The position numbers and the translations under genes were made by a program. This document shows positions 1 through 64,000 of a stretch of DNA of 64,000 nt, piece after piece. The first letter of the stretch is position 1, and each line of letters opens with the position of its first letter. The stretch lies in NCBI RefSeq assembly GCF_945957345.1, contig NZ_CAMFKW010000017.1:1-64000 (forward strand), written 5' to 3'. Below the pieces are notes generated by a model. That model made no database searches. It was given only the letters and a program-made list of their open reading frames with translations, and was not told the origin of the DNA. This stretch comes from an uncultured Allobosea sp. (lineage in GTDB: Bacteria > Pseudomonadota > Alphaproteobacteria > Rhizobiales > Beijerinckiaceae).

Positions 1-109
1 TGGAGAACGAGGGCATCGTCGGGCCAGCTAACCACGCAGGGAAAAGAGAGATCCTCGGGGAAGGTCCGCGTCAGCGCGACGACGAGGATTGAGCGGCGAC
101 TGACGTCAC

Positions 110-934
110 TCAATCCAGCAGAATCGACCTGATTTCCTGCCAGCTCGTCTCGTCGGGCGCACAGAGCAGGCCGGCCGGGCGCTCTGTCGGGGCATAGGGC
201 CGGCCGTCGAGAAGGCGCGCATGGCCGCCGGCCTCGCTGTAGAGCAGCACGCCCGGCGCATGGTCCCATGGGTTGAGCACGCCGTAGAGCAGGAATTGCA
301 GGCGCCCGGCGGCCGCCAGCCGATATTCCTGTCCGCAGCAGCGCAGCGAACCGACTTCGAGGAAGGCCGGGAAACGGCCGGGAAGCGTGCTGCGCAGCGG
401 CTCTGGGAAGTACTGCCAGCTCGCCATGCCGTTCATCTGTCGGGTCTCGGCGGCCGGAGCGACGCGCAGGTCGCGGCTCGCACCATCCGCAGAACTCATC
501 CATGCTCCTTCGCCGCGCAGCGCCATGGCGCTGTCATCGGCAGTCGGATCATGGATCACGGCGGCGGCGATCTCGCCCCGGACGACGACCGCGGCCATCA
601 CGGCGAAGAGCGAGAGGTCGCTGGCATAGTTCAGCGTGCCGTCGATCGGATCGATGACGAAAGCGAGGTCGGCTTCAGCCAGTTGGCCGAGCAGGGCGGG
701 CTTGCGCGTCACCGCCTCCTCGCCGATCATCGCCGCGCCCGGAAAGGCCTTGGCCAGCTCGGCGCAGATGAAGCGCTCGGCCGCTTCGTCGGCTTCCGTC
801 ACGACATCGACCGGATTCTGCTTGGCGCGGATGTCGCTGTCTGAAAGGCGCCGGAAACGCGGCATAACCTCGCGCCGTGCCGCCTCGCGCAGGATGGCAT
901 CGAGCCGCTCGTGATCTTGTCGGGTGAAGATCAT
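110..934 (-). CDS. Inositol monophosphatase family protein
   Basis: A 274-residue protein of the Mg-dependent, Li-sensitive phosphatase family, which removes phosphate from inositol phosphates, histidinol phosphate or related small molecules. The metal-site motifs are visible: GEE at residues 71-73, DPIDGT at 95-100 and WDHAPG at 223-228. Length is normal for the family. The ATG at 934 overlaps the stop of the upstream phosphatase-fold gene by 4 bp, so the two are translationally coupled. It is the last gene of the Ugp-like importer operon, which suggests it dephosphorylates an imported phosphorylated polyol (inference). The motifs do not separate true inositol phosphatase from other family members. 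Confidence 0.88.
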   Translation of the reverse strand: MIFTRQDHERLDAILREAARREVMPRFRRLSDSDIRAKQNPVDVVTEADEAAERFICAELAKAFPGAAMIGEEAVTRKPALLGQLAEADLAFVIDPIDGTLNYASDLSLFAVMAAVVVRGEIAAAVIHDPTADDSAMALRGEGAWMSSADGASRDLRVAPAAETRQMNGMASWQYFPEPLRSTLPGRFPAFLEVGSLRCCGQEYRLAAAGRLQFLLYGVLNPWDHAPGVLLYSEAGGHARLLDGRPYAPTERPAGLLCAPDETSWQEIRSILLD

Positions 935-1773
935 CCGAGATCGAATTCGACGAGGATCGGCTGATGGTCCGAGGCCCGCGTCTCGATGTCATAGACGATC
1001 GAGCGCGCCCGCTCGGCGAGGTCCGGGGTCGCCAGCACGAAGTCGAGGCAACCCGGCGGGCCGTAGGTTTGCTCGCAGATGAAGGCGGAAGGCGGATGCG
1101 GCTCATCGCCCCGCAGCACAGGCCAGAGATCGACCAGCGGCGGAACGTCACCATCGAACGGCGCGAGCAGTTGCGCCATCCCGGTATCATCGGGCCGCAT
1201 GTTGAAATCACCGGTCAGGATCGCGCTCGCGGCGTTCGGCGTCGGCGCATAGGTGTGCGGGCCGGGCGCGCGGGGCGTCGCTTGTCGTGCAGCCGCCATG
1301 CGGTGGACCTGCCGGATGCCTTCGACCTGTGCGGCGCGCAGGACGGGCGAGGAGTATTCCAGATGCGTCGTCATCACCCGGATCGGGCCGAAAGGCATCT
1401 CGACCATCGCCTCGACCAGTACGCGCGGCATGTTGCGCGTCGCTGCCGCTTCCCAGGGCAGGACATGGCGCAGCGCCTGCGCCACCGGCAAGCGCGACAA
1501 GACGAGGTTGCCGAAGCGCTTGCGCCCGCCCGCGCCATCCGAGACATCGACGCCGATCGCTTCGATCGCTGTAAAGCCCGGCAGCAATTCGCCGAACAGC
1601 GCGAACTGGTCGGTATGGTCATTGCCGTCGAGATCGGGAAAATTCGCCGCGACCTCCTGCAGGCAGAGCACGTCGAAATCCGCCATCTGCCGCGCGTGAT
1701 GGATGATGCGATGCGGATCGACCTTCTCGTCGACGCCGCGGGCCCACTGGATATTCCAGGTGATCAGCTTCAT
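931..1773 (-). CDS. Endonuclease/exonuclease/phosphatase family protein
   Basis: A 280-residue protein of the DNase I-like metallophosphoesterase fold. Visible motifs are WNIQ near residue 6, LQE at 38-40, GDFN in the second half and the C-terminal SDH(Q)P. These are the metal and phosphate ligands of the superfamily. There is no signal peptide, so it is probably cytoplasmic. It lies 14 bp after the permease gene and overlaps the inositol-monophosphatase-like gene by 4 bp. The superfamily includes nucleases, inositol-polyphosphate phosphatases and sphingomyelinase-like phosphodiesterases. Its place in an importer operon next to a second phosphatase favours a small-molecule phosphoester substrate (inference). 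Confidence 0.85.
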   Translation of the reverse strand: MKLITWNIQWARGVDEKVDPHRIIHHARQMADFDVLCLQEVAANFPDLDGNDHTDQFALFGELLPGFTAIEAIGVDVSDGAGGRKRFGNLVLSRLPVAQALRHVLPWEAAATRNMPRVLVEAMVEMPFGPIRVMTTHLEYSSPVLRAAQVEGIRQVHRMAAARQATPRAPGPHTYAPTPNAASAILTGDFNMRPDDTGMAQLLAPFDGDVPPLVDLWPVLRGDEPHPPSAFICEQTYGPPGCLDFVLATPDLAERARSIVYDIETRASDHQPILVEFDLG

Positions 1774-1787
1774 CGAGCCGGTAGTCC

Positions 1788-2651
1788 TTACTTGATGCCG
1801 GCGCGCATGAAACTCTGCACGAACTGGCGCTGGAACAGCAGGAAGCCGACGAGCAACGGGGCCGAGGTCATCAAGGTCGCCGCGCAGATCACGGCCCAGT
1901 CGATGCCCTGGTCAGCCGAGGAGAACACCTGCAAGCCCACCGTCAGCGGCCGCGACTCGACCGAGTTGGTTACCAGCAGCGGCCAGAGGAAGTTGTTCCA
2001 GTGATAGCTCACGGAGACGAGGCCGTAGGCGACATAGGTCGGCTTCGCCAATGGCACATAGACCCGAATCAACACCTGCAACGGGCTCGCGCCCTCGACG
2101 CGCGCGGCATCGTCGAGCTCCTTCGGCACGGTCTTGAAGGTCTGCCTGAGCAAGAAGATGCCGAAGGCCGAGGCGATATAGGGCAGGGCGATCGCCGGGA
2201 TCGTGTCGATCAGGTTGACCTTGGCGAGCGTGCGGTAGTTCTCGACGATCAGCGCGTCCGGCATGATCATAAGCTGCGCCAGGATCAGCACGAAGGCGAC
2301 GTCGCGGCCCCAGAAATCCTGCCGGGCCAGCGCATAGGCCGCGAGCGTGCCCAGCACGATCTGGAAGACGAGGATCAGGGTCACCAGGATGAAAGTGTTG
2401 AGGAAATAGCGGGCGAAGGGCGCCGCCGCCCAGGCGCGCGTGAAATTGTCGAGCGTCAGCGGCGCGGTCAGCACGAAGCGCGTCGTATATTCGGCCGGAT
2501 GGAACGCCGCCCAGACGGCGTAGGCCAGCGGCAGAACCCAGAGCAGGGCGAGCAGAATCGCGCCGGTCGATTCCAGCGTGAGCGCGAGGCCTTTCGGCGC
2601 GTAGGGATCGGTGCGCGTCGCGGCCGGGGCGGGGTGGGGCGCGGCGCTCAT
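1788..2651 (-). CDS. Carbohydrate/glycerol-phosphate-type ABC transporter permease (UgpE/MalG-like)
   Basis: A 287-residue inner-membrane permease with about six hydrophobic segments. The first begins near residue 30 after a Pro/Ala-rich N-terminus. The cytoplasmic coupling (EAA) loop reads ELDDAARVEGAS followed by PLAKP, as in CUT1-type permeases. The gene overlaps the partner permease by 4 bp (ATGA). With the other permease, the ATPase and the Tat-type binding protein it forms a complete importer. Family resemblance is to UgpE, but substrate cannot be read from the permease. Confidence 0.9.
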   Translation of the reverse strand: MSAAPHPAPAATRTDPYAPKGLALTLESTGAILLALLWVLPLAYAVWAAFHPAEYTTRFVLTAPLTLDNFTRAWAAAPFARYFLNTFILVTLILVFQIVLGTLAAYALARQDFWGRDVAFVLILAQLMIMPDALIVENYRTLAKVNLIDTIPAIALPYIASAFGIFLLRQTFKTVPKELDDAARVEGASPLQVLIRVYVPLAKPTYVAYGLVSVSYHWNNFLWPLLVTNSVESRPLTVGLQVFSSADQGIDWAVICAATLMTSAPLLVGFLLFQRQFVQSFMRAGIK

Positions 2652-3526
2652 TGATAATGCGTCCTGCGTTCGAGCCAGCCGTACTGGACGAAGGCGACGA
2701 GCGCGAGCAGCGCCAGCAGCACGCAGGTCAGCGTCGCCGCATAGGCCGTGTCCCAGAAGCCGAAACCGACCTGATAGATGTAATAGAGCAGCAGCGTCGT
2801 CGCATTGTCCGGCCCGCCGCGCGTCATCACCACGATATGGTCGACCATGCGGAAGGCGTTGATCACCGCGTTGATCAGCACGAACAGCGTCGTCGGCATC
2901 AACAGGGGGAACTGGATGCGCCGGAAGAAGGTCCAGCGTGAGGCGCCCTCGATCGCCGCAGCCTCGCCGAGGCTCGGCGGGATCGCCTGCAGCGCTGCGA
3001 GGTAGAAGATCATGAAGAAGCCGGCTTCCTTCCAGATCGCGACGATGGTGATGGCGTAGAGCGCGGTGTCCTGCGAGCCCAGCCAGTTGGTCGAGCGCGC
3101 GCCGAACAGGCCGGTGATCTGCTCCAGCAGTCCATATTGCGGCGTGTAGAAGAACAGCCAGATATTGGCGACCGCGATCATGGGCAGAATCGTCGGCGTG
3201 AAATAGGCCATGCGCACGAGCGTGCGCCCCGCGATCCTGTCGTTGACCCAGACCGCCATCAGGAGCGCCAGTGCGATCGAGGTCGGGATCGTGCCGAGCG
3301 CGAACCAGAGATTGTTGCTCAGCGCTTTCCAGAAGATCGGGTCGGCGAGCATCTGCTGGTAGTTCTCGAGCCCGATGAAGCGCGCCGGGCGGCGCGCTTT
3401 AGGTGTCGAGTAGAAGCTCTCGATGAAGCTCGCGACCGCGGGCCAATGCGTGAACAGGGCCAGGCAAGCCATGGCCGGCAGCAGAAGCAGCCAGCCATGG
3501 ATCGTCGCGGTCGCGCGGTTCGTCAT
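2648..3526 (-). CDS. Carbohydrate/glycerol-phosphate-type ABC transporter permease (UgpA/MalF-like)
   Basis: A 292-residue inner-membrane permease. TM1 is near residues 12-32 and about five more hydrophobic stretches follow. The EAA coupling loop reads SLGEAAAIEGAS with the downstream FPLLMP. It starts 10 bp after the solute-binding gene and overlaps the second permease gene by 4 bp, so the heterodimeric channel is made from coupled cistrons. Its short N-terminal part is typical of UgpA rather than of MalF, which has extra periplasmic domains. Confidence 0.9.
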   Translation of the reverse strand: MTNRATATIHGWLLLLPAMACLALFTHWPAVASFIESFYSTPKARRPARFIGLENYQQMLADPIFWKALSNNLWFALGTIPTSIALALLMAVWVNDRIAGRTLVRMAYFTPTILPMIAVANIWLFFYTPQYGLLEQITGLFGARSTNWLGSQDTALYAITIVAIWKEAGFFMIFYLAALQAIPPSLGEAAAIEGASRWTFFRRIQFPLLMPTTLFVLINAVINAFRMVDHIVVMTRGGPDNATTLLLYYIYQVGFGFWDTAYAATLTCVLLALLALVAFVQYGWLERRTHYQ

Positions 3527-3536
3527 CGCAGCGGGA

Positions 3537-4826
3537 TCAGCGATAGGCCTTGAGGATGCGCTCGGCCTCGGCCTGCGCCTCCTCCATCGCCTTCTGCGGC
3601 GCCTTGGTGCCGGTCAGCGCGGCCTGCAACCCGTCGTTCAGCGCCTTGGTGACGCGCTGGTTCTCATGGGTCGAAAGTTCGGCCACCGCGCTCGAGAGCT
3701 GGTCGCGCGCGACGATCGCCTGCGGGAAGTCGGCGACGTATTTCTTCATCGCCTCGGTCTCATAGGCGGCCGGCGTCACGCCGACATAGCCGGTATCGGC
3801 GCTCCACTGCGCCGCGCGCTCGGGCGTGGTGATCCAGCGCACGAACTTGAAGGCGGCTTCCTGCTCGGCCTTGGTGGCCTTCTTCGACAGGTAGAAATTG
3901 CCGCCGCCGGTCGGGCTGCCCGGCTTCTTGCCGGCCGGCAGCACCCCGACGCCGAAGGGGAACTTGGCGTTTGCGCGGACATTGGTCAGGTTGCCGGTGG
4001 TGGTCCACATCATCGCGATCTTCTTCTCGAAGAAGTCGCGCGGCGTGGTGCCCCATTCGGTGATGCCGGGCGGGTGGACCTTGTATTTCTGCGCGAGGTC
4101 GACCCAGTACTGCAGCGCCTCGACGACGCCCGGATTGGCATAATCGGTCTTGTCGCCGGCGCTGTTGGCGAGGATCGCGCCGGCCTGCGTGGTCAGGCCC
4201 TGGAACAGCCAGTAGGGGAAGCCGGAGGAGGGGATCTGGATGCCCCATTGCGTGGTGTTGCCGGCGGCATCGCGCTTGGTCAGCTTCTGCGCGAACTCGA
4301 CCTGCTCGGCCCAGGTCTTCGGCGGCTTTTCGGGATCGAGGCCGGCTTCCTTGAAAAGCTCTTTATTCCAGTAGAGCACCACCGTGGAACGCTGGAACGG
4401 GATGCCCCAGGTCTTGCCGCCGGTCTGGCTGTTCTCCATGAAGCCGGGATAGAAGCTGGCGAGCCACTTCTTGTCCTCATCGGTCTTGACGAAGTCATCG
4501 AAGGGCACGATCGCCTCTTCGTCGATCAGCGTGAACATGTCGGTCGAGAGCAGCACCGACAGCACCGGCGGGGTGCCGCTCTTATGCGCGGTCAGCGCCT
4601 TGACGATGGTCTCCTGATAGGTGCCGGCATAGATCGGCTTCAGCTTGACCGAGGGGTTCTCCTTCTCGAAGCCGGCGGCGTAATTGTCGATCAGCTTGGT
4701 GATCGGCCCGCCGACGGCGACCGGGTAGAAGAACGAGAGCTCGGTGCTCTGCGCCCGGGCGATGCCGGGCAGAGCGGTCGCGCCTGCTAGAGCGGCGGTG
4801 CCGCCAAGAAATTCACGCCTGTCCAT
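3537..4826 (-). CDS. Extracellular solute-binding protein, family 1 (UgpB-like)
   Basis: A 429-residue periplasmic binding protein with a Tat-type leader: RREFLGG at residues 3-9, a short hydrophobic stretch, then a likely cleavage at ARA|QS near residue 25. The mature part has the usual family-1 layout (FEKENPSVK early, then DDF and the WGIPF segment). Order in the operon is ATPase, binding protein, permease, permease. Overall resemblance is to glycerol-3-phosphate/glycerophosphodiester binders. The ligand is inferred, not visible. Confidence 0.9.
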   Translation of the reverse strand: MDRREFLGGTAALAGATALPGIARAQSTELSFFYPVAVGGPITKLIDNYAAGFEKENPSVKLKPIYAGTYQETIVKALTAHKSGTPPVLSVLLSTDMFTLIDEEAIVPFDDFVKTDEDKKWLASFYPGFMENSQTGGKTWGIPFQRSTVVLYWNKELFKEAGLDPEKPPKTWAEQVEFAQKLTKRDAAGNTTQWGIQIPSSGFPYWLFQGLTTQAGAILANSAGDKTDYANPGVVEALQYWVDLAQKYKVHPPGITEWGTTPRDFFEKKIAMMWTTTGNLTNVRANAKFPFGVGVLPAGKKPGSPTGGGNFYLSKKATKAEQEAAFKFVRWITTPERAAQWSADTGYVGVTPAAYETEAMKKYVADFPQAIVARDQLSSAVAELSTHENQRVTKALNDGLQAALTGTKAPQKAMEEAQAEAERILKAYR

Positions 4827-4879
4827 AATATCCTCTCTCCCTTGCTGGGATGGTCCGCACGTCCGACGCTCCGGCCGGT

Positions 4880-5917
4880 TCAGTTGCGAACCACCTTTCG
4901 TTCAGACGCCAGGTCGAACCAGTGCAGCGCCGATTGTGACAACGTGATGTAGATCTGTTCGCCGGCTGTGGCCCGCACTTTTCCGGGCCGCTTGACGATG
5001 AAGGAATGGCCGTCGATCCGGGTTTCCAGCAGCGTGTCGGAGCCGAGATATTCGACCGCGACGACATCGGCGGCAACGCCGCTTCCGGTGATCTCGACCA
5101 TCTCCGGGCGGATGCCCACGGCAAGGCTCGCGGGATCGAGATCGGACGGAGCGGTGATCGCTCCGCCGCGCGCCTGCACGGTGGCGAGCGGCAGCACGTT
5201 CATCGGCGGCGTGCCGACGAAGCGCGCGGCGAAGATCGTCGCCGGGTTCTCGTAGAGCACGTCCGGCGGCGCATCCTGCTCGATCCGGCCGTTGCGCATC
5301 AGCACGACCTGGTCGGCCATGGTCATCGCCTCGACCTGATCATGCGTGACATAGACCATGGTCATCCCGAGCCGCTGCTGCAATTCGCGGATCTCACGCC
5401 GCATCTCGACGCGCAGCTGGGCGTCGAGATTGGAGAGCGGCTCGTCCATTAGGCAGACCGGCGCCTCGGCGACAATGGCACGGCCGAGCGCGACGCGCTG
5501 CTGCTGGCCGCCCGAGAGCTGCGAGGGCTTGCGTTCAAGCAGGGCGGAAAGGCCCAGGATCGAGGCCGCGCGGGCGAGACGCTCGTCGCGCTCGGCGCGC
5601 GAGACCTTGCGGACCTTGAGCCCGAACATGATGTTCTCGGCGACGCTCAGATGCGGGAACAGCGCATAGTTCTGGAAGACCATGGCGATGCCGCGCTGCG
5701 AGGGCGAGGCATGGGTGACGTTGCGCCCGCCGATCTCGATCGTACCGCTGCTTGTCTCCTCCAGCCCGGCGATCAGCCTGAGGGTGGTCGACTTGCCACA
5801 GCCGGATGGGCCGAGCAGCGCGACGAGATTGCCGCCTTCGACGGTGAAGCTGATGGCATCGACGGCGGCGGTGCCGCCCCAGGTCTTCGAAACCGTCTTC
5901 AGCGCTACAGAAACCAT
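4880..5917 (-). CDS. ABC transporter ATP-binding protein (UgpC/MalK-like)
   Basis: A 345-residue ATPase for the importer encoded just downstream. Walker A GPSGCGKST is at residues 36-44, the Q-loop within VFQNYALFPH near 80-89, the signature LSGGQQQR at 134-141, Walker B CLMDEP at 155-160 and the H-loop in YVTHDQ. The C-terminal third is a TOBE/MDD regulatory domain (VGIRPEMVEI), as in UgpC and MalK. It is the first gene of the operon, 177 bp after the BAAT-type hydrolase gene, so its promoter is probably in that gap. Confidence 0.92.
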   Translation of the reverse strand: MVSVALKTVSKTWGGTAAVDAISFTVEGGNLVALLGPSGCGKSTTLRLIAGLEETSSGTIEIGGRNVTHASPSQRGIAMVFQNYALFPHLSVAENIMFGLKVRKVSRAERDERLARAASILGLSALLERKPSQLSGGQQQRVALGRAIVAEAPVCLMDEPLSNLDAQLRVEMRREIRELQQRLGMTMVYVTHDQVEAMTMADQVVLMRNGRIEQDAPPDVLYENPATIFAARFVGTPPMNVLPLATVQARGGAITAPSDLDPASLAVGIRPEMVEITGSGVAADVVAVEYLGSDTLLETRIDGHSFIVKRPGKVRATAGEQIYITLSQSALHWFDLASERKVVRN

Positions 5918-6094
5918 TCGCGATCCGGTGAGCCGAGGTCATGATGAGCCGGCACAGCAGCAGCGCTGCGCCGGCATGGCGTCAGCGGGACCATGACGCG
6001 AAAATTCTTCTGCGCACAAGGGGCCGCAGGCTGTGCCTGTGGTTTGCTGGTCCGAGCCCATATGTCGCATGCGCCGGGGTTTCCCGATGCGTTT
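5918..6094. other. Intergenic spacer upstream of the Ugp-like operon
   Basis: This 177-bp spacer separates the last gene of the Dpp-like operon from the ATPase gene of the Ugp-like operon on the same strand. A promoter for the Ugp-like operon is expected here. I see no convincing -35/-10 pair, operator palindrome or terminator hairpin with a T-run. Confidence 0.4.
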
Positions 6095-7375
6095 TCAGCC
6101 GGCCAACCCACCATGGCGCCTGACGAAAGCAAGCGCCGCTTCCCAGGCGCCGGCATTGGCCTCGGAATTGGCGGCAGGCGTGCCGCCCATCGTGGTCGCG
6201 ATGCCGCTGACCGGATGGCGATGGGCGATCCGGGTCGCAGGCGTATAGGGAAACAGGATGGAATGGCCGGCCGCCGGCCAGTTCTTCCAGAGAACCTCAT
6301 GCGGATGCCCTGTCGCGAGCAGGCTCGATTGCACGATCAGCGAATAGAGATCGGAGGGCCAGGCGCCGTCATCGCCACCCGAGAGCAGCAGCACCGGCCC
6401 GGCGATGCGCTCGACCGGGATGCGGGCGCGGGCCATGGCGGCGGGGTCGCCGAGCGCGGTGCGCATCGCATCGGCATTGCGGCGCGTCTCGGTCGCTTCG
6501 TCATAGGGCTTCCAGCTCGCCGTGGCGTTGTCCTGCCACTGGTGGACGAGCGGTTTGCCGTCCAGCGTCCAGCCGGGGCCGTCGCGGCCGAGAGCGGGGT
6601 CGGCGGCGGCCTGCCCGCCATGCACGAAGGCGCTCGGCACATAGCCCAGCACGCCTGAGACCTTGTCGGGGAAGGTCGCGCCGAGCAGGAGCGCGAGCTC
6701 GCCGCCGCGCGACTGCCCGGCGACGGCAATGAAATCGTTGAGCGGTTGCACGCGGGCGCGCAGCCAGTCGAGGCCCTGCGCAAAGTACTCCAGCGGCGTG
6801 TTCGAGATGTATTTCGGCAGGCCGGGCGCGCCGAAATAACCGAGCGCCAGCGCCGCCACGCCGCGCGAGGCCCAGAGCGCGGCGCGCGGCTCGTTGATGC
6901 CGCCGCCCGAGCCGTTGAGGATCATGATCGCCGGATGTGGGCTTGAGCCCGCCGGCAGGAACAGCGTCCCGACAAGTCCGTCCTCGGCGAGGGGATGACG
7001 GGTCACGCCTTCGCCCATCAGGACCTGGCTGAAGCGCCCGGAGGCGATCGTCTCACAGCCGATCCGGGCGGTGAGCGTGGTTTCGAGCGGGTGCGTCAGG
7101 TCCGCGGGGAACAGCTCTCCGTTGCCGGTCTGCGCCCAGATCAATCCCATCGCCGCGACGTCGGCATAGTCGCCACGCAGGGGCGCGTCGCGTTCGAGAT
7201 CGACGCTGCTATCGGCTCCGGCTGCGAACACAGCCTCGGCCCGCCAGAGATGGCCGTCGCGCGGCGTCTCGGCGGCGATGGTCACCTCCGCGCCCGCCGG
7301 CAGGCCGGAAAGCACGATCCGGCGAGGCACGTCGATCAGGTCGATGGCGGGGCTGATCGCGAAGGCGGCGGGCAT
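6095..7375 (-). CDS. Acyl-CoA thioester hydrolase/BAAT-type alpha/beta hydrolase
   Basis: I start at the ATG at 7375 (MPAAFAISP...), giving 426 residues. The open frame extends upstream only over the end of the transporter gene. The N-terminal third resembles the immunoglobulin-like acyl-CoA thioesterase/BAAT N-domain. The C-terminal part is an alpha/beta hydrolase with the nucleophile elbow GQSRGGE, an acid in LLLSGGDDGAWPS and a histidine in AAGHS. Serine occupies the nucleophile position where animal BAAT uses cysteine. It lies 22 bp after the Dpp-like binding protein and ends the operon, so it may hydrolyse an imported amide or (thio)ester. Substrate unknown. Confidence 0.82.
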   Translation of the reverse strand: MPAAFAISPAIDLIDVPRRIVLSGLPAGAEVTIAAETPRDGHLWRAEAVFAAGADSSVDLERDAPLRGDYADVAAMGLIWAQTGNGELFPADLTHPLETTLTARIGCETIASGRFSQVLMGEGVTRHPLAEDGLVGTLFLPAGSSPHPAIMILNGSGGGINEPRAALWASRGVAALALGYFGAPGLPKYISNTPLEYFAQGLDWLRARVQPLNDFIAVAGQSRGGELALLLGATFPDKVSGVLGYVPSAFVHGGQAAADPALGRDGPGWTLDGKPLVHQWQDNATASWKPYDEATETRRNADAMRTALGDPAAMARARIPVERIAGPVLLLSGGDDGAWPSDLYSLIVQSSLLATGHPHEVLWKNWPAAGHSILFPYTPATRIAHRHPVSGIATTMGGTPAANSEANAGAWEAALAFVRRHGGLAG

Positions 7376-7397
7376 GGCGGAGTCCTTGACTTCGGTC

Positions 7398-8962
7398 TTA
7401 TTTGGCCTTGCTGACCTGCATGGCGACGGTGCGGTCGCTGTTCCAGGGCACGACCTTGAGGTCCGGCCGGCTCGCCCAGATGTTCTTGTAATGGTAGAGC
7501 GGGATGATCCCGACATCGTCCATCACCACCTTGACGGCGTCCTTGATGATCGCCTCGCGCTTGGGATCGTCGAACTCGGCGCCGGCCTTGGCGAGGGCCT
7601 CGTCCAGCTTCGGGTTGCTGTAGCGGCCCCAGTTCGAGGCGCCGAGCCCCTTGGCGTTGTCGTTGGTCGCGAGGATCGAGGTCATCGCATAGGTGCCCTC
7701 GCCGGTGCCGTTGCCCCAGCCGATCACGCTCATCGCGTATTCGTTCTTGTTGGCGCCGGTGACGTAGACCGAGAAGGGCACGACCTCGACCTGGGTCTCG
7801 ACGCCGATGCGGGTCCAGAACTGGGCGACGGCCTGCGCGGTCTCAGGCGCCAGCGGATAGCGCTCGCCCGGCACATGCATGGTCAGCTTGAAGCCGTCGG
7901 GATAGCCGGCCTCGGCCAGCAGCGCCTTGGCCTTGTTCGGGTCGACCGCGATCTTGGCGTAGTCGGGATTGTAGCCGAAGGTGTCGGCCGGCATCCATTG
8001 CGTGGCGACGGTGACGCCGCCGCGTGCGACGCGGTCGGCGATGGCCTCGCGGTTGATCGCCATGTTGAGCGCCCGGCGCACGCGCACGTCGAGCAGCGGG
8101 TTCTTGTCGAGCGGCTTGCCGGCCTTGTCGGTGATGAACTTGGACGGGGCCGGGTTGAAGCTCGGCTGCAGGATCAACGCGCGCAGGCCGGGATAGGACC
8201 AGACCTTGACCTTGGGGTTCTTCTCCAGCTTCTCGATATCGGAGAAGGAGACCTTGTCGATCATATCGACATCGCCCGAGAGTAGCGCCGCGGTGCGCGC
8301 CGCCGGGTTGGCGATGTAGCGATAGCTCACCTTGTCCCACTCGGCCTTCTCGCCCCAGTAGGTGTCGTTGCGCTTCATCTCGATCCGGTCGCCCGGCGTG
8401 TAGCTGACGAAGGCATACGGGCCGTCGGTGACCATCGCCTTGCCGCTGTTGTAGTCGTCGGTGGTCGCGGTCTGGCCGACATGCTTGCTGACGATATAGA
8501 TGCTGGAGATGTTGATCGGCAGCAGCGGGTCCGGCTCCTTGGTGGTGATCAGCAGCGTCTGCGGGTCCTTGACCTCGACCTTGGCGACGCTGCGCAGGAA
8601 GCTCTTGAAGCTCGCGACCGAGCCCGGCACGTTCTGGGCGCGCTCATAGGAAAAGGCGATGTCTTCGGCGGTCACCGGCTTGCCGTCGGTCCAGACGGCC
8701 TTGTCGCGGATCTTGAATTCCCAGGTCGTTGGCGAGGTGTTCTTCCAGGAGGTGGCGAGGCCGGGCGCCATGCCGCCGATCGTCTTCTGCGCGACGATCG
8801 CGGGGAAGAAATGCTGCGAGACCGAGTGGTCGCCGGCATAGTTGTTGAGCTGCGGGTCGATCGCCGAGACCGGGTCGGCGAAGCCGATACGCAGGTCTTC
8901 CGCCGCGGCGGCGCCTGCGAAGGCGATCAGCGCTGCCGACAAGGCAAGCGTGCTCAATTTGG

Positions 8963-8966
<4 letters not shown>
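7398..8966 (-). CDS. ABC transporter substrate-binding protein, family 5 (peptide/DppA-like)
   Basis: A 522-residue periplasmic binding protein. It has a Sec signal peptide (hydrophobic residues about 7-20, cleavage near AAAA|ED). The mature protein shows DPVSAIDPQLN, the SWKNTSPTTWEFKIRD stretch and RRALNMAINREAI, the family-5 landmarks. Its start overlaps the stop of the upstream ATPase gene by 4 bp. Family members carry oligopeptides, opines, nickel complexes or glycosides. With a monooxygenase and hydrolase in the same operon, a modified peptide or amide-type substrate is possible (inference). Confidence 0.92.
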
Positions 8967-10961
<1,995 letters not shown>

Positions 10962-10965
<4 letters not shown>

Positions 10966-11861
10966 TTCAGCGCCCTCGGATCGAGCACCTCGCGTAGCCG
11001 GTCGCCGACGAGGTTGATCGCGACGATGGCGGCGAGCAGCGTCAGGCCCGGGAAGAAGCTGATCCAGTACTCGCCGGAGAGCATGAACTGGAAGCCGTTG
11101 GCGATGAGCAGGCCGAGCGAAGGTTGCGTCACCGGCGCGCCGAGCCCGAGGAAAGAGAGCGTCGCCTCCAGCGTGATGGCGCGCGCGACCTGCAAGGCGG
11201 CGATCACCAGCAGCGGCGGCAGGCAATTGGGCAAGACATGGCGCAGGAGGATGCGCGACGTCGGCAGGCCGAGCCCCCGCGCTGCCTCGAAATAATCGCG
11301 CTTGCGCTCGACCAGCGCCTGCGCGCGGGCGGTGCGGGCATAATAGGCCCATTCCAGCAGCACCAGCGTCAGCACGACATTGCCGATGCCTCGGCCCAGC
11401 AGCGCCAGCATCAGCAGCGCGACGAGGATCGAGGGCAGCGACATGATGAGGTCGACGAGCCGCATGATCAGCGCGTCGACGAGCCCGCCGCTCCAGGCTG
11501 CGATCAGCCCGAGCAGGATGCCGATCACGCCGGCGAGCACGGCCGAGCCGACGCCGACGGTGAGACTGGTCCGGAGCCCGTAGAGGATTGCCGAGAACAG
11601 GTCGCGGCCCTGTCCGTCCGTGCCCAGGAGATAGGTGATGTCGCCGCCCGACGAGACGGAGCCCGGCGTCATCCGGGCGTCGAGCACGTCGATGGCGGCA
11701 AGGTCGAACGGGTTCTGCGGCGCGATCTGCGGCGCGAAGACGGCGCCGATGACGAGCAGGGCCATCAGGCTGAGCCCGACCAGGGCGGAGGGTGCGCGCA
11801 GGAAACGGCGCAGTGCCGTAACGGCGGGGCGGCGGCCGCTGGCGACTGGAACCGTGGTCAT
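10962..11861 (-). CDS. Peptide-type ABC transporter permease (DppC-like)
   Basis: I start at the ATG at 11861 (MTTVPVASG...), giving 299 residues and a 4-bp overlap with the DppB-like gene. There is one N-terminal TM helix (ALVGLSLMALLVIGAVF), then a periplasmic segment with LGTDGQGRD, the classic DppC/OppC signature. Five further TM helices and a cytoplasmic coupling loop (YFEAARGLGLPT) follow. Confidence 0.92.
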
Positions 11862-12832
11862 GCCGAGGCCTCCTCGCGGACGCGCGGATCGAGGAAGCGG
11901 TAGAGGATGTCGACGACGAGGTTGATGACGACGAAGAGCGTCACCACCACCAGCAGATAGGCCGTCACCACCGGCCGATCGAGCGCGTTGATGCTGTCGA
12001 GGATGAGCTTGCCCGAGCCCGGCCAGGCGAAGATGCTCTCGGTCACCACCGCGAAAGCGATGGTCGAGCCCAGTTCCAGGCCCAGCACCGTCACCAGCGG
12101 GATCATGATGTTGCGCAGGATATGCATCACCACGATCCGGCCACGGCGCAGCCCCTTGGCGCGGGCGAAGCGGACATAGTCGAGCGGCAGCACCTCGCGC
12201 ACGCCGGCCCGCGTCAGGCGGATCACCAGCGAGACCTTGAACAGCGACAGGTTGATCGCCGGCAGCAGCAGGTGGCGCCAACCGTTCAGCGTCAGGAATG
12301 ACCATTCGACGCCGAAGACGCGCACCGTCGCGCCGCGCCCGCTCGCCGGCAGCCAGCCGAGCGAGACGCTGAAGGTCATGATCAGGAGGAGCCCGACCCA
12401 GAAGGTCGGCAACGAGAAGCCGAGGATGCTGCCGGTCTGGATCAGCTTCGAGAAGGCGCGCTCGGGATAGAGCCCGGCATAGAGCCCGAGCGGCACGCCC
12501 AGGATGATCGCGAAAATGGTCGCGGCGAAGGCGAGCTCCAGCGTCGCCGGCAGGCGCTGCAGGATCAGCGTCACGGCCGGCACGTTATAGACGAAGCTGC
12601 GGCCGAGATCGCCTTGCAGGGCGCTGCTGGCGAAGTTGAGGTACTGCTCCCAGAGCGGCCGGTCGAGGCCGAGACGCGCTATCAGTTCCGCCCGTTCGAT
12701 CTGCGTCGCGTCCGGCGCCAGCAGGAGATCGACGGGGTTGCCGACGGCATGCAGGCCCAGGAAGACCACGAGAGACATGGCGAAGATGACGAGGAGCGCC
12801 TGCGCGACGCGCTGGAGCAGCCATCCGAGCAT
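11858..12832 (-). CDS. Peptide-type ABC transporter permease (DppB-like)
   Basis: The ATG at 12832 (MLGWLLQRV...) overlaps the monooxygenase stop codon by 4 bp, so I prefer it over the in-frame ATG at 12874. The 324-residue protein opens with the DppB N-terminal helix, followed by the RLGLDRPLWEQYL segment, then about five TM helices and the coupling loop YVRFARAKGL. Normal length for the family. Confidence 0.92.
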   Translation of the reverse strand: MLGWLLQRVAQALLVIFAMSLVVFLGLHAVGNPVDLLLAPDATQIERAELIARLGLDRPLWEQYLNFASSALQGDLGRSFVYNVPAVTLILQRLPATLELAFAATIFAIILGVPLGLYAGLYPERAFSKLIQTGSILGFSLPTFWVGLLLIMTFSVSLGWLPASGRGATVRVFGVEWSFLTLNGWRHLLLPAINLSLFKVSLVIRLTRAGVREVLPLDYVRFARAKGLRRGRIVVMHILRNIMIPLVTVLGLELGSTIAFAVVTESIFAWPGSGKLILDSINALDRPVVTAYLLVVVTLFVVINLVVDILYRFLDPRVREEASA

Positions 12833-14286
12833 CAGACCGGCACCTTCGCCGGTGCGGGCAGGATCGGCACCCATTCGTCGCCAAAGATCTCGGGCTCCGA
12901 ATACGCCTGGCCGCGCTGGAAATGGGCCTCTATATCCTCGCGGAAGAGGCTCGACGCGATCGCCTGAGATAAGCGCTCGGCGCCGTCACTGATCGCCGGG
13001 ATGTCGCCGGAGACCGTGCCGTGCGACATCATCGCCGGGTAGCAGAAGCAGTGGATGCGCTCGAGCCCGGGGCAGGTGCCGGGCACCTTCGGTTGGAACT
13101 CGAAGGCCGGGCCGAGATCGGGCATGGCGCCGAGGCTCGGCTCGGCATCTTCGGGCATGCCGCGATCGACCCAGTTGCGGGCGCATGCCGCGATCTCCCG
13201 AAGGAAGGGGCGATTGCCCCAATCGACCTTGAAGCCGGTCGAGAAGATCATGAAGTCGAAGCGCATCGTGCCGGCGCTGGTCTCGACCACGATCTCATCG
13301 CCATCCATCCGGGCCGAGATCAGGGCGGTGCCCTGCCGGAAGAACGCGTTCGGATGGCGCGAGACGCGCAGCACGCTGGCGCGCGGCGGCGGCACCTGCT
13401 CGCGGGCGACATAGCTGTTGATCCGCCATTTCCAGGCGTCGGGCAGATGGCGATAGCCGGCGATGGAGCCAGGATGGCCCATGCCCTTGCCGCGGTTGAT
13501 GCGGGGGATGTCGCGGCGCCGGATCAGCAGGTCGACGCTGGCCGCGCCCGCTTCGAGCGCGGTGCCGGCGCTGTCCATCGCCGAGGCGCCGGCGCCGATG
13601 ACGGCGACGCGCTTGCCCCGCAGCAGGGCGTAATTGTTGGTATCCGAGGAATGGGCCCAGCGCTCGCGTGGCAGGCTCTCCGCGATCTCCGGCACGGCCG
13701 GGCCGCCGAGCCCGTCGCGGCCGGTCGCGAGCACGACATGGCGCGCCAGTACGCGCTGACGGCCCTCGGGCGCGTCGATCTCCAGCGTCGCATGCTCGGG
13801 GCCGAGATGGATCATCGCGATCTCATGGCCGTTGCGGACATCGAGCGCGAGAACCTCGCGGAACCAGCGCAGATAGTCCATCCACATCAGGCGCGGGATC
13901 TTGTCGAGCGCCTCCCAGTCCGCTGCGTCGAACTGCGCCTCGAACCAGGCGCGGAAGGTCAGCGAGGGGATGCCGAGCGCCGGCCCCGTCAGGGTTTTCG
14001 GCGAGCGCAATGTCTCCATCCGCGCCGTGGTCGCCCAGGGGCCTTCGAAACCCTGTGGGCGCCGGTCGAAATTGACGGCGCGCAGGCCGATATTGCGGAA
14101 GGCGGCCGCCGCGGCGAGCCCGGCCATGCCGGCGCCGATGATCGCGACATCGAGTACCGGCTCGCCACCGACGCTTCGCTCCGGCACCCAGGGCGCGGCA
14201 GGCAGGGTCAGCAGTTCGAGCTCGCGGGCGACGCGCCGGTTCAGCGCCTCCAGCCCTTCCGGTGCCCCGGCCTGTTTCTCGGTCAC
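12832..14286 (-). CDS. Flavin-dependent monooxygenase / NAD(P)-binding oxidoreductase (FMO-like)
   Basis: I assign a GTG start at 14286, which overlaps the LysR stop by 4 bp (GTGA), giving 484 residues. The longer open frame upstream only shadows the LysR gene. An FAD-binding Rossmann motif (IIGAGMAGLAAAAAF) lies near residue 50 and a second, NADPH-type motif (VIGAGASAMDS) in the middle. This is the class-B flavin monooxygenase arrangement. No membrane segment is seen. It sits between the LysR gene and the importer permeases, so it probably oxygenates the imported compound. Substrate unknown. Confidence 0.85.
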   Translation of the reverse strand: MTEKQAGAPEGLEALNRRVARELELLTLPAAPWVPERSVGGEPVLDVAIIGAGMAGLAAAAAFRNIGLRAVNFDRRPQGFEGPWATTARMETLRSPKTLTGPALGIPSLTFRAWFEAQFDAADWEALDKIPRLMWMDYLRWFREVLALDVRNGHEIAMIHLGPEHATLEIDAPEGRQRVLARHVVLATGRDGLGGPAVPEIAESLPRERWAHSSDTNNYALLRGKRVAVIGAGASAMDSAGTALEAGAASVDLLIRRRDIPRINRGKGMGHPGSIAGYRHLPDAWKWRINSYVAREQVPPPRASVLRVSRHPNAFFRQGTALISARMDGDEIVVETSAGTMRFDFMIFSTGFKVDWGNRPFLREIAACARNWVDRGMPEDAEPSLGAMPDLGPAFEFQPKVPGTCPGLERIHCFCYPAMMSHGTVSGDIPAISDGAERLSQAIASSLFREDIEAHFQRGQAYSEPEIFGDEWVPILPAPAKVPV

Positions 14287-15239
14287 AGCCGCGTCTCCTG
14301 TTTGGTCAGCGAGGCGAGGAGCGCGTGGTGCTCTTCGGGCGGGATCAGGGTGAAATCGGCGATCCGCTTCTGCGCGCTCGCCTTGAGCGCGGCGATCAGG
14401 TCGCGGGCCTTGTCGGAGATGGTGACGCCACGGGCAGTCACGACGCCGAAGCAATAGGGGATCGAGGTCGTCAGCGGTAGAATGCGGATGCCGGGCGTCG
14501 GGTTGCCGGTCAGTGTCAACGGCTCGACGATCGCGATGCCCGCGCCGGCCCGGATGAAGGACAGAACGTTCATGGTCGAGGTCGTGCGGATTCTGACCCG
14601 AACATCGACATTGGCCGCTTGGAGCGCAGAACGGATGCGCGCCGGAAAGCCACGGCGCAGCGACATGCCGACGAGGTCGCGCCCGGACAGGGCATGAAGA
14701 TCGACCGGCCCTTCGATCCGGGCGAGCGGATCGGTCTCCGGCACGGCGAGCACGCAAGGCGCCGTGCCCAGCCATTCGAGCGCGAGGTCCCGGTGCAGCA
14801 GCGGCGCGCTCGTCGCGCCGAACTGTGCATCGCCGGAGATCACGGCGTTCTGAACGCGATCGGGATTCTCGACCTCGATCGCGAGCCGTGGCGTATCGGC
14901 GCCGTTCCAGGCATCGGTGAGCAGGCCGAACGCCAGCGACGACACTGCCGATATCCGGATCGGCGGTTCGGCCTCGCCGATCACCTCGCGGGCGCGCTCC
15001 CACAGATTGACGAAGCCGGCCAGAGCCCGCTCGACGTCGTCGCGCAGCACCATGCCTTTCTGCGTCAGCACGAGCCGCTGGCCGACGCGCTCGAACAGCG
15101 GCTGGCCGAGATCGCGCTCCAGCTCCTGGATCATCCGGCTGACCGAAGGCTGGGACACGCCCAGATGCTTCGCCGCCGCGGTGACGCTGCCGAGCGAGGC
15201 GACCTGCAGATAGGCCTCGAGGATCTTGAGGCGGCTCAT
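14283..15239 (-). CDS. LysR-family transcriptional regulator
   Basis: A 318-residue LysR protein. The N-terminal winged HTH covers residues 1-60 (SVTAAAKHLGVSQPSVSRMIQELE) and the rest is the periplasmic-binding-fold effector domain. Unusually for LysR genes it is not divergent. It lies inside the operon, 1 bp after a peroxidase-like gene and overlapping the monooxygenase gene by 4 bp, so it is probably made together with the genes it controls. Confidence 0.93.
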   Translation of the reverse strand: MSRLKILEAYLQVASLGSVTAAAKHLGVSQPSVSRMIQELERDLGQPLFERVGQRLVLTQKGMVLRDDVERALAGFVNLWERAREVIGEAEPPIRISAVSSLAFGLLTDAWNGADTPRLAIEVENPDRVQNAVISGDAQFGATSAPLLHRDLALEWLGTAPCVLAVPETDPLARIEGPVDLHALSGRDLVGMSLRRGFPARIRSALQAANVDVRVRIRTTSTMNVLSFIRAGAGIAIVEPLTLTGNPTPGIRILPLTTSIPYCFGVVTARGVTISDKARDLIAALKASAQKRIADFTLIPPEEHHALLASLTKQETRL

Positions 15240-15240
15240 C

Positions 15241-15822
15241 TCACCCGTCTTTGCGGACGGGATCGCCGAGGATGTGCATCAGCCGGTTGGCCCAGCCGAA
15301 CAGGGCCGTCGACAGGATGAGATCGACGATCTCGGCCTCGTCCAGGCCGGCCTCGCGCAGGCGGGCGGTGTCGGTCTCGGTCACCGCCGGCGGCGATTGC
15401 GAGAGCTTGACGGAATAGTCGAAGATCGCCTGGTCGCGCGGGCCGAGCTTGGCCTTCTCGCCATTGGCGAACAATTCGTCGGTGACGGCGGTGTCCTTGC
15501 TGAGCTGCGCATGGCGGGCGGCATGCACGGCGGCGCAGTAGATGCAGCGGTTGACCACGGAGGCGCCGATCGCGCCGAGCTCGCGCTCGGCCCGGCTCAG
15601 GCCGCCCGGGTCGTACATGATGCCGTTGAACAGCGGCGAGCGCACGTTGAGCGTCTCCGGATCATGCGCCAGCACAAGCACGTAATCCGAGACCTTGGTG
15701 TTGGACGGTGTGATCTTCAGCGCGTCGAGCTGCTCGGGGCTGGCCTTGGCCAGATCGACCGGGGTGACCCGCGGCTGCCAGTCCGGCACGTTGCGGGTGA
15801 AACGATGCACGACCCGGCTCAT
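15241..15822 (-). CDS. Alkylhydroperoxidase/carboxymuconolactone-decarboxylase-like protein (CxxC type)
   Basis: A 193-residue protein starting at the ATG at 15822, which overlaps the preceding gene by 4 bp. It carries the AhpD-type redox motif C93-I-Y-C96-x3-H100 in an all-helical CMD fold (GLSRAERELGAIGASVVNRC). Size and pairing with a second CMD protein and a Dpp-type transporter match, from memory, the Avi_7169-type alkylhydroperoxidase family. That assignment needs an HMM check. It may deal with peroxide from the flavin enzyme (inference). Confidence 0.82.
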   Translation of the reverse strand: MSRVVHRFTRNVPDWQPRVTPVDLAKASPEQLDALKITPSNTKVSDYVLVLAHDPETLNVRSPLFNGIMYDPGGLSRAERELGAIGASVVNRCIYCAAVHAARHAQLSKDTAVTDELFANGEKAKLGPRDQAIFDYSVKLSQSPPAVTETDTARLREAGLDEAEIVDLILSTALFGWANRLMHILGDPVRKDG

Positions 15823-16298
15823 GCGGAGGCTCCCTTGAGGGCCGCGAGCCCGGCGAGGACACGGCACTGATAGCTCATGAAGGCGTTGAGTTCGCAGAGC
15901 CGGACGATATCGGCCTCGGCCACGCCGTCCGCCTTGAGCCCCTCGATCTCCTCGGCCTGCACGGAGCGCGGCTGGGTCGCGACCCGGTCCATGAAGGTGA
16001 TGACACCGCGCTCGCGGGCGTCGCGCCCGGCTATGTTGGGATCGGCGAGGCCGCGCAAGGCCGGATCGGTCACGTCGGCGAGGTAGTGCGCGGCCAGCTC
16101 CGGCAGCGCGTTCAGGGTCGCGATCCGCGCCGCGATGGCGCGGCGCCATCCGGCGGGAAAGCCGCCGGCATCACGCGGGTCGATGACCGCGCTCTCGGCT
16201 TGCCGGCTCATTTCGAAAATAGCGCTGCGCGATTGCGCGGCGGCCGATGCGGCGGCGCCGATCCAGGGAGAGGCCTCGGGGTTGGCAGGTTGAGCCAT
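15819..16298 (-). CDS. CMD domain protein (Avi_7170-like), first gene of the operon
   Basis: I prefer the ATG at 16298 because AAAGGGA lies 7-8 bases upstream. The in-frame ATG at 16313 has no ribosome binding site and falls next to an inverted repeat. The 159-residue helical protein has RLCELNAFMSYQCRVLAGL near the C-terminus, a CMD-type helix. It lacks the CxxC of its neighbour, so it may be a non-redox partner of it. Resemblance to the Avi_7170 family is from memory and moderate. Confidence 0.75.
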   Translation of the reverse strand: MAQPANPEASPWIGAAASAAAQSRSAIFEMSRQAESAVIDPRDAGGFPAGWRRAIAARIATLNALPELAAHYLADVTDPALRGLADPNIAGRDARERGVITFMDRVATQPRSVQAEEIEGLKADGVAEADIVRLCELNAFMSYQCRVLAGLAALKGASA

Positions 16299-16313
16299 GG
16301 CGATCCCTTTCAT

Positions 16314-16336
16314 GCATCAACTTTTACACTTGATGC
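16314..16336. promoter_or_regulatory. Inverted repeat upstream of the CMD/FMO/Dpp operon
   Basis: GCATCAA at 16314-16320 and TTGATGC at 16330-16336 form a perfect 7-bp inverted repeat with a 9-bp AT-rich spacer. It lies about 16-38 bp upstream of the preferred start at 16298, where an operator or 5' leader hairpin would sit. It could bind the operon's own LysR protein. No experimental evidence. Confidence 0.4.
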
Positions 16337-16430
16337 TTTAGGTGAATGAAGCAGTGAATTTGCGCTGCGTCAAGGAGCTTTGCCGGCGCCATGCTAAACT
16401 GGTCGCCGCGGGCGCCCTGCGCGGAGCTGG

Positions 16431-17258
16431 TCATCCGAGCGCCTGCACGAGCAGAAGCAGCCCGGCCGCGGCCATAGCGACGCCGATGGCGTCTGCGATG
16501 CGTGTTGCCGCCGGCAGGAGGCGCTCGGCCGTAAGGGCGATCGTTGCGCCGGCCATCAGGCGCAAGTCCATGAGGCCACTCACGGTCAACGCTGCCATCG
16601 GGCCGATGCAGGACAGGCAGCAGCGCAGGCCGAGAGCGGTGCCGGTTCGAACTGCTTCCAACAGCCCGATACGTGCCGACAAGACGTTAGGAAGCCTGCC
16701 GTAATCCGCCAGCAGCAGAGCCTTCCAATGCGTGAACTGTGAGAGCCCGGCGATCAGGGCGAGGAGCGCGCCCGCTACCGGACCAAGGCGGCTAAGTGAG
16801 GGAAACTGCACGGCGATCTGCGCAAGGGCAGCGCCGAGCAGAAAGACGACAAGGCCGAAGCCGGTCCAGACGGCGAAATAGCCGGCGCCGGCCAGCGCCG
16901 CGAGCCCGTCGGGCTGTTTTGCTCCGATTTCGAGCGATGCCTTCCGATAATGCCACAGCACCGGCGACAGCGACGGCAGCATCATGGCGACCATCATTAC
17001 GAACCACATGCCGAGGAAGCTGGCGGCGGTCTCGAACCATGATTGGCCGCAGAGCGGCAGCCAGATCCCCGAGAGCAGCCAGCCGCCGGCCATTGGCACC
17101 GCGCCCATCGTCTCCATCGAGGCGCAGGACAGGATCGTGACGGCCGTGGCAGCTGTGAAGAGCAGGGCCACCGTTCCGAAGAAGACGAACGGAGCCCCGC
17201 GCCCGGCCTGTCGACCGGACGCGGGGTTCGTTTCGCAACCTGTCCGGATCGCGTTCAC
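16431..17258 (-). CDS. DUF2182 family integral membrane protein
   Basis: I assign a GTG start at 17258 (VNAIRTG...), which overlaps the DUF899 stop by 4 bp (GTGA), giving 275 residues. The very long open frame reaching to 19268 is a shadow over two other genes. About seven hydrophobic helices are visible. The DUF2182 hallmark is the Met-rich helix WFVMMVAMMLPS followed by PVLWHYR. A cysteine motif CCLSCIGPM near the C-terminus fits the predicted metal-binding nature of the family. Function unknown, but coupling to DUF899 suggests a joint role at the membrane. Confidence 0.82.
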   Translation of the reverse strand: MNAIRTGCETNPASGRQAGRGAPFVFFGTVALLFTAATAVTILSCASMETMGAVPMAGGWLLSGIWLPLCGQSWFETAASFLGMWFVMMVAMMLPSLSPVLWHYRKASLEIGAKQPDGLAALAGAGYFAVWTGFGLVVFLLGAALAQIAVQFPSLSRLGPVAGALLALIAGLSQFTHWKALLLADYGRLPNVLSARIGLLEAVRTGTALGLRCCLSCIGPMAALTVSGLMDLRLMAGATIALTAERLLPAATRIADAIGVAMAAAGLLLLVQALG

Positions 17259-18034
17259 GACACGGCTTGGCGGGCGGCGTAGCGGTCGCGATGGAGCCAC
17301 CACGGCCCATCGGCCTCGTTGCGGCCCTTCGGCGCGCGGTCGAGCCAGGCATACATGCCCCAGACGCCGTCCACGCCGCGCGAATAGCTGGAATAGGTGT
17401 GATAGATCGCGCCGCCCTCGCGGATGAAGGCGCTCATGCCCGGCCGGTCGCGGTGATAGGTTGGCACGTCCACCCCGGCCATCGTGGCGAAGGAGCGTTC
17501 GAATTCGTTGCTGGGGCCGCGCCATTCGAATTTCGGCTGATGGCGGAAATTGTAGTCGACGCCCTGCGTCCGCTCCTGCATCTCCGTGAAGGAGACGTTG
17601 TAGTCGAAATTGAAGTCGCTCTCGCCGGACGAGGCCCAGGGGAAGCTCCAGCCCATCCGGTCGCGGAAGGCGATGAGCTTGTCGATCGGCGCCCGCGAGA
17701 TCGCCCAGAGCATCACGTCGTGATTCGCGAGATGGGTGGTCGAGCCGTTGAACCCGTCGGCGATCGCCGAGCAGGACGGGCAGCCGGCCTTGTAGTCCGG
17801 GCCGAACATGAAATGGTAGACGAGGAGCTGCGAGCGCCCCTGGAACAGGTCGGCGAATGAGGCGTCGCCCTGTTCGGTCTGGAAGACGTAGTCCTTCTCG
17901 ACCTTGACCCAGGGCAGCGCCTGCCGCCGTTCGGCGAGCGCATCGCCCTGCCGCGTATACGCCTTCTCGGCCTCCAGCAGTTCGAGCCGGGCGGCAAGCC
18001 ATTCTTCGCGCGTTCCGATCGCATGACTGGTCAT
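17255..18034 (-). CDS. DUF899 family thioredoxin-like protein
   Basis: A 259-residue DUF899 protein. It shows VYHFMFGPDYKAGCPSCS with cysteines at 85 and 88 in a thioredoxin-like CxxC, then the family landmarks FNGSTTHLANHDV and YHTYSSYSRGVD. No signal peptide is seen. Biochemical function is unestablished. It is first in a two-gene operon with DUF2182 and divergent from an HTH/TPR regulator gene 116 bp away. Confidence 0.88.
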   Translation of the reverse strand: MTSHAIGTREEWLAARLELLEAEKAYTRQGDALAERRQALPWVKVEKDYVFQTEQGDASFADLFQGRSQLLVYHFMFGPDYKAGCPSCSAIADGFNGSTTHLANHDVMLWAISRAPIDKLIAFRDRMGWSFPWASSGESDFNFDYNVSFTEMQERTQGVDYNFRHQPKFEWRGPSNEFERSFATMAGVDVPTYHRDRPGMSAFIREGGAIYHTYSSYSRGVDGVWGMYAWLDRAPKGRNEADGPWWLHRDRYAARQAVS

Positions 18035-18150
18035 GATGTCTCACTCCTGTCGCCAGATGTCCGCGCCGCCTCGACACTCGATGCGGCGTCACGATCGGTG
18101 GTAAGGCGAGGGCGGCAGAGGGTGGGAGTGACAAGTTTGGCGGGATTCCG

Positions 18151-19371
18151 ATGGACTCGCTGATCACGGCGGCGGCGCAGGCCTTGGCAAAGGGCGATCC
18201 GTTGGGCGCGCTGAACCGAGTCGCCTTGCGCGACGACGCGCCGGCCCTGGCGCTGCGTGGCATCGCGATGGCGCAGCTCGGCGACTTCGCCCGTGCCAAG
18301 ATTTTGCTGCGCCGCGCCGGCCGTGCCTTCGGGACGAAGGAAGCAGTCGCGCGTGCCCGCTGCACGGTCGCCGAAGCGGAGGTCGCCCTGGCCGCGCGCG
18401 ATCTCGGCTGGGCACCGGGAAGGCTCGAAGAGGCCGGCGCGGTGCTCGAAGCCCATGGCGACTGGGCGAACGCCGCCCATGCCCGCCTGCTCGACATTCG
18501 TCGGCTCCTGCTGATCGGCCGTCTCGACCATGCCCACGAGCGGCTCGTCGGCATTGATCCGGCCCGTCTTCCGGCCGCGCTGCGCTCCATCCACGGATTA
18601 GCCCGCGCCGGCATCGCCTTGCGCCGCATGGCAGCGCGAAACGCGCGAGCCGCGCTGGCGGAAGCGGGCGAGGCAGCCGGTCGCGCCAGAATCCCGGCGC
18701 TGATCGCCGAGGTCGAAGCTGCAAGCCGCCTGCTCGAGGAACCGGCGGCGCGCCTGATCGCCGATGGCGTCGAGCATCCCTTGCTGCTGGACGCGGTCGA
18801 GGATCTGCAAGCCTCGGAGGTGCTGATCGTCGATGCCTGCCGCCACGGTGTCCGCGACCAGGCCGGCTTCGTGTCGCTGGCGACGCGCCCCGTGCTCTTT
18901 GCCCTGGTTCGGACCCTGGCCGAAGCTTGGCCGATGGATGCGCCGCGCGATGTGCTGATCGCCAGTGCCTTCGGCTCGCGCTTCACCGATGAATCGCACC
19001 GGGCGCGATTGCGCGTCGAGATCGGCCGTCTGCGCGCGGCGTTGCGGCCATTGGCGCGGATCAGCGCAACGGAAGCCGGCTTCGTCATCGCGCCGCGCCG
19101 CGCGACCGGGATCGTGGTGCTCGCGCGCCCGGTCGAGGAGAAGCATGCCACGGTGCTCGCCCTCATGGCCGATGGTGAGACATGGTCGAGCTCCGCTTTG
19201 GCGCTGGCGCTCGGATCGAGCCAGCGCAGCGTCCAGCGTGCGCTCGATGCTCTCGCCGGGACCGGCAAGGTCCAGTCCTATGGGCAGGCACGGGCCCGCC
19301 GCTGGGTGATGCCGCCGATGCCGGGTTTCGCGACGAGTTTGTTACTCCCGGCGTCATGGCCGGATGGCTAG
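18151..19371 (+). CDS. Helix-turn-helix regulator with TPR-like N-terminus
   Basis: A 406-residue soluble protein. Residues about 1-200 are Ala/Leu/Arg-rich antiparallel helices with TPR character (LRGIAMAQLGDFARAKILLRRA). Residues about 330-395 form a winged HTH (ALALALGSSQRSVQRALDALAGTGKV followed by a basic wing). It is divergent from the DUF899-DUF2182 operon and 33 bp before the beta-propeller gene, so it is the likely local regulator. I know no characterised homologue. Antisense open frames over it are codon-bias shadows. Confidence 0.75.
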   Translation: MDSLITAAAQALAKGDPLGALNRVALRDDAPALALRGIAMAQLGDFARAKILLRRAGRAFGTKEAVARARCTVAEAEVALAARDLGWAPGRLEEAGAVLEAHGDWANAAHARLLDIRRLLLIGRLDHAHERLVGIDPARLPAALRSIHGLARAGIALRRMAARNARAALAEAGEAAGRARIPALIAEVEAASRLLEEPAARLIADGVEHPLLLDAVEDLQASEVLIVDACRHGVRDQAGFVSLATRPVLFALVRTLAEAWPMDAPRDVLIASAFGSRFTDESHRARLRVEIGRLRAALRPLARISATEAGFVIAPRRATGIVVLARPVEEKHATVLALMADGETWSSSALALALGSSQRSVQRALDALAGTGKVQSYGQARARRWVMPPMPGFATSLLLPASWPDG

Positions 19372-19404
19372 GGTCGAGCCTGACACAGACGCAGGAGCAA
19401 CGCC

Positions 19405-20043
19405 ATGACGATCCCCGCTGCCGATATCGCCCGCACTTACGGCCCGTTTCCGGGCGTCGAGAAGGTCCACGGCGTCAGCTTCGACGGCGTCAATGTCTGG
19501 TTCGCGTCTGGCGACCGGCTGAATGAACTCGATACCATCAGCGGCGAGGTCGTCCGCACGATTGACGTTCCCGCCCATGCCGGCACGGCCTTCGACGGCA
19601 CGCATCTCTTCCAGATCGCCGAGGACCGCATCCAGAAAATCGACCCGCGGACCGGCTCCGTGCTTGGCACGATCCCGGCGCCGGGCAAGGGCGGTGATTC
19701 CGGCCTGGCCTGGGCCGAGGGCTCGCTCTGGGTCGGCCATTACCGCGAGCGCAAGATCCACCAGATCGACCCGGCCACCGGCAAGGTGCTGCGCAGCATC
19801 GAGACCAACCGCTTCGTCACCGGCGTGACCTGGGTCGACGGCGAGTTGTGGCACGGCACCTGGGAGGAGGGTGAAAGCGAATTGCGCCGGATCGACCCTG
19901 CTACTGGCAAGGGGCTGGATGCGCTCGCGATGCCCTCCGGCGTGGGCCTCTCCGGTCTGGAATCGGATGGCGCCAGCCTGTTCTATTGCGGCGATGGCGG
20001 CAAGAGTACCCTGCGGGCCGTGCGCCGGCCGAAGCGCGCCTGA
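19405..20043 (+). CDS. Beta-propeller protein (Vgb/SMP-30/glutaminyl-cyclase-like repeats)
   Basis: A 212-residue protein with recurring blades of about 40 residues (FDGVNVWFASGDRLNELDTISGEVVRTI; RIQKIDPRTGSVLGTI; KIHQIDPATGKVLRSI; LRRIDPATGKGLDAL). The GSLWVGHY and GELWHGTW strands are typical of streptogramin-lyase-like propellers. No signal peptide. CAGGAG lies 6 bases before the ATG. It follows the HTH regulator by 33 bp in the same orientation. Ligand or enzymatic role unknown. Confidence 0.75.
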   Translation: MTIPAADIARTYGPFPGVEKVHGVSFDGVNVWFASGDRLNELDTISGEVVRTIDVPAHAGTAFDGTHLFQIAEDRIQKIDPRTGSVLGTIPAPGKGGDSGLAWAEGSLWVGHYRERKIHQIDPATGKVLRSIETNRFVTGVTWVDGELWHGTWEEGESELRRIDPATGKGLDALAMPSGVGLSGLESDGASLFYCGDGGKSTLRAVRRPKRA

Positions 20044-20052
20044 ATATTGAAG

Positions 20053-20095
20053 CATGAGCCTGTTCGACAGCCATGGAGGCGAGTACAGGCTCATG
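20053..20095. terminator. Hairpin between convergent genes
   Basis: CATGAGCCTGT at 20053-20063 and ACAGGCTCATG at 20085-20095 form a perfect 11-bp inverted repeat with a 21-base loop, 10 bases after the beta-propeller stop codon. The genes on either side converge here. There is no T-run, so it is either a weak bidirectional terminator or a transcript-end hairpin. Confidence 0.45.
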
Positions 20096-20203
20096 TCTAC
20101 GCCGGTGAGCGTAGGGTTTGGCTCCATAGATCGGGGAATGTTTGCAAGCCGCTTCCTCGATGGCGCGGCAGCCGGAAAGATTTGTCTCCGGCGCGTCTGA
20201 AGC

Positions 20204-21367
20204 TCAGCCGGCTCCCAGCCTGTGCCTGACGATTCCGGCGTGGAACCGCGCGCCGTGGATCAGCCCGCGATCGTCGAAGTCATAGGATGCGTTGTGCAGC
20301 GGGGCCGAGCCCTCGCCATTGCCGACATAGGCGAAGCAGCCGGGCACATGGTCGAGGAAGCGGGCGAAGTCCTCCGAGCCCGTCATCGGCTCGGACGCGA
20401 TCGCGACATTGTCGTCGCCCAACACGGTGCGGGCAGTGGCGAGCACCTCCTCCGAGAGCGCCGCGTCATTCACCAGCGGCACGAATTCGCGCGTATAGGT
20501 AATCTCGCAGGCGAGGTTGTAGCTCTCGGCCGTGCCGCGCGCGATGATGCTCATCTGCCGTTCGATCTCGGCGCTGACCTCGGGGCGGAAGCTGCGGGCG
20601 TCGCCGAGGATGCGGGCCGTTCCGGGCAGCACGTTGCGGGTACCGTCCGTCAGCAGTTCGGTCACCGAGACGACCGCGATATCGGCCGGGCTCAGGCGGC
20701 GCGAGACAATGGTCTGGAGCTGCATCACGAGCGCGCAGGCTGCAACGAGAACCTCGCTGCCGGAATGCGGCCGGGCTGCATGGCCACCGACACCTTTCAA
20801 AACGATCTCGAAATTGTCCTCGGCCGACATGAAGGAGCCGGCGCGCGTCTCGAAGCGGCCGATGCCGAGGCCAGGCATGTTGTGCAGGCCATAAATCTCG
20901 TCGAAGGGGAAGCGCTCCATCAACCCGTCATCGAGCATGGCAAGCGCGCCGCGCCCCCATTCCTCAGCCGGCTGGAACAGGAAGCGCACGGTGCCGTCGA
21001 AACCGCCTTCCTCCGCCAGCAGCTTGGCCGCGCCGAGCAGCATGCTGGTATGGCCGTCATGGCCGCAGGCATGCATCACGCCGGGCGTCTGCGAGCGATA
21101 GGGCTGGTCGTCCTGTTCGGTGATGCGCAAAGCATCCATGTCGGCGCGCAAGGCGATGGCGCGGTTGCCGCTGCCGCGCTTGAGCGTGCCGACGACGCCG
21201 GTGCCGCCGATGCCCTCGACGACCTCGTTCAGGCCGAATTCACGCAGCTTTGCCGCGACGAAGGCGGCGGTCCGCGTCTCTTCGAAGCCGAACTCGGGAT
21301 GGGTGTGCAGGTGGCGGCGCCATTCGGTCATCTGTGACTGGAGATCGTCGAGATCGAGCTTGGGCAT
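20204..21367 (-). CDS. M20 family metallo-amidohydrolase (hippurate hydrolase/aminoacylase type)
   Basis: A 387-residue cytoplasmic amidohydrolase that should deacylate N-acyl amino acids or similar amides. Metal-ligand motifs are HACGHDGH at residues 99-106 and PAEEWGRGA with E135-E136, plus RADMDAL near 74-80. The dimerisation lid domain is present (VGGHAARPHSG). Length is normal. It lies 104 bp after a LysR gene on the same strand, which may regulate it. Confidence 0.9.
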   Translation of the reverse strand: MPKLDLDDLQSQMTEWRRHLHTHPEFGFEETRTAAFVAAKLREFGLNEVVEGIGGTGVVGTLKRGSGNRAIALRADMDALRITEQDDQPYRSQTPGVMHACGHDGHTSMLLGAAKLLAEEGGFDGTVRFLFQPAEEWGRGALAMLDDGLMERFPFDEIYGLHNMPGLGIGRFETRAGSFMSAEDNFEIVLKGVGGHAARPHSGSEVLVAACALVMQLQTIVSRRLSPADIAVVSVTELLTDGTRNVLPGTARILGDARSFRPEVSAEIERQMSIIARGTAESYNLACEITYTREFVPLVNDAALSEEVLATARTVLGDDNVAIASEPMTGSEDFARFLDHVPGCFAYVGNGEGSAPLHNASYDFDDRGLIHGARFHAGIVRHRLGAG

Positions 21368-21471
21368 CGATGCGGCCTCGTTTGCGGAGTTCCGAAGGGA
21401 TAATGCAGATGCGTCGAAAGAAGCGCTGCAATCCTGTCGGCCGGATGCAAATTTGTTTCGCGGAACTGAGA

Positions 21472-22419
21472 TTATGCGAGCGCGGCGTCCGATCGCGAAC
21501 TGGGGCGGCGAGCCGACCGGACAGCGCGGTGTCCCGCGGCAGCTTCGGCCAGCCAGCGACAGACCTCTTCGACCGGGCCGGGATGCCGAGGTTTTCGCGG
21601 GGTGACGATATGGAATCCTGCATCGACGGGCAGCTCCGCCGGGAGAATACGGGCCAAACGGCCTGATGCGATGTCATCGGCCACAAGGAAAAGGCTGGCC
21701 AGTGCGAGGCCCTGGCCGGCGATCGCCGCTTCGACCGCGAGCGAGGTCTGGTTGAAGCGTACATTCTGCGCAGAGGTGGGCGCGCCAGCCGGGAAGGCAA
21801 AGCCAAGGAAGGCTGGCCAGAAGTCGTGGGCATCGTGCAACAACGGATAGCGCGCAAAATTCCGGGGATCGCCGGGGGCGCCGAGCTTTTCGACCAGTAG
21901 CGGGCTGCCGATGGCGACGATGGTCTGCGCGTGCAGCAATTCCGCATTGAGTCCGGGGCCGAATGGCGGCTGCCCGAGCCTGATCGCAAGATCGACGTCG
22001 TCCGTCTCGAAATTCGAGAGGCGGTCGGTCGCGACGATCCGCAGGTCGATCGTAGGATGGGCGGCTGTGAAATCGGTCAGGCGTGGAATGAGCCAGCGCG
22101 AGGCGAGGCTCGGCGTGACGCTGATCGTGAGGCGCTGCGGTTCGGCGCGCAGCTCCCGCGTCGCTTCTGCGATCAGCTCGAAGGCGCGCCGGATCTTGGC
22201 GGCATATTGCTGCCCGGCCTCGGTTGGCTCCAGGCCCTGGGGGCGGCGCTGAAACAGCTTCATGCCAAGCTCGGCTTCGAGGCCGCGGATCAACTGCGCG
22301 ACGGCGCCTTGCGTCACCCCGATCTCTTCGGCAGCGAGCCGGAAATTGAGGTGGCGGGACACGACCTCGAAAACACGGAGGCCGTTCAAAGGCGGCAAGC
22401 GGCGAGATGACGAAGGCAT
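21472..22419 (-). CDS. LysR-family transcriptional regulator (GcvA-like)
   Basis: A 315-residue LysR protein. The HTH reads NFRLAAEEIGVTQGAVAQLIRGLEAELG near residues 25-52, the GcvA/AmpR-type pattern, followed by KLFQRRPQGLEPTEAG. It is divergent from the SDR gene (128 bp between starts) and upstream of the M20 amidohydrolase, so it could control either. The C-terminal end is Arg/Ser-rich. Confidence 0.92.
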   Translation of the reverse strand: MPSSSRRLPPLNGLRVFEVVSRHLNFRLAAEEIGVTQGAVAQLIRGLEAELGMKLFQRRPQGLEPTEAGQQYAAKIRRAFELIAEATRELRAEPQRLTISVTPSLASRWLIPRLTDFTAAHPTIDLRIVATDRLSNFETDDVDLAIRLGQPPFGPGLNAELLHAQTIVAIGSPLLVEKLGAPGDPRNFARYPLLHDAHDFWPAFLGFAFPAGAPTSAQNVRFNQTSLAVEAAIAGQGLALASLFLVADDIASGRLARILPAELPVDAGFHIVTPRKPRHPGPVEEVCRWLAEAAAGHRAVRSARRPSSRSDAALA

Positions 22420-22547
22420 ACGATAGTTTTTCTACTGGCTGCGCTGTGCGGAACTGGTTCGCCGCTCGGCTTCGGCGGTGCTAGTGATGAAGCGAACGAG
22501 GCTTCTGCGGCGACATGGGCTGCCGCGGTATCGAACCGGAGGATAGC

Positions 22548-23252
22548 ATGTCGGTAGAAAAAGTGGCGCTGGTCACGGCGGGCGGAAGCGGCATGGGCGC
22601 CGCGGCGGCGAAGCGCCTGGCGCAGGACGGCTTCGCCGTCGGCATTCTCTCCTCTTCGGGCAAGGGCGAGGCGTTGGCCGTCGAGCTCGGCGGCATCGGC
22701 GTCACCGGCTCGAACCAGTCGAACGACGACCTGAAGCGCCTTGTCGATCTCGCTATGGAGCGCTGGGGCCGCGTCGACGTGCTCGTCAACAGCGCCGGTC
22801 ATGGGCCGCGCGCGCCGATCCTCGACATCACCGACGAGGACTGGCATCGCGGCATGGACACCTATCTGCTCAATGCCATCCGGCCGACGCGCCTGGTGAC
22901 GCCGATCATGCAGAAGCAGAAGGCCGGCGCGATCATCAACATCTCGACGGCCTGGGCCTTCGAGCCGAGTTCGATGTTCCCGACCTCGGCGGTGTTCCGC
23001 GCCGGGCTCGCCTCCTTCACCAAGATCTTCGCCGACACCTATGCGGCCGACAATATCCGCATGAACAACGTGCTGCCGGGCTGGATCGACAGCCTGCCGG
23101 CGACCGAGGAGCGGCGGCAGGGCGTGCCGATGCAGCGCTATGGCACCAGCGACGAGATCGCCGGCACCATCGCCTTCCTCGCCTCGAAGGACGCGGCCTA
23201 TATCACCGGCCAGAACCTGCGCGTCGACGGTGGCATCACCCGCGCGATCTGA
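22548..23252 (+). CDS. SDR-family protein with substituted catalytic residues
   Basis: I start at the ATG at 22548, preceded by GGAGGA, rather than at 22515, giving 234 residues. The Rossmann fold is clear: TAGGSGMG at residues 10-17, NSAG at 81-84, LLNA with N109, and the C-terminal ITGQNLRVDGG. The Ser-Tyr-Lys positions are altered: NIST has Thr134, and the usual YxxxK reads S147-A-V-F-R151. Classical dehydrogenase chemistry is therefore doubtful. It may bind NAD(P) in another role or be an atypical reductase. Divergent from a LysR gene. Confidence 0.82.
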   Translation: MSVEKVALVTAGGSGMGAAAAKRLAQDGFAVGILSSSGKGEALAVELGGIGVTGSNQSNDDLKRLVDLAMERWGRVDVLVNSAGHGPRAPILDITDEDWHRGMDTYLLNAIRPTRLVTPIMQKQKAGAIINISTAWAFEPSSMFPTSAVFRAGLASFTKIFADTYAADNIRMNNVLPGWIDSLPATEERRQGVPMQRYGTSDEIAGTIAFLASKDAAYITGQNLRVDGGITRAI

Positions 23253-23412
23253 GATCAACTTCGGGCGCCATCGCGACGCCCGGTTGCTTTGCTCATCCTC
23301 CCGTCGTGACCTCGATCAGGTGACGGCGGGGGCGTCCGCCTGTTGCCGATATCGACAGGGCTCGAAACAGGCGCTACCTCCTCTGGAAGGCTAACGGGGG
23401 CGGAAACGGCGC

Positions 23413-24051
23413 ATGCGTGGGGCAGGGGCAAGTCTGGCTGGCGCGCTCATTCTCTTCTTCGCCCGCTTCATCACGGCCGTCCGCGGCCGCTGGGCGGGCG
23501 TCGAGCCTACCGACGAGCAGCGTATCTACTTCGCCAACCATGCAAGCCACGGCGATTTCGTCCTGATCTGGACTGTGCTGCCGCGGCGCATACGCTTCAT
23601 CACCCGGCCGGTCGCGGGCAGCGACTACTGGCTGAAGGGCAGCCTGCGGCGCTTCATCGGCCGCGACGTCTTCAACGCCGTGCTGATCGACCGCGACCGC
23701 GAGAGCCGCACCAGCGATCCGATCGCGCAGATGACCGAGGCGCTCGATGCCGGCTCTTCGCTGATCGTCTTCCCGGAGGGCACGCGCAACACCACCGAGG
23801 CGCGCCTGCTGCCGTTCAAGAGCGGCCTGTTCCATCTGGCGCAGACCAGGCCGAACGTGGCGCTCGTGCCGGCCTGGATCGACAATCTCAACCGCGTCAT
23901 GCCCAAGGGCGAGTTCGTGCCGATCCCGCTGATCTGCACGGTCACCTTCGGCGCGCCGCTGCGCCTCGCTGACGGTGAGGCCAAGCCCGATTTCCTGGCG
24001 CGGACTGAGGCCGCGCTGCTCGCCCTGTCCCCCAAGTCGAACGCGTCATGA
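23413..24051 (+). CDS. Lysophospholipid acyltransferase (PlsC-like)
   Basis: A 212-residue membrane-associated acyltransferase. The N-terminus is hydrophobic (ASLAGALILFFARF). The catalytic HX4D motif is NHASHGDF and the second block is FPEGTRN, followed by PFKSGLFHLA. It would transfer an acyl chain to a lysophosphatidate-type acceptor. It overlaps the CdsA-like gene by 4 bp and is first in a four-gene operon resembling E. coli ynbABC. Confidence 0.88.
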   Translation: MRGAGASLAGALILFFARFITAVRGRWAGVEPTDEQRIYFANHASHGDFVLIWTVLPRRIRFITRPVAGSDYWLKGSLRRFIGRDVFNAVLIDRDRESRTSDPIAQMTEALDAGSSLIVFPEGTRNTTEARLLPFKSGLFHLAQTRPNVALVPAWIDNLNRVMPKGEFVPIPLICTVTFGAPLRLADGEAKPDFLARTEAALLALSPKSNAS

Positions 24052-24998
24052 CGATGCCGCATCCCGATCTGGTGGCCGTGCTCGCCGGCATTCTCGGCGT
24101 TCTCGTCCTTGCCTCGACGATCGGCTTCGTGCTGCAGCGCAAGCTCTCGCCGGATGGCTCCAATGCCGTGGTCGAGAACCTGAACGACCGCATCCGGGCC
24201 TGGTGGGTCATGGTCGTGCTGATGGGGCTTGCCCTCATCGGTGGCAAGACCGGCGTCACCCTGCTCTTCGGCTTCTGCTCCTTCGCCGCCTTGCGCGAAT
24301 TCATCACGCTGACCGATACCCGCCGCGCCGATCACTGGGCGCTGGCCGCGGCCTTCTTCATCGTGCTGCCGGTGCAATATTATCTGATCTGGATCGAGTG
24401 GTATGGGCTCTACTCGATCTTCATCCCCGTCTACGCCTTCCTGCTGATGCCGATCATCGCGGCGGCGCGCGGCGACACCGAGCATTTCCTCGTGCGCATC
24501 GCCGAGGTGCAATGGGCGCTGATGATCTGCGTCTTCGCCACCTCGCATGTGCCGGCTTTGCTCAGCCTCGGTATCGCCGGCTACGAAGGCCGCAACGTCC
24601 TGCTGATCGCCTTCCTCGTCATCGTCGTGCAGATCAGCGACGTCCTGCAATATGTCTGGGGCAAGCTTCTGGGACGCACCAAGATCGCGCCGAAGCTCTC
24701 GCCCTCGAAGACGGTCGAGGGCTTCGTCGGCGGCGCGCTGAGCGCCACCGCGGTCGGCGCCGGCTTGTCCTGGATGACGCCTTTCACGCCGCTTCAGGCG
24801 GCTTTCCTCGCGCTGGTCATCGTCCTCATGGGCTTCTTCGGCGGTCTCGTCATGTCGGCGATCAAGCGCGATCGCGGCGTCAAGGATTGGGGTAACCTGA
24901 TCGCCGGCCATGGCGGCTTCATCGACCGGCTCGACTCGGTCGTCTTCTCCGCCCCGATCTTCTTCCATCTCGTCCGCTATGGCTGGTCGGCCGTATGA
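24048..24998 (+). CDS. Phosphatidate cytidylyltransferase-like protein (CdsA/YnbB-like)
   Basis: A 316-residue polytopic membrane protein with about eight hydrophobic helices. The CDP-diglyceride synthase signature is near the C-terminus: SKTVEGFVGG, later KRDRGVKDWGNLIAGHGGFIDRLDS. It would make CDP-diacylglycerol from phosphatidate and CTP. Because it is encoded with a dedicated acyltransferase and an alcohol phosphatidyltransferase, it is probably a second, specialised CdsA rather than the housekeeping enzyme (inference). Confidence 0.88.
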   Translation: MTMPHPDLVAVLAGILGVLVLASTIGFVLQRKLSPDGSNAVVENLNDRIRAWWVMVVLMGLALIGGKTGVTLLFGFCSFAALREFITLTDTRRADHWALAAAFFIVLPVQYYLIWIEWYGLYSIFIPVYAFLLMPIIAAARGDTEHFLVRIAEVQWALMICVFATSHVPALLSLGIAGYEGRNVLLIAFLVIVVQISDVLQYVWGKLLGRTKIAPKLSPSKTVEGFVGGALSATAVGAGLSWMTPFTPLQAAFLALVIVLMGFFGGLVMSAIKRDRGVKDWGNLIAGHGGFIDRLDSVVFSAPIFFHLVRYGWSAV

Positions 24999-25384
24999 GC
25001 GGACCGCTCGCGCGCCTGATGCGGAGCAGCATCGTCCATGTCGGTTTCGCTTTCGTCGCGATGGGCAGTTGGGCGGCCTTCGCCAACCGCGCCCACCCGA
25101 TGCCGGCGCCGCTTCAGGCTGGGCTCCTGCAGGGCGCGATCTCGGCGACGATCACGCTGGTCCTGAAGCGCGCGATCGAATATCTCGCCAGCCGCTTCTC
25201 CGGCCTCGCAGCCTTGCTGGCGCCGCCGGTGATCGCCGGCCTCGTCTCCGCGAGCCTGCTGACTCTTCTCCATACGATCGGTGGCACGCCCGAGATCGCG
25301 AAGACCATCGCCGTGCCGCTCACCGTCGCGACGAGCTACGCCGCGCTCTACAATTATTCGCTCTGGCGCATCCGGAAGGCCTGA
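24995..25384 (+). CDS. Small membrane protein of the phospholipid-type operon
   Basis: A 129-residue protein with three to four hydrophobic segments (near residues 14-30, 42-58, 70-92 and 103-120) and no motif I recognise. It overlaps the CdsA-like gene by 4 bp and precedes the phosphatidyltransferase gene by 3 bp, so it belongs to the pathway. It could be an assembly or flippase-type partner. Function unknown. Confidence 0.75.
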   Translation: MSGPLARLMRSSIVHVGFAFVAMGSWAAFANRAHPMPAPLQAGLLQGAISATITLVLKRAIEYLASRFSGLAALLAPPVIAGLVSASLLTLLHTIGGTPEIAKTIAVPLTVATSYAALYNYSLWRIRKA

Positions 25385-25387
25385 CTC

Positions 25388-26032
25388 ATGGCGCAGGACG
25401 AGAACCGCCGCCCGCTCGCCAGTCGCGATTCAGGCTGGGCCCGCACGATTGCCCGCCGCTTGAGCACGGCATCCGTGACGCCGAACCAGATCTCGATGGC
25501 GAGCATGGCGATGGCGGCCGTCGCCGGCATCGCCTTCTGGCATGCGGGTGCGGCCACGGGCGGCTCGCGCATTGCCTTGCTGCTCGTCGCCGCGCTCTTC
25601 TGCCAGTTCCGGCTGCTCTGCAACCTCTTCGACGGGATGGTGGCGATCGAGGGCGGCAAGCAGGCGCCGGACGGGCCGTTCTGGAACGAATTCCCTGACC
25701 GCGTCGCCGATATCCTGATCCTTATCGGCGCCGGCTATGGCGCAAGCGTGCCGACGCTGGGCTGGGCCGCAGCGGCCTTTGCCGTGCTGACCGCCTATGC
25801 CCGCGAGCTCGGACGCAATTGCGGCCTGCCCGCCGATTTCTCCGGGCCGATGGCCAAGCAGCACCGCATGGCGATGATCACGGCCGCGGCCGTGCTGTCG
25901 CTGCTGGAGCCGCTCTGGAGCGGCCACAATCAGGTGCTCGTTGGCGCACTCTGGCTCATTGCGGTCGGTGCCGCGATCACCGCGATCCGGCGCGCCGCGA
26001 ACATCGTCCGCAGTTTGCGCGCCGGCCGATAG
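25388..26032 (+). CDS. CDP-alcohol phosphatidyltransferase family protein (YnbA-like, variant motif)
   Basis: A 214-residue membrane protein. The family signature D-x2-DG-x2-AR-x8-G-x3-D-x3-D aligns without gaps but with three changes: N79, D82-G83, A86-I87, G96, N100, D104. Two of the four aspartates are Asn and the Arg is Ile. From memory, related subfamilies share such changes, so this may mark a distinct substrate class rather than inactivation. Hydrophobic helices flank the motif. It should join a CDP-linked lipid to an alcohol. It ends 12 bp from the convergent alcohol dehydrogenase gene. Confidence 0.82.
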   Translation: MAQDENRRPLASRDSGWARTIARRLSTASVTPNQISMASMAMAAVAGIAFWHAGAATGGSRIALLLVAALFCQFRLLCNLFDGMVAIEGGKQAPDGPFWNEFPDRVADILILIGAGYGASVPTLGWAAAAFAVLTAYARELGRNCGLPADFSGPMAKQHRMAMITAAAVLSLLEPLWSGHNQVLVGALWLIAVGAAITAIRRAANIVRSLRAGR

Positions 26033-26044
26033 CATCCATCGATC

Positions 26045-27190
26045 TCAGATCGACTCGATCAGCAGCTTGCGCGCCGCATCGACAGTCAGCTCCACCGGGT
26101 TGCCGCCGGTCGAGGGGTCGGCCACGGCGGCTTCGGCCAGCTCGTCGATCCGGTCGGTGCCGACGCCGAGCGCCGCGAGCTTGTCGGGAATGCCAAGATC
26201 AGCCCGCAGTTTCAGTACGAAATCATAGAAGCCGTCGAAGCCGCCGGGGATACCGAGATAGGCGGCTGCCGCCGCGATCCTGTCCTCGATCGCCGGGCGA
26301 TTGAAGCCCAGCACCGGCGGCATCACCACAGCGTTCGTGGTGCCGTGATGGGTGTGGTAGACCGCCCCGACCGGGTGGGAGAGCGAATGGATCGCGCCGA
26401 GCCCCTTCTGGAAGGCGACGGCGCCCATCGCGGCGGCGGCCATCATCTGCGTACGCGCCTCGATATCGCTGCCGTCGGCATAGGCGCGCGGCAGATAGGT
26501 CTTCACCAGCCGCATGCCTTCGAGCGCGATGCCCTGGCTCATCGGATGGAAGAACGGCGAGGAATAGGCTTCGAGGCAATGCGCGAAGGCGTCCATGCCG
26601 GTGCCGGCGGTGATCGCCTTGGGCATGCCGACCGTCAGTTCGGGGTCGCAGATCGTCACGCCCGGCAGGAATTTCGGGTGGAAGATGATCTTCTTGGTAT
26701 GGGTCTGCGAATTGGTGATGACCGAGGCGCGGCCGACCTCGGAGCCGGTTCCCGCCGTGGTCGGCACCGCGACGATCGGCGCGATACCCTCGACGGAGGC
26801 GCGCGTCCACCAGTCGCCGACATCCTCGAAATCCCAGACCGGACGGGTCTGCCCGGCCATGAAGGCCACGCATTTGCCGAGATCGAGGCCGGAGCCGCCG
26901 CCGAAGGCGACGACGCCGTCATGCCCGCCCGCCTTGAAGGCGCGGACGCCGTCGTCGAGATTGCGGTCGTTCGGGTTGGGGTCGACATCGGCGAAGATCG
27001 CGCGGCCGAGTCCGCCGGCTTCGAGGATGTCGAGCGCATTGGCAGTGATCGCCATGCTCGCGAGGCCTCGGTCGGTCACGAGCAACGGCCGCTTCATGCC
27101 GAGCGCCTTGCAGTGATCGGCCAGTTCCCTGATCCGCCCGGCGCCCAGCTTGACGGCGGTCGGATAGCTCCAGTTCGCGGTGATCGGCAT
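26045..27190 (-). CDS. Iron-containing alcohol dehydrogenase
   Basis: The ATG at 27190 overlaps the aldehyde dehydrogenase stop codon by 4 bp and gives 381 residues. The nucleotide-binding motif GGGSGLDLGK and PTTAGTGSE are in the N-terminal half. The Fe ligands lie in GMDAFAHCLEAY and in HSLSHPVGAVYHTHHG. This is the type-III ADH family, interconverting alcohols and aldehydes with NAD(P). As the last gene of an operon with a glutamine-synthetase-like ligase and an ALDH, it may oxidise a hydroxyl group on a gamma-glutamylated amino alcohol (inference). Confidence 0.9.
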   Translation of the reverse strand: MPITANWSYPTAVKLGAGRIRELADHCKALGMKRPLLVTDRGLASMAITANALDILEAGGLGRAIFADVDPNPNDRNLDDGVRAFKAGGHDGVVAFGGGSGLDLGKCVAFMAGQTRPVWDFEDVGDWWTRASVEGIAPIVAVPTTAGTGSEVGRASVITNSQTHTKKIIFHPKFLPGVTICDPELTVGMPKAITAGTGMDAFAHCLEAYSSPFFHPMSQGIALEGMRLVKTYLPRAYADGSDIEARTQMMAAAAMGAVAFQKGLGAIHSLSHPVGAVYHTHHGTTNAVVMPPVLGFNRPAIEDRIAAAAAYLGIPGGFDGFYDFVLKLRADLGIPDKLAALGVGTDRIDELAEAAVADPSTGGNPVELTVDAARKLLIESI

Positions 27191-28581
27191 CAGCCAGCTC
27201 TCTTCAGATGGTAGGATTTCGGACGGGTGAGGTTGTGGAAGCCGATGACCGAGAGCGAGCCGCCCCGCCCGGTCTCCTTGACGCCGGTCCAGCACAGGGC
27301 CGGATCGAGATAATCGGCGCGGTTCATGAAGACGGTGCCGGTTTCGAGGTCTTGTCCGAGCCGCGCGGCGCGCTCGGCATCGCCGGTCCAGAGCGAGACC
27401 GTGAGACCGTATTTCGAGTCGTTCATCAGCGCGAGGGCCTCGGCATCGTCGCGCACCTTCATGATGCCGACCGCCGGGCCAAATGTCTCCTCGCGCATGA
27501 TCGTCATTGAATGGTCGACATCGACCAGGACCTGCGGCGCGAGATAGGCGCCGCCATCGTCCTGCGGGAACAGCTTGGGATCGACCAGGGCCCGTGCACC
27601 TTTCGCTGTCGCCTCGGCGATCTGCTCGCGCACCACCTGTGCGAAGCGCTTATGCGCCATCGGGCCGAGCGAAGTCTCGGGATCGAGCGGGTTGCCGAGG
27701 CGGTAATTCGAGACCCAGGCGACCGATTTCTCGACAAAGGCGTCGTAGAGGCTCTCATGCACATAGATGCGCTCGATGCCGCAGCAGCACTGCCCGGAAT
27801 TGAAGGTCGCGCCGTCCATCAGTGTGTCGACGGCCTTGTCGAGATCGGCATCCTCCATGACATAGCCGGGGTCCTTGCCGCCGAGCTCCAGCCCGATCCC
27901 GGTGAAGGTGCCGGCGGCGGCGCGCTCGATCGCCTGCCCGCCCGCGACCGAGCCGGTGAAGTTGATGAAGTCGAACTGCTTCTCGGCGATCAGGCGCGAC
28001 GACGTCTCATGGTCCAGGAAGACATTGGCGAAGACCTCCTCCGGCACGCCCGCCTCGTGGAAGGCCCGCGCCAATCGCTCGCCGGTGAGCAGGGTCTGGC
28101 TGGCATGCTTGAGCACGACCGCATTGCCGGCGATCAGCGCCGGCGCGACCGAGTTGATCGCGGTCATATAGGGATAGTTCCACGGCGCGATCACGAAGAC
28201 GACGCCATGCGGCTCGTGCGCGATGAAGCGCTTGAAGGCGGCGCTGTCCTCGACGACGAGCGGAGCCAGCGCCTCGTTCGCGATCGAGGCCATGTAGTTC
28301 GAGCGCTCGTTGAAGCCCTTGAACTCGCCGCCGTACTTGATCGGCCGGCCCATCTGCCAGGCGAGTTCGATCACGACGTCCTGCCCCATCTCGTTGAGGC
28401 GCGCGACGCCCTTGAGCACAAGCGCGATGCGCTCGTCGAGCGGGCGCCTGGCCCAGGCCTTCTGCGCCTTGCGGGCGCGGGCGACCACGGCCTTGGCATC
28501 GTCGAGGCTGAGAGCCGGCCGCTCGGCATAGACCGAGCCGTCCACCGGCGACACGCATCGGATCATCGTCATCATTGGCAT
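27190..28581 (-). CDS. NAD(P)-dependent aldehyde dehydrogenase
   Basis: A 463-residue ALDH. Landmarks are APWNYP at 132-137, FTGSVAGG near 208-215, the catalytic Glu232 in LELGGKDP and the nucleophile region FNSGQCCCG, where C266 aligns with the catalytic cysteine and C265 and C267 flank it. It overlaps the iron ADH by one base pair of coding plus the stop and follows the glutamine-synthetase-like gene by 39 bp. It would oxidise an aldehyde from the same pathway to a carboxylate. Confidence 0.92.
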   Translation of the reverse strand: MPMMTMIRCVSPVDGSVYAERPALSLDDAKAVVARARKAQKAWARRPLDERIALVLKGVARLNEMGQDVVIELAWQMGRPIKYGGEFKGFNERSNYMASIANEALAPLVVEDSAAFKRFIAHEPHGVVFVIAPWNYPYMTAINSVAPALIAGNAVVLKHASQTLLTGERLARAFHEAGVPEEVFANVFLDHETSSRLIAEKQFDFINFTGSVAGGQAIERAAAGTFTGIGLELGGKDPGYVMEDADLDKAVDTLMDGATFNSGQCCCGIERIYVHESLYDAFVEKSVAWVSNYRLGNPLDPETSLGPMAHKRFAQVVREQIAEATAKGARALVDPKLFPQDDGGAYLAPQVLVDVDHSMTIMREETFGPAVGIMKVRDDAEALALMNDSKYGLTVSLWTGDAERAARLGQDLETGTVFMNRADYLDPALCWTGVKETGRGGSLSVIGFHNLTRPKSYHLKRAG

Positions 28582-28620
28582 CCGTCTGGCTGAAATTCGC
28601 TGTGAGAGGAGGGAGCCGGG

Positions 28621-29997
28621 TCAGGCGCGTTCGAAACCGCGCTTCACTTCCCAATCGGTGATCCGGCGATCGTATTCCTCCTGCTCCCATTCGGCGGCGC
28701 GGACATAATGGTCGATCACGTCGTCACCGAAGGCACTGCACAGCATCGCCGAGCCCTTCAGCGCCACGGTCGCGTCGCGCAGGGTCTTCGGGATTTCGCG
28801 GATATCCCGGCCGCCATAGGCATCGCCGACGAAGGCCTCTTCCAGCTCCATCTTCTTCTCGATGCCGTCGATGCCGGCGGCGAGCAGCGCCGCCATGGCG
28901 AGATAGGGGTTGAGGTCCGAGCCGCCGACGCGGCATTCGATGCGGATGCCCTTGGTGCTGGCACCGCAGAGCCGGTAGCCGGCGGTACGATTATCGGCGC
29001 TCCAGATCGCCTTGGTCGGAGCGAAGGTGCCGGCGACGAAGCGCTTGTAGGAATTGATATAGGGCGCGAGGAAACAGGTGATGTCGGAGGCATGCGCCAG
29101 CAGGCCCGCCACATAGTTCCGCATCAGCGGCGACATGCCGTGTTTCGCCTGCATATCGAGGAAATGCGGCGTCTTGCCGTCGGCGCTCCAGAGCGACTGG
29201 TGGATATGCGAGGAGGAGCCGGCATGCGCGTTGCTCCACTTGGCGAGGAAGGTGATCGACTTGCCCTGCGCCCAGGCGATCTCCTTGCAGGCGTTCTTGA
29301 TGATCGCATGTCGGTCCGCCATCGTCAGCGCGTCGGCATAGCGGACATTGATCTCCTCCTGCCCGGCCGAAGCCTCGCCCTTGGAGTTCTCCACGGGGAT
29401 GCCGGCGCCCTGCAAGCCGTTGCGGATCGCCCGCATCACCGCTTCTTCCTTGGTCGTCTGGAAGATGTGGTAATCCTCGTTGTAGCTGCTCGCGGTCTTG
29501 AGGTCGCGATAGCCGCTGGCGCAGGCGTTCTCGTAGCTCTGGTCGAACAGGAAGAATTCGAGCTCGGTCGCCATATAGGCCTTGAGCCCCATCGCCTCGA
29601 GCCGTCGGACCTGCTTCTTCAGCACCGCGCGCGGCGAATGCGGGATGTCATGGCCGTGATGGTCCTGCACATCGCAGAGCACGAGCGCGGTGCCTTCGAG
29701 CCAGGGCACGCGGCACAGGGTCGAGAGGTCCGGCTTCATCGTGTAGTCGCCATAGCCGGCGGCCCAGCTCGTCGCCGCATAGCCGGCTACGGTTTCCATC
29801 TCCATGTCGGTGGCGAGCAGGTAGTTGCAACTATGCGTCTCGTGATGCCCGCTTTCGAGGAAGAAGGCGGCATGGAAGCGCTTGCCCATCAGGCGCCCCT
29901 GCATGTCGACGAGACAGGCGAGCACGGTATCGATGCGGCCGGCGGCAACATCCTCTTTGAGAGCGTCGAGCGTATAGGCTTGAGTCATGCCGGCCAT
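28621..29997 (-). CDS. Glutamine synthetase family protein (gamma-glutamyl-amine ligase type)
   Basis: The best start is the ATG at 29997, with GGGG five bases upstream. The ATG at 29988 is also possible. The 458-residue protein has the GS catalytic folds: ELEFFLFDQ, SKGEASAGQEEINVRYADAL, NAHAGSSSHIHQSLW and the NRTAGYRLCG/RIECRVGGSDLNPY region. It lacks the C-terminal adenylylation segment of housekeeping GlnA. Such proteins (PuuA, IpuC, GlnA3/4 types) join glutamate to polyamines, alkylamines or ethanolamine. The operon with ALDH and ADH supports that role. The amine is unknown. Confidence 0.9.
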   Translation of the reverse strand: MAGMTQAYTLDALKEDVAAGRIDTVLACLVDMQGRLMGKRFHAAFFLESGHHETHSCNYLLATDMEMETVAGYAATSWAAGYGDYTMKPDLSTLCRVPWLEGTALVLCDVQDHHGHDIPHSPRAVLKKQVRRLEAMGLKAYMATELEFFLFDQSYENACASGYRDLKTASSYNEDYHIFQTTKEEAVMRAIRNGLQGAGIPVENSKGEASAGQEEINVRYADALTMADRHAIIKNACKEIAWAQGKSITFLAKWSNAHAGSSSHIHQSLWSADGKTPHFLDMQAKHGMSPLMRNYVAGLLAHASDITCFLAPYINSYKRFVAGTFAPTKAIWSADNRTAGYRLCGASTKGIRIECRVGGSDLNPYLAMAALLAAGIDGIEKKMELEEAFVGDAYGGRDIREIPKTLRDATVALKGSAMLCSAFGDDVIDHYVRAAEWEQEEYDRRITDWEVKRGFERA

Positions 29998-30111
29998 CCA
30001 TCCCCGATGTGCGATCTTCACACGGGAATGCGTCGGGCGGAATAGCCGGCTTGCAGTCCAGGCCGGAATATTCAAGCTGCCGCCGGATCGATCACTTGGC
30101 AGGGCAGGCGG

Positions 30112-30525
30112 CTATCGAACCACGTAACCCTGCCTGCGCCCGTTCCTGGAGGTGCGGCAGGAGCAATCGTCGCCCAGCGCGGCGGCTCGTGCGAGGGCAC
30201 ATTGTCGCGATGGTGTCCGGCAATGGCGCCCGAAACCGCTCACCCGGTCGGTCCGGCGATACAGCCTGTTCGGAGACGGTTCGTAGGAGCGCAAATCGTT
30301 GGCGCCCGAGCCGACCGCCGGCCCGGCGCCGGGAATGCCGCCTTGGCTCGAATGCAGCCGGATATCAGGAACGCTGTCGGTGATCGACGGTGGCCCCAGA
30401 CCTTGCCGGGGGCCGCCGGGATAGAGCGGTCCATTGCCAGGCGTCGCATCGAACTGGGCGCTGGCTGGGAGAGAGACCAGCATACCCAGCGAGAGCGCCG
30501 CCGCTGCGATGAGATGACGCATCAT
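30112..30525 (-). CDS. Small secreted hypothetical protein
   Basis: A 137-residue product from the ATG at 30525 (a second ATG follows directly). Residues 1-23 form a clear Sec signal peptide with a likely cut at ASA|QF. The mature part is Gly/Pro-rich at first (TPGNGPLYPGGPRQGLGPP) and basic later, with three cysteines. No family recognised. The C-terminal half is Arg-rich and less protein-like, so the true end or frame is uncertain. Confidence 0.55.
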   Translation of the reverse strand: MMRHLIAAAALSLGMLVSLPASAQFDATPGNGPLYPGGPRQGLGPPSITDSVPDIRLHSSQGGIPGAGPAVGSGANDLRSYEPSPNRLYRRTDRVSGFGRHCRTPSRQCALARAAALGDDCSCRTSRNGRRQGYVVR

Positions 30526-30675
30526 GCTGTGCCTGTTCCCAGAAGTCCTGGTGGCTGATGGCGATGAGCAGAAGACCGGCTTCCACTCATTCATAAATCA
30601 GCTCGCACCGGTTTGGAACGCGAGGCTTGTGATCGTGTTCCGAAGCAGAGCCGCGATCTAGCGTCCCTTGGCTGA

Positions 30676-30885
30676 TCACGGAGGCGATCTCCGACCATTG
30701 CGTCCCGGCTCCTCGATCGACTGCGCCAATTCCGCGAAGGCCGCCGGATCGAATTCGGGCAGTACGAAGCGGCCGCGCTGATCGGGCTTGCTGATTTCCA
30801 GCCACAGGCCGGTGGGCACGGCGCGCGGGGCAGGATAGCTGCGTGTCAGGGCATAGCCCAACGCCCAGATTTCGATGGGATTCAT
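30676..30885 (-). CDS. Hypothetical 69-residue protein
   Basis: From the ATG at 30885 with GGAG eight bases upstream. The protein begins MNPIEIWALGYALTRSY, contains GLWLEISKPDQRGRFVLPEFD and ends in a basic tail. Composition is protein-like (Trp, Tyr, Ile, Glu) compared with the Arg/Ala-rich shadow frames nearby. No family recognised. The upstream extension of the frame to 31302 looks non-coding. Confidence 0.5.
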   Translation of the reverse strand: MNPIEIWALGYALTRSYPAPRAVPTGLWLEISKPDQRGRFVLPEFDPAAFAELAQSIEEPGRNGRRSPP

Positions 30886-31327
30886 GGCCGGTCTCCGCAT
30901 GCGAACGGGCCGGGAGGACACGGCCCTCGCGATAGGCTCCGTCCGGCGGTTGTTTAAGCCTGATTGGCCTATTCCGCAGCCAGTCAGCGCTGTCGACCCT
31001 GGTCGGAGACGATGCGGCCCAGCACCGGCAACAGCATATGCGTCACTGCGATCAGCGCCTCTACCGCGCGCAGGAGGAAGCGGCACGCATGGCACGCGCT
31101 GGCCAGGGACCTTGCTCGAAGATGAAGCCGATATTGGTCGCGACCGGACGAAGCGACGGGTGGAAGAATTCATCACCGACCATCGGCGGGTTCTTGCCGC
31201 CACTCTCGATATGCGCGGCCAATATGGCCGGCGACGACGATGAGCGACATGCCGGGCGCGAGCCTGCGCTCCCGGACTGGGTCGCGTCGCGCCCGCCCTC
31301 ATGCGACGCGCGATGACCGTGGCGGCC
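30886..31327. other. Stretch without a supportable gene
   Basis: This 442-bp stretch has several short open frames on both strands, all Arg/Ser/Ala-rich without a ribosome binding site or recognisable motif. I see no RNA gene, repeat or clear hairpin. It may be decayed coding sequence. Confidence 0.4.
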
Positions 31328-31405
31328 TCAATCTTCGCTGGCCGAGATGTAGAAGCCGAAAGCAGAAGCGCAGGCCAGAACCATGCCGATCTCGAGCAAG
31401 CCCAT
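31328..31405 (-). CDS. Very small membrane protein (25 residues)
   Basis: An ORF of 25 codons starting at the ATG at 31405, with GGAGG exactly five bases upstream. The product is a single hydrophobic helix (MGLLEIGMVLACASAFGFYI) ending in SASED. A perfect ribosome binding site and a membrane-helix composition make it a credible small protein, though chance cannot be excluded. An in-frame ATG at 31408 is too close to the GGAGG. Function unknown. Confidence 0.5.
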   Translation of the reverse strand: MGLLEIGMVLACASAFGFYISASED

Positions 31406-31491
31406 CATTGCCTCCATCCCAAACGGTGGAGGGGTAACAGCCATGGCTTGCCATTGTTCCGCCGCGTGTGAGGCAGGCCTGACAGGAGCAG

Positions 31492-32088
31492 TTATGCGTC
31501 GTGCCGGATCAGCGCGCGTCCGCTGGTGAGGTCGGTCACCAGCCGGGTCACGCCATCGACCTCGGTCTTTGGTGCGGATATCGTCAGGACTGCGCCCGTA
31601 TCGGTGAAGGCCTGCTCACGTATCTGCACGCCCGCGAGCGCCGCAAGCCGCGCCTGGACGCGCGTGAGATCGCTGAACGGGCAGGCGATCGAAGCCGTAG
31701 CCATCTCGACGAGCTCGACCTTGCCGGCTTCGCGCAGACAGAGCGCCGCCGTGCCGCCATAGGCGCGGATCAGGCCGCCGCTGCCGAGCAGGATGCCGCC
31801 GAACCAGCGGGTGACCACGACGGCGACGCTGTCGAGCGCCTGTCCGTCGATCGCCGCGAGGATCGGCTTGCCGGCCGTGCCGCTCGGCTCCCCGTCATCG
31901 TTGAAGCGGTAGCTCTGCCCGAACCGCCAGGCCCAGCAATTGTGATTGGCTTCCGGATCGGATTGCGCGGCGATGAACTCCTTGGCCGCGGCTTCGTCTG
32001 CTACGGGAGCGGCCATGGCGATGAAGCGGCTCTTCTTGATTTCCTGCCGGGCGGTGGCGGGTTCGACGAGGGTGAAGCGCGAGGCCAT
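31492..32088 (-). CDS. IMPACT/YigZ family protein
   Basis: A 198-residue member of the YigZ/IMPACT family. Landmarks are IKKSRFIA near residue 18, the DDGEPSGTAGKPIL block and VTRWFGGILLGSGGLIRAYG. The C-terminal ferredoxin-like domain (DUF1949 type) follows. Family members are linked to translation control or proline-peptide handling, and their bacterial role is poorly defined. It follows the tandem glycosyltransferase gene by 48 bp on the same strand but is probably unrelated to polysaccharide synthesis. Confidence 0.9.
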   Translation of the reverse strand: MASRFTLVEPATARQEIKKSRFIAMAAPVADEAAAKEFIAAQSDPEANHNCWAWRFGQSYRFNDDGEPSGTAGKPILAAIDGQALDSVAVVVTRWFGGILLGSGGLIRAYGGTAALCLREAGKVELVEMATASIACPFSDLTRVQARLAALAGVQIREQAFTDTGAVLTISAPKTEVDGVTRLVTDLTSGRALIRHDA

Positions 32089-32136
32089 GGCGCCGCTCTA
32101 GCACGGCGCCTTCCCGGCGAACCAGACCCGCGGCCT

Positions 32137-34452
32137 TCACAGCCCGTAGACCTCCGCAAGCGACGGCGGATCGGTCGCCAGCGCGAAACGCGGGGAGCTC
32201 TGGGACAGGTTGGGATTGTAGAACGGATCGCGCCCGACGACCTCGGCCCATTGGCGGTTGAATGCGTCGAGTTCGCCGGGCGCGGGTTCCGGCCGGCTGA
32301 CGGATTCATGGTGCTCCAGGCAGGCATAGGGCGTGAAGACGAAATGCCCGCCGGTATGCGCATTGAGCCTCATGCAGAAATCGACGTCGTTATAGTTGAT
32401 CCGATAGGCCGGATCGTAGCCGCCGACCGCCAGGAAATCCGCGCGCCTGATCATCGTGCAGGCGCCTGTCACCGCGCTGTAGTCGCGCGGCACGACCGCC
32501 GAGCAGACCTGCCCGATCTCCGAGCCGTGGTGCAGATAATAGGGGTGCGATGGGCCCTGACCCAGCAGCAGCACGCCGGCATGCTGGATGCGCCCGTCCG
32601 GGAAGAACAGCTTCGCGCCGGCGCCCGAGATGCCGTCCTGCTGGCACCACATCAGCATTTCCTCGATCCAGCCGCGCGAAATGACCCGGATGTCGTCGTT
32701 GAGCAGGATGACGAACTCGCCCCGCGCCGCTTCGGCGAGCCGGTTCATCTTGTCGGAGAGATTGAAGGTCTCGCTGTCATAGCGGATGAGCCGCGCACCG
32801 AGATCGCGCAGCGCCTGCATCAGCTCCGGCTGCAGGTCGCCATTCTCGGAGACCACGATCTCGACATGAGGATAGGTCGTCCGCTCGCGGATCGAACGGA
32901 TGAGGTCGAGCACGTACCAGCCTGTATCGGCGGCATTGCGATAGCCGGCGGTCGGGATGGCGATCGAGACCAGGGGCTCGCCGGTGATGTCGAAGCCTAC
33001 GCGATGCGTGCCGGGCAATGGCCCTCGGCTGACGCTTCCAGGATACCGGCCGTGGTCGACGAAATCCTGCACCGCTCGCCGGGCCGCGAGTTCGGCCTGC
33101 GGCTTGGCCTCGCCGCCCGAGGCGGTCGACTGCGGCAGCGTGCGCCAGTGGTAGAGGACATCGGGGATATGGACGATCTGCTGCGTTGCCGCGGCGAAGC
33201 GCAGCGCAAGGTCGTAATCCTGCGCGAAATCGAATTCGGGGCGGAAGCCGCCGAGGCGCCTCGCCAGGCTCGTCCGGTAGACGCCGAGATGGCAGGTGTA
33301 CATGCAGGAGAGGAAATAGGCCGGCGACCAGTCCGGCTTGAAGAAGGGCGCGGAGCGGCGGCCGGCCTGGTCGATCTTGTCCTCGTCCGAATAGAGCCAG
33401 TCGGCCTGCGGATCGCGGTTGATCGCATCCGCGAAGGCGTGGAGCGCGTGCGGCGCCAGCATGTCGTCATGGTCGAGCAGCGCGATGTAGTCCCCCTTCG
33501 CCTGCGCGAGCGCCGCATTGCTGGCCTGCGCGATGCCGCCATTGGCTGGCAGGAACGTGGGTCTGACGCGCGGATCGCGGGCTGCGAACTCCCTGAGGAT
33601 GCGGTGCGTCGCCGGATCGGTCGAGCCGTCGTCGACGGCAAGCAGCTCCCAGTCCGGATAGGTCTGCGCCAGCACGGACTCGATCGCCTGTGCGAGGAAG
33701 ACCGGCGGCGAGTTGAATGTCGGCATGACCACCGAGAAGCGCGGCTTGACTGGAAACGCTTTGGCCTTCGTGACGAAACGCTGGCGCAGCTCCTCCGTCA
33801 CGGTCCTCTTGCGTATCCAGTTGGCATAGACGGCCGCTTCTCCCCCGCCGCCGGCTGCGATCCGCTGGCGCAGGCCCTGCCATTCGCCGCGCAGCAGCAT
33901 GCCGCCTGCCCGCATCAGTTTGCGCCCGAGGACGCCTCGTCGATGCAGGTTCCGCAGCTGGCGCAGCACCGCCAATCCGCCGGGTTGTTCGACGGCAAGC
34001 GATGTCAGCGCCAGTTCATGCAGCGCGAAGCGGCAAGGAGTCTCGCTGGGGTCGATGCGGAAGGCGCGGGCGGGGGCCGGCAGGTCGATAATTGCCGCGA
34101 TCTCGATCCTGTCGCCGCCGACGGGGATGGCGATGCTGTCCTCGGCGCGGAAGCCTTCGCCGATATCGAAATAGAGGCGCCAGCGATCCTGCCTCTCCTC
34201 GTCGGCATCGGGCAGGGTCGCAGCGAACCGGATGGAGAGGAGGCCGGCCGGCAGCCGCTGCGGCACGTAGAAATAGCAGTCGAAGCCGTCGCTGCGCCAA
34301 TGGCCGGCGGTAGCGTCAGGCCGCAGGTTCCCCGCGGGATGGAAGGGCAGTCCACGCGCGCGCTTCAGCAAGGCGCGCAGCGCGGCGAAGCGACCATGCG
34401 CGCTCGGCGCCTCTATATCCTGGCGGCCTGCCATGGTCTCGATATCCGTCAT
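32137..34452 (-). CDS. Tandem family-2 glycosyltransferase
   Basis: A 771-residue cytoplasmic protein with two GT-A domains. Residues about 1-235 hold an uncharacterised N-terminal region. The first GT2 domain starts near 239 (FSVVMPTFNSPP) with DDGS at 274-277 and the metal-binding DHDD at 327-330. The second starts near 494 (VSIAIPTAGY) with LLNDDIRV. Two active sites suggest it adds two sugars or polymerises an alternating repeat of the surface polysaccharide. It ends the minus arm of the CDP-sugar operon, 28 bp after the RmlC-like gene. Confidence 0.88.
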   Translation of the reverse strand: MTDIETMAGRQDIEAPSAHGRFAALRALLKRARGLPFHPAGNLRPDATAGHWRSDGFDCYFYVPQRLPAGLLSIRFAATLPDADEERQDRWRLYFDIGEGFRAEDSIAIPVGGDRIEIAAIIDLPAPARAFRIDPSETPCRFALHELALTSLAVEQPGGLAVLRQLRNLHRRGVLGRKLMRAGGMLLRGEWQGLRQRIAAGGGGEAAVYANWIRKRTVTEELRQRFVTKAKAFPVKPRFSVVMPTFNSPPVFLAQAIESVLAQTYPDWELLAVDDGSTDPATHRILREFAARDPRVRPTFLPANGGIAQASNAALAQAKGDYIALLDHDDMLAPHALHAFADAINRDPQADWLYSDEDKIDQAGRRSAPFFKPDWSPAYFLSCMYTCHLGVYRTSLARRLGGFRPEFDFAQDYDLALRFAAATQQIVHIPDVLYHWRTLPQSTASGGEAKPQAELAARRAVQDFVDHGRYPGSVSRGPLPGTHRVGFDITGEPLVSIAIPTAGYRNAADTGWYVLDLIRSIRERTTYPHVEIVVSENGDLQPELMQALRDLGARLIRYDSETFNLSDKMNRLAEAARGEFVILLNDDIRVISRGWIEEMLMWCQQDGISGAGAKLFFPDGRIQHAGVLLLGQGPSHPYYLHHGSEIGQVCSAVVPRDYSAVTGACTMIRRADFLAVGGYDPAYRINYNDVDFCMRLNAHTGGHFVFTPYACLEHHESVSRPEPAPGELDAFNRQWAEVVGRDPFYNPNLSQSSPRFALATDPPSLAEVYGL

Positions 34453-34480
34453 GTCTCGAACCGTGCTCGGAAAGGGGAGA

Positions 34481-35011
34481 TCAGGCGCGATGGTCGGGCC
34501 AGGCGCCGTCGCGCATATTCAGGCGCGGCGCAGGGTCCGGCCAATCGATGCCGAAGGCGGGATCGTTCCAGCGCAGGCCGCGGGCGAGATCGGCGCGATA
34601 GGCCGCGCCCATCATGTAGAAGACCTCGCTGTCGGGCTTGAGCGTCTGGAAGCCGTGGGCGCAGCCTTCCGGCACGAACAGGGCCCGCCCGCGCGCCGCA
34701 TCCAGCACGACGCCGATCCATTCGCCATGGGTCGGGGAATCCGCGCGCAGGTCGACCGCGACATCGAAGATCGCGCCGCGCGAGCAGCGCACGAGCTTGG
34801 CATCCGGAACCGGCATCGCCTGGTAGTGCAGGCCGCGCAGCGTGCCCTGATGCGGATTGAAGGACAGATTGCACTGAACCGGCGCGAAACGGATGCCGTG
34901 TCTGGCAAAGACATCGGCGCAGTAGCTGCGCGCGAAATGCCCGCGCTCGTCCGCCAGCGGCGCGAGATCGACGACGAAGACGCCGGCGATGCGGGTTTCC
35001 GTGAGGATCAC
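34481..35011 (-). CDS. dTDP-4-dehydrorhamnose 3,5-epimerase-like protein (RmlC family)
   Basis: A 176-residue cupin. LRGLHYQ with His62 corresponds to the catalytic His of RmlC, and the FVPEGCAHGFQ and RWNDPAFGIDWP blocks are intact. The usual YKxTxYY segment reads YMMGAAY, so active-site details differ. It overlaps the methyltransferase gene by 4 bp. In this operon the substrate should be a CDP-4-keto-6-deoxysugar, possibly C-methylated, rather than dTDP-4-ketorhamnose (inference). It may epimerise only one carbon. Confidence 0.88.
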   Translation of the reverse strand: MILTETRIAGVFVVDLAPLADERGHFARSYCADVFARHGIRFAPVQCNLSFNPHQGTLRGLHYQAMPVPDAKLVRCSRGAIFDVAVDLRADSPTHGEWIGVVLDAARGRALFVPEGCAHGFQTLKPDSEVFYMMGAAYRADLARGLRWNDPAFGIDWPDPAPRLNMRDGAWPDHRA

Positions 35012-36243
35012 TGGAGCACCTCGACCTGCGGGATCGGCACGACGAAGCGCCCGCCCCAGTCATGCAGCGCCGCCATCTGCCGCATGATCTCGTTCTTGAG
35101 GTTCCAGGGCAGGATCAGCAGGTAGTCCGGCTTTTCCTCCAGGATGGCTCCCGGCGCCTTCACCGGGATGCGCGTGCCCGGCAGCAGCTTGCCTTGCTTG
35201 TGCGGACTACGATCGACCGTGAAGGCGACGAGTTCCGGCCCGATGCCGCAATAGTTGAGCAGCGTATTGCCCTTGGCCGGCGCGCCATAGGCCGCGACCC
35301 GCTTGCCCGCCCGCCTGGCGTCGATCAGGAAATCGAGAAGGGCGCATTTCGTCCGGGCGATCCGCTCGGCGAAGCCCGTATAGGAATCGATCCGGTCGAG
35401 GCTGAAGGCCTCCTCCTCCCGCCGCAATGCCAGCACGGCTTCGGAAGGCGCGCGCCCTGCGGCGCCGACGTGCCCGGCAAAGACGCGCAGCGAGCCGCCA
35501 TGCGTCGGCAATCGCTCGACATCGAATACGGCAAGGCCATGGGCCGCGAGCACCCGCTCGATCGCCAGGAAGGAGAAATAGGAGAAGTGCTCGTGATAGA
35601 TCGTGTCGAACTGGTTCTCGATCAGCATCCGCAGCAGATGCGGGAATTCCAGGGTCAGCACGCCCTTCGGCTTCAGCAGCAGCTCGAAGCCGGCGACGAA
35701 ATCGTTGAGGTCCGGCACATGCGCGATGACGTTGTTCGCGGCGATCAGATCGGCCTGATGCCCTTGGGCTGCGAGGTCACGAGCCGTCTTGCGGCCGAAG
35801 AACCGCACTTGCGTCGGGATGCCCCGGCGCTGCGCCACCGCCGCGACATTGGCCGCCGGCTCGACGCCCAGAACCGGTATGCCGGCACGCTGGAAGAACT
35901 GCAGCAGGTAGCCGTCGTTGCTGGCTATCTCGACGACCTTGCTGACCTCCGATAGCCCGACGCGCTCGGCCATCGCCGCGGCGTAGCGCTCGCTATGGTC
36001 GAGCCAGCTTTGCGAGAAGCCGGAGAAATAGGCGTAGTCGCTGAAGATCGCGCCGGGCGTCTCGACATCGCGCGCCTGCACCAGCTTGCAGGCATCGCAG
36101 ACATAGACCTGTAGCGGGAAGAACGTCTCGGGCTCGCCGGCATCGGCCGAGGCGACGAAGGCATTGGCGAGCGGCGTCATGCCGAGATCGGCCAAGACCG
36201 TGGTCAGGGGAGCGCTGCAGAAGCGGCACTTGCAGGAATTCAT
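35008..36243 (-). CDS. Sugar-nucleotide C-methyltransferase (SAM-dependent, NovU/TylC3-like)
   Basis: A 411-residue three-domain methyltransferase. The N-terminal zinc-binding domain has C4, C6, C9 and the CDAC pair C49/C52. The SAM domain has VVEIASNDGYLLQFF. The C-terminal domain has KRVAAYGAPAKGNTLLNY. This architecture belongs to enzymes that add a methyl branch to C-3 or C-5 of 4-keto-6-deoxysugar nucleotides. It overlaps RfbG and the epimerase by 4 bp each. The product is predicted to be a methyl-branched CDP-6-deoxyhexose. Confidence 0.88.
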   Translation of the reverse strand: MNSCKCRFCSAPLTTVLADLGMTPLANAFVASADAGEPETFFPLQVYVCDACKLVQARDVETPGAIFSDYAYFSGFSQSWLDHSERYAAAMAERVGLSEVSKVVEIASNDGYLLQFFQRAGIPVLGVEPAANVAAVAQRRGIPTQVRFFGRKTARDLAAQGHQADLIAANNVIAHVPDLNDFVAGFELLLKPKGVLTLEFPHLLRMLIENQFDTIYHEHFSYFSFLAIERVLAAHGLAVFDVERLPTHGGSLRVFAGHVGAAGRAPSEAVLALRREEEAFSLDRIDSYTGFAERIARTKCALLDFLIDARRAGKRVAAYGAPAKGNTLLNYCGIGPELVAFTVDRSPHKQGKLLPGTRIPVKAPGAILEEKPDYLLILPWNLKNEIMRQMAALHDWGGRFVVPIPQVEVLQ

Positions 36244-37328
36244 GAGCGAAAGGCTCCGCTTTCATAGGATTCGATATCGGCGGCGATGAGTTCGGCGGCG
36301 GGCATTCCCCGGTCGTGGAGTCGGTACCAGCGTGCGGTCAGGGCGACGGCCGCTTCGAAATCGAGCCGTGGGCGCCAGTCGAGGCGCTGGCGCGCCTTGC
36401 TGGAATCGAGCGCGAGGCGGTTCGCCTCATGCGGGCCGGACGCAGCATCGGCTTGCGACGTGGCTCCGGCGCCCCAAGCTTGGGCCAAGGTCTCCAGAAC
36501 CTCCGACACGGAGCGCTCGGCGCCACTGTCGGGGCCGAAATTCCAGGCTTCCGCGAAGGAGGGGCCATCCATGTGCAGCCGCTCGGCCAGCAGCAGGTAG
36601 CCGCAGAGCGCATCGAGGACATGCTGCCAAGGCCGCGTCGCACCGGGATTGCGCACTGCGAGCGTCTCGCCGCTCGAAAGGGCCCGGACAGCATCCGGCA
36701 CGAGCCGATCCTGTGCCCAGTCGCCGCCGCCGATGACGTTGCCCGCGCGTGCCGTCGCGATCGCGATCAAGCGATCGGATGATCCCGCGAAGGAGCTTCG
36801 CCAGGATGCGGCGAGGATCTCGGTGCAGGCCTTGCTGGCGCTGTAGGGATCATGTCCGCCGAGCGGATCGATCTCGCGATAGGGCCAGGGCCATTCGCGG
36901 TTCTCATAGCATTTGTCGGTGGTCGCGATGACGACGCTGCGCACGCTCGGCTGGGCGCGGATCGCTTCCAGCAGGTTTAGGGTGCCCAGGACATTGGTCT
37001 CGAAGGTTAGGCGTGGATCGCGATAGGAGGGGCGCACCAGCGGCTGCGCCGCGAGATGCAGCACGATCTCCGGCGCAAATCCTTCAAGGGCGGCCCGTGT
37101 CGCCTGCGCATCGCGGATGTCGCAGGCGATGCCGGGCATGACATCGGCCAGGAAGCCGAGTCGTTCGCGTTCCGCCTCGTCCTGCGCCGGCAGCGACAGG
37201 CCGAGCGCTATCGCACCCAGCCGCTTGAGCCATAGCCCGAGCCAGCTTCCCTTGAAGCCGCTATGGCCGGTGACGAGCACGCGCCGCCCGCGCCAAAAGG
37301 CCGGATCGGGGTTCACCAGACCCGCCAT
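36240..37328 (-). CDS. rfbG: CDP-glucose 4,6-dehydratase
   Basis: A 362-residue extended SDR enzyme that converts CDP-glucose to CDP-4-keto-6-deoxyglucose. The NAD-binding motif is GHSGFKGSWL near residues 21-30, followed by the catalytic block TTDKCYEN and the YxxxK motif in PYSASK. It overlaps RfbF by 16 bp and the methyltransferase by 4 bp. The usual follow-on enzyme RfbH (3-dehydratase for 3,6-dideoxysugars) is absent, so the 3-OH is probably retained. Confidence 0.93.
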   Translation of the reverse strand: MAGLVNPDPAFWRGRRVLVTGHSGFKGSWLGLWLKRLGAIALGLSLPAQDEAERERLGFLADVMPGIACDIRDAQATRAALEGFAPEIVLHLAAQPLVRPSYRDPRLTFETNVLGTLNLLEAIRAQPSVRSVVIATTDKCYENREWPWPYREIDPLGGHDPYSASKACTEILAASWRSSFAGSSDRLIAIATARAGNVIGGGDWAQDRLVPDAVRALSSGETLAVRNPGATRPWQHVLDALCGYLLLAERLHMDGPSFAEAWNFGPDSGAERSVSEVLETLAQAWGAGATSQADAASGPHEANRLALDSSKARQRLDWRPRLDFEAAVALTARWYRLHDRGMPAAELIAADIESYESGAFRS

Positions 37329-38089
37329 GGCGCCTCGCCGGTATCCCAGAGCTCTTCCAGGCGGCGCTTGTCGCGCAACGTGTCCATCGGCTGCCAGAAG
37401 CCGTCATGCGGATAGGCCATCAGCTCGCCGTCGCGGGCGAGGCCTTCCATCGGGCCGCTTTCCCAGACAGTGTCGTCGCCGGCGATCTGGTCGAGCGCCT
37501 GCGGCGACAGCACGAAGAAGCCGCCATTGATGAAGCCGGAATCGCTCGCCGCCTTCTCGCGAAAGCCGGTGACGCCGTTGCCGTCGAGATCGAGCACGCC
37601 GAAGCGGCCGGGTGGACGCACGGCCGTCACCGTCGCGGCGCGGCCATGGCTTTCATGGAAGGCGATCAGACGGTCGATCGGCACGTCCGAGACGCCGTCG
37701 CCATAGGTCAGGCAGAAGCTTTCGCCTTCCAGATAGGGCTTCACGCGGGCGATGCGCCCGCCCGTCATCGTCTCCTGCCCGGTATCGACCAGCGTGACCT
37801 TCCACGGCTCGGCCCGGCCGGCATGGACGGTCATGCCGCCCTGCGTGAAGTCGAAGGTCACGTCCGAGGAGTGGAGCAGGTAGTTCCCGAAATACTCCTT
37901 CAGGGCATAGCCGCGGTAGCCCAGGCAGATGACGAACTCGTTGATGCCGTAGCGCGAATACAGCTTCATGATGTGCCAGATGATCGGCCGGCCGCCGATC
38001 TCGATCATCGGTTTCGGGCGATGCTCCGATTCTTCCATGATCCGTGTGCCGCGGCCGCCCGCCAGGATCACCGCCTTCCTGATCTGCAT
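37313..38089 (-). CDS. rfbF: Glucose-1-phosphate cytidylyltransferase
   Basis: A 258-residue nucleotidyltransferase making CDP-glucose from glucose-1-phosphate and CTP. The N-terminal motif LAGGRGTRIMEES with PKPMIEIGG, the IWHIMKLY segment and LTYGDGVSDV are characteristic of RfbF. It is first in the minus arm of the polysaccharide locus and divergent from the export permease. Two operator-like palindromes lie in the 169-bp gap between them. Confidence 0.94.
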   Translation of the reverse strand: MQIRKAVILAGGRGTRIMEESEHRPKPMIEIGGRPIIWHIMKLYSRYGINEFVICLGYRGYALKEYFGNYLLHSSDVTFDFTQGGMTVHAGRAEPWKVTLVDTGQETMTGGRIARVKPYLEGESFCLTYGDGVSDVPIDRLIAFHESHGRAATVTAVRPPGRFGVLDLDGNGVTGFREKAASDSGFINGGFFVLSPQALDQIAGDDTVWESGPMEGLARDGELMAYPHDGFWQPMDTLRDKRRLEELWDTGEAPWRVW

Positions 38090-38133
38090 TGCTCGCTTCC
38101 GTGTGTTCGCCCGAGGTCGGCGCGGTTAATAGA

Positions 38134-38152
38134 TGTGAGAAATTTTCCCACA
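38134..38152. promoter_or_regulatory. Operator-like palindrome 1 (rfbF side)
   Basis: TGTGAGAA-ATT-TTCCCACA is an 8-3-8 inverted repeat with one mismatch. It is 45 bp upstream of the rfbF start and directly beside a minus-strand -10-like TATTAA (38126-38131). It shares the consensus TGTGGGAa-N3-tTCCCACA with three other sites in this window. Confidence 0.55.
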
Positions 38153-38157
38153 CGATA

Positions 38158-38186
38158 TTGACGTGGGAATTATTCACACTTAATCA
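38158..38186 (+). promoter_or_regulatory. Candidate promoter of the export/glycosyltransferase operon
   Basis: TTGACG (38158-38163), a 17-bp spacer and TAATCA (38181-38186) resemble a sigma-70 promoter reading toward the permease gene. Palindrome 2 lies exactly in the spacer, where a bound repressor would block RNA polymerase. Promoter prediction by eye only. Confidence 0.45.
38163..38179. promoter_or_regulatory. Operator-like palindrome 2 (export operon side)
   Basis: GTGGGAA-TTA-TTCACAC is a 7-3-7 inverted repeat with one mismatch, in the spacer of the candidate plus-strand promoter. The surrounding block from 38149 resembles the minus-strand block upstream of DUF6502 (43933 downwards): both begin CACACGATATTG and carry the palindrome a few bases later. 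Confidence 0.6.
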
Positions 38187-38258
38187 GCCTGTCAACCCGC
38201 CGCCGGTCGTTTCCTGCGGATCGCTGGAGGCGGGAGGTCTGTTCGAGGAGGTCGGCTG

Positions 38259-39092
38259 GTGTCAGCCCCAGCAATGCTTGTTCACGATGCGCGTTCGCGC
38301 GGTCGCCATCCCTGGCGCGGTGCGATGGCCGATGCCGCCGGGGCGCTTGGCCTCGTCGAACTCTGGCTCACCATGGGCTGGTACGACGTCCGCCAGCGCT
38401 ACAGCCGTTCGGTCTTCGGCCCGTTCTGGGTAACGATCAGCCTCGCCGTCTTCGTCGCGGGGCTCGGCGTCACCTATGCTGCGCTCTTCCGCGTGCCGGT
38501 CTTCACCTATCTGCCCTATGTGACCGTGGGCATGGTGCTGTGGTCGCTGATCACAGCCCTGTTGAACGAGGGGGCAGCGACCTTCACCGCGGCGACGGCG
38601 GCGATCAAGCAGATGCCGGCGCCGATCGGCATCCATGTCCTGCGTGTCGTCTGGCGAAACCTGATCATCCTTGCCCACAACGCGGTCATCGTCCTGCTCG
38701 TCCTTCTCGCCTGCGGCGTTCGGCCGGGCTGGGTGGGGCTTGCGGCCATGCCGGGGCTCGTCCTGCTGCTGCTCAACGGCATCGGTTGGAGCGTGACGCT
38801 CGGCCTCGTCGGCGCGCGCTTTCGCGACATGATGCCCCTTGTCGCCAATGCGACGCAGATGCTGCTGTTCGTGACGCCGGTGCTCTGGCGTGCCGAGGAC
38901 CTCGGAACGCGACGTGTCCTGGCGGAACTCAATCCGCTGTTCCACTTGATCGAAATCGTGCGTGCCCCGCTGCTCGGAGCGGGCTTTCCGATGGAGAGCT
39001 TCGCGGTCGCAACGATCGTAACATTGCTCAATCTCGGGCTCGCTTTCGCGCTCTATGCGCGGCTGCGCTGGCGCGTGGCTTATTGGTTGTGA
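38259..39092 (+). CDS. ABC-2 type polysaccharide export permease (Wzm-like)
   Basis: A 277-residue membrane protein. I accept the GTG at 38259 because GAGGAGG lies seven bases upstream. Later in-frame ATGs lack such a site. Six hydrophobic helices are visible, and the family landmarks are RYSRSVFGPFWVTIS near the N-terminus and LNPLFHLIEIVRAPLL near the C-terminus. With the ATPase 7 bp downstream it would export a lipid-linked O-polysaccharide or teichoic-like glycan across the inner membrane. Confidence 0.9.
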   Translation: MSAPAMLVHDARSRGRHPWRGAMADAAGALGLVELWLTMGWYDVRQRYSRSVFGPFWVTISLAVFVAGLGVTYAALFRVPVFTYLPYVTVGMVLWSLITALLNEGAATFTAATAAIKQMPAPIGIHVLRVVWRNLIILAHNAVIVLLVLLACGVRPGWVGLAAMPGLVLLLLNGIGWSVTLGLVGARFRDMMPLVANATQMLLFVTPVLWRAEDLGTRRVLAELNPLFHLIEIVRAPLLGAGFPMESFAVATIVTLLNLGLAFALYARLRWRVAYWL

Positions 39093-39099
39093 GGCGGCG

Positions 39100-39864
39100 A
39101 TGAGCTCGATCCGTCTCGACGGCGTCAGCGTGCAATTCCCGCTCTATGGCGGCAGCGCCCGCTCCCTGCGCAATCGCATCGTCAGCAGCGCCACCGGCGG
39201 CCGCATCGGCTCCGATGCCCGCGCACGGACCTGTGTCGAAGCCCTCAGCGGCATCGATCTCGGCATCGACCATGGCGAGCGCGTCGCCCTCGTCGGCCAT
39301 AACGGCGCCGGCAAGACGACGCTGCTGCGCGTGCTCGCCGGCATCTATGTCCCGCAGAGGGGGCGCGTTGCCGTCCATGGCAAGATCGCGCCGCTCTTCG
39401 ATATCGGCCTCGGCATGGATGGCGAGGCGAGCGGCTACGACAATATCCGCCTGCGCGGGCTCTATCTCGGCCTCAGCCGCCGACAGATCGAGAGCCGTAT
39501 CGATGAGATCGCCGACTTCACCGAGCTCGGCGGCTTTCTGGACATGCCGATCCGCACCTATTCGGCGGGCATGCAGACACGGCTGTCCTTCGCGATCTGC
39601 ACCAGCGTCGATCCCGAGGTTCTGTTGCTCGACGAGGGCATCCTTGCCGGCGATGCAGCCTTCATGGCCAAGGCGCAGGCGCGGCTTGCTGGCTTCGTCG
39701 CCCGCGCCGGCATCCTCGTCCTCGCCTCGCACAGCGACAGCCTGCTCGCCAGCCTCTGCACCCGCGCGCTGCGGCTTGAGCACGGCCGGCTCGTCGCCGA
39801 CGGGCCGTTGCAGGACGTGCTCGCCCCGCTCCAATCATCTTCATCCAGGAGAATTCCGGCATGA
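39100..39864 (+). CDS. Polysaccharide export ABC ATPase (Wzt-like, short form)
   Basis: The ATG at 39100 (MSSIRLDG..., GAGG upstream) gives 254 residues. Walker A is GHNGAGKTT, the signature-like region is YSAGMQTRLSF, Walker B is LLLDEG and the switch is ASHSD. Gly after the Walker B Glu (DEGI) and the SAGM signature are typical of the Wzt/TagH/KpsT group. It ends just after the ATPase fold, so the C-terminal glycan-binding domain of long Wzt proteins is missing. Export is therefore probably independent of a chain-end modification (inference). Confidence 0.9.
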   Translation: MSSIRLDGVSVQFPLYGGSARSLRNRIVSSATGGRIGSDARARTCVEALSGIDLGIDHGERVALVGHNGAGKTTLLRVLAGIYVPQRGRVAVHGKIAPLFDIGLGMDGEASGYDNIRLRGLYLGLSRRQIESRIDEIADFTELGGFLDMPIRTYSAGMQTRLSFAICTSVDPEVLLLDEGILAGDAAFMAKAQARLAGFVARAGILVLASHSDSLLASLCTRALRLEHGRLVADGPLQDVLAPLQSSSSRRIPA

Positions 39865-40862
39865 TGGCTTCTGCTGCAAACAGGGCACGCTGCGTCGCCG
39901 GCATCGTGATCTATCGCCCGCAACCCGAGGCGCTGCAGCAGCTCGTTGCTTCGCTGGCCGACGACGTCACGACGATCGCCATCTACGCCAATTCGCCGGT
40001 CAGCGGCGAGGAGCAGCAGGCGCTTGAAGCTACGGCCGGTGCGGCTGAACTGGTGGTGCTGAGGCCCGGCCTCAACCGTGGGCTCGGTGCCGCCTACAAT
40101 GCCTTGCGCCAACTCGCCGAAATCTGCGGCAGCGAGTTCCTGTTCCTTCTCGACCAGGACAGCCAGCCGCAGCCCGGGCTCGTCGGAGCCCTGACCGCGA
40201 CCTATCGCGATCTCATGGAGCGCGGCGAGCGTGTCGCCGTGGTGGGGCCGCAGCCGGTCGATCGCGAAGGCGATGCGATGCGGTTATCCGCGGCGCCGGT
40301 GCAGCCTCGGGACAAGCGCAGCCCCGTGCGGACGCGCTTCGTCATTTCCTCGGGGTCGCTGATCCCACTTGATGCGCTGGCGGCCATCGGTGATTTCCGC
40401 AGCGATTATTTCATCGACGCGATCGATATCGAATGGTGTCTGCGCGCCGGGGGCGCCGGCTATTCGATTTGGGTCGATCCAGCGGTTTCGATGCCGCATC
40501 AGCTCGGCCGTGGGGTCATCCGCCTGCCGCTCGCATTGCTGCTGACCGACCAGCCCCCGCGCCGGCTCTACACCTATGTCCGCAATCAGCTCGCCATGCT
40601 GCGCCTGCCGCATGTTCCGATGCGGCACAAGGCGAAGTTCGTGATCTCGCTGCCGGTTCGGCTCGCGGTGCATCTCGTCCATCACGGCTTCTCGCGGGAT
40701 TGCGTGACGGCGCTGGTCAACGGCCTGGTCGACGGGGTGTGCAACCGGCTGGGGCCGCCCGATCGCGCTCTCATTCCGTGGTGGAATGCCGGCCTGCGCT
40801 CTCGCTTTGCCCGCAATGTCGGGATCACTGCCGATGCGGCAAGCGGGCAGCGCCCGGTATGA
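39861..40862 (+). CDS. Family-2 glycosyltransferase (rhamnosyltransferase type)
   Basis: A 333-residue GT-A enzyme. RGLGAAYNALRQ, then the metal-binding FLLDQDSQP, match rhamnosyltransferase-type GT2 proteins, as do ISSGSLIP and DAIDIEWCLRA. It overlaps the ATPase gene by 4 bp and the reductase gene by 4 bp (ATGA). It probably transfers the 6-deoxysugar made by the locus. Donor is inferred from neighbours. Confidence 0.88.
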   Translation: MMASAANRARCVAGIVIYRPQPEALQQLVASLADDVTTIAIYANSPVSGEEQQALEATAGAAELVVLRPGLNRGLGAAYNALRQLAEICGSEFLFLLDQDSQPQPGLVGALTATYRDLMERGERVAVVGPQPVDREGDAMRLSAAPVQPRDKRSPVRTRFVISSGSLIPLDALAAIGDFRSDYFIDAIDIEWCLRAGGAGYSIWVDPAVSMPHQLGRGVIRLPLALLLTDQPPRRLYTYVRNQLAMLRLPHVPMRHKAKFVISLPVRLAVHLVHHGFSRDCVTALVNGLVDGVCNRLGPPDRALIPWWNAGLRSRFARNVGITADAASGQRPV

Positions 40863-41758
40863 GCGCGCCGATCATCCTGGTGCTGGGGCGTTCCGGCCAG
40901 CTTGCCAGGGCGCTGGCCGAGCGGGGCGGCGGCAGCATCGTCACCGCGGGCCGTCCCGATTTCGACCTGACGCGGCCGGATGCATCTGAACGCCTGCTCG
41001 ACCGGCTCCGCCCCGCTGCCGTCATCAATGCCGCCGCCTATACGGCGGTCGATCGCGCGGAGAGCGAGCCGGAGCTGGCTTTCGCCCTCAATCGCGACGC
41101 TCCCGCCGCGCTTGCCAGGGCTTGCGCGCGAGCGGGGCTGCCGCTCATCCATGTCTCCACTGACAGCGTCTTCGACGGCGCGCAGGACCGGCCCTATCGG
41201 GAAAGCGACACGCCGCGACCAATCAATGTCTACGGCGCCTCGAAACATGCCGGGGAATGCGCGGTGCGTGATGCGCTGCCTTCGGCGCTGGTGGCGCGAA
41301 CCTCGTGGATTTTCGGGGGGCACGGCGAAAGCTTCGTAAGCCGCCTCCTGGGTTGGGCGGAGGGACGCGATCGGCTGACGATTGCCGGCGACCAATATGG
41401 CCGGCCGACCTATGCGCCAGCGCTTGCCGAAGCCCTGTTGACGCTCGCCCGGCGTCAGCTCGACGGGACAGTCAGCGGCGGGCTGATGCACCTCGCGGGC
41501 GAGAGCGTGCTCAGCCGCGCGGAGCAGGCGCGGATCATCCTGGAGGCTGCCAGCCGTCGCGGCCGGCTCGCTACGGCGATCGTCCCTGTTCCGTCGAGCC
41601 TGCATCCGACACCGGCGAGGCGGCCCCTCAATGCCGTCCTCGATTGCGGCCTGGCCGGCAGGCAGGGCCTCGCGCTCGGGCCGTTCCGCGGTGATCTCGC
41701 AGCGACGCTCGATGCGCTGCTCGGGCCGGCCATGCCGGGCGAGCGATTGACCGCCTGA
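40859..41758 (+). CDS. rfbD: dTDP-4-dehydrorhamnose reductase-like protein (RmlD family)
   Basis: I start at the ATG at 40859, coupled to the glycosyltransferase stop, giving 299 residues. The Rossmann motif LGRSGQLARAL, NAAAYTAVDRAE, STDSVFDG and YGASKHAGE are the RmlD landmarks. No RmlA or RmlB is encoded in the window, so it may reduce the 4-keto group of the CDP-sugar made by the divergent arm instead of, or as well as, dTDP-4-ketorhamnose (inference). Confidence 0.88.
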   Translation: MSAPIILVLGRSGQLARALAERGGGSIVTAGRPDFDLTRPDASERLLDRLRPAAVINAAAYTAVDRAESEPELAFALNRDAPAALARACARAGLPLIHVSTDSVFDGAQDRPYRESDTPRPINVYGASKHAGECAVRDALPSALVARTSWIFGGHGESFVSRLLGWAEGRDRLTIAGDQYGRPTYAPALAEALLTLARRQLDGTVSGGLMHLAGESVLSRAEQARIILEAASRRGRLATAIVPVPSSLHPTPARRPLNAVLDCGLAGRQGLALGPFRGDLAATLDALLGPAMPGERLTA

Positions 41759-41779
41759 GAGCGCTCGGCGGCTGTCCGT

Positions 41780-42982
41780 TCACCGACCGGGGCCCGCTCC
41801 GCCGGGGCCTGCTCCTCCTGGCCCGCCACCTCCCGGTCCACCGCCACCCGGTCCACCACCACCCGGGCCGACTCCGCCCGGGGCGCCACCTGCAGGCCCG
41901 CCGCCAGGGCCGATTCCGCCGGGGCCGCCCAATTCGCCGCGCCCACCCGGGCCAAAGCCCCCCGGTCCGCCGGTCGGTCCGCTTTGGCTGAATCCCCCGG
42001 GGCCGAACGATTGACCTCCGACAGGGCCGCCGCCAGGGCCGCCGTCATTGCCGCCGCCGTCGCCGTCGGGCCGCGCCAGGCGCATATTCTCGATGCTCGG
42101 GACGCCGTCCAGACCGATGCGCCCGTCCAGCACGGCCCGGACGTCCCGCCAGGGCGAGAGGGCGTAGCCGAAGGCTTTGCTGTGCAGCGAAAGGCCGGAG
42201 CCCAGCAGCAATTGCCCTTCGCCGCCGCGCAGATAGCTCTCGACCGAGAAGGCACCGGTCGCTGGCAGCGCGGTGGCGGCTGCGGCGGTGCTCGCCCGGA
42301 AGCCGCCCCGCGCGATGCGCCCGGAAACGGCGATGCGGCGGCCGACCAGGGCCTCGTCGATATCCAGCAGCTTGAGCCCGCCGATCCAGAGCCCGTCATC
42401 ATCCTTCTCGACGATGCCGACGACGCTCTCGATCCTTTCGACGGGACGTTCGACCAGGCTGGCGATGATCGTCCCGTCGACCCGGCGCAGGCCGCTGACG
42501 GCGACATGCTCACCTCTGCGCCAGCCCCTGGTTTCAAGGTCGGGCCGAGTCTGAACGGGTTGCCCGAGCACGTCGATCCCGTCCCGATAGACGGCGGTGA
42601 TCGGTCCGACCACCTCCCGCTCGACGGCGATGGTGTTCGTGACGAGGCCGCTCCCGTCAGGCCGCGCGACGACGCGCACGACATGTCCGATGCGCAGGTC
42701 GCGCGCGCTGCGGACCAGCCCGTCGATGGTGACCGGCACGTCCTGCGGGTAGGCAATGCGGCTGTCGTTGACGATGATGCTGCCGAAGCGCTGGATCGTG
42801 CCGACGAAGCCGGTGCCGCCGATGCCGCGGTCGGAGCCGGCATTGCCCTCCGGGGCGAAGCCGGTGCCGCCGATGCCGACATCGCGCGGCCGCTCAGGCG
42901 CGGCAATCGCAGGGCGCCAGGCCAAGGCAGTGCCGAGGGAGGCCAGCAGCGCCCGGCGCGTCAATGCAGGGCGCTTGCTCAT
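41780..42982 (-). CDS. DUF5666 domain protein with Tat signal and GPGG-rich tail
   Basis: The ATG at 42982 overlaps the DUF6502 gene by 4 bp and gives 400 residues. The N-terminus has a Tat-like TRRALL and a hydrophobic stretch ending ARPAIA-like, so it is exported. Two GIGGTGF motifs follow (near residues 36-60), then repeated small beta domains of the DUF5666 type (GTIQRFGSIIVND; GPITAVYRDGIDVLG; GIVEKDDDGLWIGG). The last 90 or so residues are low-complexity Gly/Pro (GPGG units). Function unknown. Probably periplasmic or cell-surface. Confidence 0.82.
   Translation of the reverse strand: MSKRPALTRRALLASLGTALAWRPAIAAPERPRDVGIGGTGFAPEGNAGSDRGIGGTGFVGTIQRFGSIIVNDSRIAYPQDVPVTIDGLVRSARDLRIGHVVRVVARPDGSGLVTNTIAVEREVVGPITAVYRDGIDVLGQPVQTRPDLETRGWRRGEHVAVSGLRRVDGTIIASLVERPVERIESVVGIVEKDDDGLWIGGLKLLDIDEALVGRRIAVSGRIARGGFRASTAAAATALPATGAFSVESYLRGGEGQLLLGSGLSLHSKAFGYALSPWRDVRAVLDGRIGLDGVPSIENMRLARPDGDGGGNDGGPGGGPVGGQSFGPGGFSQSGPTGGPGGFGPGGRGELGGPGGIGPGGGPAGGAPGGVGPGGGGPGGGGPGGGGPGGAGPGGAGPGR
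41784..42060 (-). repeat. GPGG low-complexity coding repeat
   Basis: The 3' end of the DUF5666 gene is built of short GC-rich units encoding GPGGxGPGG and GGGGPGG. Such repeats can change length by slippage. The frame stays open through the region. Confidence 0.75.
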
Positions 42983-43830
42983 CCCCGGCTGGCCCCGGTG
43001 TCGTCTTCGCCCGGTTCCTTCTCGCGGAAGACATAGACGCCGCAATTCCAGCGGTGATTGCCGCCGGCATCGCTCTCGCAGGCGGCATTCGCCTCGCGGT
43101 TGAGCTGCTGCAGCATCTCCAGTGCAAGCTCGCGCGAGCGCGCCTCGAGCCGCTCGGCCAGTTCGGCCGAGAGCCCGTCATAATGCACCGAGCGCTCCAC
43201 GAAGGGCGGCTTGGCGGCGAGCACATTGGCGACCGAAGCCGCGAGATGGTCGTGCAGGTTTCGGCCGAAATAGTACAATTTGTCGTCGTCGCCGTGCTGG
43301 GGGATGAAGGCCGCTTCGGCCAGCGCGATGCGATCATCGGCGTCGATTGTAACAATTCGGCGGTCGACCCATTCGTCGAGCACGGCGCGCGGGCGCAGGT
43401 CGCGCGTCACCGACGCCACGAGTTCTTCGAAGGAGGGCTGCCCGGCATCCGCCGTGCGCGGCAGGGGCAGGGGCGCCCCGGCGGCATCGCAATAGCGTGG
43501 CGAAGCGATCCAGCGCGCGATGATCGCGCCCGTGCGCGAGACGGAAGCCGGCACCGCGTTGACCGGTGCGCCGGCGCCACGCAGGCGGCTGACTTCCTTG
43601 CGGTGGATCCCGGTCAGCAGGCTGACGCGGCTGTCGGTCTGCTCTTTGCCGGGCAGGGCGAAGTCGTATTCGGCGACGTTGACATAGAGCTCCCGGAGCA
43701 GCTGGCAGAGCGCCGGGAACGTCATCCCGGCTCGGATGCACAGCCGCACGAGCGGGCGCAGCAGTCGCGCCAGCGGCGGATAGAGCTTCTCGGCAGTGGG
43801 ATCCTGGGCTGCGTCCGACATGTGGGACAT
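42979..43830 (-). CDS. DUF6502 family protein, predicted HTH regulator
   Basis: A 283-residue soluble protein with start ATG at 43830 (GGAAAG eight bases upstream). Residues about 20-85 contain helices ending in a helix-turn-helix-like segment (SRVSLLTGIHRKEVSRLR), so DNA binding is likely. The C-terminal part has a conserved-looking YYFGRNLHDHLAASVANVLA. It precedes and overlaps the DUF5666 gene. Two TGTGGGA-type palindromes lie upstream, suggesting autoregulation. The function of DUF6502 is not established. Confidence 0.82.
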   Translation of the reverse strand: MSHMSDAAQDPTAEKLYPPLARLLRPLVRLCIRAGMTFPALCQLLRELYVNVAEYDFALPGKEQTDSRVSLLTGIHRKEVSRLRGAGAPVNAVPASVSRTGAIIARWIASPRYCDAAGAPLPLPRTADAGQPSFEELVASVTRDLRPRAVLDEWVDRRIVTIDADDRIALAEAAFIPQHGDDDKLYYFGRNLHDHLAASVANVLAAKPPFVERSVHYDGLSAELAERLEARSRELALEMLQQLNREANAACESDAGGNHRWNCGVYVFREKEPGEDDTGASRG

Positions 43831-43844
43831 TTAGGTCTTTCCAA

Positions 43845-43863
43845 TGTGGGATACAATCCCACA
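43845..43863. promoter_or_regulatory. Operator-like palindrome 3 (DUF6502 leader)
   Basis: TGTGGGAT-ACA-ATCCCACA is a perfect 8-3-8 inverted repeat, 14 bp upstream of the DUF6502 start codon. It overlaps the leader close to the ribosome binding site. Confidence 0.6.
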
Positions 43864-43905
43864 AAAGTTTGAACGCCTCTTGTATGGCTCATTGGAAACA
43901 GATAA

Positions 43906-43922
43906 GTGGGAATTATTCCCAC
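43906..43922. promoter_or_regulatory. Operator-like palindrome 4 (DUF6502 / small ORF divergent region)
   Basis: GTGGGAA-TTA-TTCCCAC is a perfect 7-3-7 inverted repeat. On the minus strand it follows CACACGATATTG, as palindrome 2 does on the plus strand at 38149. It sits between the DUF6502 start and the divergent small-ORF pair. Confidence 0.6.
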
Positions 43923-43982
43923 AATATCGTGTGTCCAAAGATGTTGTTCTCCTATGCTCCATCACCCTGGCCTCGCGCCCGC

Positions 43983-44096
43983 ATGTCTCTGCGCCGCTCC
44001 AAGACCCTGGCCGCTGCGGCCCGGGCCATCTGCTGCCTGCTGGCGATCTCGGTGCCTTACCTCCTGTTCGTGCTCGAGAGCGCCTTGCACCCATGA
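43983..44096 (+). CDS. Small membrane protein (37 residues)
   Basis: MSLRRSKTLAAAARA followed by one hydrophobic helix (ICCLLAISVPYLLFVL) and a short ESALHP tail. A longer version from the ATG at 43941 is possible. No strong ribosome binding site is visible for either. It overlaps the next small ORF by 4 bp (ATGA), the same coupling seen in real operons here. Unknown function. Confidence 0.5.
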   Translation: MSLRRSKTLAAAARAICCLLAISVPYLLFVLESALHP

Positions 44097-44335
44097 GCGC
44101 GACGGCCATCCCGCCAAAGGCTGCGCAGGCCCCCGACACACGGCTTGAGGGAAAGCGACTGAAGCGCGCTGCACCGCGGGTCGTTCACGTCATCGGGCGT
44201 TGCTTCCTGGCCGCGCTCGCGCTTGTTCTGGCCTGGCTGCTGGTTTCTGCGGAAGTGACGCGCGAGGACGTGACGAGCTGCCATCGCGGCTATCGTGACC
44301 CTGTGACAGGACAACAGGGGGAGCGTCGCTGCTAG
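44093..44335 (+). CDS. Small single-helix membrane protein (80 residues)
   Basis: From the ATG overlapping the preceding stop. Residues 1-33 are basic and soluble, residues about 34-52 form one hydrophobic helix (VIGRCFLAALALVLAWLLV), and a short tail with two cysteines (SCHRGYRDPVTGQQGERRC) would lie in the periplasm. No family recognised. Confidence 0.55.
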   Translation: MSATAIPPKAAQAPDTRLEGKRLKRAAPRVVHVIGRCFLAALALVLAWLLVSAEVTREDVTSCHRGYRDPVTGQQGERRC

Positions 44336-44439
44336 CGAGCCCATCGCCGCGGGGCTCCGCAAAAATTTTGCGAAGGCCGCGATCCGTTTCCGGCTGCTGG
44401 TTCGTCTCTTGGGTATTCATAACCGAGGGAGAAACCACG

Positions 44440-44754
44440 ATGGCCCGTTTGGTCGCGATCTACAGAAAGCCGGCTGACGTCGAGGCGTTCGAAAAGCATT
44501 ATTTCGAAATCCATATCCCCCTGGCCAAGACGATGCCCGGGGTCAGGAAATACGAGGTCAGCCGCGGCCCGGTCACGGCGCTGGCCGGGGCGTCCGATAT
44601 CCACCTGATCGGGACGGTGCATTTCGACGGCATGGAGGCGATGAAACAGGCTTTCGCGAGTCCGGAGGGGCGAGCGACCGCGGCGGATCGCCAGCTTTTC
44701 GCTCCCGATGCCACGGGCGTTCAGATCTTTGTCTTCGATACGCAGGACGTTTGA
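44440..44754 (+). CDS. EthD family protein
   Basis: Start ATG at 44440 with GAGGGAG about nine bases upstream, giving 104 residues. The dimeric alpha+beta-barrel EthD fold is suggested by MARLVAIYRKPADVEAFEKHYFEIHIPLAKTMPG-type order: a first strand, then the HYxxxHxPLA motif. The family includes a helper of ether-degrading P450s and small reductase or isomerase-like proteins. It lies 129 bp before an ECF sigma gene in the same orientation. Confidence 0.85.
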   Translation: MARLVAIYRKPADVEAFEKHYFEIHIPLAKTMPGVRKYEVSRGPVTALAGASDIHLIGTVHFDGMEAMKQAFASPEGRATAADRQLFAPDATGVQIFVFDTQDV

Positions 44755-44883
44755 GTCGGTTTTCGGCGATCTTCGTGGCTCGTAGCGAAGAGCGCAATTC
44801 TGAACGAGAAGGGGCATGGTGCTGCTCGACATCTAGGCACTGTCTCGGGAATGCCGACACGAGCGCACGGGAGGAGCCGGCAG

Positions 44884-45735
44884 ATGAGCGCGGACACATT
44901 CGAGGAGCGTCTGGCCGCGCTCAGGCCGCGCCTTCACCGCTACTGCGCGCGCATGACCGGCTCGACGATCGATGGCGAGGATGTCGTGCAGGACACCTTC
45001 GTCAAGGCGCTGAGCGCACGGGCCGAAGGCGCGGGTGTTGATCATCTCGACGCCTGGCTATTTCGCATCGCCCATAATACGAGCCTCGATCTCCTGCGCC
45101 GCAGGGCCAGGAGCACGGTGGTTCCGCTCACCGACGTGCTCGAAGCGGCGCCGATGCCGGAGGCGGATATCGTCGCCGTCGGCTTCCAGGCCTTCATGCA
45201 GCTGCCCGAGCTTCAGCGCTGCGCGGTCATTCTCAAGGACGTGCTGGGCCATTCGGTCGAGGAGGTCGCGAGCATCGCCGCGTGCACGCCGGCAGCCGCC
45301 AAATCGGCGCTGCAGCGGGGTCGCACGGCGCTCCGGCGGCTTGCGAAGAGATCCGAGGCGCGGCTGCCGCTGATGCCCGATGCCGCCAGGCAGAAGATGG
45401 CGACCTTCGTCGACCTGTTTCGCGCCGGAGATTTCGACGCGATCCGCGCCATGCTCGCCGAGGACGTGAAGCTCGATCTGGTGAACCGGCTCGCCTGGGA
45501 AGGACGCGAGAAGATCGCTCCCTATTTCACGCGCTATGCCGCGGAGACGAGATGGCGTTTCGCCTTGGGGGCAATCGAAGGCCGCCCGGCCATGCTGGTC
45601 TTTGACGGCGATGCGGCGCAGAAGCCCGCCCATTTTGTGCTGCTCGATTGGCGCAACGAGCGGATCGCGGGTATCCGGGACTTTCTCTTCGCCCCCTATG
45701 TGCTCGAAGCGGCGGACTGGGTGCGCCTGGGCTGA
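44884..45735 (+). CDS. ECF sigma factor with SnoaL-like C-terminal extension
   Basis: The ATG at 44884 (GGGAGGAG upstream) gives 283 residues. Sigma region 2 is visible (DGEDVVQDTFVKAL, DAWLFRIAHNTSLDLLRRR) and region 4 (LPELQRCAVILKDVLGHSVEEVASI). Residues about 170-283 form a SnoaL/NTF2-like domain (FVDLFRAGDFDAIRAMLAEDVKLDL). Such extensions replace a separate anti-sigma factor as an internal control in several ECF groups. No anti-sigma gene is adjacent. I do not see the WLPEP hallmark of ECF41. Confidence 0.88.
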   Translation: MSADTFEERLAALRPRLHRYCARMTGSTIDGEDVVQDTFVKALSARAEGAGVDHLDAWLFRIAHNTSLDLLRRRARSTVVPLTDVLEAAPMPEADIVAVGFQAFMQLPELQRCAVILKDVLGHSVEEVASIAACTPAAAKSALQRGRTALRRLAKRSEARLPLMPDAARQKMATFVDLFRAGDFDAIRAMLAEDVKLDLVNRLAWEGREKIAPYFTRYAAETRWRFALGAIEGRPAMLVFDGDAAQKPAHFVLLDWRNERIAGIRDFLFAPYVLEAADWVRLG

Positions 45736-45741
45736 ACACGG

Positions 45742-45766
45742 CCGCGCGGCGCTTATCGGCGCGCGG
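45742..45766 (+). terminator. GC-rich hairpin after the sigma factor gene
   Basis: CCGCGCG (45742-45748) and CGCGCGG (45760-45766) can pair around an 11-base loop, seven bases after the sigma-factor stop codon. No T-run follows, so it is only a weak terminator candidate. Confidence 0.35.
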
Positions 45767-45958
45767 ACGGCATCTCGATCGCAGGCGAACTATGCTGTAT
45801 TCGCTGTGATGGGGATGGGGAGCGATGGATAGGGTGGCGACGAGGCTGAGCCTGGACGGGGGGCACCGAACAGGAGCGTTCGCAGGGCTGAAGCCCGGGC
45901 GCAGCATGACGCCCCCTCGGGCTTTACGCTCGGCGCGATCGTCTCGAGGCGGTTCGGG

Positions 45959-47320
45959 ATGCTGAGGAAGCCGCAGGACAGCCCGTCATCGCTCGCCTCG
46001 TCGGCAGCGACGATCGCCGCGCGGCTGGACGCCGCTCCATTCTGCAGGTTGCGGCTGGCGATCCTCAGCGTCGTGACATTGGCGCTTTTTGCCGACATTG
46101 CCGAGGTTGCCCTGGGCAATGCGCTCGGTGCGGTGTTCCAGGCGCCGCCACGAAGCATGACGCAAACCGAACTCTCCCTCTTCCTGGCCGCCATCTTCGC
46201 GGGCGGCGCAGCCGGGGCGCCGGGTTTCGGCCTGCTGGGCGACCGGACGGGCCGGCGCCTGGCCTTGCAGCTGGCGCTACTGGTCATCGCGATAGGCTCG
46301 CTTGGCGCGGCCGCGAGCGATGGCCCGGTGACACTGACCGGCTTTCGCTTCCTGTCGGGGATCGGCATTGGCGCTTGCCCGCCGCTGATCGCTGCCTATC
46401 TGGCGGATGTCATGCCGCCGCGCTGGCGCGGTGCCGTCATCTGCATCTGCGCGGGCCTGGCCTTTCTTGGCGCGCCGGGGATCATCTTCCTGATGCGTGC
46501 GACGTCACCGAGCTTTCTCGGGCTTGATGGCTGGCGATGGGCGCTCGGATCCGGGGCCTTGCTCGCCATCCTGGCCGCGGGGTTGCTGCTGCTGTTGCCG
46601 GAATCGCCCCGCTGGCTGGCGGCTGCCGGACGGATCGCCGAGGCCGAGGCGGCCTTGCGGCGTTTTCAGGTGCGCAGCGCCGTCGACGGTGCGCCGCCTC
46701 CGGTCGCGACGCAGGCGCAGCCCGCAGGATCCGGCGATATCGACGTTACGAGCGTCCGCCGCCGGTTCCTCCTGCTTTGCACGCTCTATGCGTTGTCGCC
46801 TTGGGCGACGATCGGCTTCCTGCTGATGAGCGGGGCGGTGATGCTGAAGAAGCATTTCAGCGTCGGAGATTCCGTCGTCGCCGCCGGCCTGATCATGTTC
46901 GGCCCGGTGATCGGCAATCTGCTCATGGCCTTCGTGATCGATCGCGTGGACCGCAAGGCCAGTCTGATCGCGACAGCCGTCGCGATGGCGCTGCTCGGGT
47001 TGAGCTTTGCCGCAGCCTCGGAATTCGCGCCGCTGGTCTCGATCGGTGTCGCCTTCGCCTTTTGCAGCGCGATCTATGCGAGCGTTCTCGGCGTCTATGC
47101 GGCGGAGATCATTCCGACGGCGCTCAGGTCTTCGCGCACGGCGCTCGCCTGGGGAATCGGGCGTTTCGTCTCGATCTTCGTGCCGCTGGTCTTCTTCGCG
47201 CTGCTCCACAGGTTCGGCCCCTGGGCGATGTTCGGGCTCATCGCGGCCGCCATCGGCCTCAGCGCACTCCTGGTGGTAACGATCGGGCCGCAAGGTAGGA
47301 CCCGGCGGCCGGTTGCCTGA
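45959..47320 (+). CDS. MFS transporter (sugar/aromatic-acid porter type)
   Basis: A 453-residue inner-membrane protein with twelve predicted helices. GDRTGRR between TM2 and TM3 and PESPRWL after TM6 are MFS sugar-porter signatures. A second RVDRKAS-like motif lies in the C-terminal half. Overall closeness is to the SV2/aromatic-acid:H+ symporter group. Substrate cannot be told. A T-run hairpin follows the stop codon. Confidence 0.88.
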   Translation: MLRKPQDSPSSLASSAATIAARLDAAPFCRLRLAILSVVTLALFADIAEVALGNALGAVFQAPPRSMTQTELSLFLAAIFAGGAAGAPGFGLLGDRTGRRLALQLALLVIAIGSLGAAASDGPVTLTGFRFLSGIGIGACPPLIAAYLADVMPPRWRGAVICICAGLAFLGAPGIIFLMRATSPSFLGLDGWRWALGSGALLAILAAGLLLLLPESPRWLAAAGRIAEAEAALRRFQVRSAVDGAPPPVATQAQPAGSGDIDVTSVRRRFLLLCTLYALSPWATIGFLLMSGAVMLKKHFSVGDSVVAAGLIMFGPVIGNLLMAFVIDRVDRKASLIATAVAMALLGLSFAAASEFAPLVSIGVAFAFCSAIYASVLGVYAAEIIPTALRSSRTALAWGIGRFVSIFVPLVFFALLHRFGPWAMFGLIAAAIGLSALLVVTIGPQGRTRRPVA

Positions 47321-47346
47321 AATTGCAGGGGAAATCGGCCGTTTCG

Positions 47347-47371
47347 ATGGTCTGAATATCTGACCATTTTT
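47347..47371 (+). terminator. Rho-independent terminator of the MFS gene
   Basis: ATGGTC (47347-47352), a 9-base loop, GACCAT (47362-47367) and a run of five T. It lies 27 bases after the MFS stop codon in an AT-rich patch. Confidence 0.6.
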
Positions 47372-47377
47372 GAAACG

Positions 47378-47403
47378 CATATTGCACATTATCGAGCAAT
47401 ATG
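47378..47403. promoter_or_regulatory. Inverted repeat upstream of the IalB/adhesin operon
   Basis: CATATTGC (47378-47385) and GCAATATG (47396-47403) form a perfect 8-bp inverted repeat with a 10-base spacer, in the only strongly AT-rich stretch before the IalB gene. It may be an operator or part of the promoter region for the IalB/adhesin transcript. Confidence 0.45.
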
Positions 47404-47561
47404 AGCAATCTTGAGCAGTTCAACGAGCGGGTTTCGTTGCGCTGCGGGTTCGCGCGTCCGTGCAGCCGATTTGGCTGCAGGGCAACTCCCAGCGCGATGC
47501 GACCTCTCCTGCTGCCAGCGGGCGCGAATAGCCGGTGGCAAGGCTTGGGTCGGAGTGGGAT

Positions 47562-48167
47562 GTGAAGACGACAAGAACGATCCTGGCCTGGGCGATGCTC
47601 GGCGCCGGCATGGCGGTCCTGGCCTGTTCAGCTTCGGCCCAGACCGCTTCGCCGAAGCCTGCGAATCCTCCGGCCGCCGCGCCGGCGCCGGCCGCGATGG
47701 TCTCTCCCGAGCCCAGCAGCACGACCGCGAGCTTCGGCGACTGGACGCTGCGCTGCCAGCGGATCGCCGAGGCCGGCAAGACGGTGCGGATCTGCGAGGT
47801 TGCGCAGGTGCTCCAGGCTCAGGGCCAACAGGCCCCGATCGCCCAGGTCGCACTTGGGCGCCTCGCGAATGGTGAGCCGGTGCGCATCACAGCGGTCATG
47901 CCGGTCAGCATCTCCTTCCCGAGCAGCGTGCTGATCACCATGGGCGAGAAGGAGGCCAAGCCGGTCGAGTTGCCTTGGCGGCGCTGCCTGCCGACGGGCT
48001 GTTTCGCGGAAACCACCCCCGGCGACGACGTGCTGAAGCAATGGCGCAAGGCGAGCGAAGCGGGGCGGATTCTGTTCAGGGATGCGGCCGGCCGGGACCT
48101 CGCCCTGCCGCTTTCCGCCCGTGGCCTCGATCAGGCGCTCGACGCGCTCGCGAAGGAGCGCCTCTGA
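47562..48167 (+). CDS. Invasion-associated locus B (IalB) family protein
   Basis: I prefer the GTG at 47562 (GGAG about eight bases upstream), which gives 201 residues with a clean signal peptide cut near ASA|QT. The GTG at 47535 is an alternative. A Pro/Ala-rich linker follows, then the IalB domain with FGDWTLRCQ and the CLPTGCFAE pair. Four cysteines fit two disulfides. Periplasmic or envelope location. In Bartonella IalB is tied to erythrocyte entry, but family members are widespread in non-pathogenic Hyphomicrobiales. It ends one base before the giant adhesin gene. Confidence 0.86.
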   Translation: MKTTRTILAWAMLGAGMAVLACSASAQTASPKPANPPAAAPAPAAMVSPEPSSTTASFGDWTLRCQRIAEAGKTVRICEVAQVLQAQGQQAPIAQVALGRLANGEPVRITAVMPVSISFPSSVLITMGEKEAKPVELPWRRCLPTGCFAETTPGDDVLKQWRKASEAGRILFRDAAGRDLALPLSARGLDQALDALAKERL

Positions 48168-48168
48168 C

Positions 48169-51100
48169 ATGTCCAAGCGTCGTTCGCCCCGCCCGGCCCA
48201 GGCTTCCGCGCCCTATCGGGCCGGCATCCGGCGCAACGACGCATTCGCAACCCGGCCACGCTCGATCCTCGCATCGTGGCGGCAGCGCTGCCTGGTCGGC
48301 CAGGCGATGGCGCTGGCGCTGTGGAACGCGCCGGCCTTCGCGCAGAACCTGATCACGCCCGATGGCCGCACCCAGACCAGCGTCTCGGTCAATGGCACGA
48401 CGACGACGATCACGACGCAGACCGTGTCCGGCGGCGCCGGCTACAATTCGTTCTCGCGCTTCGAGCAGGCGGCGGGCACCACCGTCAACATGCACCTGCC
48501 GCAGAATACCGGCGCGCTGGTCAACATCGTCCGCGACGGCCCCGTCGTCATCAACGGCATCCTGAATTCCTACCGGAACGGCCAGATCGGCGGCCACATC
48601 TATTTCTCGGATTCGGCCGGCTTCACCGTCGGGCCGAACGGCGTGATCAATACCGGTCAACTGACGGTCAATACGCCCACGCGCGAGTTCCTCGATCAGG
48701 TCATCGGACCGAACGGCGTGGTGAACGAGGCGCTTGCCGCGCGCCTGCGCGCCAATGACGTGCCGATCTCGGCCGATGGCACCATCACTGTCGACGGCCG
48801 CATCAATGCCCGCCGCGGCGTCAGCCTCAACGGCCATTCGGTCAGCGTCGCCGGCCAGATCGCCGCCAATGCCTCGACCGTCGATATCGGCGAGCGTCGC
48901 CGGCAACATGGCGCGGCCTTCGCACAGAGCGTGAACACCAACGGGATGCGCCAGGGCGCCACGATGGTCGCGCGGCGCGGGGGGGGCATCGAGATCGTGG
49001 CGGCCGACACGGCCTCGATTTCCGGGTCATTGAATGCGGCTGCGACGGGACGCCGCTCTGCCGGGTCGATCGCCATCCGCTCGGGCAAGGGCACGACCAT
49101 CGCCGCGACGGCGCGGATTACCGCGACCGGCGCTCAGCCGAAGGCATCTTCATCCACAGCGAGCGGCCGGCCGAGTGTGAACACCGGCGAAGGCGGTACG
49201 GTCTCGATCGTCTCGGATGGTGGCATCGCGATCGCGCGCGGTGCCCTGATCGATGTCAGCGCCGCGCAGGGCGTTGCAGCCAAGGGTGGCTCTGCCCGGG
49301 TCTTCGCCGGCACCAATCTCGATGTGGAGAGCGGCGCGGTCTTCCGCGGCACCGCGGGCAGCATCGGCGATGGCGGCTTCCTCGAGCTCAGCGCCCGGGG
49401 CACGGTGACGCTCGGCGCCGTCGATGTCGATCTCTCGGCCCGCAACGGCAAGGCTGGCCTGCTCTATATCGATCCCACCGACATCGTCATCGGAACCGGC
49501 GGCAGCGCCAACATGATCACCAACGGCACGAATGTGTCGCTGGAGGCCAGCAACAGCATCACGATCGCCAGCGATGGCATCATCGATACCCGCAACTTCA
49601 ACCGCTCCGCCAATAATGGCGAGTTGTCGGTCGCGAATCCCTCGCTCGGCAATTCCGGCAGCATCACGCTGGCGGCGCCCAGCATCACGGTCAGCGGCAA
49701 GTTGCTGGCCGGGGTGAGCTCCGGCAGCAGCTATGCCGCCGGCGACGTGACGCTCGACGCGACGACCGCGGAAACGCTGATCGCCGGCCGCGCCAGCGCC
49801 AGCTCGACCATCGACATTTACGGCACGATCACCGGCCGCGATGTGCTGCTGAAGGCGGACGCCACGGCGGTCGCATCCTACGTCAATTTCTCGCCGGGCT
49901 CGCTGGTGGCGCTGGCGGCTCAGACGGCTGCCGGTATCGCGTACGGCCTGAACGGCGGCTATGTCGGCAGCGACATCACCAGCCGGGTCCAGGTTGCCAC
50001 CGGCGCGACGATCGAAGCGACGCGCGACGTCAGCATCACCGCCCAGGGCCGGCAGGAGGCCTCGCTGCCCGCGATCACGATCACGGGCAGCAACGTGTTC
50101 GGTGGGGCGGTCTCGATCGGCGAGATCGCTGGCACCGTGACAGCCGACATCGCCTCGGGCGCCACGATCAATGTCGGACGCAACCTCGCGGTCAGGGCTG
50201 AGAACGACGTCAAGCTCGGCGTCTCCGCCATCTCGGTGACCGTCGGCACGGCGCTCGCGGCAGCGACCGTCGCCTATGGCAATGTCGACGTCACCACTGC
50301 GGCAAAGGTCCATTCGGGCGCGACGATCACCACCGGCGGCCTCAGCAACGTCAGCGTCACCGCGCTCAATACCAACTCCTTCTCGACCTCGGCCACCTCC
50401 GTGGCCGCGTCGGGGGGCGTGGCGGGCGCTGCGATCGCCTATTCCGATTACAAGGCGCAAGCCGATGCCCTGCTCGGCGCCTCGCTCGGCACGAGCACGA
50501 ACAAGGTGAAGAGCATCACGGTGTCGGCCGTATCCGACACGACCAAGAACGCCACCAGCGCCTCGACGACTGTCGGCGACAACCTGATCTTCAACGCCGG
50601 TCCGAGCGGCACGACCGTCTCGACCCTGCTCAGCCAGATCTTCGGCAAGCTCTCGAGCGGCTCGTCGAGCGTTCCCGTCAAGGCCGGCAGCGCCATCGCC
50701 ATCGCCGACAGCAGCCTCGGCGCCAGTGCCGCGATCGCTGCCGATTCAGGTGCGGTGGCCCCGACGCTCAATTCCGACGGCAACGTCGTGGTGACGAGCC
50801 GCCAGTCCGATTTCGGCGTGCGCCTGATCGCCGACAGCTCGATCAACTCGAACTCGAAGGATCCGACGAGCGCGCAGCCAGAGGCGCAGGTCTCGCTCTC
50901 CTTCGGCATCGGCGTCGGCAATTACGCGCACGAGTCGACGGCCTTCATCGGTTCCGGCGTGACGATCAACGCCTACCGTATCGGCGTTGGCGCGACCAAC
51001 GAGATGCCGATCTCGAATACCTGGACGAACTGGGCCGGCCCCCTCGAGGTCGTCTCGCACCTGAACGGCAATCTCGGCACCGTCAACAACATCATGACGA

Positions 51101-54100
51101 GCTATGCCAATGCCAGCTCGCAGTCCCAGCAGCTCGGCCTGGCCGGCGCGGTCGACTATTTCCGGGTCACCAACGACACCTCGGCCTATGTCGCCAGCGG
51201 TGCGACGCTCAACACGACGGCGCTGGCTTCGCCTTGGACGACGACTTTGGCCGATGGCTATGTCCAGGACTGGAACAAGGCCGTCAACGTCATCGCCGGC
51301 ACGACGGTGCACAGCATCGATGGCGGCGGCAATTTCGGCCTGACCGGCGGCCTCAATGGCGGCGCCGGCTCCGCGGCAGGCGGCTCCCTCCTCAGCATCG
51401 GCCGCACCAGCAGGACGGTCGCAGCCATCGCCGACGGCGCGACCATCACGGCGACGGGGCTGGACGTGAAGGCCACGACATCCGACGTGATGTACGTGGT
51501 CGTGACCTCGTCGGGCCGAGCGCAGGGTACCGTGCTGAGCGGTATGGCGGGGCTGGCGAGCCTGAACAATCAGACCCTGGCCTCGATCAGCAATCGCGCT
51601 GTCATCGTTGCCGATGTCGTGGCCGTCGCGGCGGAGCAGGCCGTCTCGGTCCTGTCGGTCAGCGGCGGGATCGTCGTGGCCGGCACGGGCGGCAGCAGCG
51701 CCGGCGTGTCCGTCGGCCGGATCGACGCCACCACGATTACGCGCGGCTATATCGGCGACAATTCCGGCGATCTGTCCGATGATCGCCTGCGCGGCACCGG
51801 CACCACGCCCGGCCGCATCGAGACGGATTCGCTGAGCGTCCAGGCAACGACCAGCGGGTGGCTCTCGGCGGCCTCGGTCGCTGCGGCGGTCGTCGACGGC
51901 ACGATGGATTTCGTCACCGACGACCCGTTCTTCGCGGTCGTCTCTGCCGCCAGCGCGTCGCAGGGCGGGGGGAAGCCGTCCTTCGCCCTGGCCGGCAGCG
52001 CCGCAGTCGCATCGACCCAGCTCGGCACCTCGGCCTGGATCGACGGCGCCAGGGTCGAGGCCAAGACGAATGCGGTCTCCACCGCCGTCACCGCGCTGAA
52101 CTCGACCATCCTCGAACTGGGCTCGGGCTCGGCCGCGATCAATCTCACCGGTGCCCGCGAAGCCTCGAGCGCGAGTCTTGCCGGCGCGATCGCCTTCGCC
52201 AAGCTCGACAACAGCACCGATGCCCGGATCAGCCAGTCGTCCCTCACGGATGTCGGTGATACCAGCGTGCGGGCGCTGGCCGGTGGCCGCGCCACCGTCG
52301 TCGGGCTCGGCCTGGCCGGCTCGGGAGGTGGAAACGCCGCCGCGGCCATGTCGGTGGCACTGGGGCTGGTGACGAACCGCGTCTCGGCCTCGATCGTCGA
52401 TTCCACGCTGATCGCGCCGGCGAACGCCTCGGTATCGAATCTCGTCACGGTCGACGCCTATCAGACGACCGATATCGGCATCGGCGGCGGCGCCGCCTAT
52501 GCTGGCGCCAAGAACGGCGTCGGCATCGCGTTGACCTATGTCGACATCGGCGACCCCGATGGCGAGGACGCGGTCAGCGCCAAGGTGACGCGCTCCACGC
52601 TTACCAGCCTCGACCGGCTGCAGGTCAGGGCGGCGAATGCCAGCCGCATCGTCTCCTCGGCGATCACCGCCGGCCTCGGAGGGAACGCGCTCGGCGGCGC
52701 CTTCGTCATCAATCGGATCACGCCGACGACGAACGCGGCGATCTCGGGCGTTAGCGGCGCGCTCGCGACGGTCTCGGTCGCGGGGGACGTCGTGGTGCTG
52801 GCCGATGGCAGCCGGATCGGCGTCTATGACGATCTCATCCGCGGCCGCCAGTCGGTTTCTGCCGGCGCATCCCAGGTCGATTTCTCCGGCGCGGTGGCCA
52901 ATGGAGGCACTGCCAATTCCGACGGCGCGGCCGTCCTGGCCATCACCGGCACCGTGCAGGCCGGGACCAACAATGTCGGCGTCTCGCTGCTCAGCAACAC
53001 GATCGCCCAGTCGCATCTCGCTTCGATCGACTTCGCCACCGTCACGGCTGGCGGCAATGTCAGTGTCGTCGCCCAGGACGGGGCGACGCTGACCGGCGTC
53101 GCCATCGGCTTCGGCGCCGCGACCGGGCAGTTCGCGGGTACCGCCTCGGTCGTGCTGCAATCGATCGAGAACGTCGTTCGCGCCCGCATCGATGGCGTCG
53201 GCACGTCGGTGACCGCCGGTGGCATCGCCGTGTCCAGCAATGTCGCCTCGTCGATCCGTGGCAGCGCTGGCTCGCTCGGCATCGGCATCGGAGCGGCTGC
53301 GCTCGGCCTCTCCGTCGTGGAGAGCAACGTCGCCAACATGGTTTCGTCCGAGGTCGCCGATGCGCGCCTGCGCGCGACCGGCGATGTCGTGCTGCTCAGC
53401 GGCTCAACCGCAAGGATCGACACCGTGGCTGTCGGTGTCGCGATCTCCCGCAATGTCGGTCTTGCCGGCTCGGTCGCGAACAACAGCGTCGCCACGGACG
53501 TAGCCGCGACCATCACCGGCGCCGACATCATCGCCGACAATAACCTCGGTGTCTTCGCGGCGAATAGCGACCAGATAGGGGCCGTCGCCGGCGCGCTCGG
53601 TGTCACCGTCGCATCGCCCAGCATCGCCGGTGGCCTGTCGATCGTGAACAACAGCATCGAGGGCGCGACGACGGCCTCGATCAGCGACAGCACCGTCGAC
53701 GCACGCGCGGGCGGCAGCGGCGCGCTGAGCTACAATGCCGGCCAGCTCGTCTCCGCCTTCGACCTCAGCACCGCCAATAACCCGAGCTCGACCCAGCCTT
53801 CGCTGGCGATGTCGGCGCGCAGCATCCACGGGCTCGGCGTCGTCGCGACCTCGCAGCAATCGGTGCTGGCGAATTCGGTGACCGGGGCGGTATCGATCTT
53901 CCCGATCAGCGGTGCCATCGCCGTGGTGCCGATCCGCAACGTGCTCGCCGGCAGCACCAGCGCCGTCGTCGACGACAGCGCGGCGAACACGCGCCTCACC
54001 GGCACGGATTCGACGGCTGTCGCGATCGAGGCTGCGAGCCATTCCTATGCCGCGACCTTCATCACGGTCGGCTCGGCTGGCGGTGCCGCGGCCGCTGGCG

Positions 54101-57100
54101 CCGATGCCAATACGATCATGGGGCGCACCACCCATGCCGGGCTAACGAATTCCACGCTGGGAACGACCACGCCAGGCTTTGCCGGCGCCGGCGTCACCGC
54201 GCTCGACATCGCCGCCAACGCCTCGCAATCGGCGGCGAGCAATGTGCTGGGCTTCGCGATCGGTATCGGCGGCGCCGCGGCTTCCGGCGTCGTCAATAGC
54301 TTCGCGGCCACGACCACGGCCACTCTAGACCAGGGCCTCGTCACGGCCGGCCGCGTCGGCATCAATGCCGAGAGCCGCAACGGCTTCTATGCCCAGGCGG
54401 CGACCGGCGCGGCCGGCGGCGTCGGCATGGGCTCGTCCTTCGTAGTCGGCACCAGCCGCAACACCACGCTGGCGACGATCGGCGGAGGCTCCGGCCAGAC
54501 CGCGCTCAATCTCAACGGCGCGCTTGCGGTCGCGGCGCGCAGCGTCAACGATTTCACCACGCTTTCCGCCGGTGGCGCGGCGGGTGGCTTTGCCGGTGTC
54601 GCCGGCATGGTCTCCTTCGTCGATGTCGAGAACGAGACCCGCGCCGGGCTCTATGGCGTCACCGCGACGCTGCGCCCCGCCAGCTTGGCCGGCATCAGCG
54701 TCACCGCCAACGAAACCACCTCCATCGATGCGACCACGGCGGCCGGCGCCAATGGTGCCTTTGGCGCCGGTGCGGCCGCCAATATCGCGAGCCTCGACAG
54801 CCGCGTGCTCGCCGATATCACGGGCTCGATCCTGTCCGCGCCGGGCGCCGTCTCGGCCTCCGCGACCTCCGACCGCACGGTCGACGCGAACACCATGACC
54901 TATGGCGTCGGCGGCTCTGTCGGCATCGGTGCCGCGGTCGCGGTGATCTCTGTCGGCACCGGCACGCCCTCCGGCGCGGGCGCCGAGCTCAATGCCGGCG
55001 GCAACGGCACGCTCGCCCGCGTCGACCAGCTCACGGCCGGCAATGCCGCGCTCGTGCTGAGCGCGAGCGGACTCACTGCCTATCGCACTTATCGTGGCGC
55101 GGCCGGCGCCGCGATGAGCGATGCCGCGCTGCGCGATGCGGCGCAGACCGACTATAATCAGTTGCTCGCCAATGGCAGTGTCGCCAACGGCGCGCTGACC
55201 CTGACGAACTCAGGCGTCACAGCCCTGCGCAGTGCCGCGGCGACGGCGCTCGGCATCGCCAGCCCGACCGATCAGCAGGTTCGGGACTGGGCGGCGCAGC
55301 GCTACACGGCTCTGAGCGGCGGTGCGGTCTCCTATCTGATGAGCGATGCCGGCGTCAGCGCCTATCGTTCGACGGTCACCGCGACCACGCCGGATGCCAG
55401 CGCCGATCAGATCCGCAGCGCCGCCAACGACGCCTATGCCCGCCTTCTGACCAACGGCACCGTGAGCAACGGCGTGCTGACGCTGAGCAGCGCCGGTCTC
55501 GCCGCCTATCGTGCGGACGCCAGCGCCAGCCTCGGGCATGCCGCGAGCGATGCCGAGGTGCGTGCCTATGCGGGGCAGCAATACAGCTTCTTCAACGCCA
55601 ATCGCAGCCGCATCGTCGCGCCCGCCGCGCAGAGCGCCTCGGCGCTGCTCGATTCCGACGGCTCGCGGACGGCGGCAACCGTCACCGGCGGCAGCATCAC
55701 CAGCGGCTCGGTCGCGGTCTCCTCGTTGTCGCGTACGACGACCAGCAACATCGCCAGCGGCGTCGGTGCCGGCGGCGCGGCCGGAGGCGGCGCGGCGACG
55801 GCCTATACCAATATCGGCGACAACGTCGTCGCGAGCCTCGCCCCGACGACCGCCAACACCGGCACGATCAGCGTGACGGCGACCTCGGCCGACGGCACGG
55901 GTTCTGCCGCGCGCGTCGAGGCGACGGCCGGAGCGGGTGCGCTTGCCGCCGCAGCCGGAGCCGCCGTTGCCAAGGGCACGCTGTCCAATCAGGTGAGCGC
56001 GACGCTCGGCGGTGCGCTGACCACGATCGGTGCGACCACCGTCACCGCCCTCAATAGTCAGACCGGGCGTTCGGACGCGTTCGGCGCGACGGTTGCCGGC
56101 GGGCTCGCGCTCGGCGTCTCGCTGGCGAAGAGCGCGGCCGAAAGCACGGTTGCCGCGAATTATCTCGCAGGCTCGAGCTTCACCGGCACGGGACTGTCGA
56201 TCAACGCGACCAGCAGGGGCGCGGCCCATGCCGCTGCCGTTGCCGGTGTGGGCGGCCTGCTCGCGGCCGGCGCAGGCGCCGATGCGGACGCCGATGACAC
56301 TACGAATGTCTCCGCCACGATTGGCGCCGGCGCCCGTGCAAATGTCGGGACAGGCACCATTACCGTTGCGGCCACGGCCTCGCCGGACGCCAAGGCCTTT
56401 GCCAAGGGCGCCGCGGTGGCCGGCGGTCTCGCCGTTGGCGTCGCGGTCGCCAATGCCAGTGCAGCCCCGACGGTGCGTGCCGCCATCGAGGACAATGCCA
56501 GCCTGCCGGCGAGCCAGTTCACAGCCGGCACGCTTTCCGTCCTGGCGACGGGCTCGGTCTTCGGCACGTCGGCCGGCGATGCCTCGGAATTGCCTGATGC
56601 GACCGGCGACTTCAGCAGGGGCGGCACTTCTGCGGCTGCCTCGGCGATCGCCGGTTCCGGCGCCTATTACGTCGCCGCGACCGGCACCGATGCGCAGGCC
56701 CACAACACGGCCTCGGTGACGGCGTCGATCGGCAACTATGTCCGCCTGCCGACAGGGACCGTCACGGTCACTGCAAGCAACACCACGATCCAGACGGCGA
56801 CCGCGACCGGCATCACCGCAGCCGGCACCGCAGCCATCGGCTCGGTCAATGCCAAGGCTGACAGCGGCGCCACCACCCTTGCCTCGCTCGGCGATGGCGC
56901 CAGCATGGCGGCGGGCGGCGCCGGCAGCTTCTCTCTCTCCGCGACCGGCAGCGACACGCAGATAGTCCATGCCAAGGCGGGCAGCGGCGGCCTCTATGCC
57001 GGCTCGGGCGCGGTGGGGAAGACCGGGAACACCGCCACCGTAACGACCTCGGTCGGCGAAAACGCCGTAATCAATACCGGCCGCGTCACGATCGCGGCGA

Positions 57101-60100
57101 GCCATGACGACAGCTATGCGGCGCTGATCGACAGCCTGCAGGCTTCGGCCGTGGGCGCCAGCGCCGCGCTCGGGCGCCATGACGCGACCGTCCACGTCCT
57201 CACCACCCTGGGTGCTGGCAGCCGCATCACTGCGACCGGCCCGAACACGGCCGGCTGCTATCTGTCGAGCTGCCAGCAGGCGGTTTCGATCACCAGCCGC
57301 AACGCCTTCACGCAGCTGGACCTCGGCGACACCGTGCAGGCTGCCGCCGGTGGCGGCATCAACGGGGCTGGCGCGACTTCGATCACCGACATCACCGGGA
57401 CCTCGAAGGTCATCCTCGGGGACAATGTCGGGATCGCCTCGGGCATGAGCCCGACGGCCGCACCGGGGCCGATGCTCCTCCAGGCCTGGACCGAGCTGAC
57501 GGCCGACGACACCGCCTCCCTGACTACGGGCGGCCTGCTGCAGGGAGCAGGCGTCACCGCGCATTACGGCGCCCATGTCGACAACGAGGTCACGCTCGGC
57601 AGCAACGACGCCTTGAGCTCGTTCGGCGCGATCAATATCGGCACGTACACGACCGCCACGGTCCGCGCGAACGCCTATGTGAATACCTACGGCCTGGCGA
57701 GCGTCGGCCTCGCCGATGCCGATGTCACTGTAATCACCAACAATGACGTCAAGGTGGGTGCGAACTCGTCCCTGATCGGGCTTGCCGATGTCAATGTCGT
57801 GGCTGGCCGCGATGGTTCGGGCTTGCGCCTCAACAGCCTCACCGGCGTGGCGACGGCGCTCGGCTATGTCCGCGGCATCATCGCCGTTCCAGACGCCGAT
57901 GCCTCGACCGATCTGCAGAACCACGCCAAGGTCCAGGTCGATTACGGCGCCACCATCTCCAGCGCCCAGAATATCGGCCTCGGCGCTTATGACGGGCTGC
58001 TGAATGCCCAGGCCGACGGCACCGGCCATGGCTACCAGCTCTATTTCATCCCGGTGACATCCGGGACGAGCAGCCCTGGCTTCTCGTCGAGTTCGACGCT
58101 GGTGATGAATGGCACCGCCACCGCCGGCATCTACAACACCCAGCGCATCGAGATCGGCTGTGGACCCACCGCTTCCGTGCAATGCGGCCCCAACGACACG
58201 CCGACCATCCGCTTCATCAGCGGCGCGCCCGTCACCGCCGGCTACAACCCGGCTTTCGATGCGGTCGCCTATGTCAACGCCAACTACGACCCCACGGTTT
58301 CGGGCACGCTGATCTCGGGTGTCAGCTCGTCGCCGGTCAAGGCGGTGCGTCTCAGCCAGCTCTATGCCGCAGGCGGCAATGTCCGCGTCAACGGCAGCAG
58401 GGTCGAGGGCAGCGGCACACTGACGGCGAATGGCGGCCCCTCGATCACCGTCATCAACCGCAGCAACGCCTATCTACTCCTCGATGGCGGCGCCTATATT
58501 CCCGAGACGACCGGCGGCCAGATCATCGGCTCCAGCGGCTCGCTGACGCGCCACACCAATCCCGACGCCACGCCGGTCATCACCATCGACAACAGCTATA
58601 CCGGCGCGCTCGATGCCAGCGGCAAAGGGCCGGGGCTGCTGATATCAGGCGATATCACCAACCTCGCCGGCGTGGTCTCGCTCAACAACACGCAAGGGTC
58701 CTTCGGCTTCTCCGGCCAGCGCATCGACGCGCTCCAGTTCAACACGACCGTCCCGAACGGCGCGGTCGTGGTCTCCTCGAACGGGCCGAACGGTATGTAC
58801 AATGCCGGCGCGGCGCCCCAGGCGGAATACGCAGGCGCCATCTACTATCCCGGCGGCGGACCGGGCGACGCGCTCAATGTCAACGAGGCGGTCTTTGCGG
58901 TTGCCAATGCGCTCGCCTACGGCCAGGGCGCGACCAACCTGAACTATTTCCTCTACGGCAAGCAGGACGAGGGCACGCGGCGCAACTTTTCGATGCAGTT
59001 CTATGGCAACTGCATCGGCTATATCGGCGATGCCGGCTATGCCTGCACCGGCGGCTATGACATGGGCAACGATATCCGCTTCATGGTCATCCCCGACCGC
59101 CAGGTCTACCGGGAGAGCAACCCGACCGCCGCCGGCGGCGGCACCAAGATCTACGGCTCCCAGGTCGCGATCAAGGCGACCACGATCAATATCAACGCCT
59201 CGATCGAGGCCGGCCGGATCACCGATTGGCAGGGCACGATCGGCGGGAATGTCGGCGACATCCTGCGCAGCAATCGCCAGGACTGGCTCCGCGACGGCAC
59301 CACTACGGTCAGTTTCTCCAGCATCTTCGGCGGCGGCTGGTCGGCGCCGAACGCCGTGCCGATCTCCTACGACGTCGTCAACGACCGCCTCGTCATGGCC
59401 GACGTCAACGCGTCCTCGGGTGGCGGTTCGGTGCTGCTGGACGGCCAGATCATCAGCACGAACACGCTCGGCAACATCAAGGTCAATGGTGGCTTCGGCA
59501 ATGTCAGCGTGAACAACCAGTCGGGGCTCGACCTCGTCACCAACCGCATCAATACCGGCACCGCGGCCGGCGTGAACGCCAGCACCAGCAAGATCACGAT
59601 CATCGACAGACTGATCACTTCCGGCCTGAACACGAAGATCTACGCCTATACGCCGGGCGTCGGTATCGCCATCTACAAGACGATGAACGGTGCCCAGCCC
59701 ACCTCCGGCCCGGTCGAATTCATCGCCGGCGCCACGGCAAGCTACGATCCCGTCGCCGGCACGCGCTACGAGTGGACGCAGCAGGCCCTGCTCCAGAAGG
59801 AGGGGCTGACGCCGCAGACCACGCAGGTGCGCGACCTCGTATCCTACTGGCGCTACGATTCCGGCACGTCGGGCAATCCCTGGGTCTATGTCGACGCCCA
59901 GTCGCCCAGCACCAATCCCGGCGCGGATTGGATGTATTGGTGGTCGCGCAATGCGCAGGCCCCGAGCGGTGGCGTGTCGGGCCGGATCACGAACAAGCCC
60001 GGCTTGACCAGTGTCGGACTGACGCAGGAGATCACCGGCGGCCAGCTCGACTTCATCAACAACGAAGCGCATTACAGCGGCTGCAACCTGCAGGCGATCA

Positions 60101-63100
60101 ACCATTGCGACCGCGACTTCGTTGCGCAGCCCGGTGCCGGGCAGGCGATCTGGAACTATCAGATGGTGACCCGCGCCTTCGTGCAGGTTACGGCCTCGGT
60201 CAAGGCCGACAATCGCGTCGGCATCAGTTTCGCCGGCAATGCGGCCGGCACCGTCAACATCAATTCGAACAGCTCGGTCCTGCTCCAGGGCAATATCGTC
60301 AACCCGAGCGGCTCGACCACGATCACCGCATCGGCCGGCAGTATCACGCAGGCGCCCAACGTCTCGCTGCTGAGCAACAACCTGACGCTGAATGCCCGCG
60401 ATTCAATCGGCACCGCTTCGCAGGCGATCACCACGACCCTGACCTCGGGTGCGCAGCTCAGCGCGACCACCGGCAGCGGCGGCATCAATCTCGACATCAC
60501 CGGCAGCGCCCGCATTGCCGCGCTGCGCGCCGATGGCACGCCCGGCACCTATGGCGATATCCGGGTGCATGCCACGGGCAGCCTCGACTCGGTGGTCACG
60601 GCCTCCGCCAATGTCATCGGCCGCAACATCACGCTGTCCAGCGATACCGGCAGCATCGGCTCGATCGCCAACCCGATTAAGATGCGCGCGGTCGCGACGC
60701 TGCTGCCGAACGGCAGCTATGTCGACGGCGTCGTCAATGTCAGCGCGCTGGGCGATATCGGCATCGCGCAGGTCTCGGGCGATCTGCGCGTCGGCGAGAT
60801 CGCAAGCGAAACCGGCAATGTCCGCATCGACGTCGCTGCCGGCAGGCTGGTCTCCGCGACCGGGCAGACCGCTGCGCAGGCGCTCAGCGCCGACCAGCTC
60901 TCGCAGGTCTCCCGCTCGCTCAAGCTGACCTCGGCCGATGGCGCGGACGCCGCCGCCCTGGCCAGCGTCGCCAGCTTCGAGAAGCAGGTGACGCAGAGCT
61001 ACGGGCTCTACATCGCCCTGGTTCGCAATGGCAGCGTCAGCACCCAGACCGTCGGTGGCGTCAGCCAGAAGGTCTTCACGCTCAGCGACAATGCGATCCC
61101 GCTCTACCAGGCCTTCGCCGATGCAGCGCTCGGCCATGCGGCGAGCGCGCAGGAGGTGAAGGATTACGCGGCTTCACGCTATGCCGCCTATTCCGGCGTC
61201 TTCGAGATGGCTTACGGCAGCGGCTGGGCCAGCCAGACCCGCTTCAATCCGGCCACGGCGGACAATAGCTTCAGCTTCAGCGCGGCCGCCTCCGATGCAG
61301 CTCCCGGCCTTGCGACCCGCATCGCCGGGGATGCCGTCTGGACCGATCGGCAGCTGATCTCGGCGATCAACAAATCCGCCTTGCAGCCGGCTTCCGGCGT
61401 CGTCGGCAACGGCACGGCGCTGGTCGTCGGTCATGACGTGACGCTCAACATCGCCGGGAGCATCGGCTCGCTCGCGCCGGACATGCAGGTCGCGCTCGAC
61501 GCCATCCGCAATGGTTCGATCACCGATGCGCAGCTCGCCGCGCTCTCGGTCGCGACCACGGCCGGCAGCGTCAAGATCATGGGGCAGCGGCAGGATGGCA
61601 GTCTCGTCGAGGTGACCGATCTCGGCAACCTGCCCGCTGGCGTCACGCTCACCCGCGTCGACGTGAAGCAGACCGCGCCGCTCTTCATCAACGCGACGGG
61701 GACGTTCTCGGCCTCGGCCCAGGGCGATGCCTATGTCCAGGCGACCACGAACGTGCGGTCCTCCGGTACGCCGCGTGCAGCCGGCGGAACGCTGACGATC
61801 GGCCAGATCTCGGCGACCGGCACGATCAACCTTCAGGCGCCCCAGGGTATCGTCGTCGGCACGCAGGCCGACGGGACGACGCCGCGCAATCCCGTCCAGA
61901 TCCAGACCGGCGGCGATCTCGTGCTGGCTGCCGGCGGCGGTGGCATCGGCTCGGCAGCGACGCCGCTGACCTACCAGATCGGCGGCAAGCTCGTCTCGGC
62001 CTCCGCGGCTGCGGGCGACGCCTATCTCGTCGCCAATGCCGGCACTGCCGAGATCGGCCGCATCTTCGCTTCGGGCACGGCCTCGCTTACCGCGCGCAGC
62101 GGCGGCATCCAGGGTTATCTGCCGGGCATTGCGATCTCGGCGAGCTCCGTCCAGTTGAACGCCACCGGCAATGTCGGTTCGGCTTCCGCGGCGCTCGGCC
62201 TGCAAACCGCAGCCACCGGATCCGTTACGGGCCAGATCGGCGGCCAGGCCTGGCTGGCGGCGCCGGCCGTCTCCGGCCAGTCGCCCAGCGCGTTGCGCCT
62301 GGGCGCAATCGATGCCGTGAACGGCCTCGTCGCCACGGCGGACGGCGAGATCGATGTCCTCGGCACACTGCGCTCCTCCGCCGGCGCGATCGCACTGGCC
62401 GGCGCCAAGATCGTCATGAGCAACGGCATCGACATTCAAGCCGCGGGGCGGGCGAGCCTCGCTTCCGGCGGGGATATCAAGCTCGGTCATGTTGCCAGCG
62501 CACTTGTCGCGCCAGCCGGCACGGCCTCGATCGTGATCACGGCCGCAGGCTCGATCCTCGCCAATGGAGACACCGGCACGCTGGTCGATGCCAGCGGGGC
62601 CGGTGGCGTGGTCTCGCTCCAGGCCGGCAGCGGTCTTGGCAGTGCGACCGCGGCCATGACAGTCGCGGCGCCGAGCCTTTCGGCGCGCAGCCTGGCCGGA
62701 GACATCCACATCGGTGTCTCGGGTGCGACACATGTCACGAGCCTGAAAGCCGATGCCGGCGCAGCGAGCCTCTTCGCCAGCGGCAATCTGTCCGTGGATA
62801 CGGCAACGACCGCGGGCTTGGCTGATATTGCGACCACGGCGGGCACGCTGGGCATTGCGAGCCTGACGGCAGGGGCAGGCGCGGCCCTCTCGGCATCGGG
62901 CGCGGTGACGCTCGGCGATGCGAGCACGACGGCGGGTGACCTCGCGGTGACCTCGACGAGCGCGAACCTGTCGCTGGCCGCCTTGGACATCGCCGGCAGC
63001 TTGACGCTGACGGCGGCGACCTCAATCGAGGCGACCGGCGCGATCGTGGCGGGTGGCACGGCCGGGATGACTGCGCAGAACGGCACGCTGACTCTGGCGA

Positions 63101-64000
63101 GCCTGCGGGCGGGCGGGGCGACGTCGCTCCAAGCGACCGGCCTGATCAGCCTGACCAGCGCGAAGACCATCACGGGTGCGTTCTCGGCGGTGTCGAGCGC
63201 GGCCGGCATCACGGCCGGGACGATCGATGTGGCGGGTGCGGCGACGCTGACGGCGGCGGGGCCGATCTCCGTCACGACCAGCTTGGCCTCGGGCGGCGCG
63301 GCGAGTGTCACGACCACCGCCGGCGCTCTCGGTGTCGCCAGCTTGGCGGCCGGAACGGGCGCGACGCTCTCGGCTTCGGGCGCGGTCACCCTCGGCGATA
63401 GCAGTACGACCTCCGGCGATCTCACGGTGGCTTCGACGGGCGCGAACCTGTCACTGGCCGGCCTCGACATCGCCGGCAACCTCACCCTGACGGCGGCGAC
63501 CTCGATCAGCGCGACCGGCGCGATCCTTGCCGGCGGCACGGCGGATATCACCGCGCAGAACGGCAGGCTGACCCTGGCGAGCCTGCTGACCGGCGGTGCG
63601 ACCTCGCTCCAAGCGACCGACCTGATCAGCCTGACCAGCGCGACGACCACGGCGGGTGCGTTCTCGGCGGTCTCCGGCGCGGCCGGAATCACGGCCGGAA
63701 CGATCAATGCGGCGGGTGCGGCGATGCTGACAGCGGCTGGCCCGATATCGGTCACGACCAGCCTGACCGCGGGCGACGCGGCGAGTGTCACGACGACGGC
63801 CGGTACGCTGGGCATCGCCAGCCTGACGGCGGGTGCAGGTGCGACGCTCTCGGCCTCGGGCGCGGTGACGTTGGGCGATGCGAGCACGAGGGCGGGTGAC
63901 CTCGCGGTGACCTCGACGGGCGCGAACCTGTCACTGGCCGGCCTCGACATCGCCGGCAACCTCTCCTTGACGGCGGCGACCTCGATCAGCGTGACCGGCG
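48169..64000 (+). CDS. Giant LktA-type filamentous adhesin (two-partner secretion exoprotein), partial
   Basis: The frame opens at the ATG at 48169 (AAGGAG 11 bases upstream) and is still open at the window end, giving at least 5,277 residues. Residues 1-58 are a long basic leader plus signal peptide (cut near AFA|QN). Residues about 60-210 match the LktA-type secretion domain (GGHIYFSDSAGFTVGPNGVINTG near 140-160). GLLYIDPTDIVIG near 430 is a filamentous-hemagglutinin marker. The rest is Gly/Ala/Thr/Ser-rich beta-helix repeats, with helical insertions near 2300-2480 and 4310, and 160-residue repeats at the end. It should be secreted through a TpsB pore, which is not in this window. Confidence 0.88.
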   Translation, partial: MSKRRSPRPAQASAPYRAGIRRNDAFATRPRSILASWRQRCLVGQAMALALWNAPAFAQNLITPDGRTQTSVSVNGTTTTITTQTVSGGAGYNSFSRFEQAAGTTVNMHLPQNTGALVNIVRDGPVVINGILNSYRNGQIGGHIYFSDSAGFTVGPNGVINTGQLTVNTPTREFLDQVIGPNGVVNEALAARLRANDVPISADGTITVDGRINARRGVSLNGHSVSVAGQIAANASTVDIGERRRQHGAAFAQSVNTNGMRQGATMVARRGGGIEIVAADTASISGSLNAAATGRRSAGSIAIRSGKGTTIAATARITATGAQPKASSSTASGRPSVNTGEGGTVSIVSDGGIAIARGALIDVSAAQGVAAKGGSARVFAGTNLDVESGAVFRGTAGSIGDGGFLELSARGTVTLGAVDVDLSARNGKAGLLYIDPTDIVIGTGGSANMITNGTNVSLEASNSITIASDGIIDTRNFNRSANNGELSVANPSLGNSGSITLAAPSITVSGKLLAGVSSGSSYAAGDVTLDATTAETLIAGRASASSTIDIYGTITGRDVLLKADATAVASYVNFSPGSLVALAAQTAAGIAYGLNGGYVGSDITSRVQVATGATIEATRDVSITAQGRQEASLPAITITGSNVFGGAVSIGEIAGTVTADIASGATINVGRNLAVRAENDVKLGVSAISVTVGTALAAATVAYGNVDVTTAAKVHSGATITTGGLSNVSVTALNTNSFSTSATSVAASGGVAGAAIAYSDYKAQADALLGASLGTSTNKVKSITVSAVSDTTKNATSASTTVGDNLIFNAGPSGTTVSTLLSQIFGKLSSGSSSVPVKAGSAIAIADSSLGASAAIAADSGAVAPTLNSDGNVVVTSRQSDFGVRLIADSSINSNSKDPTSAQPEAQVSLSFGIGVGNYAHESTAFIGSGVTINAYRIGVGATNEMPISNTWTNWAGPLEVVSHLNGNLGTVNNIMTSYANASSQSQQLGLAGAVDYFRVTNDTSAYVASGATLNTTALASPWTTTLADGYVQDWNKAVNVIAGTTVHSIDGGGNFGLTGGLNGGAGSAAGGSLLSIGRTSRTVAAIADGATITATGLDVKATTSDVMYVVVTSSGRAQGTVLSGMAGLASLNNQTLASISNRAVIVADVVAVAAEQAVSVLSVSGGIVVAGTGGSSAGVSVGRIDATTITRGYIGDNSGDLSDDRLRGTGTTPGRIETDSLSVQATTSGWLSAASVAAAVVDGTMDFVTDDPFFAVVSAASASQGGGKPSFALAGSAAVASTQLGTSAWIDGARVEAKTNAVSTAVTALNSTILELGSGSAAINLTGAREASSASLAGAIAFAKLDNSTDARISQSSLTDVGDTSVRALAGGRATVVGLGLAGSGGGNAAAAMSVALGLVTNRVSASIVDSTLIAPANASVSNLVTVDAYQTTDIGIGGGAAYAGAKNGVGIALTYVDIGDPDGEDAVSAKVTRSTLTSLDRLQVRAANASRIVSSAITAGLGGNALGGAFVINRITPTTNAAISGVSGALATVSVAGDVVVLADGSRIGVYDDLIRGRQSVSAGASQVDFSGAVANGGTANSDGAAVLAITGTVQAGTNNVGVSLLSNTIAQSHLASIDFATVTAGGNVSVVAQDGATLTGVAIGFGAATGQFAGTASVVLQSIENVVRARIDGVGTSVTAGGIAVSSNVASSIRGSAGSLGIGIGAAALGLSVVESNVANMVSSEVADARLRATGDVVLLSGSTARIDTVAVGVAISRNVGLAGSVANNSVATDVAATITGADIIADNNLGVFAANSDQIGAVAGALGVTVASPSIAGGLSIVNNSIEGATTASISDSTVDARAGGSGALSYNAGQLVSAFDLSTANNPSSTQPSLAMSARSIHGLGVVATSQQSVLANSVTGAVSIFPISGAIAVVPIRNVLAGSTSAVVDDSAANTRLTGTDSTAVAIEAASHSYAATFITVGSAGGAAAAGADANTIMGRTTHAGLTNSTLGTTTPGFAGAGVTALDIAANASQSAASNVLGFAIGIGGAAASGVVNSFAATTTATLDQGLVTAGRVGINAESRNGFYAQAATGAAGGVGMGSSFVVGTSRNTTLATIGGGSGQTALNLNGALAVAARSVNDFTTLSAGGAAGGFAGVAGMVSFVDVENETRAGLYGVTATLRPASLAGISVTANETTSIDATTAAGANGAFGAGAAANIASLDSRVLADITGSILSAPGAVSASATSDRTVDANTMTYGVGGSVGIGAAVAVISVGTGTPSGAGAELNAGGNGTLARVDQLTAGNAALVLSASGLTAYRTYRGAAGAAMSDAALRDAAQTDYNQLLANGSVANGALTLTNSGVTALRSAAATALGIASPTDQQVRDWAAQRYTALSGGAVSYLMSDAGVSAYRSTVTATTPDASADQIRSAANDAYARLLTNGTVSNGVLTLSSAGLAAYRADASASLGHAASDAEVRAYAGQQYSFFNANRSRIVAPAAQSASALLDSDGSRTAATVTGGSITSGSVAVSSLSRTTTSNIASGVGAGGAAGGGAATAYTNIGDNVVASLAPTTANTGTISVTATSADGTGSAARVEATAGAGALAAAAGAAVAKGTLSNQVSATLGGALTTIGATTVTALNSQTGRSDAFGATVAGGLALGVSLAKSAAESTVAANYLAGSSFTGTGLSINATSRGAAHAAAVAGVGGLLAAGAGADADADDTTNVSATIGAGARANVGTGTITVAATASPDAKAFAKGAAVAGGLAVGVAVANASAAPTVRAAIEDNASLPASQFTAGTLSVLATGSVFGTSAGDASELPDATGDFSRGGTSAAASAIAGSGAYYVAATGTDAQAHNTASVTASIGNYVRLPTGTVTVTASNTTIQTATATGITAAGTAAIGSVNAKADSGATTLASLGDGASMAAGGAGSFSLSATGSDTQIVHAKAGSGGLYAGSGAVGKTGNTATVTTSVGENAVINTGRVTIAASHDDSYAALIDSLQASAVGASAALGRHDATVHVLTTLGAGSRITATGPNTAGCYLSSCQQAVSITSRNAFTQLDLGDTVQAAAGGGINGAGATSITDITGTSKVILGDNVGIASGMSPTAAPGPMLLQAWTELTADDTASLTTGGLLQGAGVTAHYGAHVDNEVTLGSNDALSSFGAINIGTYTTATVRANAYVNTYGLASVGLADADVTVITNNDVKVGANSSLIGLADVNVVAGRDGSGLRLNSLTGVATALGYVRGIIAVPDADASTDLQNHAKVQVDYGATISSAQNIGLGAYDGLLNAQADGTGHGYQLYFIPVTSGTSSPGFSSSSTLVMNGTATAGIYNTQRIEIGCGPTASVQCGPNDTPTIRFISGAPVTAGYNPAFDAVAYVNANYDPTVSGTLISGVSSSPVKAVRLSQLYAAGGNVRVNGSRVEGSGTLTANGGPSITVINRSNAYLLLDGGAYIPETTGGQIIGSSGSLTRHTNPDATPVITIDNSYTGALDASGKGPGLLISGDITNLAGVVSLNNTQGSFGFSGQRIDALQFNTTVPNGAVVVSSNGPNGMYNAGAAPQAEYAGAIYYPGGGPGDALNVNEAVFAVANALAYGQGATNLNYFLYGKQDEGTRRNFSMQFYGNCIGYIGDAGYACTGGYDMGNDIRFMVIPDRQVYRESNPTAAGGGTKIYGSQVAIKATTININASIEAGRITDWQGTIGGNVGDILRSNRQDWLRDGTTTVSFSSIFGGGWSAPNAVPISYDVVNDRLVMADVNASSGGGSVLLDGQIISTNTLGNIKVNGGFGNVSVNNQSGLDLVTNRINTGTAAGVNASTSKITIIDRLITSGLNTKIYAYTPGVGIAIYKTMNGAQPTSGPVEFIAGATASYDPVAGTRYEWTQQALLQKEGLTPQTTQVRDLVSYWRYDSGTSGNPWVYVDAQSPSTNPGADWMYWWSRNAQAPSGGVSGRITNKPGLTSVGLTQEITGGQLDFINNEAHYSGCNLQAINHCDRDFVAQPGAGQAIWNYQMVTRAFVQVTASVKADNRVGISFAGNAAGTVNINSNSSVLLQGNIVNPSGSTTITASAGSITQAPNVSLLSNNLTLNARDSIGTASQAITTTLTSGAQLSATTGSGGINLDITGSARIAALRADGTPGTYGDIRVHATGSLDSVVTASANVIGRNITLSSDTGSIGSIANPIKMRAVATLLPNGSYVDGVVNVSALGDIGIAQVSGDLRVGEIASETGNVRIDVAAGRLVSATGQTAAQALSADQLSQVSRSLKLTSADGADAAALASVASFEKQVTQSYGLYIALVRNGSVSTQTVGGVSQKVFTLSDNAIPLYQAFADAALGHAASAQEVKDYAASRYAAYSGVFEMAYGSGWASQTRFNPATADNSFSFSAAASDAAPGLATRIAGDAVWTDRQLISAINKSALQPASGVVGNGTALVVGHDVTLNIAGSIGSLAPDMQVALDAIRNGSITDAQLAALSVATTAGSVKIMGQRQDGSLVEVTDLGNLPAGVTLTRVDVKQTAPLFINATGTFSASAQGDAYVQATTNVRSSGTPRAAGGTLTIGQISATGTINLQAPQGIVVGTQADGTTPRNPVQIQTGGDLVLAAGGGGIGSAATPLTYQIGGKLVSASAAAGDAYLVANAGTAEIGRIFASGTASLTARSGGIQGYLPGIAISASSVQLNATGNVGSASAALGLQTAATGSVTGQIGGQAWLAAPAVSGQSPSALRLGAIDAVNGLVATADGEIDVLGTLRSSAGAIALAGAKIVMSNGIDIQAAGRASLASGGDIKLGHVASALVAPAGTASIVITAAGSILANGDTGTLVDASGAGGVVSLQAGSGLGSATAAMTVAAPSLSARSLAGDIHIGVSGATHVTSLKADAGAASLFASGNLSVDTATTAGLADIATTAGTLGIASLTAGAGAALSASGAVTLGDASTTAGDLAVTSTSANLSLAALDIAGSLTLTAATSIEATGAIVAGGTAGMTAQNGTLTLASLRAGGATSLQATGLISLTSAKTITGAFSAVSSAAGITAGTIDVAGAATLTAAGPISVTTSLASGGAASVTTTAGALGVASLAAGTGATLSASGAVTLGDSSTTSGDLTVASTGANLSLAGLDIAGNLTLTAATSISATGAILAGGTADITAQNGRLTLASLLTGGATSLQATDLISLTSATTTAGAFSAVSGAAGITAGTINAAGAAMLTAAGPISVTTSLTAGDAASVTTTAGTLGIASLTAGAGATLSASGAVTLGDASTRAGDLAVTSTGANLSLAGLDIAGNLSLTAATSISVTG
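55060..55602 (+). repeat. Recurring helical motif inside the adhesin (array of four)
   Basis: Residues about 2298-2478 contain four diverged units of about 45 residues. Each has an AYR-type start, then LGxAASDxEVRxYAxxxY, then LLxNGTVSNGVLTL. A fifth copy occurs alone at 61096-61197 (LGHAASAQEVKDYAASRYAAY). They are helical in character, unlike the surrounding beta-helix. Confidence 0.6.
62821..64000 (+). repeat. 480-bp tandem repeats at the end of the adhesin
   Basis: Copies start at 62821, 63301 and 63781, exactly 480 bp (160 codons) apart. The third is cut by the window edge. Nucleotide identity is high over long stretches (for example the block encoding ATLSASGAVTLGD and GANLSLAGLDIAGN). 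Each copy carries several shorter beta-helix turns. More copies may follow beyond the window. Confidence 0.85.

Follow-up and report, generated by a model that had tools for sequence, protein, structure and literature searches.

In a stretch of 64,000 nucleotides from the genome of an uncultured Allobosea sp. (the window), one short palindrome stands both before a gene of the DUF6502 family and between genes for the synthesis and export of a surface glycan. The question raised by this locus is which protein reads the palindrome and to what effect. Judged from sequence comparison, DUF6502 is very probably a DNA-binding switch which reads one short palindrome before its own gene, and the same palindrome very probably fronts surface-sugar export genes in several soil bacteria. 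It is likely that DUF6502 acts as a helix-turn-helix autorepressor on this 17-bp palindrome and that it also controls the glycan exporter and rfbFG here.

The palindromes and the genes beside them

Four palindromes, two of them perfect, had been described in an earlier note on this DNA, and all four were found in place (no strand assigned). Upstream of DUF6502, the candidate proximal operator GTGGGATACAATCCCAC (43846..43862), which contains a presumed -35 element, and the candidate distal operator GTGGGAATTATTCCCAC (43906..43922), 60 bp from it and adjoining divergent putative small genes, are perfect dyads. The putative operators 1 (38134..38152) and 2 (38163..38179) of the rfbF/exporter intergenic region contain one mismatched pair apiece. 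At up to three mismatches, the window holds four sites against 0.08 expected from 100 shuffles, and a scan of the whole genome (5.2 Mb, 98.84% complete) at the same threshold returned these four only, two upstream of DUF6502 and two between rfbF and the Wzm/Wzt-type exporter. The sites are thus confined to two intergenic regions, as had been proposed, and the palindrome is not scattered over the genome. The reversed palindrome used as control was commoner in the genome at this threshold (10 matches vs 4), which is what an origin by chance has in its favor. The bare number of sites is therefore unsurprising; what surprises is that they cluster in just two intergenic regions. The exact core GTGGGA-N5-TCCCAC has two genome copies, both upstream of DUF6502, and its reversed control has none. 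A wider block shared by the two regions, CACACGATATTG, is present in the window as reported, but it was not kept at both places when six exporter promoters and ten DUF6502 promoters from other genomes of the genus were aligned, so the operator can do without this block.

The DUF6502 gene (42979..43821, minus strand), the proposed repressor, encodes a protein matching PF20112 over residues 22-274 with 115.4 bits, above the gathering cut-off of 27. The start codon at 43819-43821 was preferred to an upstream ATG at 43828-43830 because of the fixed distance between site and ATG, and residues are numbered from the codon after it. The N-terminus, said earlier to look like a helix-turn-helix, does model as one (model m44cad896f624, mean pLDDT 87.2), with helices at residues 62-69 and 73-79 (43582..43635, minus strand). 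PF20112 was the sole Pfam match of the protein at E<=0.001, and nothing was found in NCBIfam at that threshold. A PDB sequence search with alignment A1 gave no match up to E=1; Foldseek searches of both models against the PDB gave nothing at E<=0.001, where absence from the list does not exclude a family. HetR of cyanobacteria was considered as a relative and not accepted (rmsd about 11, 10-11% identity, no usable match). The Pfam entry gives no function, and a search of open-licence papers, preprints excluded, for DUF6502, PF20112 and the operator strings found no paper. Besides its own genus, PF20112 was found in further families, orders and classes within the phylum. If correct, the proposed role would provide a function for a domain found in 48 of the 199 genomes sampled in the family and 21 of the 398 sampled across the phylum.

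The next gene after DUF6502 encodes a DUF5666 protein (41780..42982, minus strand) whose start overlaps the DUF6502 end; the Pfam scan, made on the longer frame 41780-43045, scored 27.7 bits against a cut-off of 27. Of the 80 named loci (the best 80 of 338 relatives), 76 have a DUF5666 homologue after DUF6502. Divergent from DUF6502 lie two putative small plus-strand ORFs of 37 (43983..44096) and 80 residues (44093..44335), the latter overlapping the stop of the former, each with one hydrophobic segment and no Pfam match. A profile for such small proteins gave 66 of 88, a count that is not independent since the profile was trained on its own hits.

The second pair of sites separates two gene rows. 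On the plus strand, a Wzm-like ABC-2 export permease (38259..39092), a proposed target without a Pfam match, has the galactan export permease as its sole NCBIfam match (261.3 bits, below the cut-off of 380), and the Wzt-like export ATPase (39100..39864) best matches the galactan export ATPase (316.9 bits, below 400). These are followed by a rhamnosyltransferase-like glycosyltransferase (39861..40862; TIGR01556, 134.9 bits, below the cut-off of 200.55) and an RmlD-like reductase (40859..41758; 278.6 bits to Pfam RmlD_sub_bind for the longer frame 40433-41758, within which it was scanned). On the minus strand, rfbF (37313..38089), a glucose-1-phosphate cytidylyltransferase and likewise a proposed target, and rfbG (36240..37328), a CDP-glucose 4,6-dehydratase, both exceed the curated cut-offs of the CDP-glucose pathway (TIGR02623, 423.3 bits against 300.25; TIGR02622, 455.1 bits against 278.45). 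Further along are a C-methyltransferase (35008..36243; Pfam Methyltransf_14, 215 bits), an RmlC-type epimerase (34481..35011; TIGR01221, 162.9 bits, cut-off 155.75) and, downstream in the rfb row, a large glycosyltransferase-like protein (32137..34452) whose glycosyltransferase matches are all below cut-off. The adjoining RfbF and RfbG suggest that the exporter substrate carries a CDP-sugar-derived residue.

DUF6502 and the palindrome among relatives

Group counts of DUF6502 and of the sites were taken from samples. In the genus (Bosea, judged by kinship), the palindrome was present in 13/13 genomes with DUF6502 and in 2/48 without it (p=1.6e-11); in the family, in 40/48 with and 3/151 without (p=2e-30), the overlap of 40 being a comparison of the list of DUF6502 genomes with that of site genomes. 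Both are Fisher tests which ignore relatedness. The exact core GTGGGA-N5-TCCCAC lies within 400 bp upstream of DUF6502 in 78 of the 80 named loci, which lean to close kin since only the best 80 of 338 relatives were kept. The palindrome is conserved where the DUF6502 proteins are just about 62-73% identical, and most sites are paired, at spacings of 24-67 bp. Both the co-occurrence and the conservation for which checks had been proposed were thus observed.

Farther away, TGGGA-N5-TCCCA was found upstream of 18 of 62 distant DUF6502 loci and the N6 form upstream of nine, against shuffle averages of 0.025 and 0.005; among gaps of 0 to 20, only N5 and N6 were seen upstream of these 62 loci and none downstream. 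For nine of the 62, where the helix pattern was not found, the upstream region was set from the frame start, and another placement of the upstream regions gives 17 and seven instead of 18 and nine. Several additional sites in genomes other than that of the window (for example at L111, L114 and L115) fall inside frames or between converging frames of rough gene calls, and were not claimed as targets since they have no sensible neighboring gene.

The operator across the phylum follows the predicted recognition helix of DUF6502. The residue that tracks operator type is His72 (codon 43603-43605), just before the second helix; Arg73 (codon 43600-43602) is invariant in a 71-row alignment. Helices with His go with TGGGA-N5, those with Thr/Ser-Arg-Lys with TGGGA-N6 and those with Gln with TGTGC/T-N5: among rows with a TGGGA site, His went with N5 in 27/27 and Thr/Ser with N6 in 9/9, and the TGTGC/T operator was found in four of five Gln rows. 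On a quick tree made without bootstraps, there were just three independent changes of helix residue and operator, all in step. The alignment used (A2) held 58 of the 62 distant loci, leaving out L239, L240, L283 and also L242, whose profile match was a fragment.

We give next to no credence to the palindromes being chance matches, mobile repeats or RNA structures such as terminators. All four sites lie in two promoter regions, the site of close relatives stands at a constant distance from the start codon and is conserved at the low protein identities given above, distant relatives retain specific spacings, and the window has no Rfam match at gathering scores. It is also very improbable that an unlinked regulator binds the palindrome and that DUF6502 is merely one of its targets. 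Co-occurrence alone would be expected as well if DUF6502 were the main target of such a regulator, but DUF6502 itself models as a helix-turn-helix protein, the site is missing in 46/48 (genus) and 148/151 (family) genomes without DUF6502, and an unlinked regulator would not cause operator spacing and bases to track a helix residue of DUF6502. The comparative evidence for specific operator binding by DUF6502 itself is strong; its proposed role as the regulator at both regions is supported by the co-occurrence, the helix-turn-helix model and the tie between helix residue and operator.

The glycan locus is a less constant partner. The exporter ortholog was found in 7/61 genus genomes; all seven have DUF6502, each with a site pair at the exporter promoter. 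It is missing in 6/13 DUF6502 genomes of Bosea, and the eight of 18 distant permease loci of the genus that were checked have no site pair. A different exporter, a GT-ABC fusion, is present in 37 of the 80 DUF6502 loci (best 80 of 338 relatives), and the 11 of these 37 with an intervening gene have two sites of their own on the exporter side. The suggested control of the glycan locus is thus upheld here and in several relatives and is not universal. Since the exporter is missing so often, the constant target would be DUF6502's own promoter region, that is, autoregulation plus the facing promoter.

Promoter geometry and the probable direction of control

The presumed -35 element of DUF6502, TTGTAT (43851-43856, minus strand), lies inside the proximal operator, 17 bp from a presumed -10 element, TAAATG (43828..43833, minus strand). 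The start codon ATG begins at 43821, 7 nt past this -10, and the promoter is probably leaderless. Of the 78 core-bearing loci among the best 80 of 338 relatives, 76 have an in-frame ATG at 40-42 nt from the proximal core. On the exporter side, operator 2 was said to lie exactly between TTGACG and TAATCA, and it does fill the 17-bp gap between them (38158-38163 and 38181-38186) in the presumed plus-strand promoter TTGACG-N17-TAATCA (38158..38186). Within the same best 80 of 338, a TTGACG promoter facing DUF6502, with an operator in its 17-bp spacer, was found in 69 loci, vs the TTGACG motif in 34 of 400 random control windows; a site with at most 5 mismatches of 16 follows the facing TTGACG in 68/69, and the first two -10 positions are T in 68/69 and A in 68/69.

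Operators placed on core promoters, at the -35 of DUF6502 and in the spacer of the facing TTGACG promoter, point to repression, a direction read from promoter geometry only. A protein bound at -35 or between -35 and -10 usually blocks polymerase. DUF6502 might instead activate, or do both by repressing itself and activating the exporter from a distal site. This is unlikely: the operators overlap -35, at about -41 to -25 relative to the presumed start, or fall between -35 and -10, and TTGACG is a good -35, so the facing promoter should need no help from an activator. The activator reading gains from the pairing of the sites, as a distal one 24-67 bp away could be the upstream activator site of the facing promoter, and an activator too would co-occur with its sites.

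Under the preferred reading as autorepressor, we infer binding, repression and a signal as follows. DUF6502 would bind the 17-bp palindrome, GTGGGA-N5-TCCCAC in this lineage, with one operator covering the -35 of its own promoter and the other on the facing promoter. A second pair would lie in the divergent exporter/rfbFG promoters, where one operator fills the -35/-10 spacer exactly. Bound DUF6502 would exclude RNA polymerase until a signal releases it, and on release DUF6502, DUF5666 and the small membrane proteins would rise jointly with the synthesis and export of the surface glycan.

A possible wider circuit and known systems

A broader and more tentative possibility is that DUF6502, DUF5666 and the divergent single-span small membrane protein are parts of a single ancient circuit that senses the surface, in which membrane or exported partners may report the state of envelope or glycan. 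DUF6502 would then be its DNA-binding output, with an operator code rewirable via one helix residue, and glycan exporters might have been captured repeatedly. Surface glycans of Bosea and Bradyrhizobium matter for life with plants. If the autorepressor reading is true, it would name a direct regulator for an ABC-exported surface polysaccharide in these bacteria, it would predict operators, and hence target genes, in genomes with DUF6502, and it would offer a natural series of helix-residue/operator pairs for the study of changes in regulator specificity.

The closest known systems include the palindrome-binding helix-turn-helix repressors of the DeoR, SorC/LsrR, TetR and IclR families. Single modules of the DUF6502 model have a fold like that of the IclR and DeoR families; at the level of family profiles, the protein matched PF20112 alone in Pfam at E<=0.001. 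On the target side, the comparison is with the Wzm/Wzt exporters of galactan and O-polysaccharide: the permease and ATPase of the window best match the NCBIfam galactan exporter at scores below its equivalog cut-offs, and are best described as a related exporter rather than that equivalog.

Putative operators of the window and the genes beside them

The earlier note had reported four palindromes fitting TGTGGGAa-N3-tTCCCACA, and all of their coordinates were confirmed. Two of them (43846-43862 and 43906-43922), upstream of the DUF6502 (PF20112) gene (42979..43821, minus strand), are perfect 17-bp dyads with the core GTGGGA-N5-TCCCAC, and the other two (38134-38152 and 38163-38179) have one mismatched pair each. 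These four were the only matches in the whole 5.2-Mb genome at up to 3 mismatches. Since the same pattern read backwards (reversed control) gave 10 matches at this threshold, the number of palindromes is ordinary, and it is the clustering of all four in two promoter regions that is unusual.

The pair at 38134-38179 separates two divergent gene rows: the minus strand has rfbF-rfbG-methyltransferase-RmlC-glycosyltransferase (rfbF at 37313..38089), and the plus strand has a Wzm-like permease (38259..39092), a Wzt-like ATPase, a rhamnosyltransferase-like enzyme and RmlD. RfbF and RfbG scored above curated cut-offs; the permease and ATPase were nearest to the galactan exporter, yet under its cut-offs. 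Directly after the DUF6502 gene, with overlapping ends, is a DUF5666 gene (41780-42982); by eye, the N-terminus of its product resembles a twin-arginine export signal. Of the 80 named loci (the 80 best among 338 relatives), 76 have a DUF5666 homologue behind DUF6502. Divergent from DUF6502 are two overlapping small ORFs (43983-44335; 37 and 80 aa) with one hydrophobic segment each. Similar ORFs were found opposite DUF6502 in 66 of 88 loci, with a profile that had been built from these same hits, and may encode a conserved micro-protein partner.

Co-occurrence of the putative operator with DUF6502

A scan of relatives found the palindrome together with DUF6502. In the genus, 13 of 61 sampled genomes have DUF6502 and 15 of 61 have the palindrome (up to 2 mismatches), namely all 13 with DUF6502 plus G026 and G054, which have a single match each without DUF6502 (Fisher p=1.6e-11, relatedness ignored). 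Of the 13, 12 have two sites (up to 4 mismatches) upstream of DUF6502. In the remaining genome, G002, one site with 3 mismatches was found there, and a closer match sits at the exporter. In the family sample of 199 genomes, DUF6502 was present in 48 and the exact core in 43, and comparison of the two lists gave 40 shared genomes. The core occurs without DUF6502 in three (G006, G128, G147) and is absent from eight DUF6502 genomes, including G124 with only a below-cut-off DUF6502 match. Among 28 family loci read directly, the exact core was upstream in 23, and L060, L064 and L070 had no site even at 3 mismatches.

The named loci include Bosea, Bradyrhizobium, Methylobacterium, Methylocapsa, Beijerinckia, Microvirga and Lichenibacterium. 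Within these best 80 of 338, the exact core lies at most 400 bp upstream of DUF6502 in 78, and at least two sites (up to 4 mismatches) were likewise found in 78. Whole-genome searches of 29 of their genomes located the core in 28, with 54 cores in total against 15 for the reversed control. Because 27 of the 29 contain one to four cores (one has none, and Lichenibacterium has 11), the site set is small.

From rough gene calls, the extra family sites precede genes for a glycosyltransferase, aldose epimerase, YfiO/BamD-like protein, hexapeptide transferase, DUF1236, DUF6894 and others, a mixed list leaning to the envelope. Two species of the same genus have an exact operator flanked by similar genes (L126:4011 and L127:4006); in L126, the one scanned, a YfiO/BamD-like frame is 262 bp to one side, and a gene for envelope assembly may be the target. 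The related-genome pairs L116/L119, L109/L121, L117/L120, L128/L131 and L123/L124 also have sites at frames that look similar by eye (DUF1236, D-Ala-D-Ala dipeptidase, a 754-783 aa protein, hexapeptide transferase and DUF6894; one member scanned per pair, two for some). In G051 of the genus, an exact operator (L045:7871) lies between GDSL lipase and methyltransferase genes.

Promoter geometry and glycan export

Relative to the first base of the gene-nearest core, 76 of the 78 named loci with a core have an in-frame ATG between +40 and +42, and TATAAT has its best mean fit at +29 (offsets 20 to 39 compared). With TTGTGT at +6 to +11 as -35, a 17-bp spacer and the -10 at +29, transcription would be expected to start at or beside the ATG. 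The -10 fit is uneven, with four or five of six bases in 42 of 78 loci and two or fewer in 32. TTGACG is present on the facing strand in 69 of 80 named loci, compared with 34 of 400 random windows. In 68 of these 69 a site (at most 5 of 16 bases mismatched) directly follows it and occupies the 17-bp spacer; the first two -10 positions are T and A, each in 68 of the 69 loci. The window's exporter promoter shares this layout, confirming that its second site lies between TTGACG (38158-38163) and TAATCA (38181-38186). Six further exporter promoters from the genus could be aligned to it, of which five have TTGACG and the sixth has TTGAAG. Since a protein bound at these positions would be expected to block polymerase, we infer that DUF6502 acts by repression.

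Orthologs of the exporter permease (at least 83% identity) occur in 7 of 61 genus genomes, all with DUF6502 (p=4e-6, relatedness ignored), and in each a site pair 28-29 bp apart is at the exporter promoter. G043 and G058 keep these sites; within the 18-19 kb fetched, rfbF was not found and rfbG had only a 29-31% relative. A different exporter, a glycosyltransferase/ABC-2 permease fusion (Pfam scan on a similar protein of L106), is divergent from DUF6502 in 37 of the 80 named loci (36 Bradyrhizobium and one Methylocapsa; for example L150:5013-7016 and L197:5021-7702, both with a Wzt-like ATPase), and the ATPase accompanies it in 36. In 11 of the 37 loci, a gene intervenes and the exporter side has its own two sites, both with no more than 3 mismatches in 10 of the loci; L170 has one such site and an exact core 40 bp away. 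In 11 Bradyrhizobium loci a 173-aa frame (L150:7346-7867 and alike), without a Pfam match, separates DUF6502 from the exporter, with operators on both sides.

The exporter ortholog is missing in 6 of the 13 DUF6502 genomes of the genus, where sites occur only at DUF6502 (up to 2 mismatches), and no site pair was present at the 8 distant permease loci checked (of 18), which argues against a strict glycan regulon. The earlier observation and its main proposal, that DUF6502 regulates itself and switches glycan genes, stand. From sequence comparison, the best reading of DUF6502 is a predicted family of repressors that has a conserved operator and would regulate itself and, in repeated cases, ABC-type glycan export. 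The open-licence literature (preprints not covered) yielded no paper on DUF6502, PF20112 or the operator strings.

Operator spacing and helix residue in distant relatives

Upstream of 62 distant DUF6502 loci, most of which belong to other families or classes within the phylum, TGGGA-N5-TCCCA was found in 18 and TGGGA-N6-TCCCA in 9, against shuffled averages of 0.025 and 0.005. Any other gap from 0 to 20 gave zero matches there, and the downstream regions gave none. In a 71-row alignment, with residues numbered from the codon after the ATG at 43819-43821, Gly70, Arg73 and Trp103 are invariant, and the operator type sorts by the residue preceding Arg73. Rows with His have TGGGA-N5 in 27, N6 in 0 and no exact site in 21, and Thr/Ser rows have N6 in 9, N5 in 0 and no exact site in 5. 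TGTGC/T-N5 accompanies Gln in 4 of 5 rows and Thr-Arg-Arg in 2 of 3, and TGGGC-N5 was found in 1 of 3 Asn rows. A general palindrome with gap 5 occurred in 35 of 71 rows (0.8 shuffled) and with gap 6 in 9 of 71 (0.94 shuffled).

On a quick tree built with the helix columns excluded, there are three changes of operator type and six losses or gains of His; some of the rows that lack His have no site. The three independent helix/operator pairs are all concordant (sign test p=0.25). The predicted helix-operator code is consistent, though few independent events lie behind it. Four or five DUF6502 genes per genome were observed in G696, G486, G639 and G705, from another family of the phylum, and such multi-copy genomes form a natural paralogue set for operator specificity.
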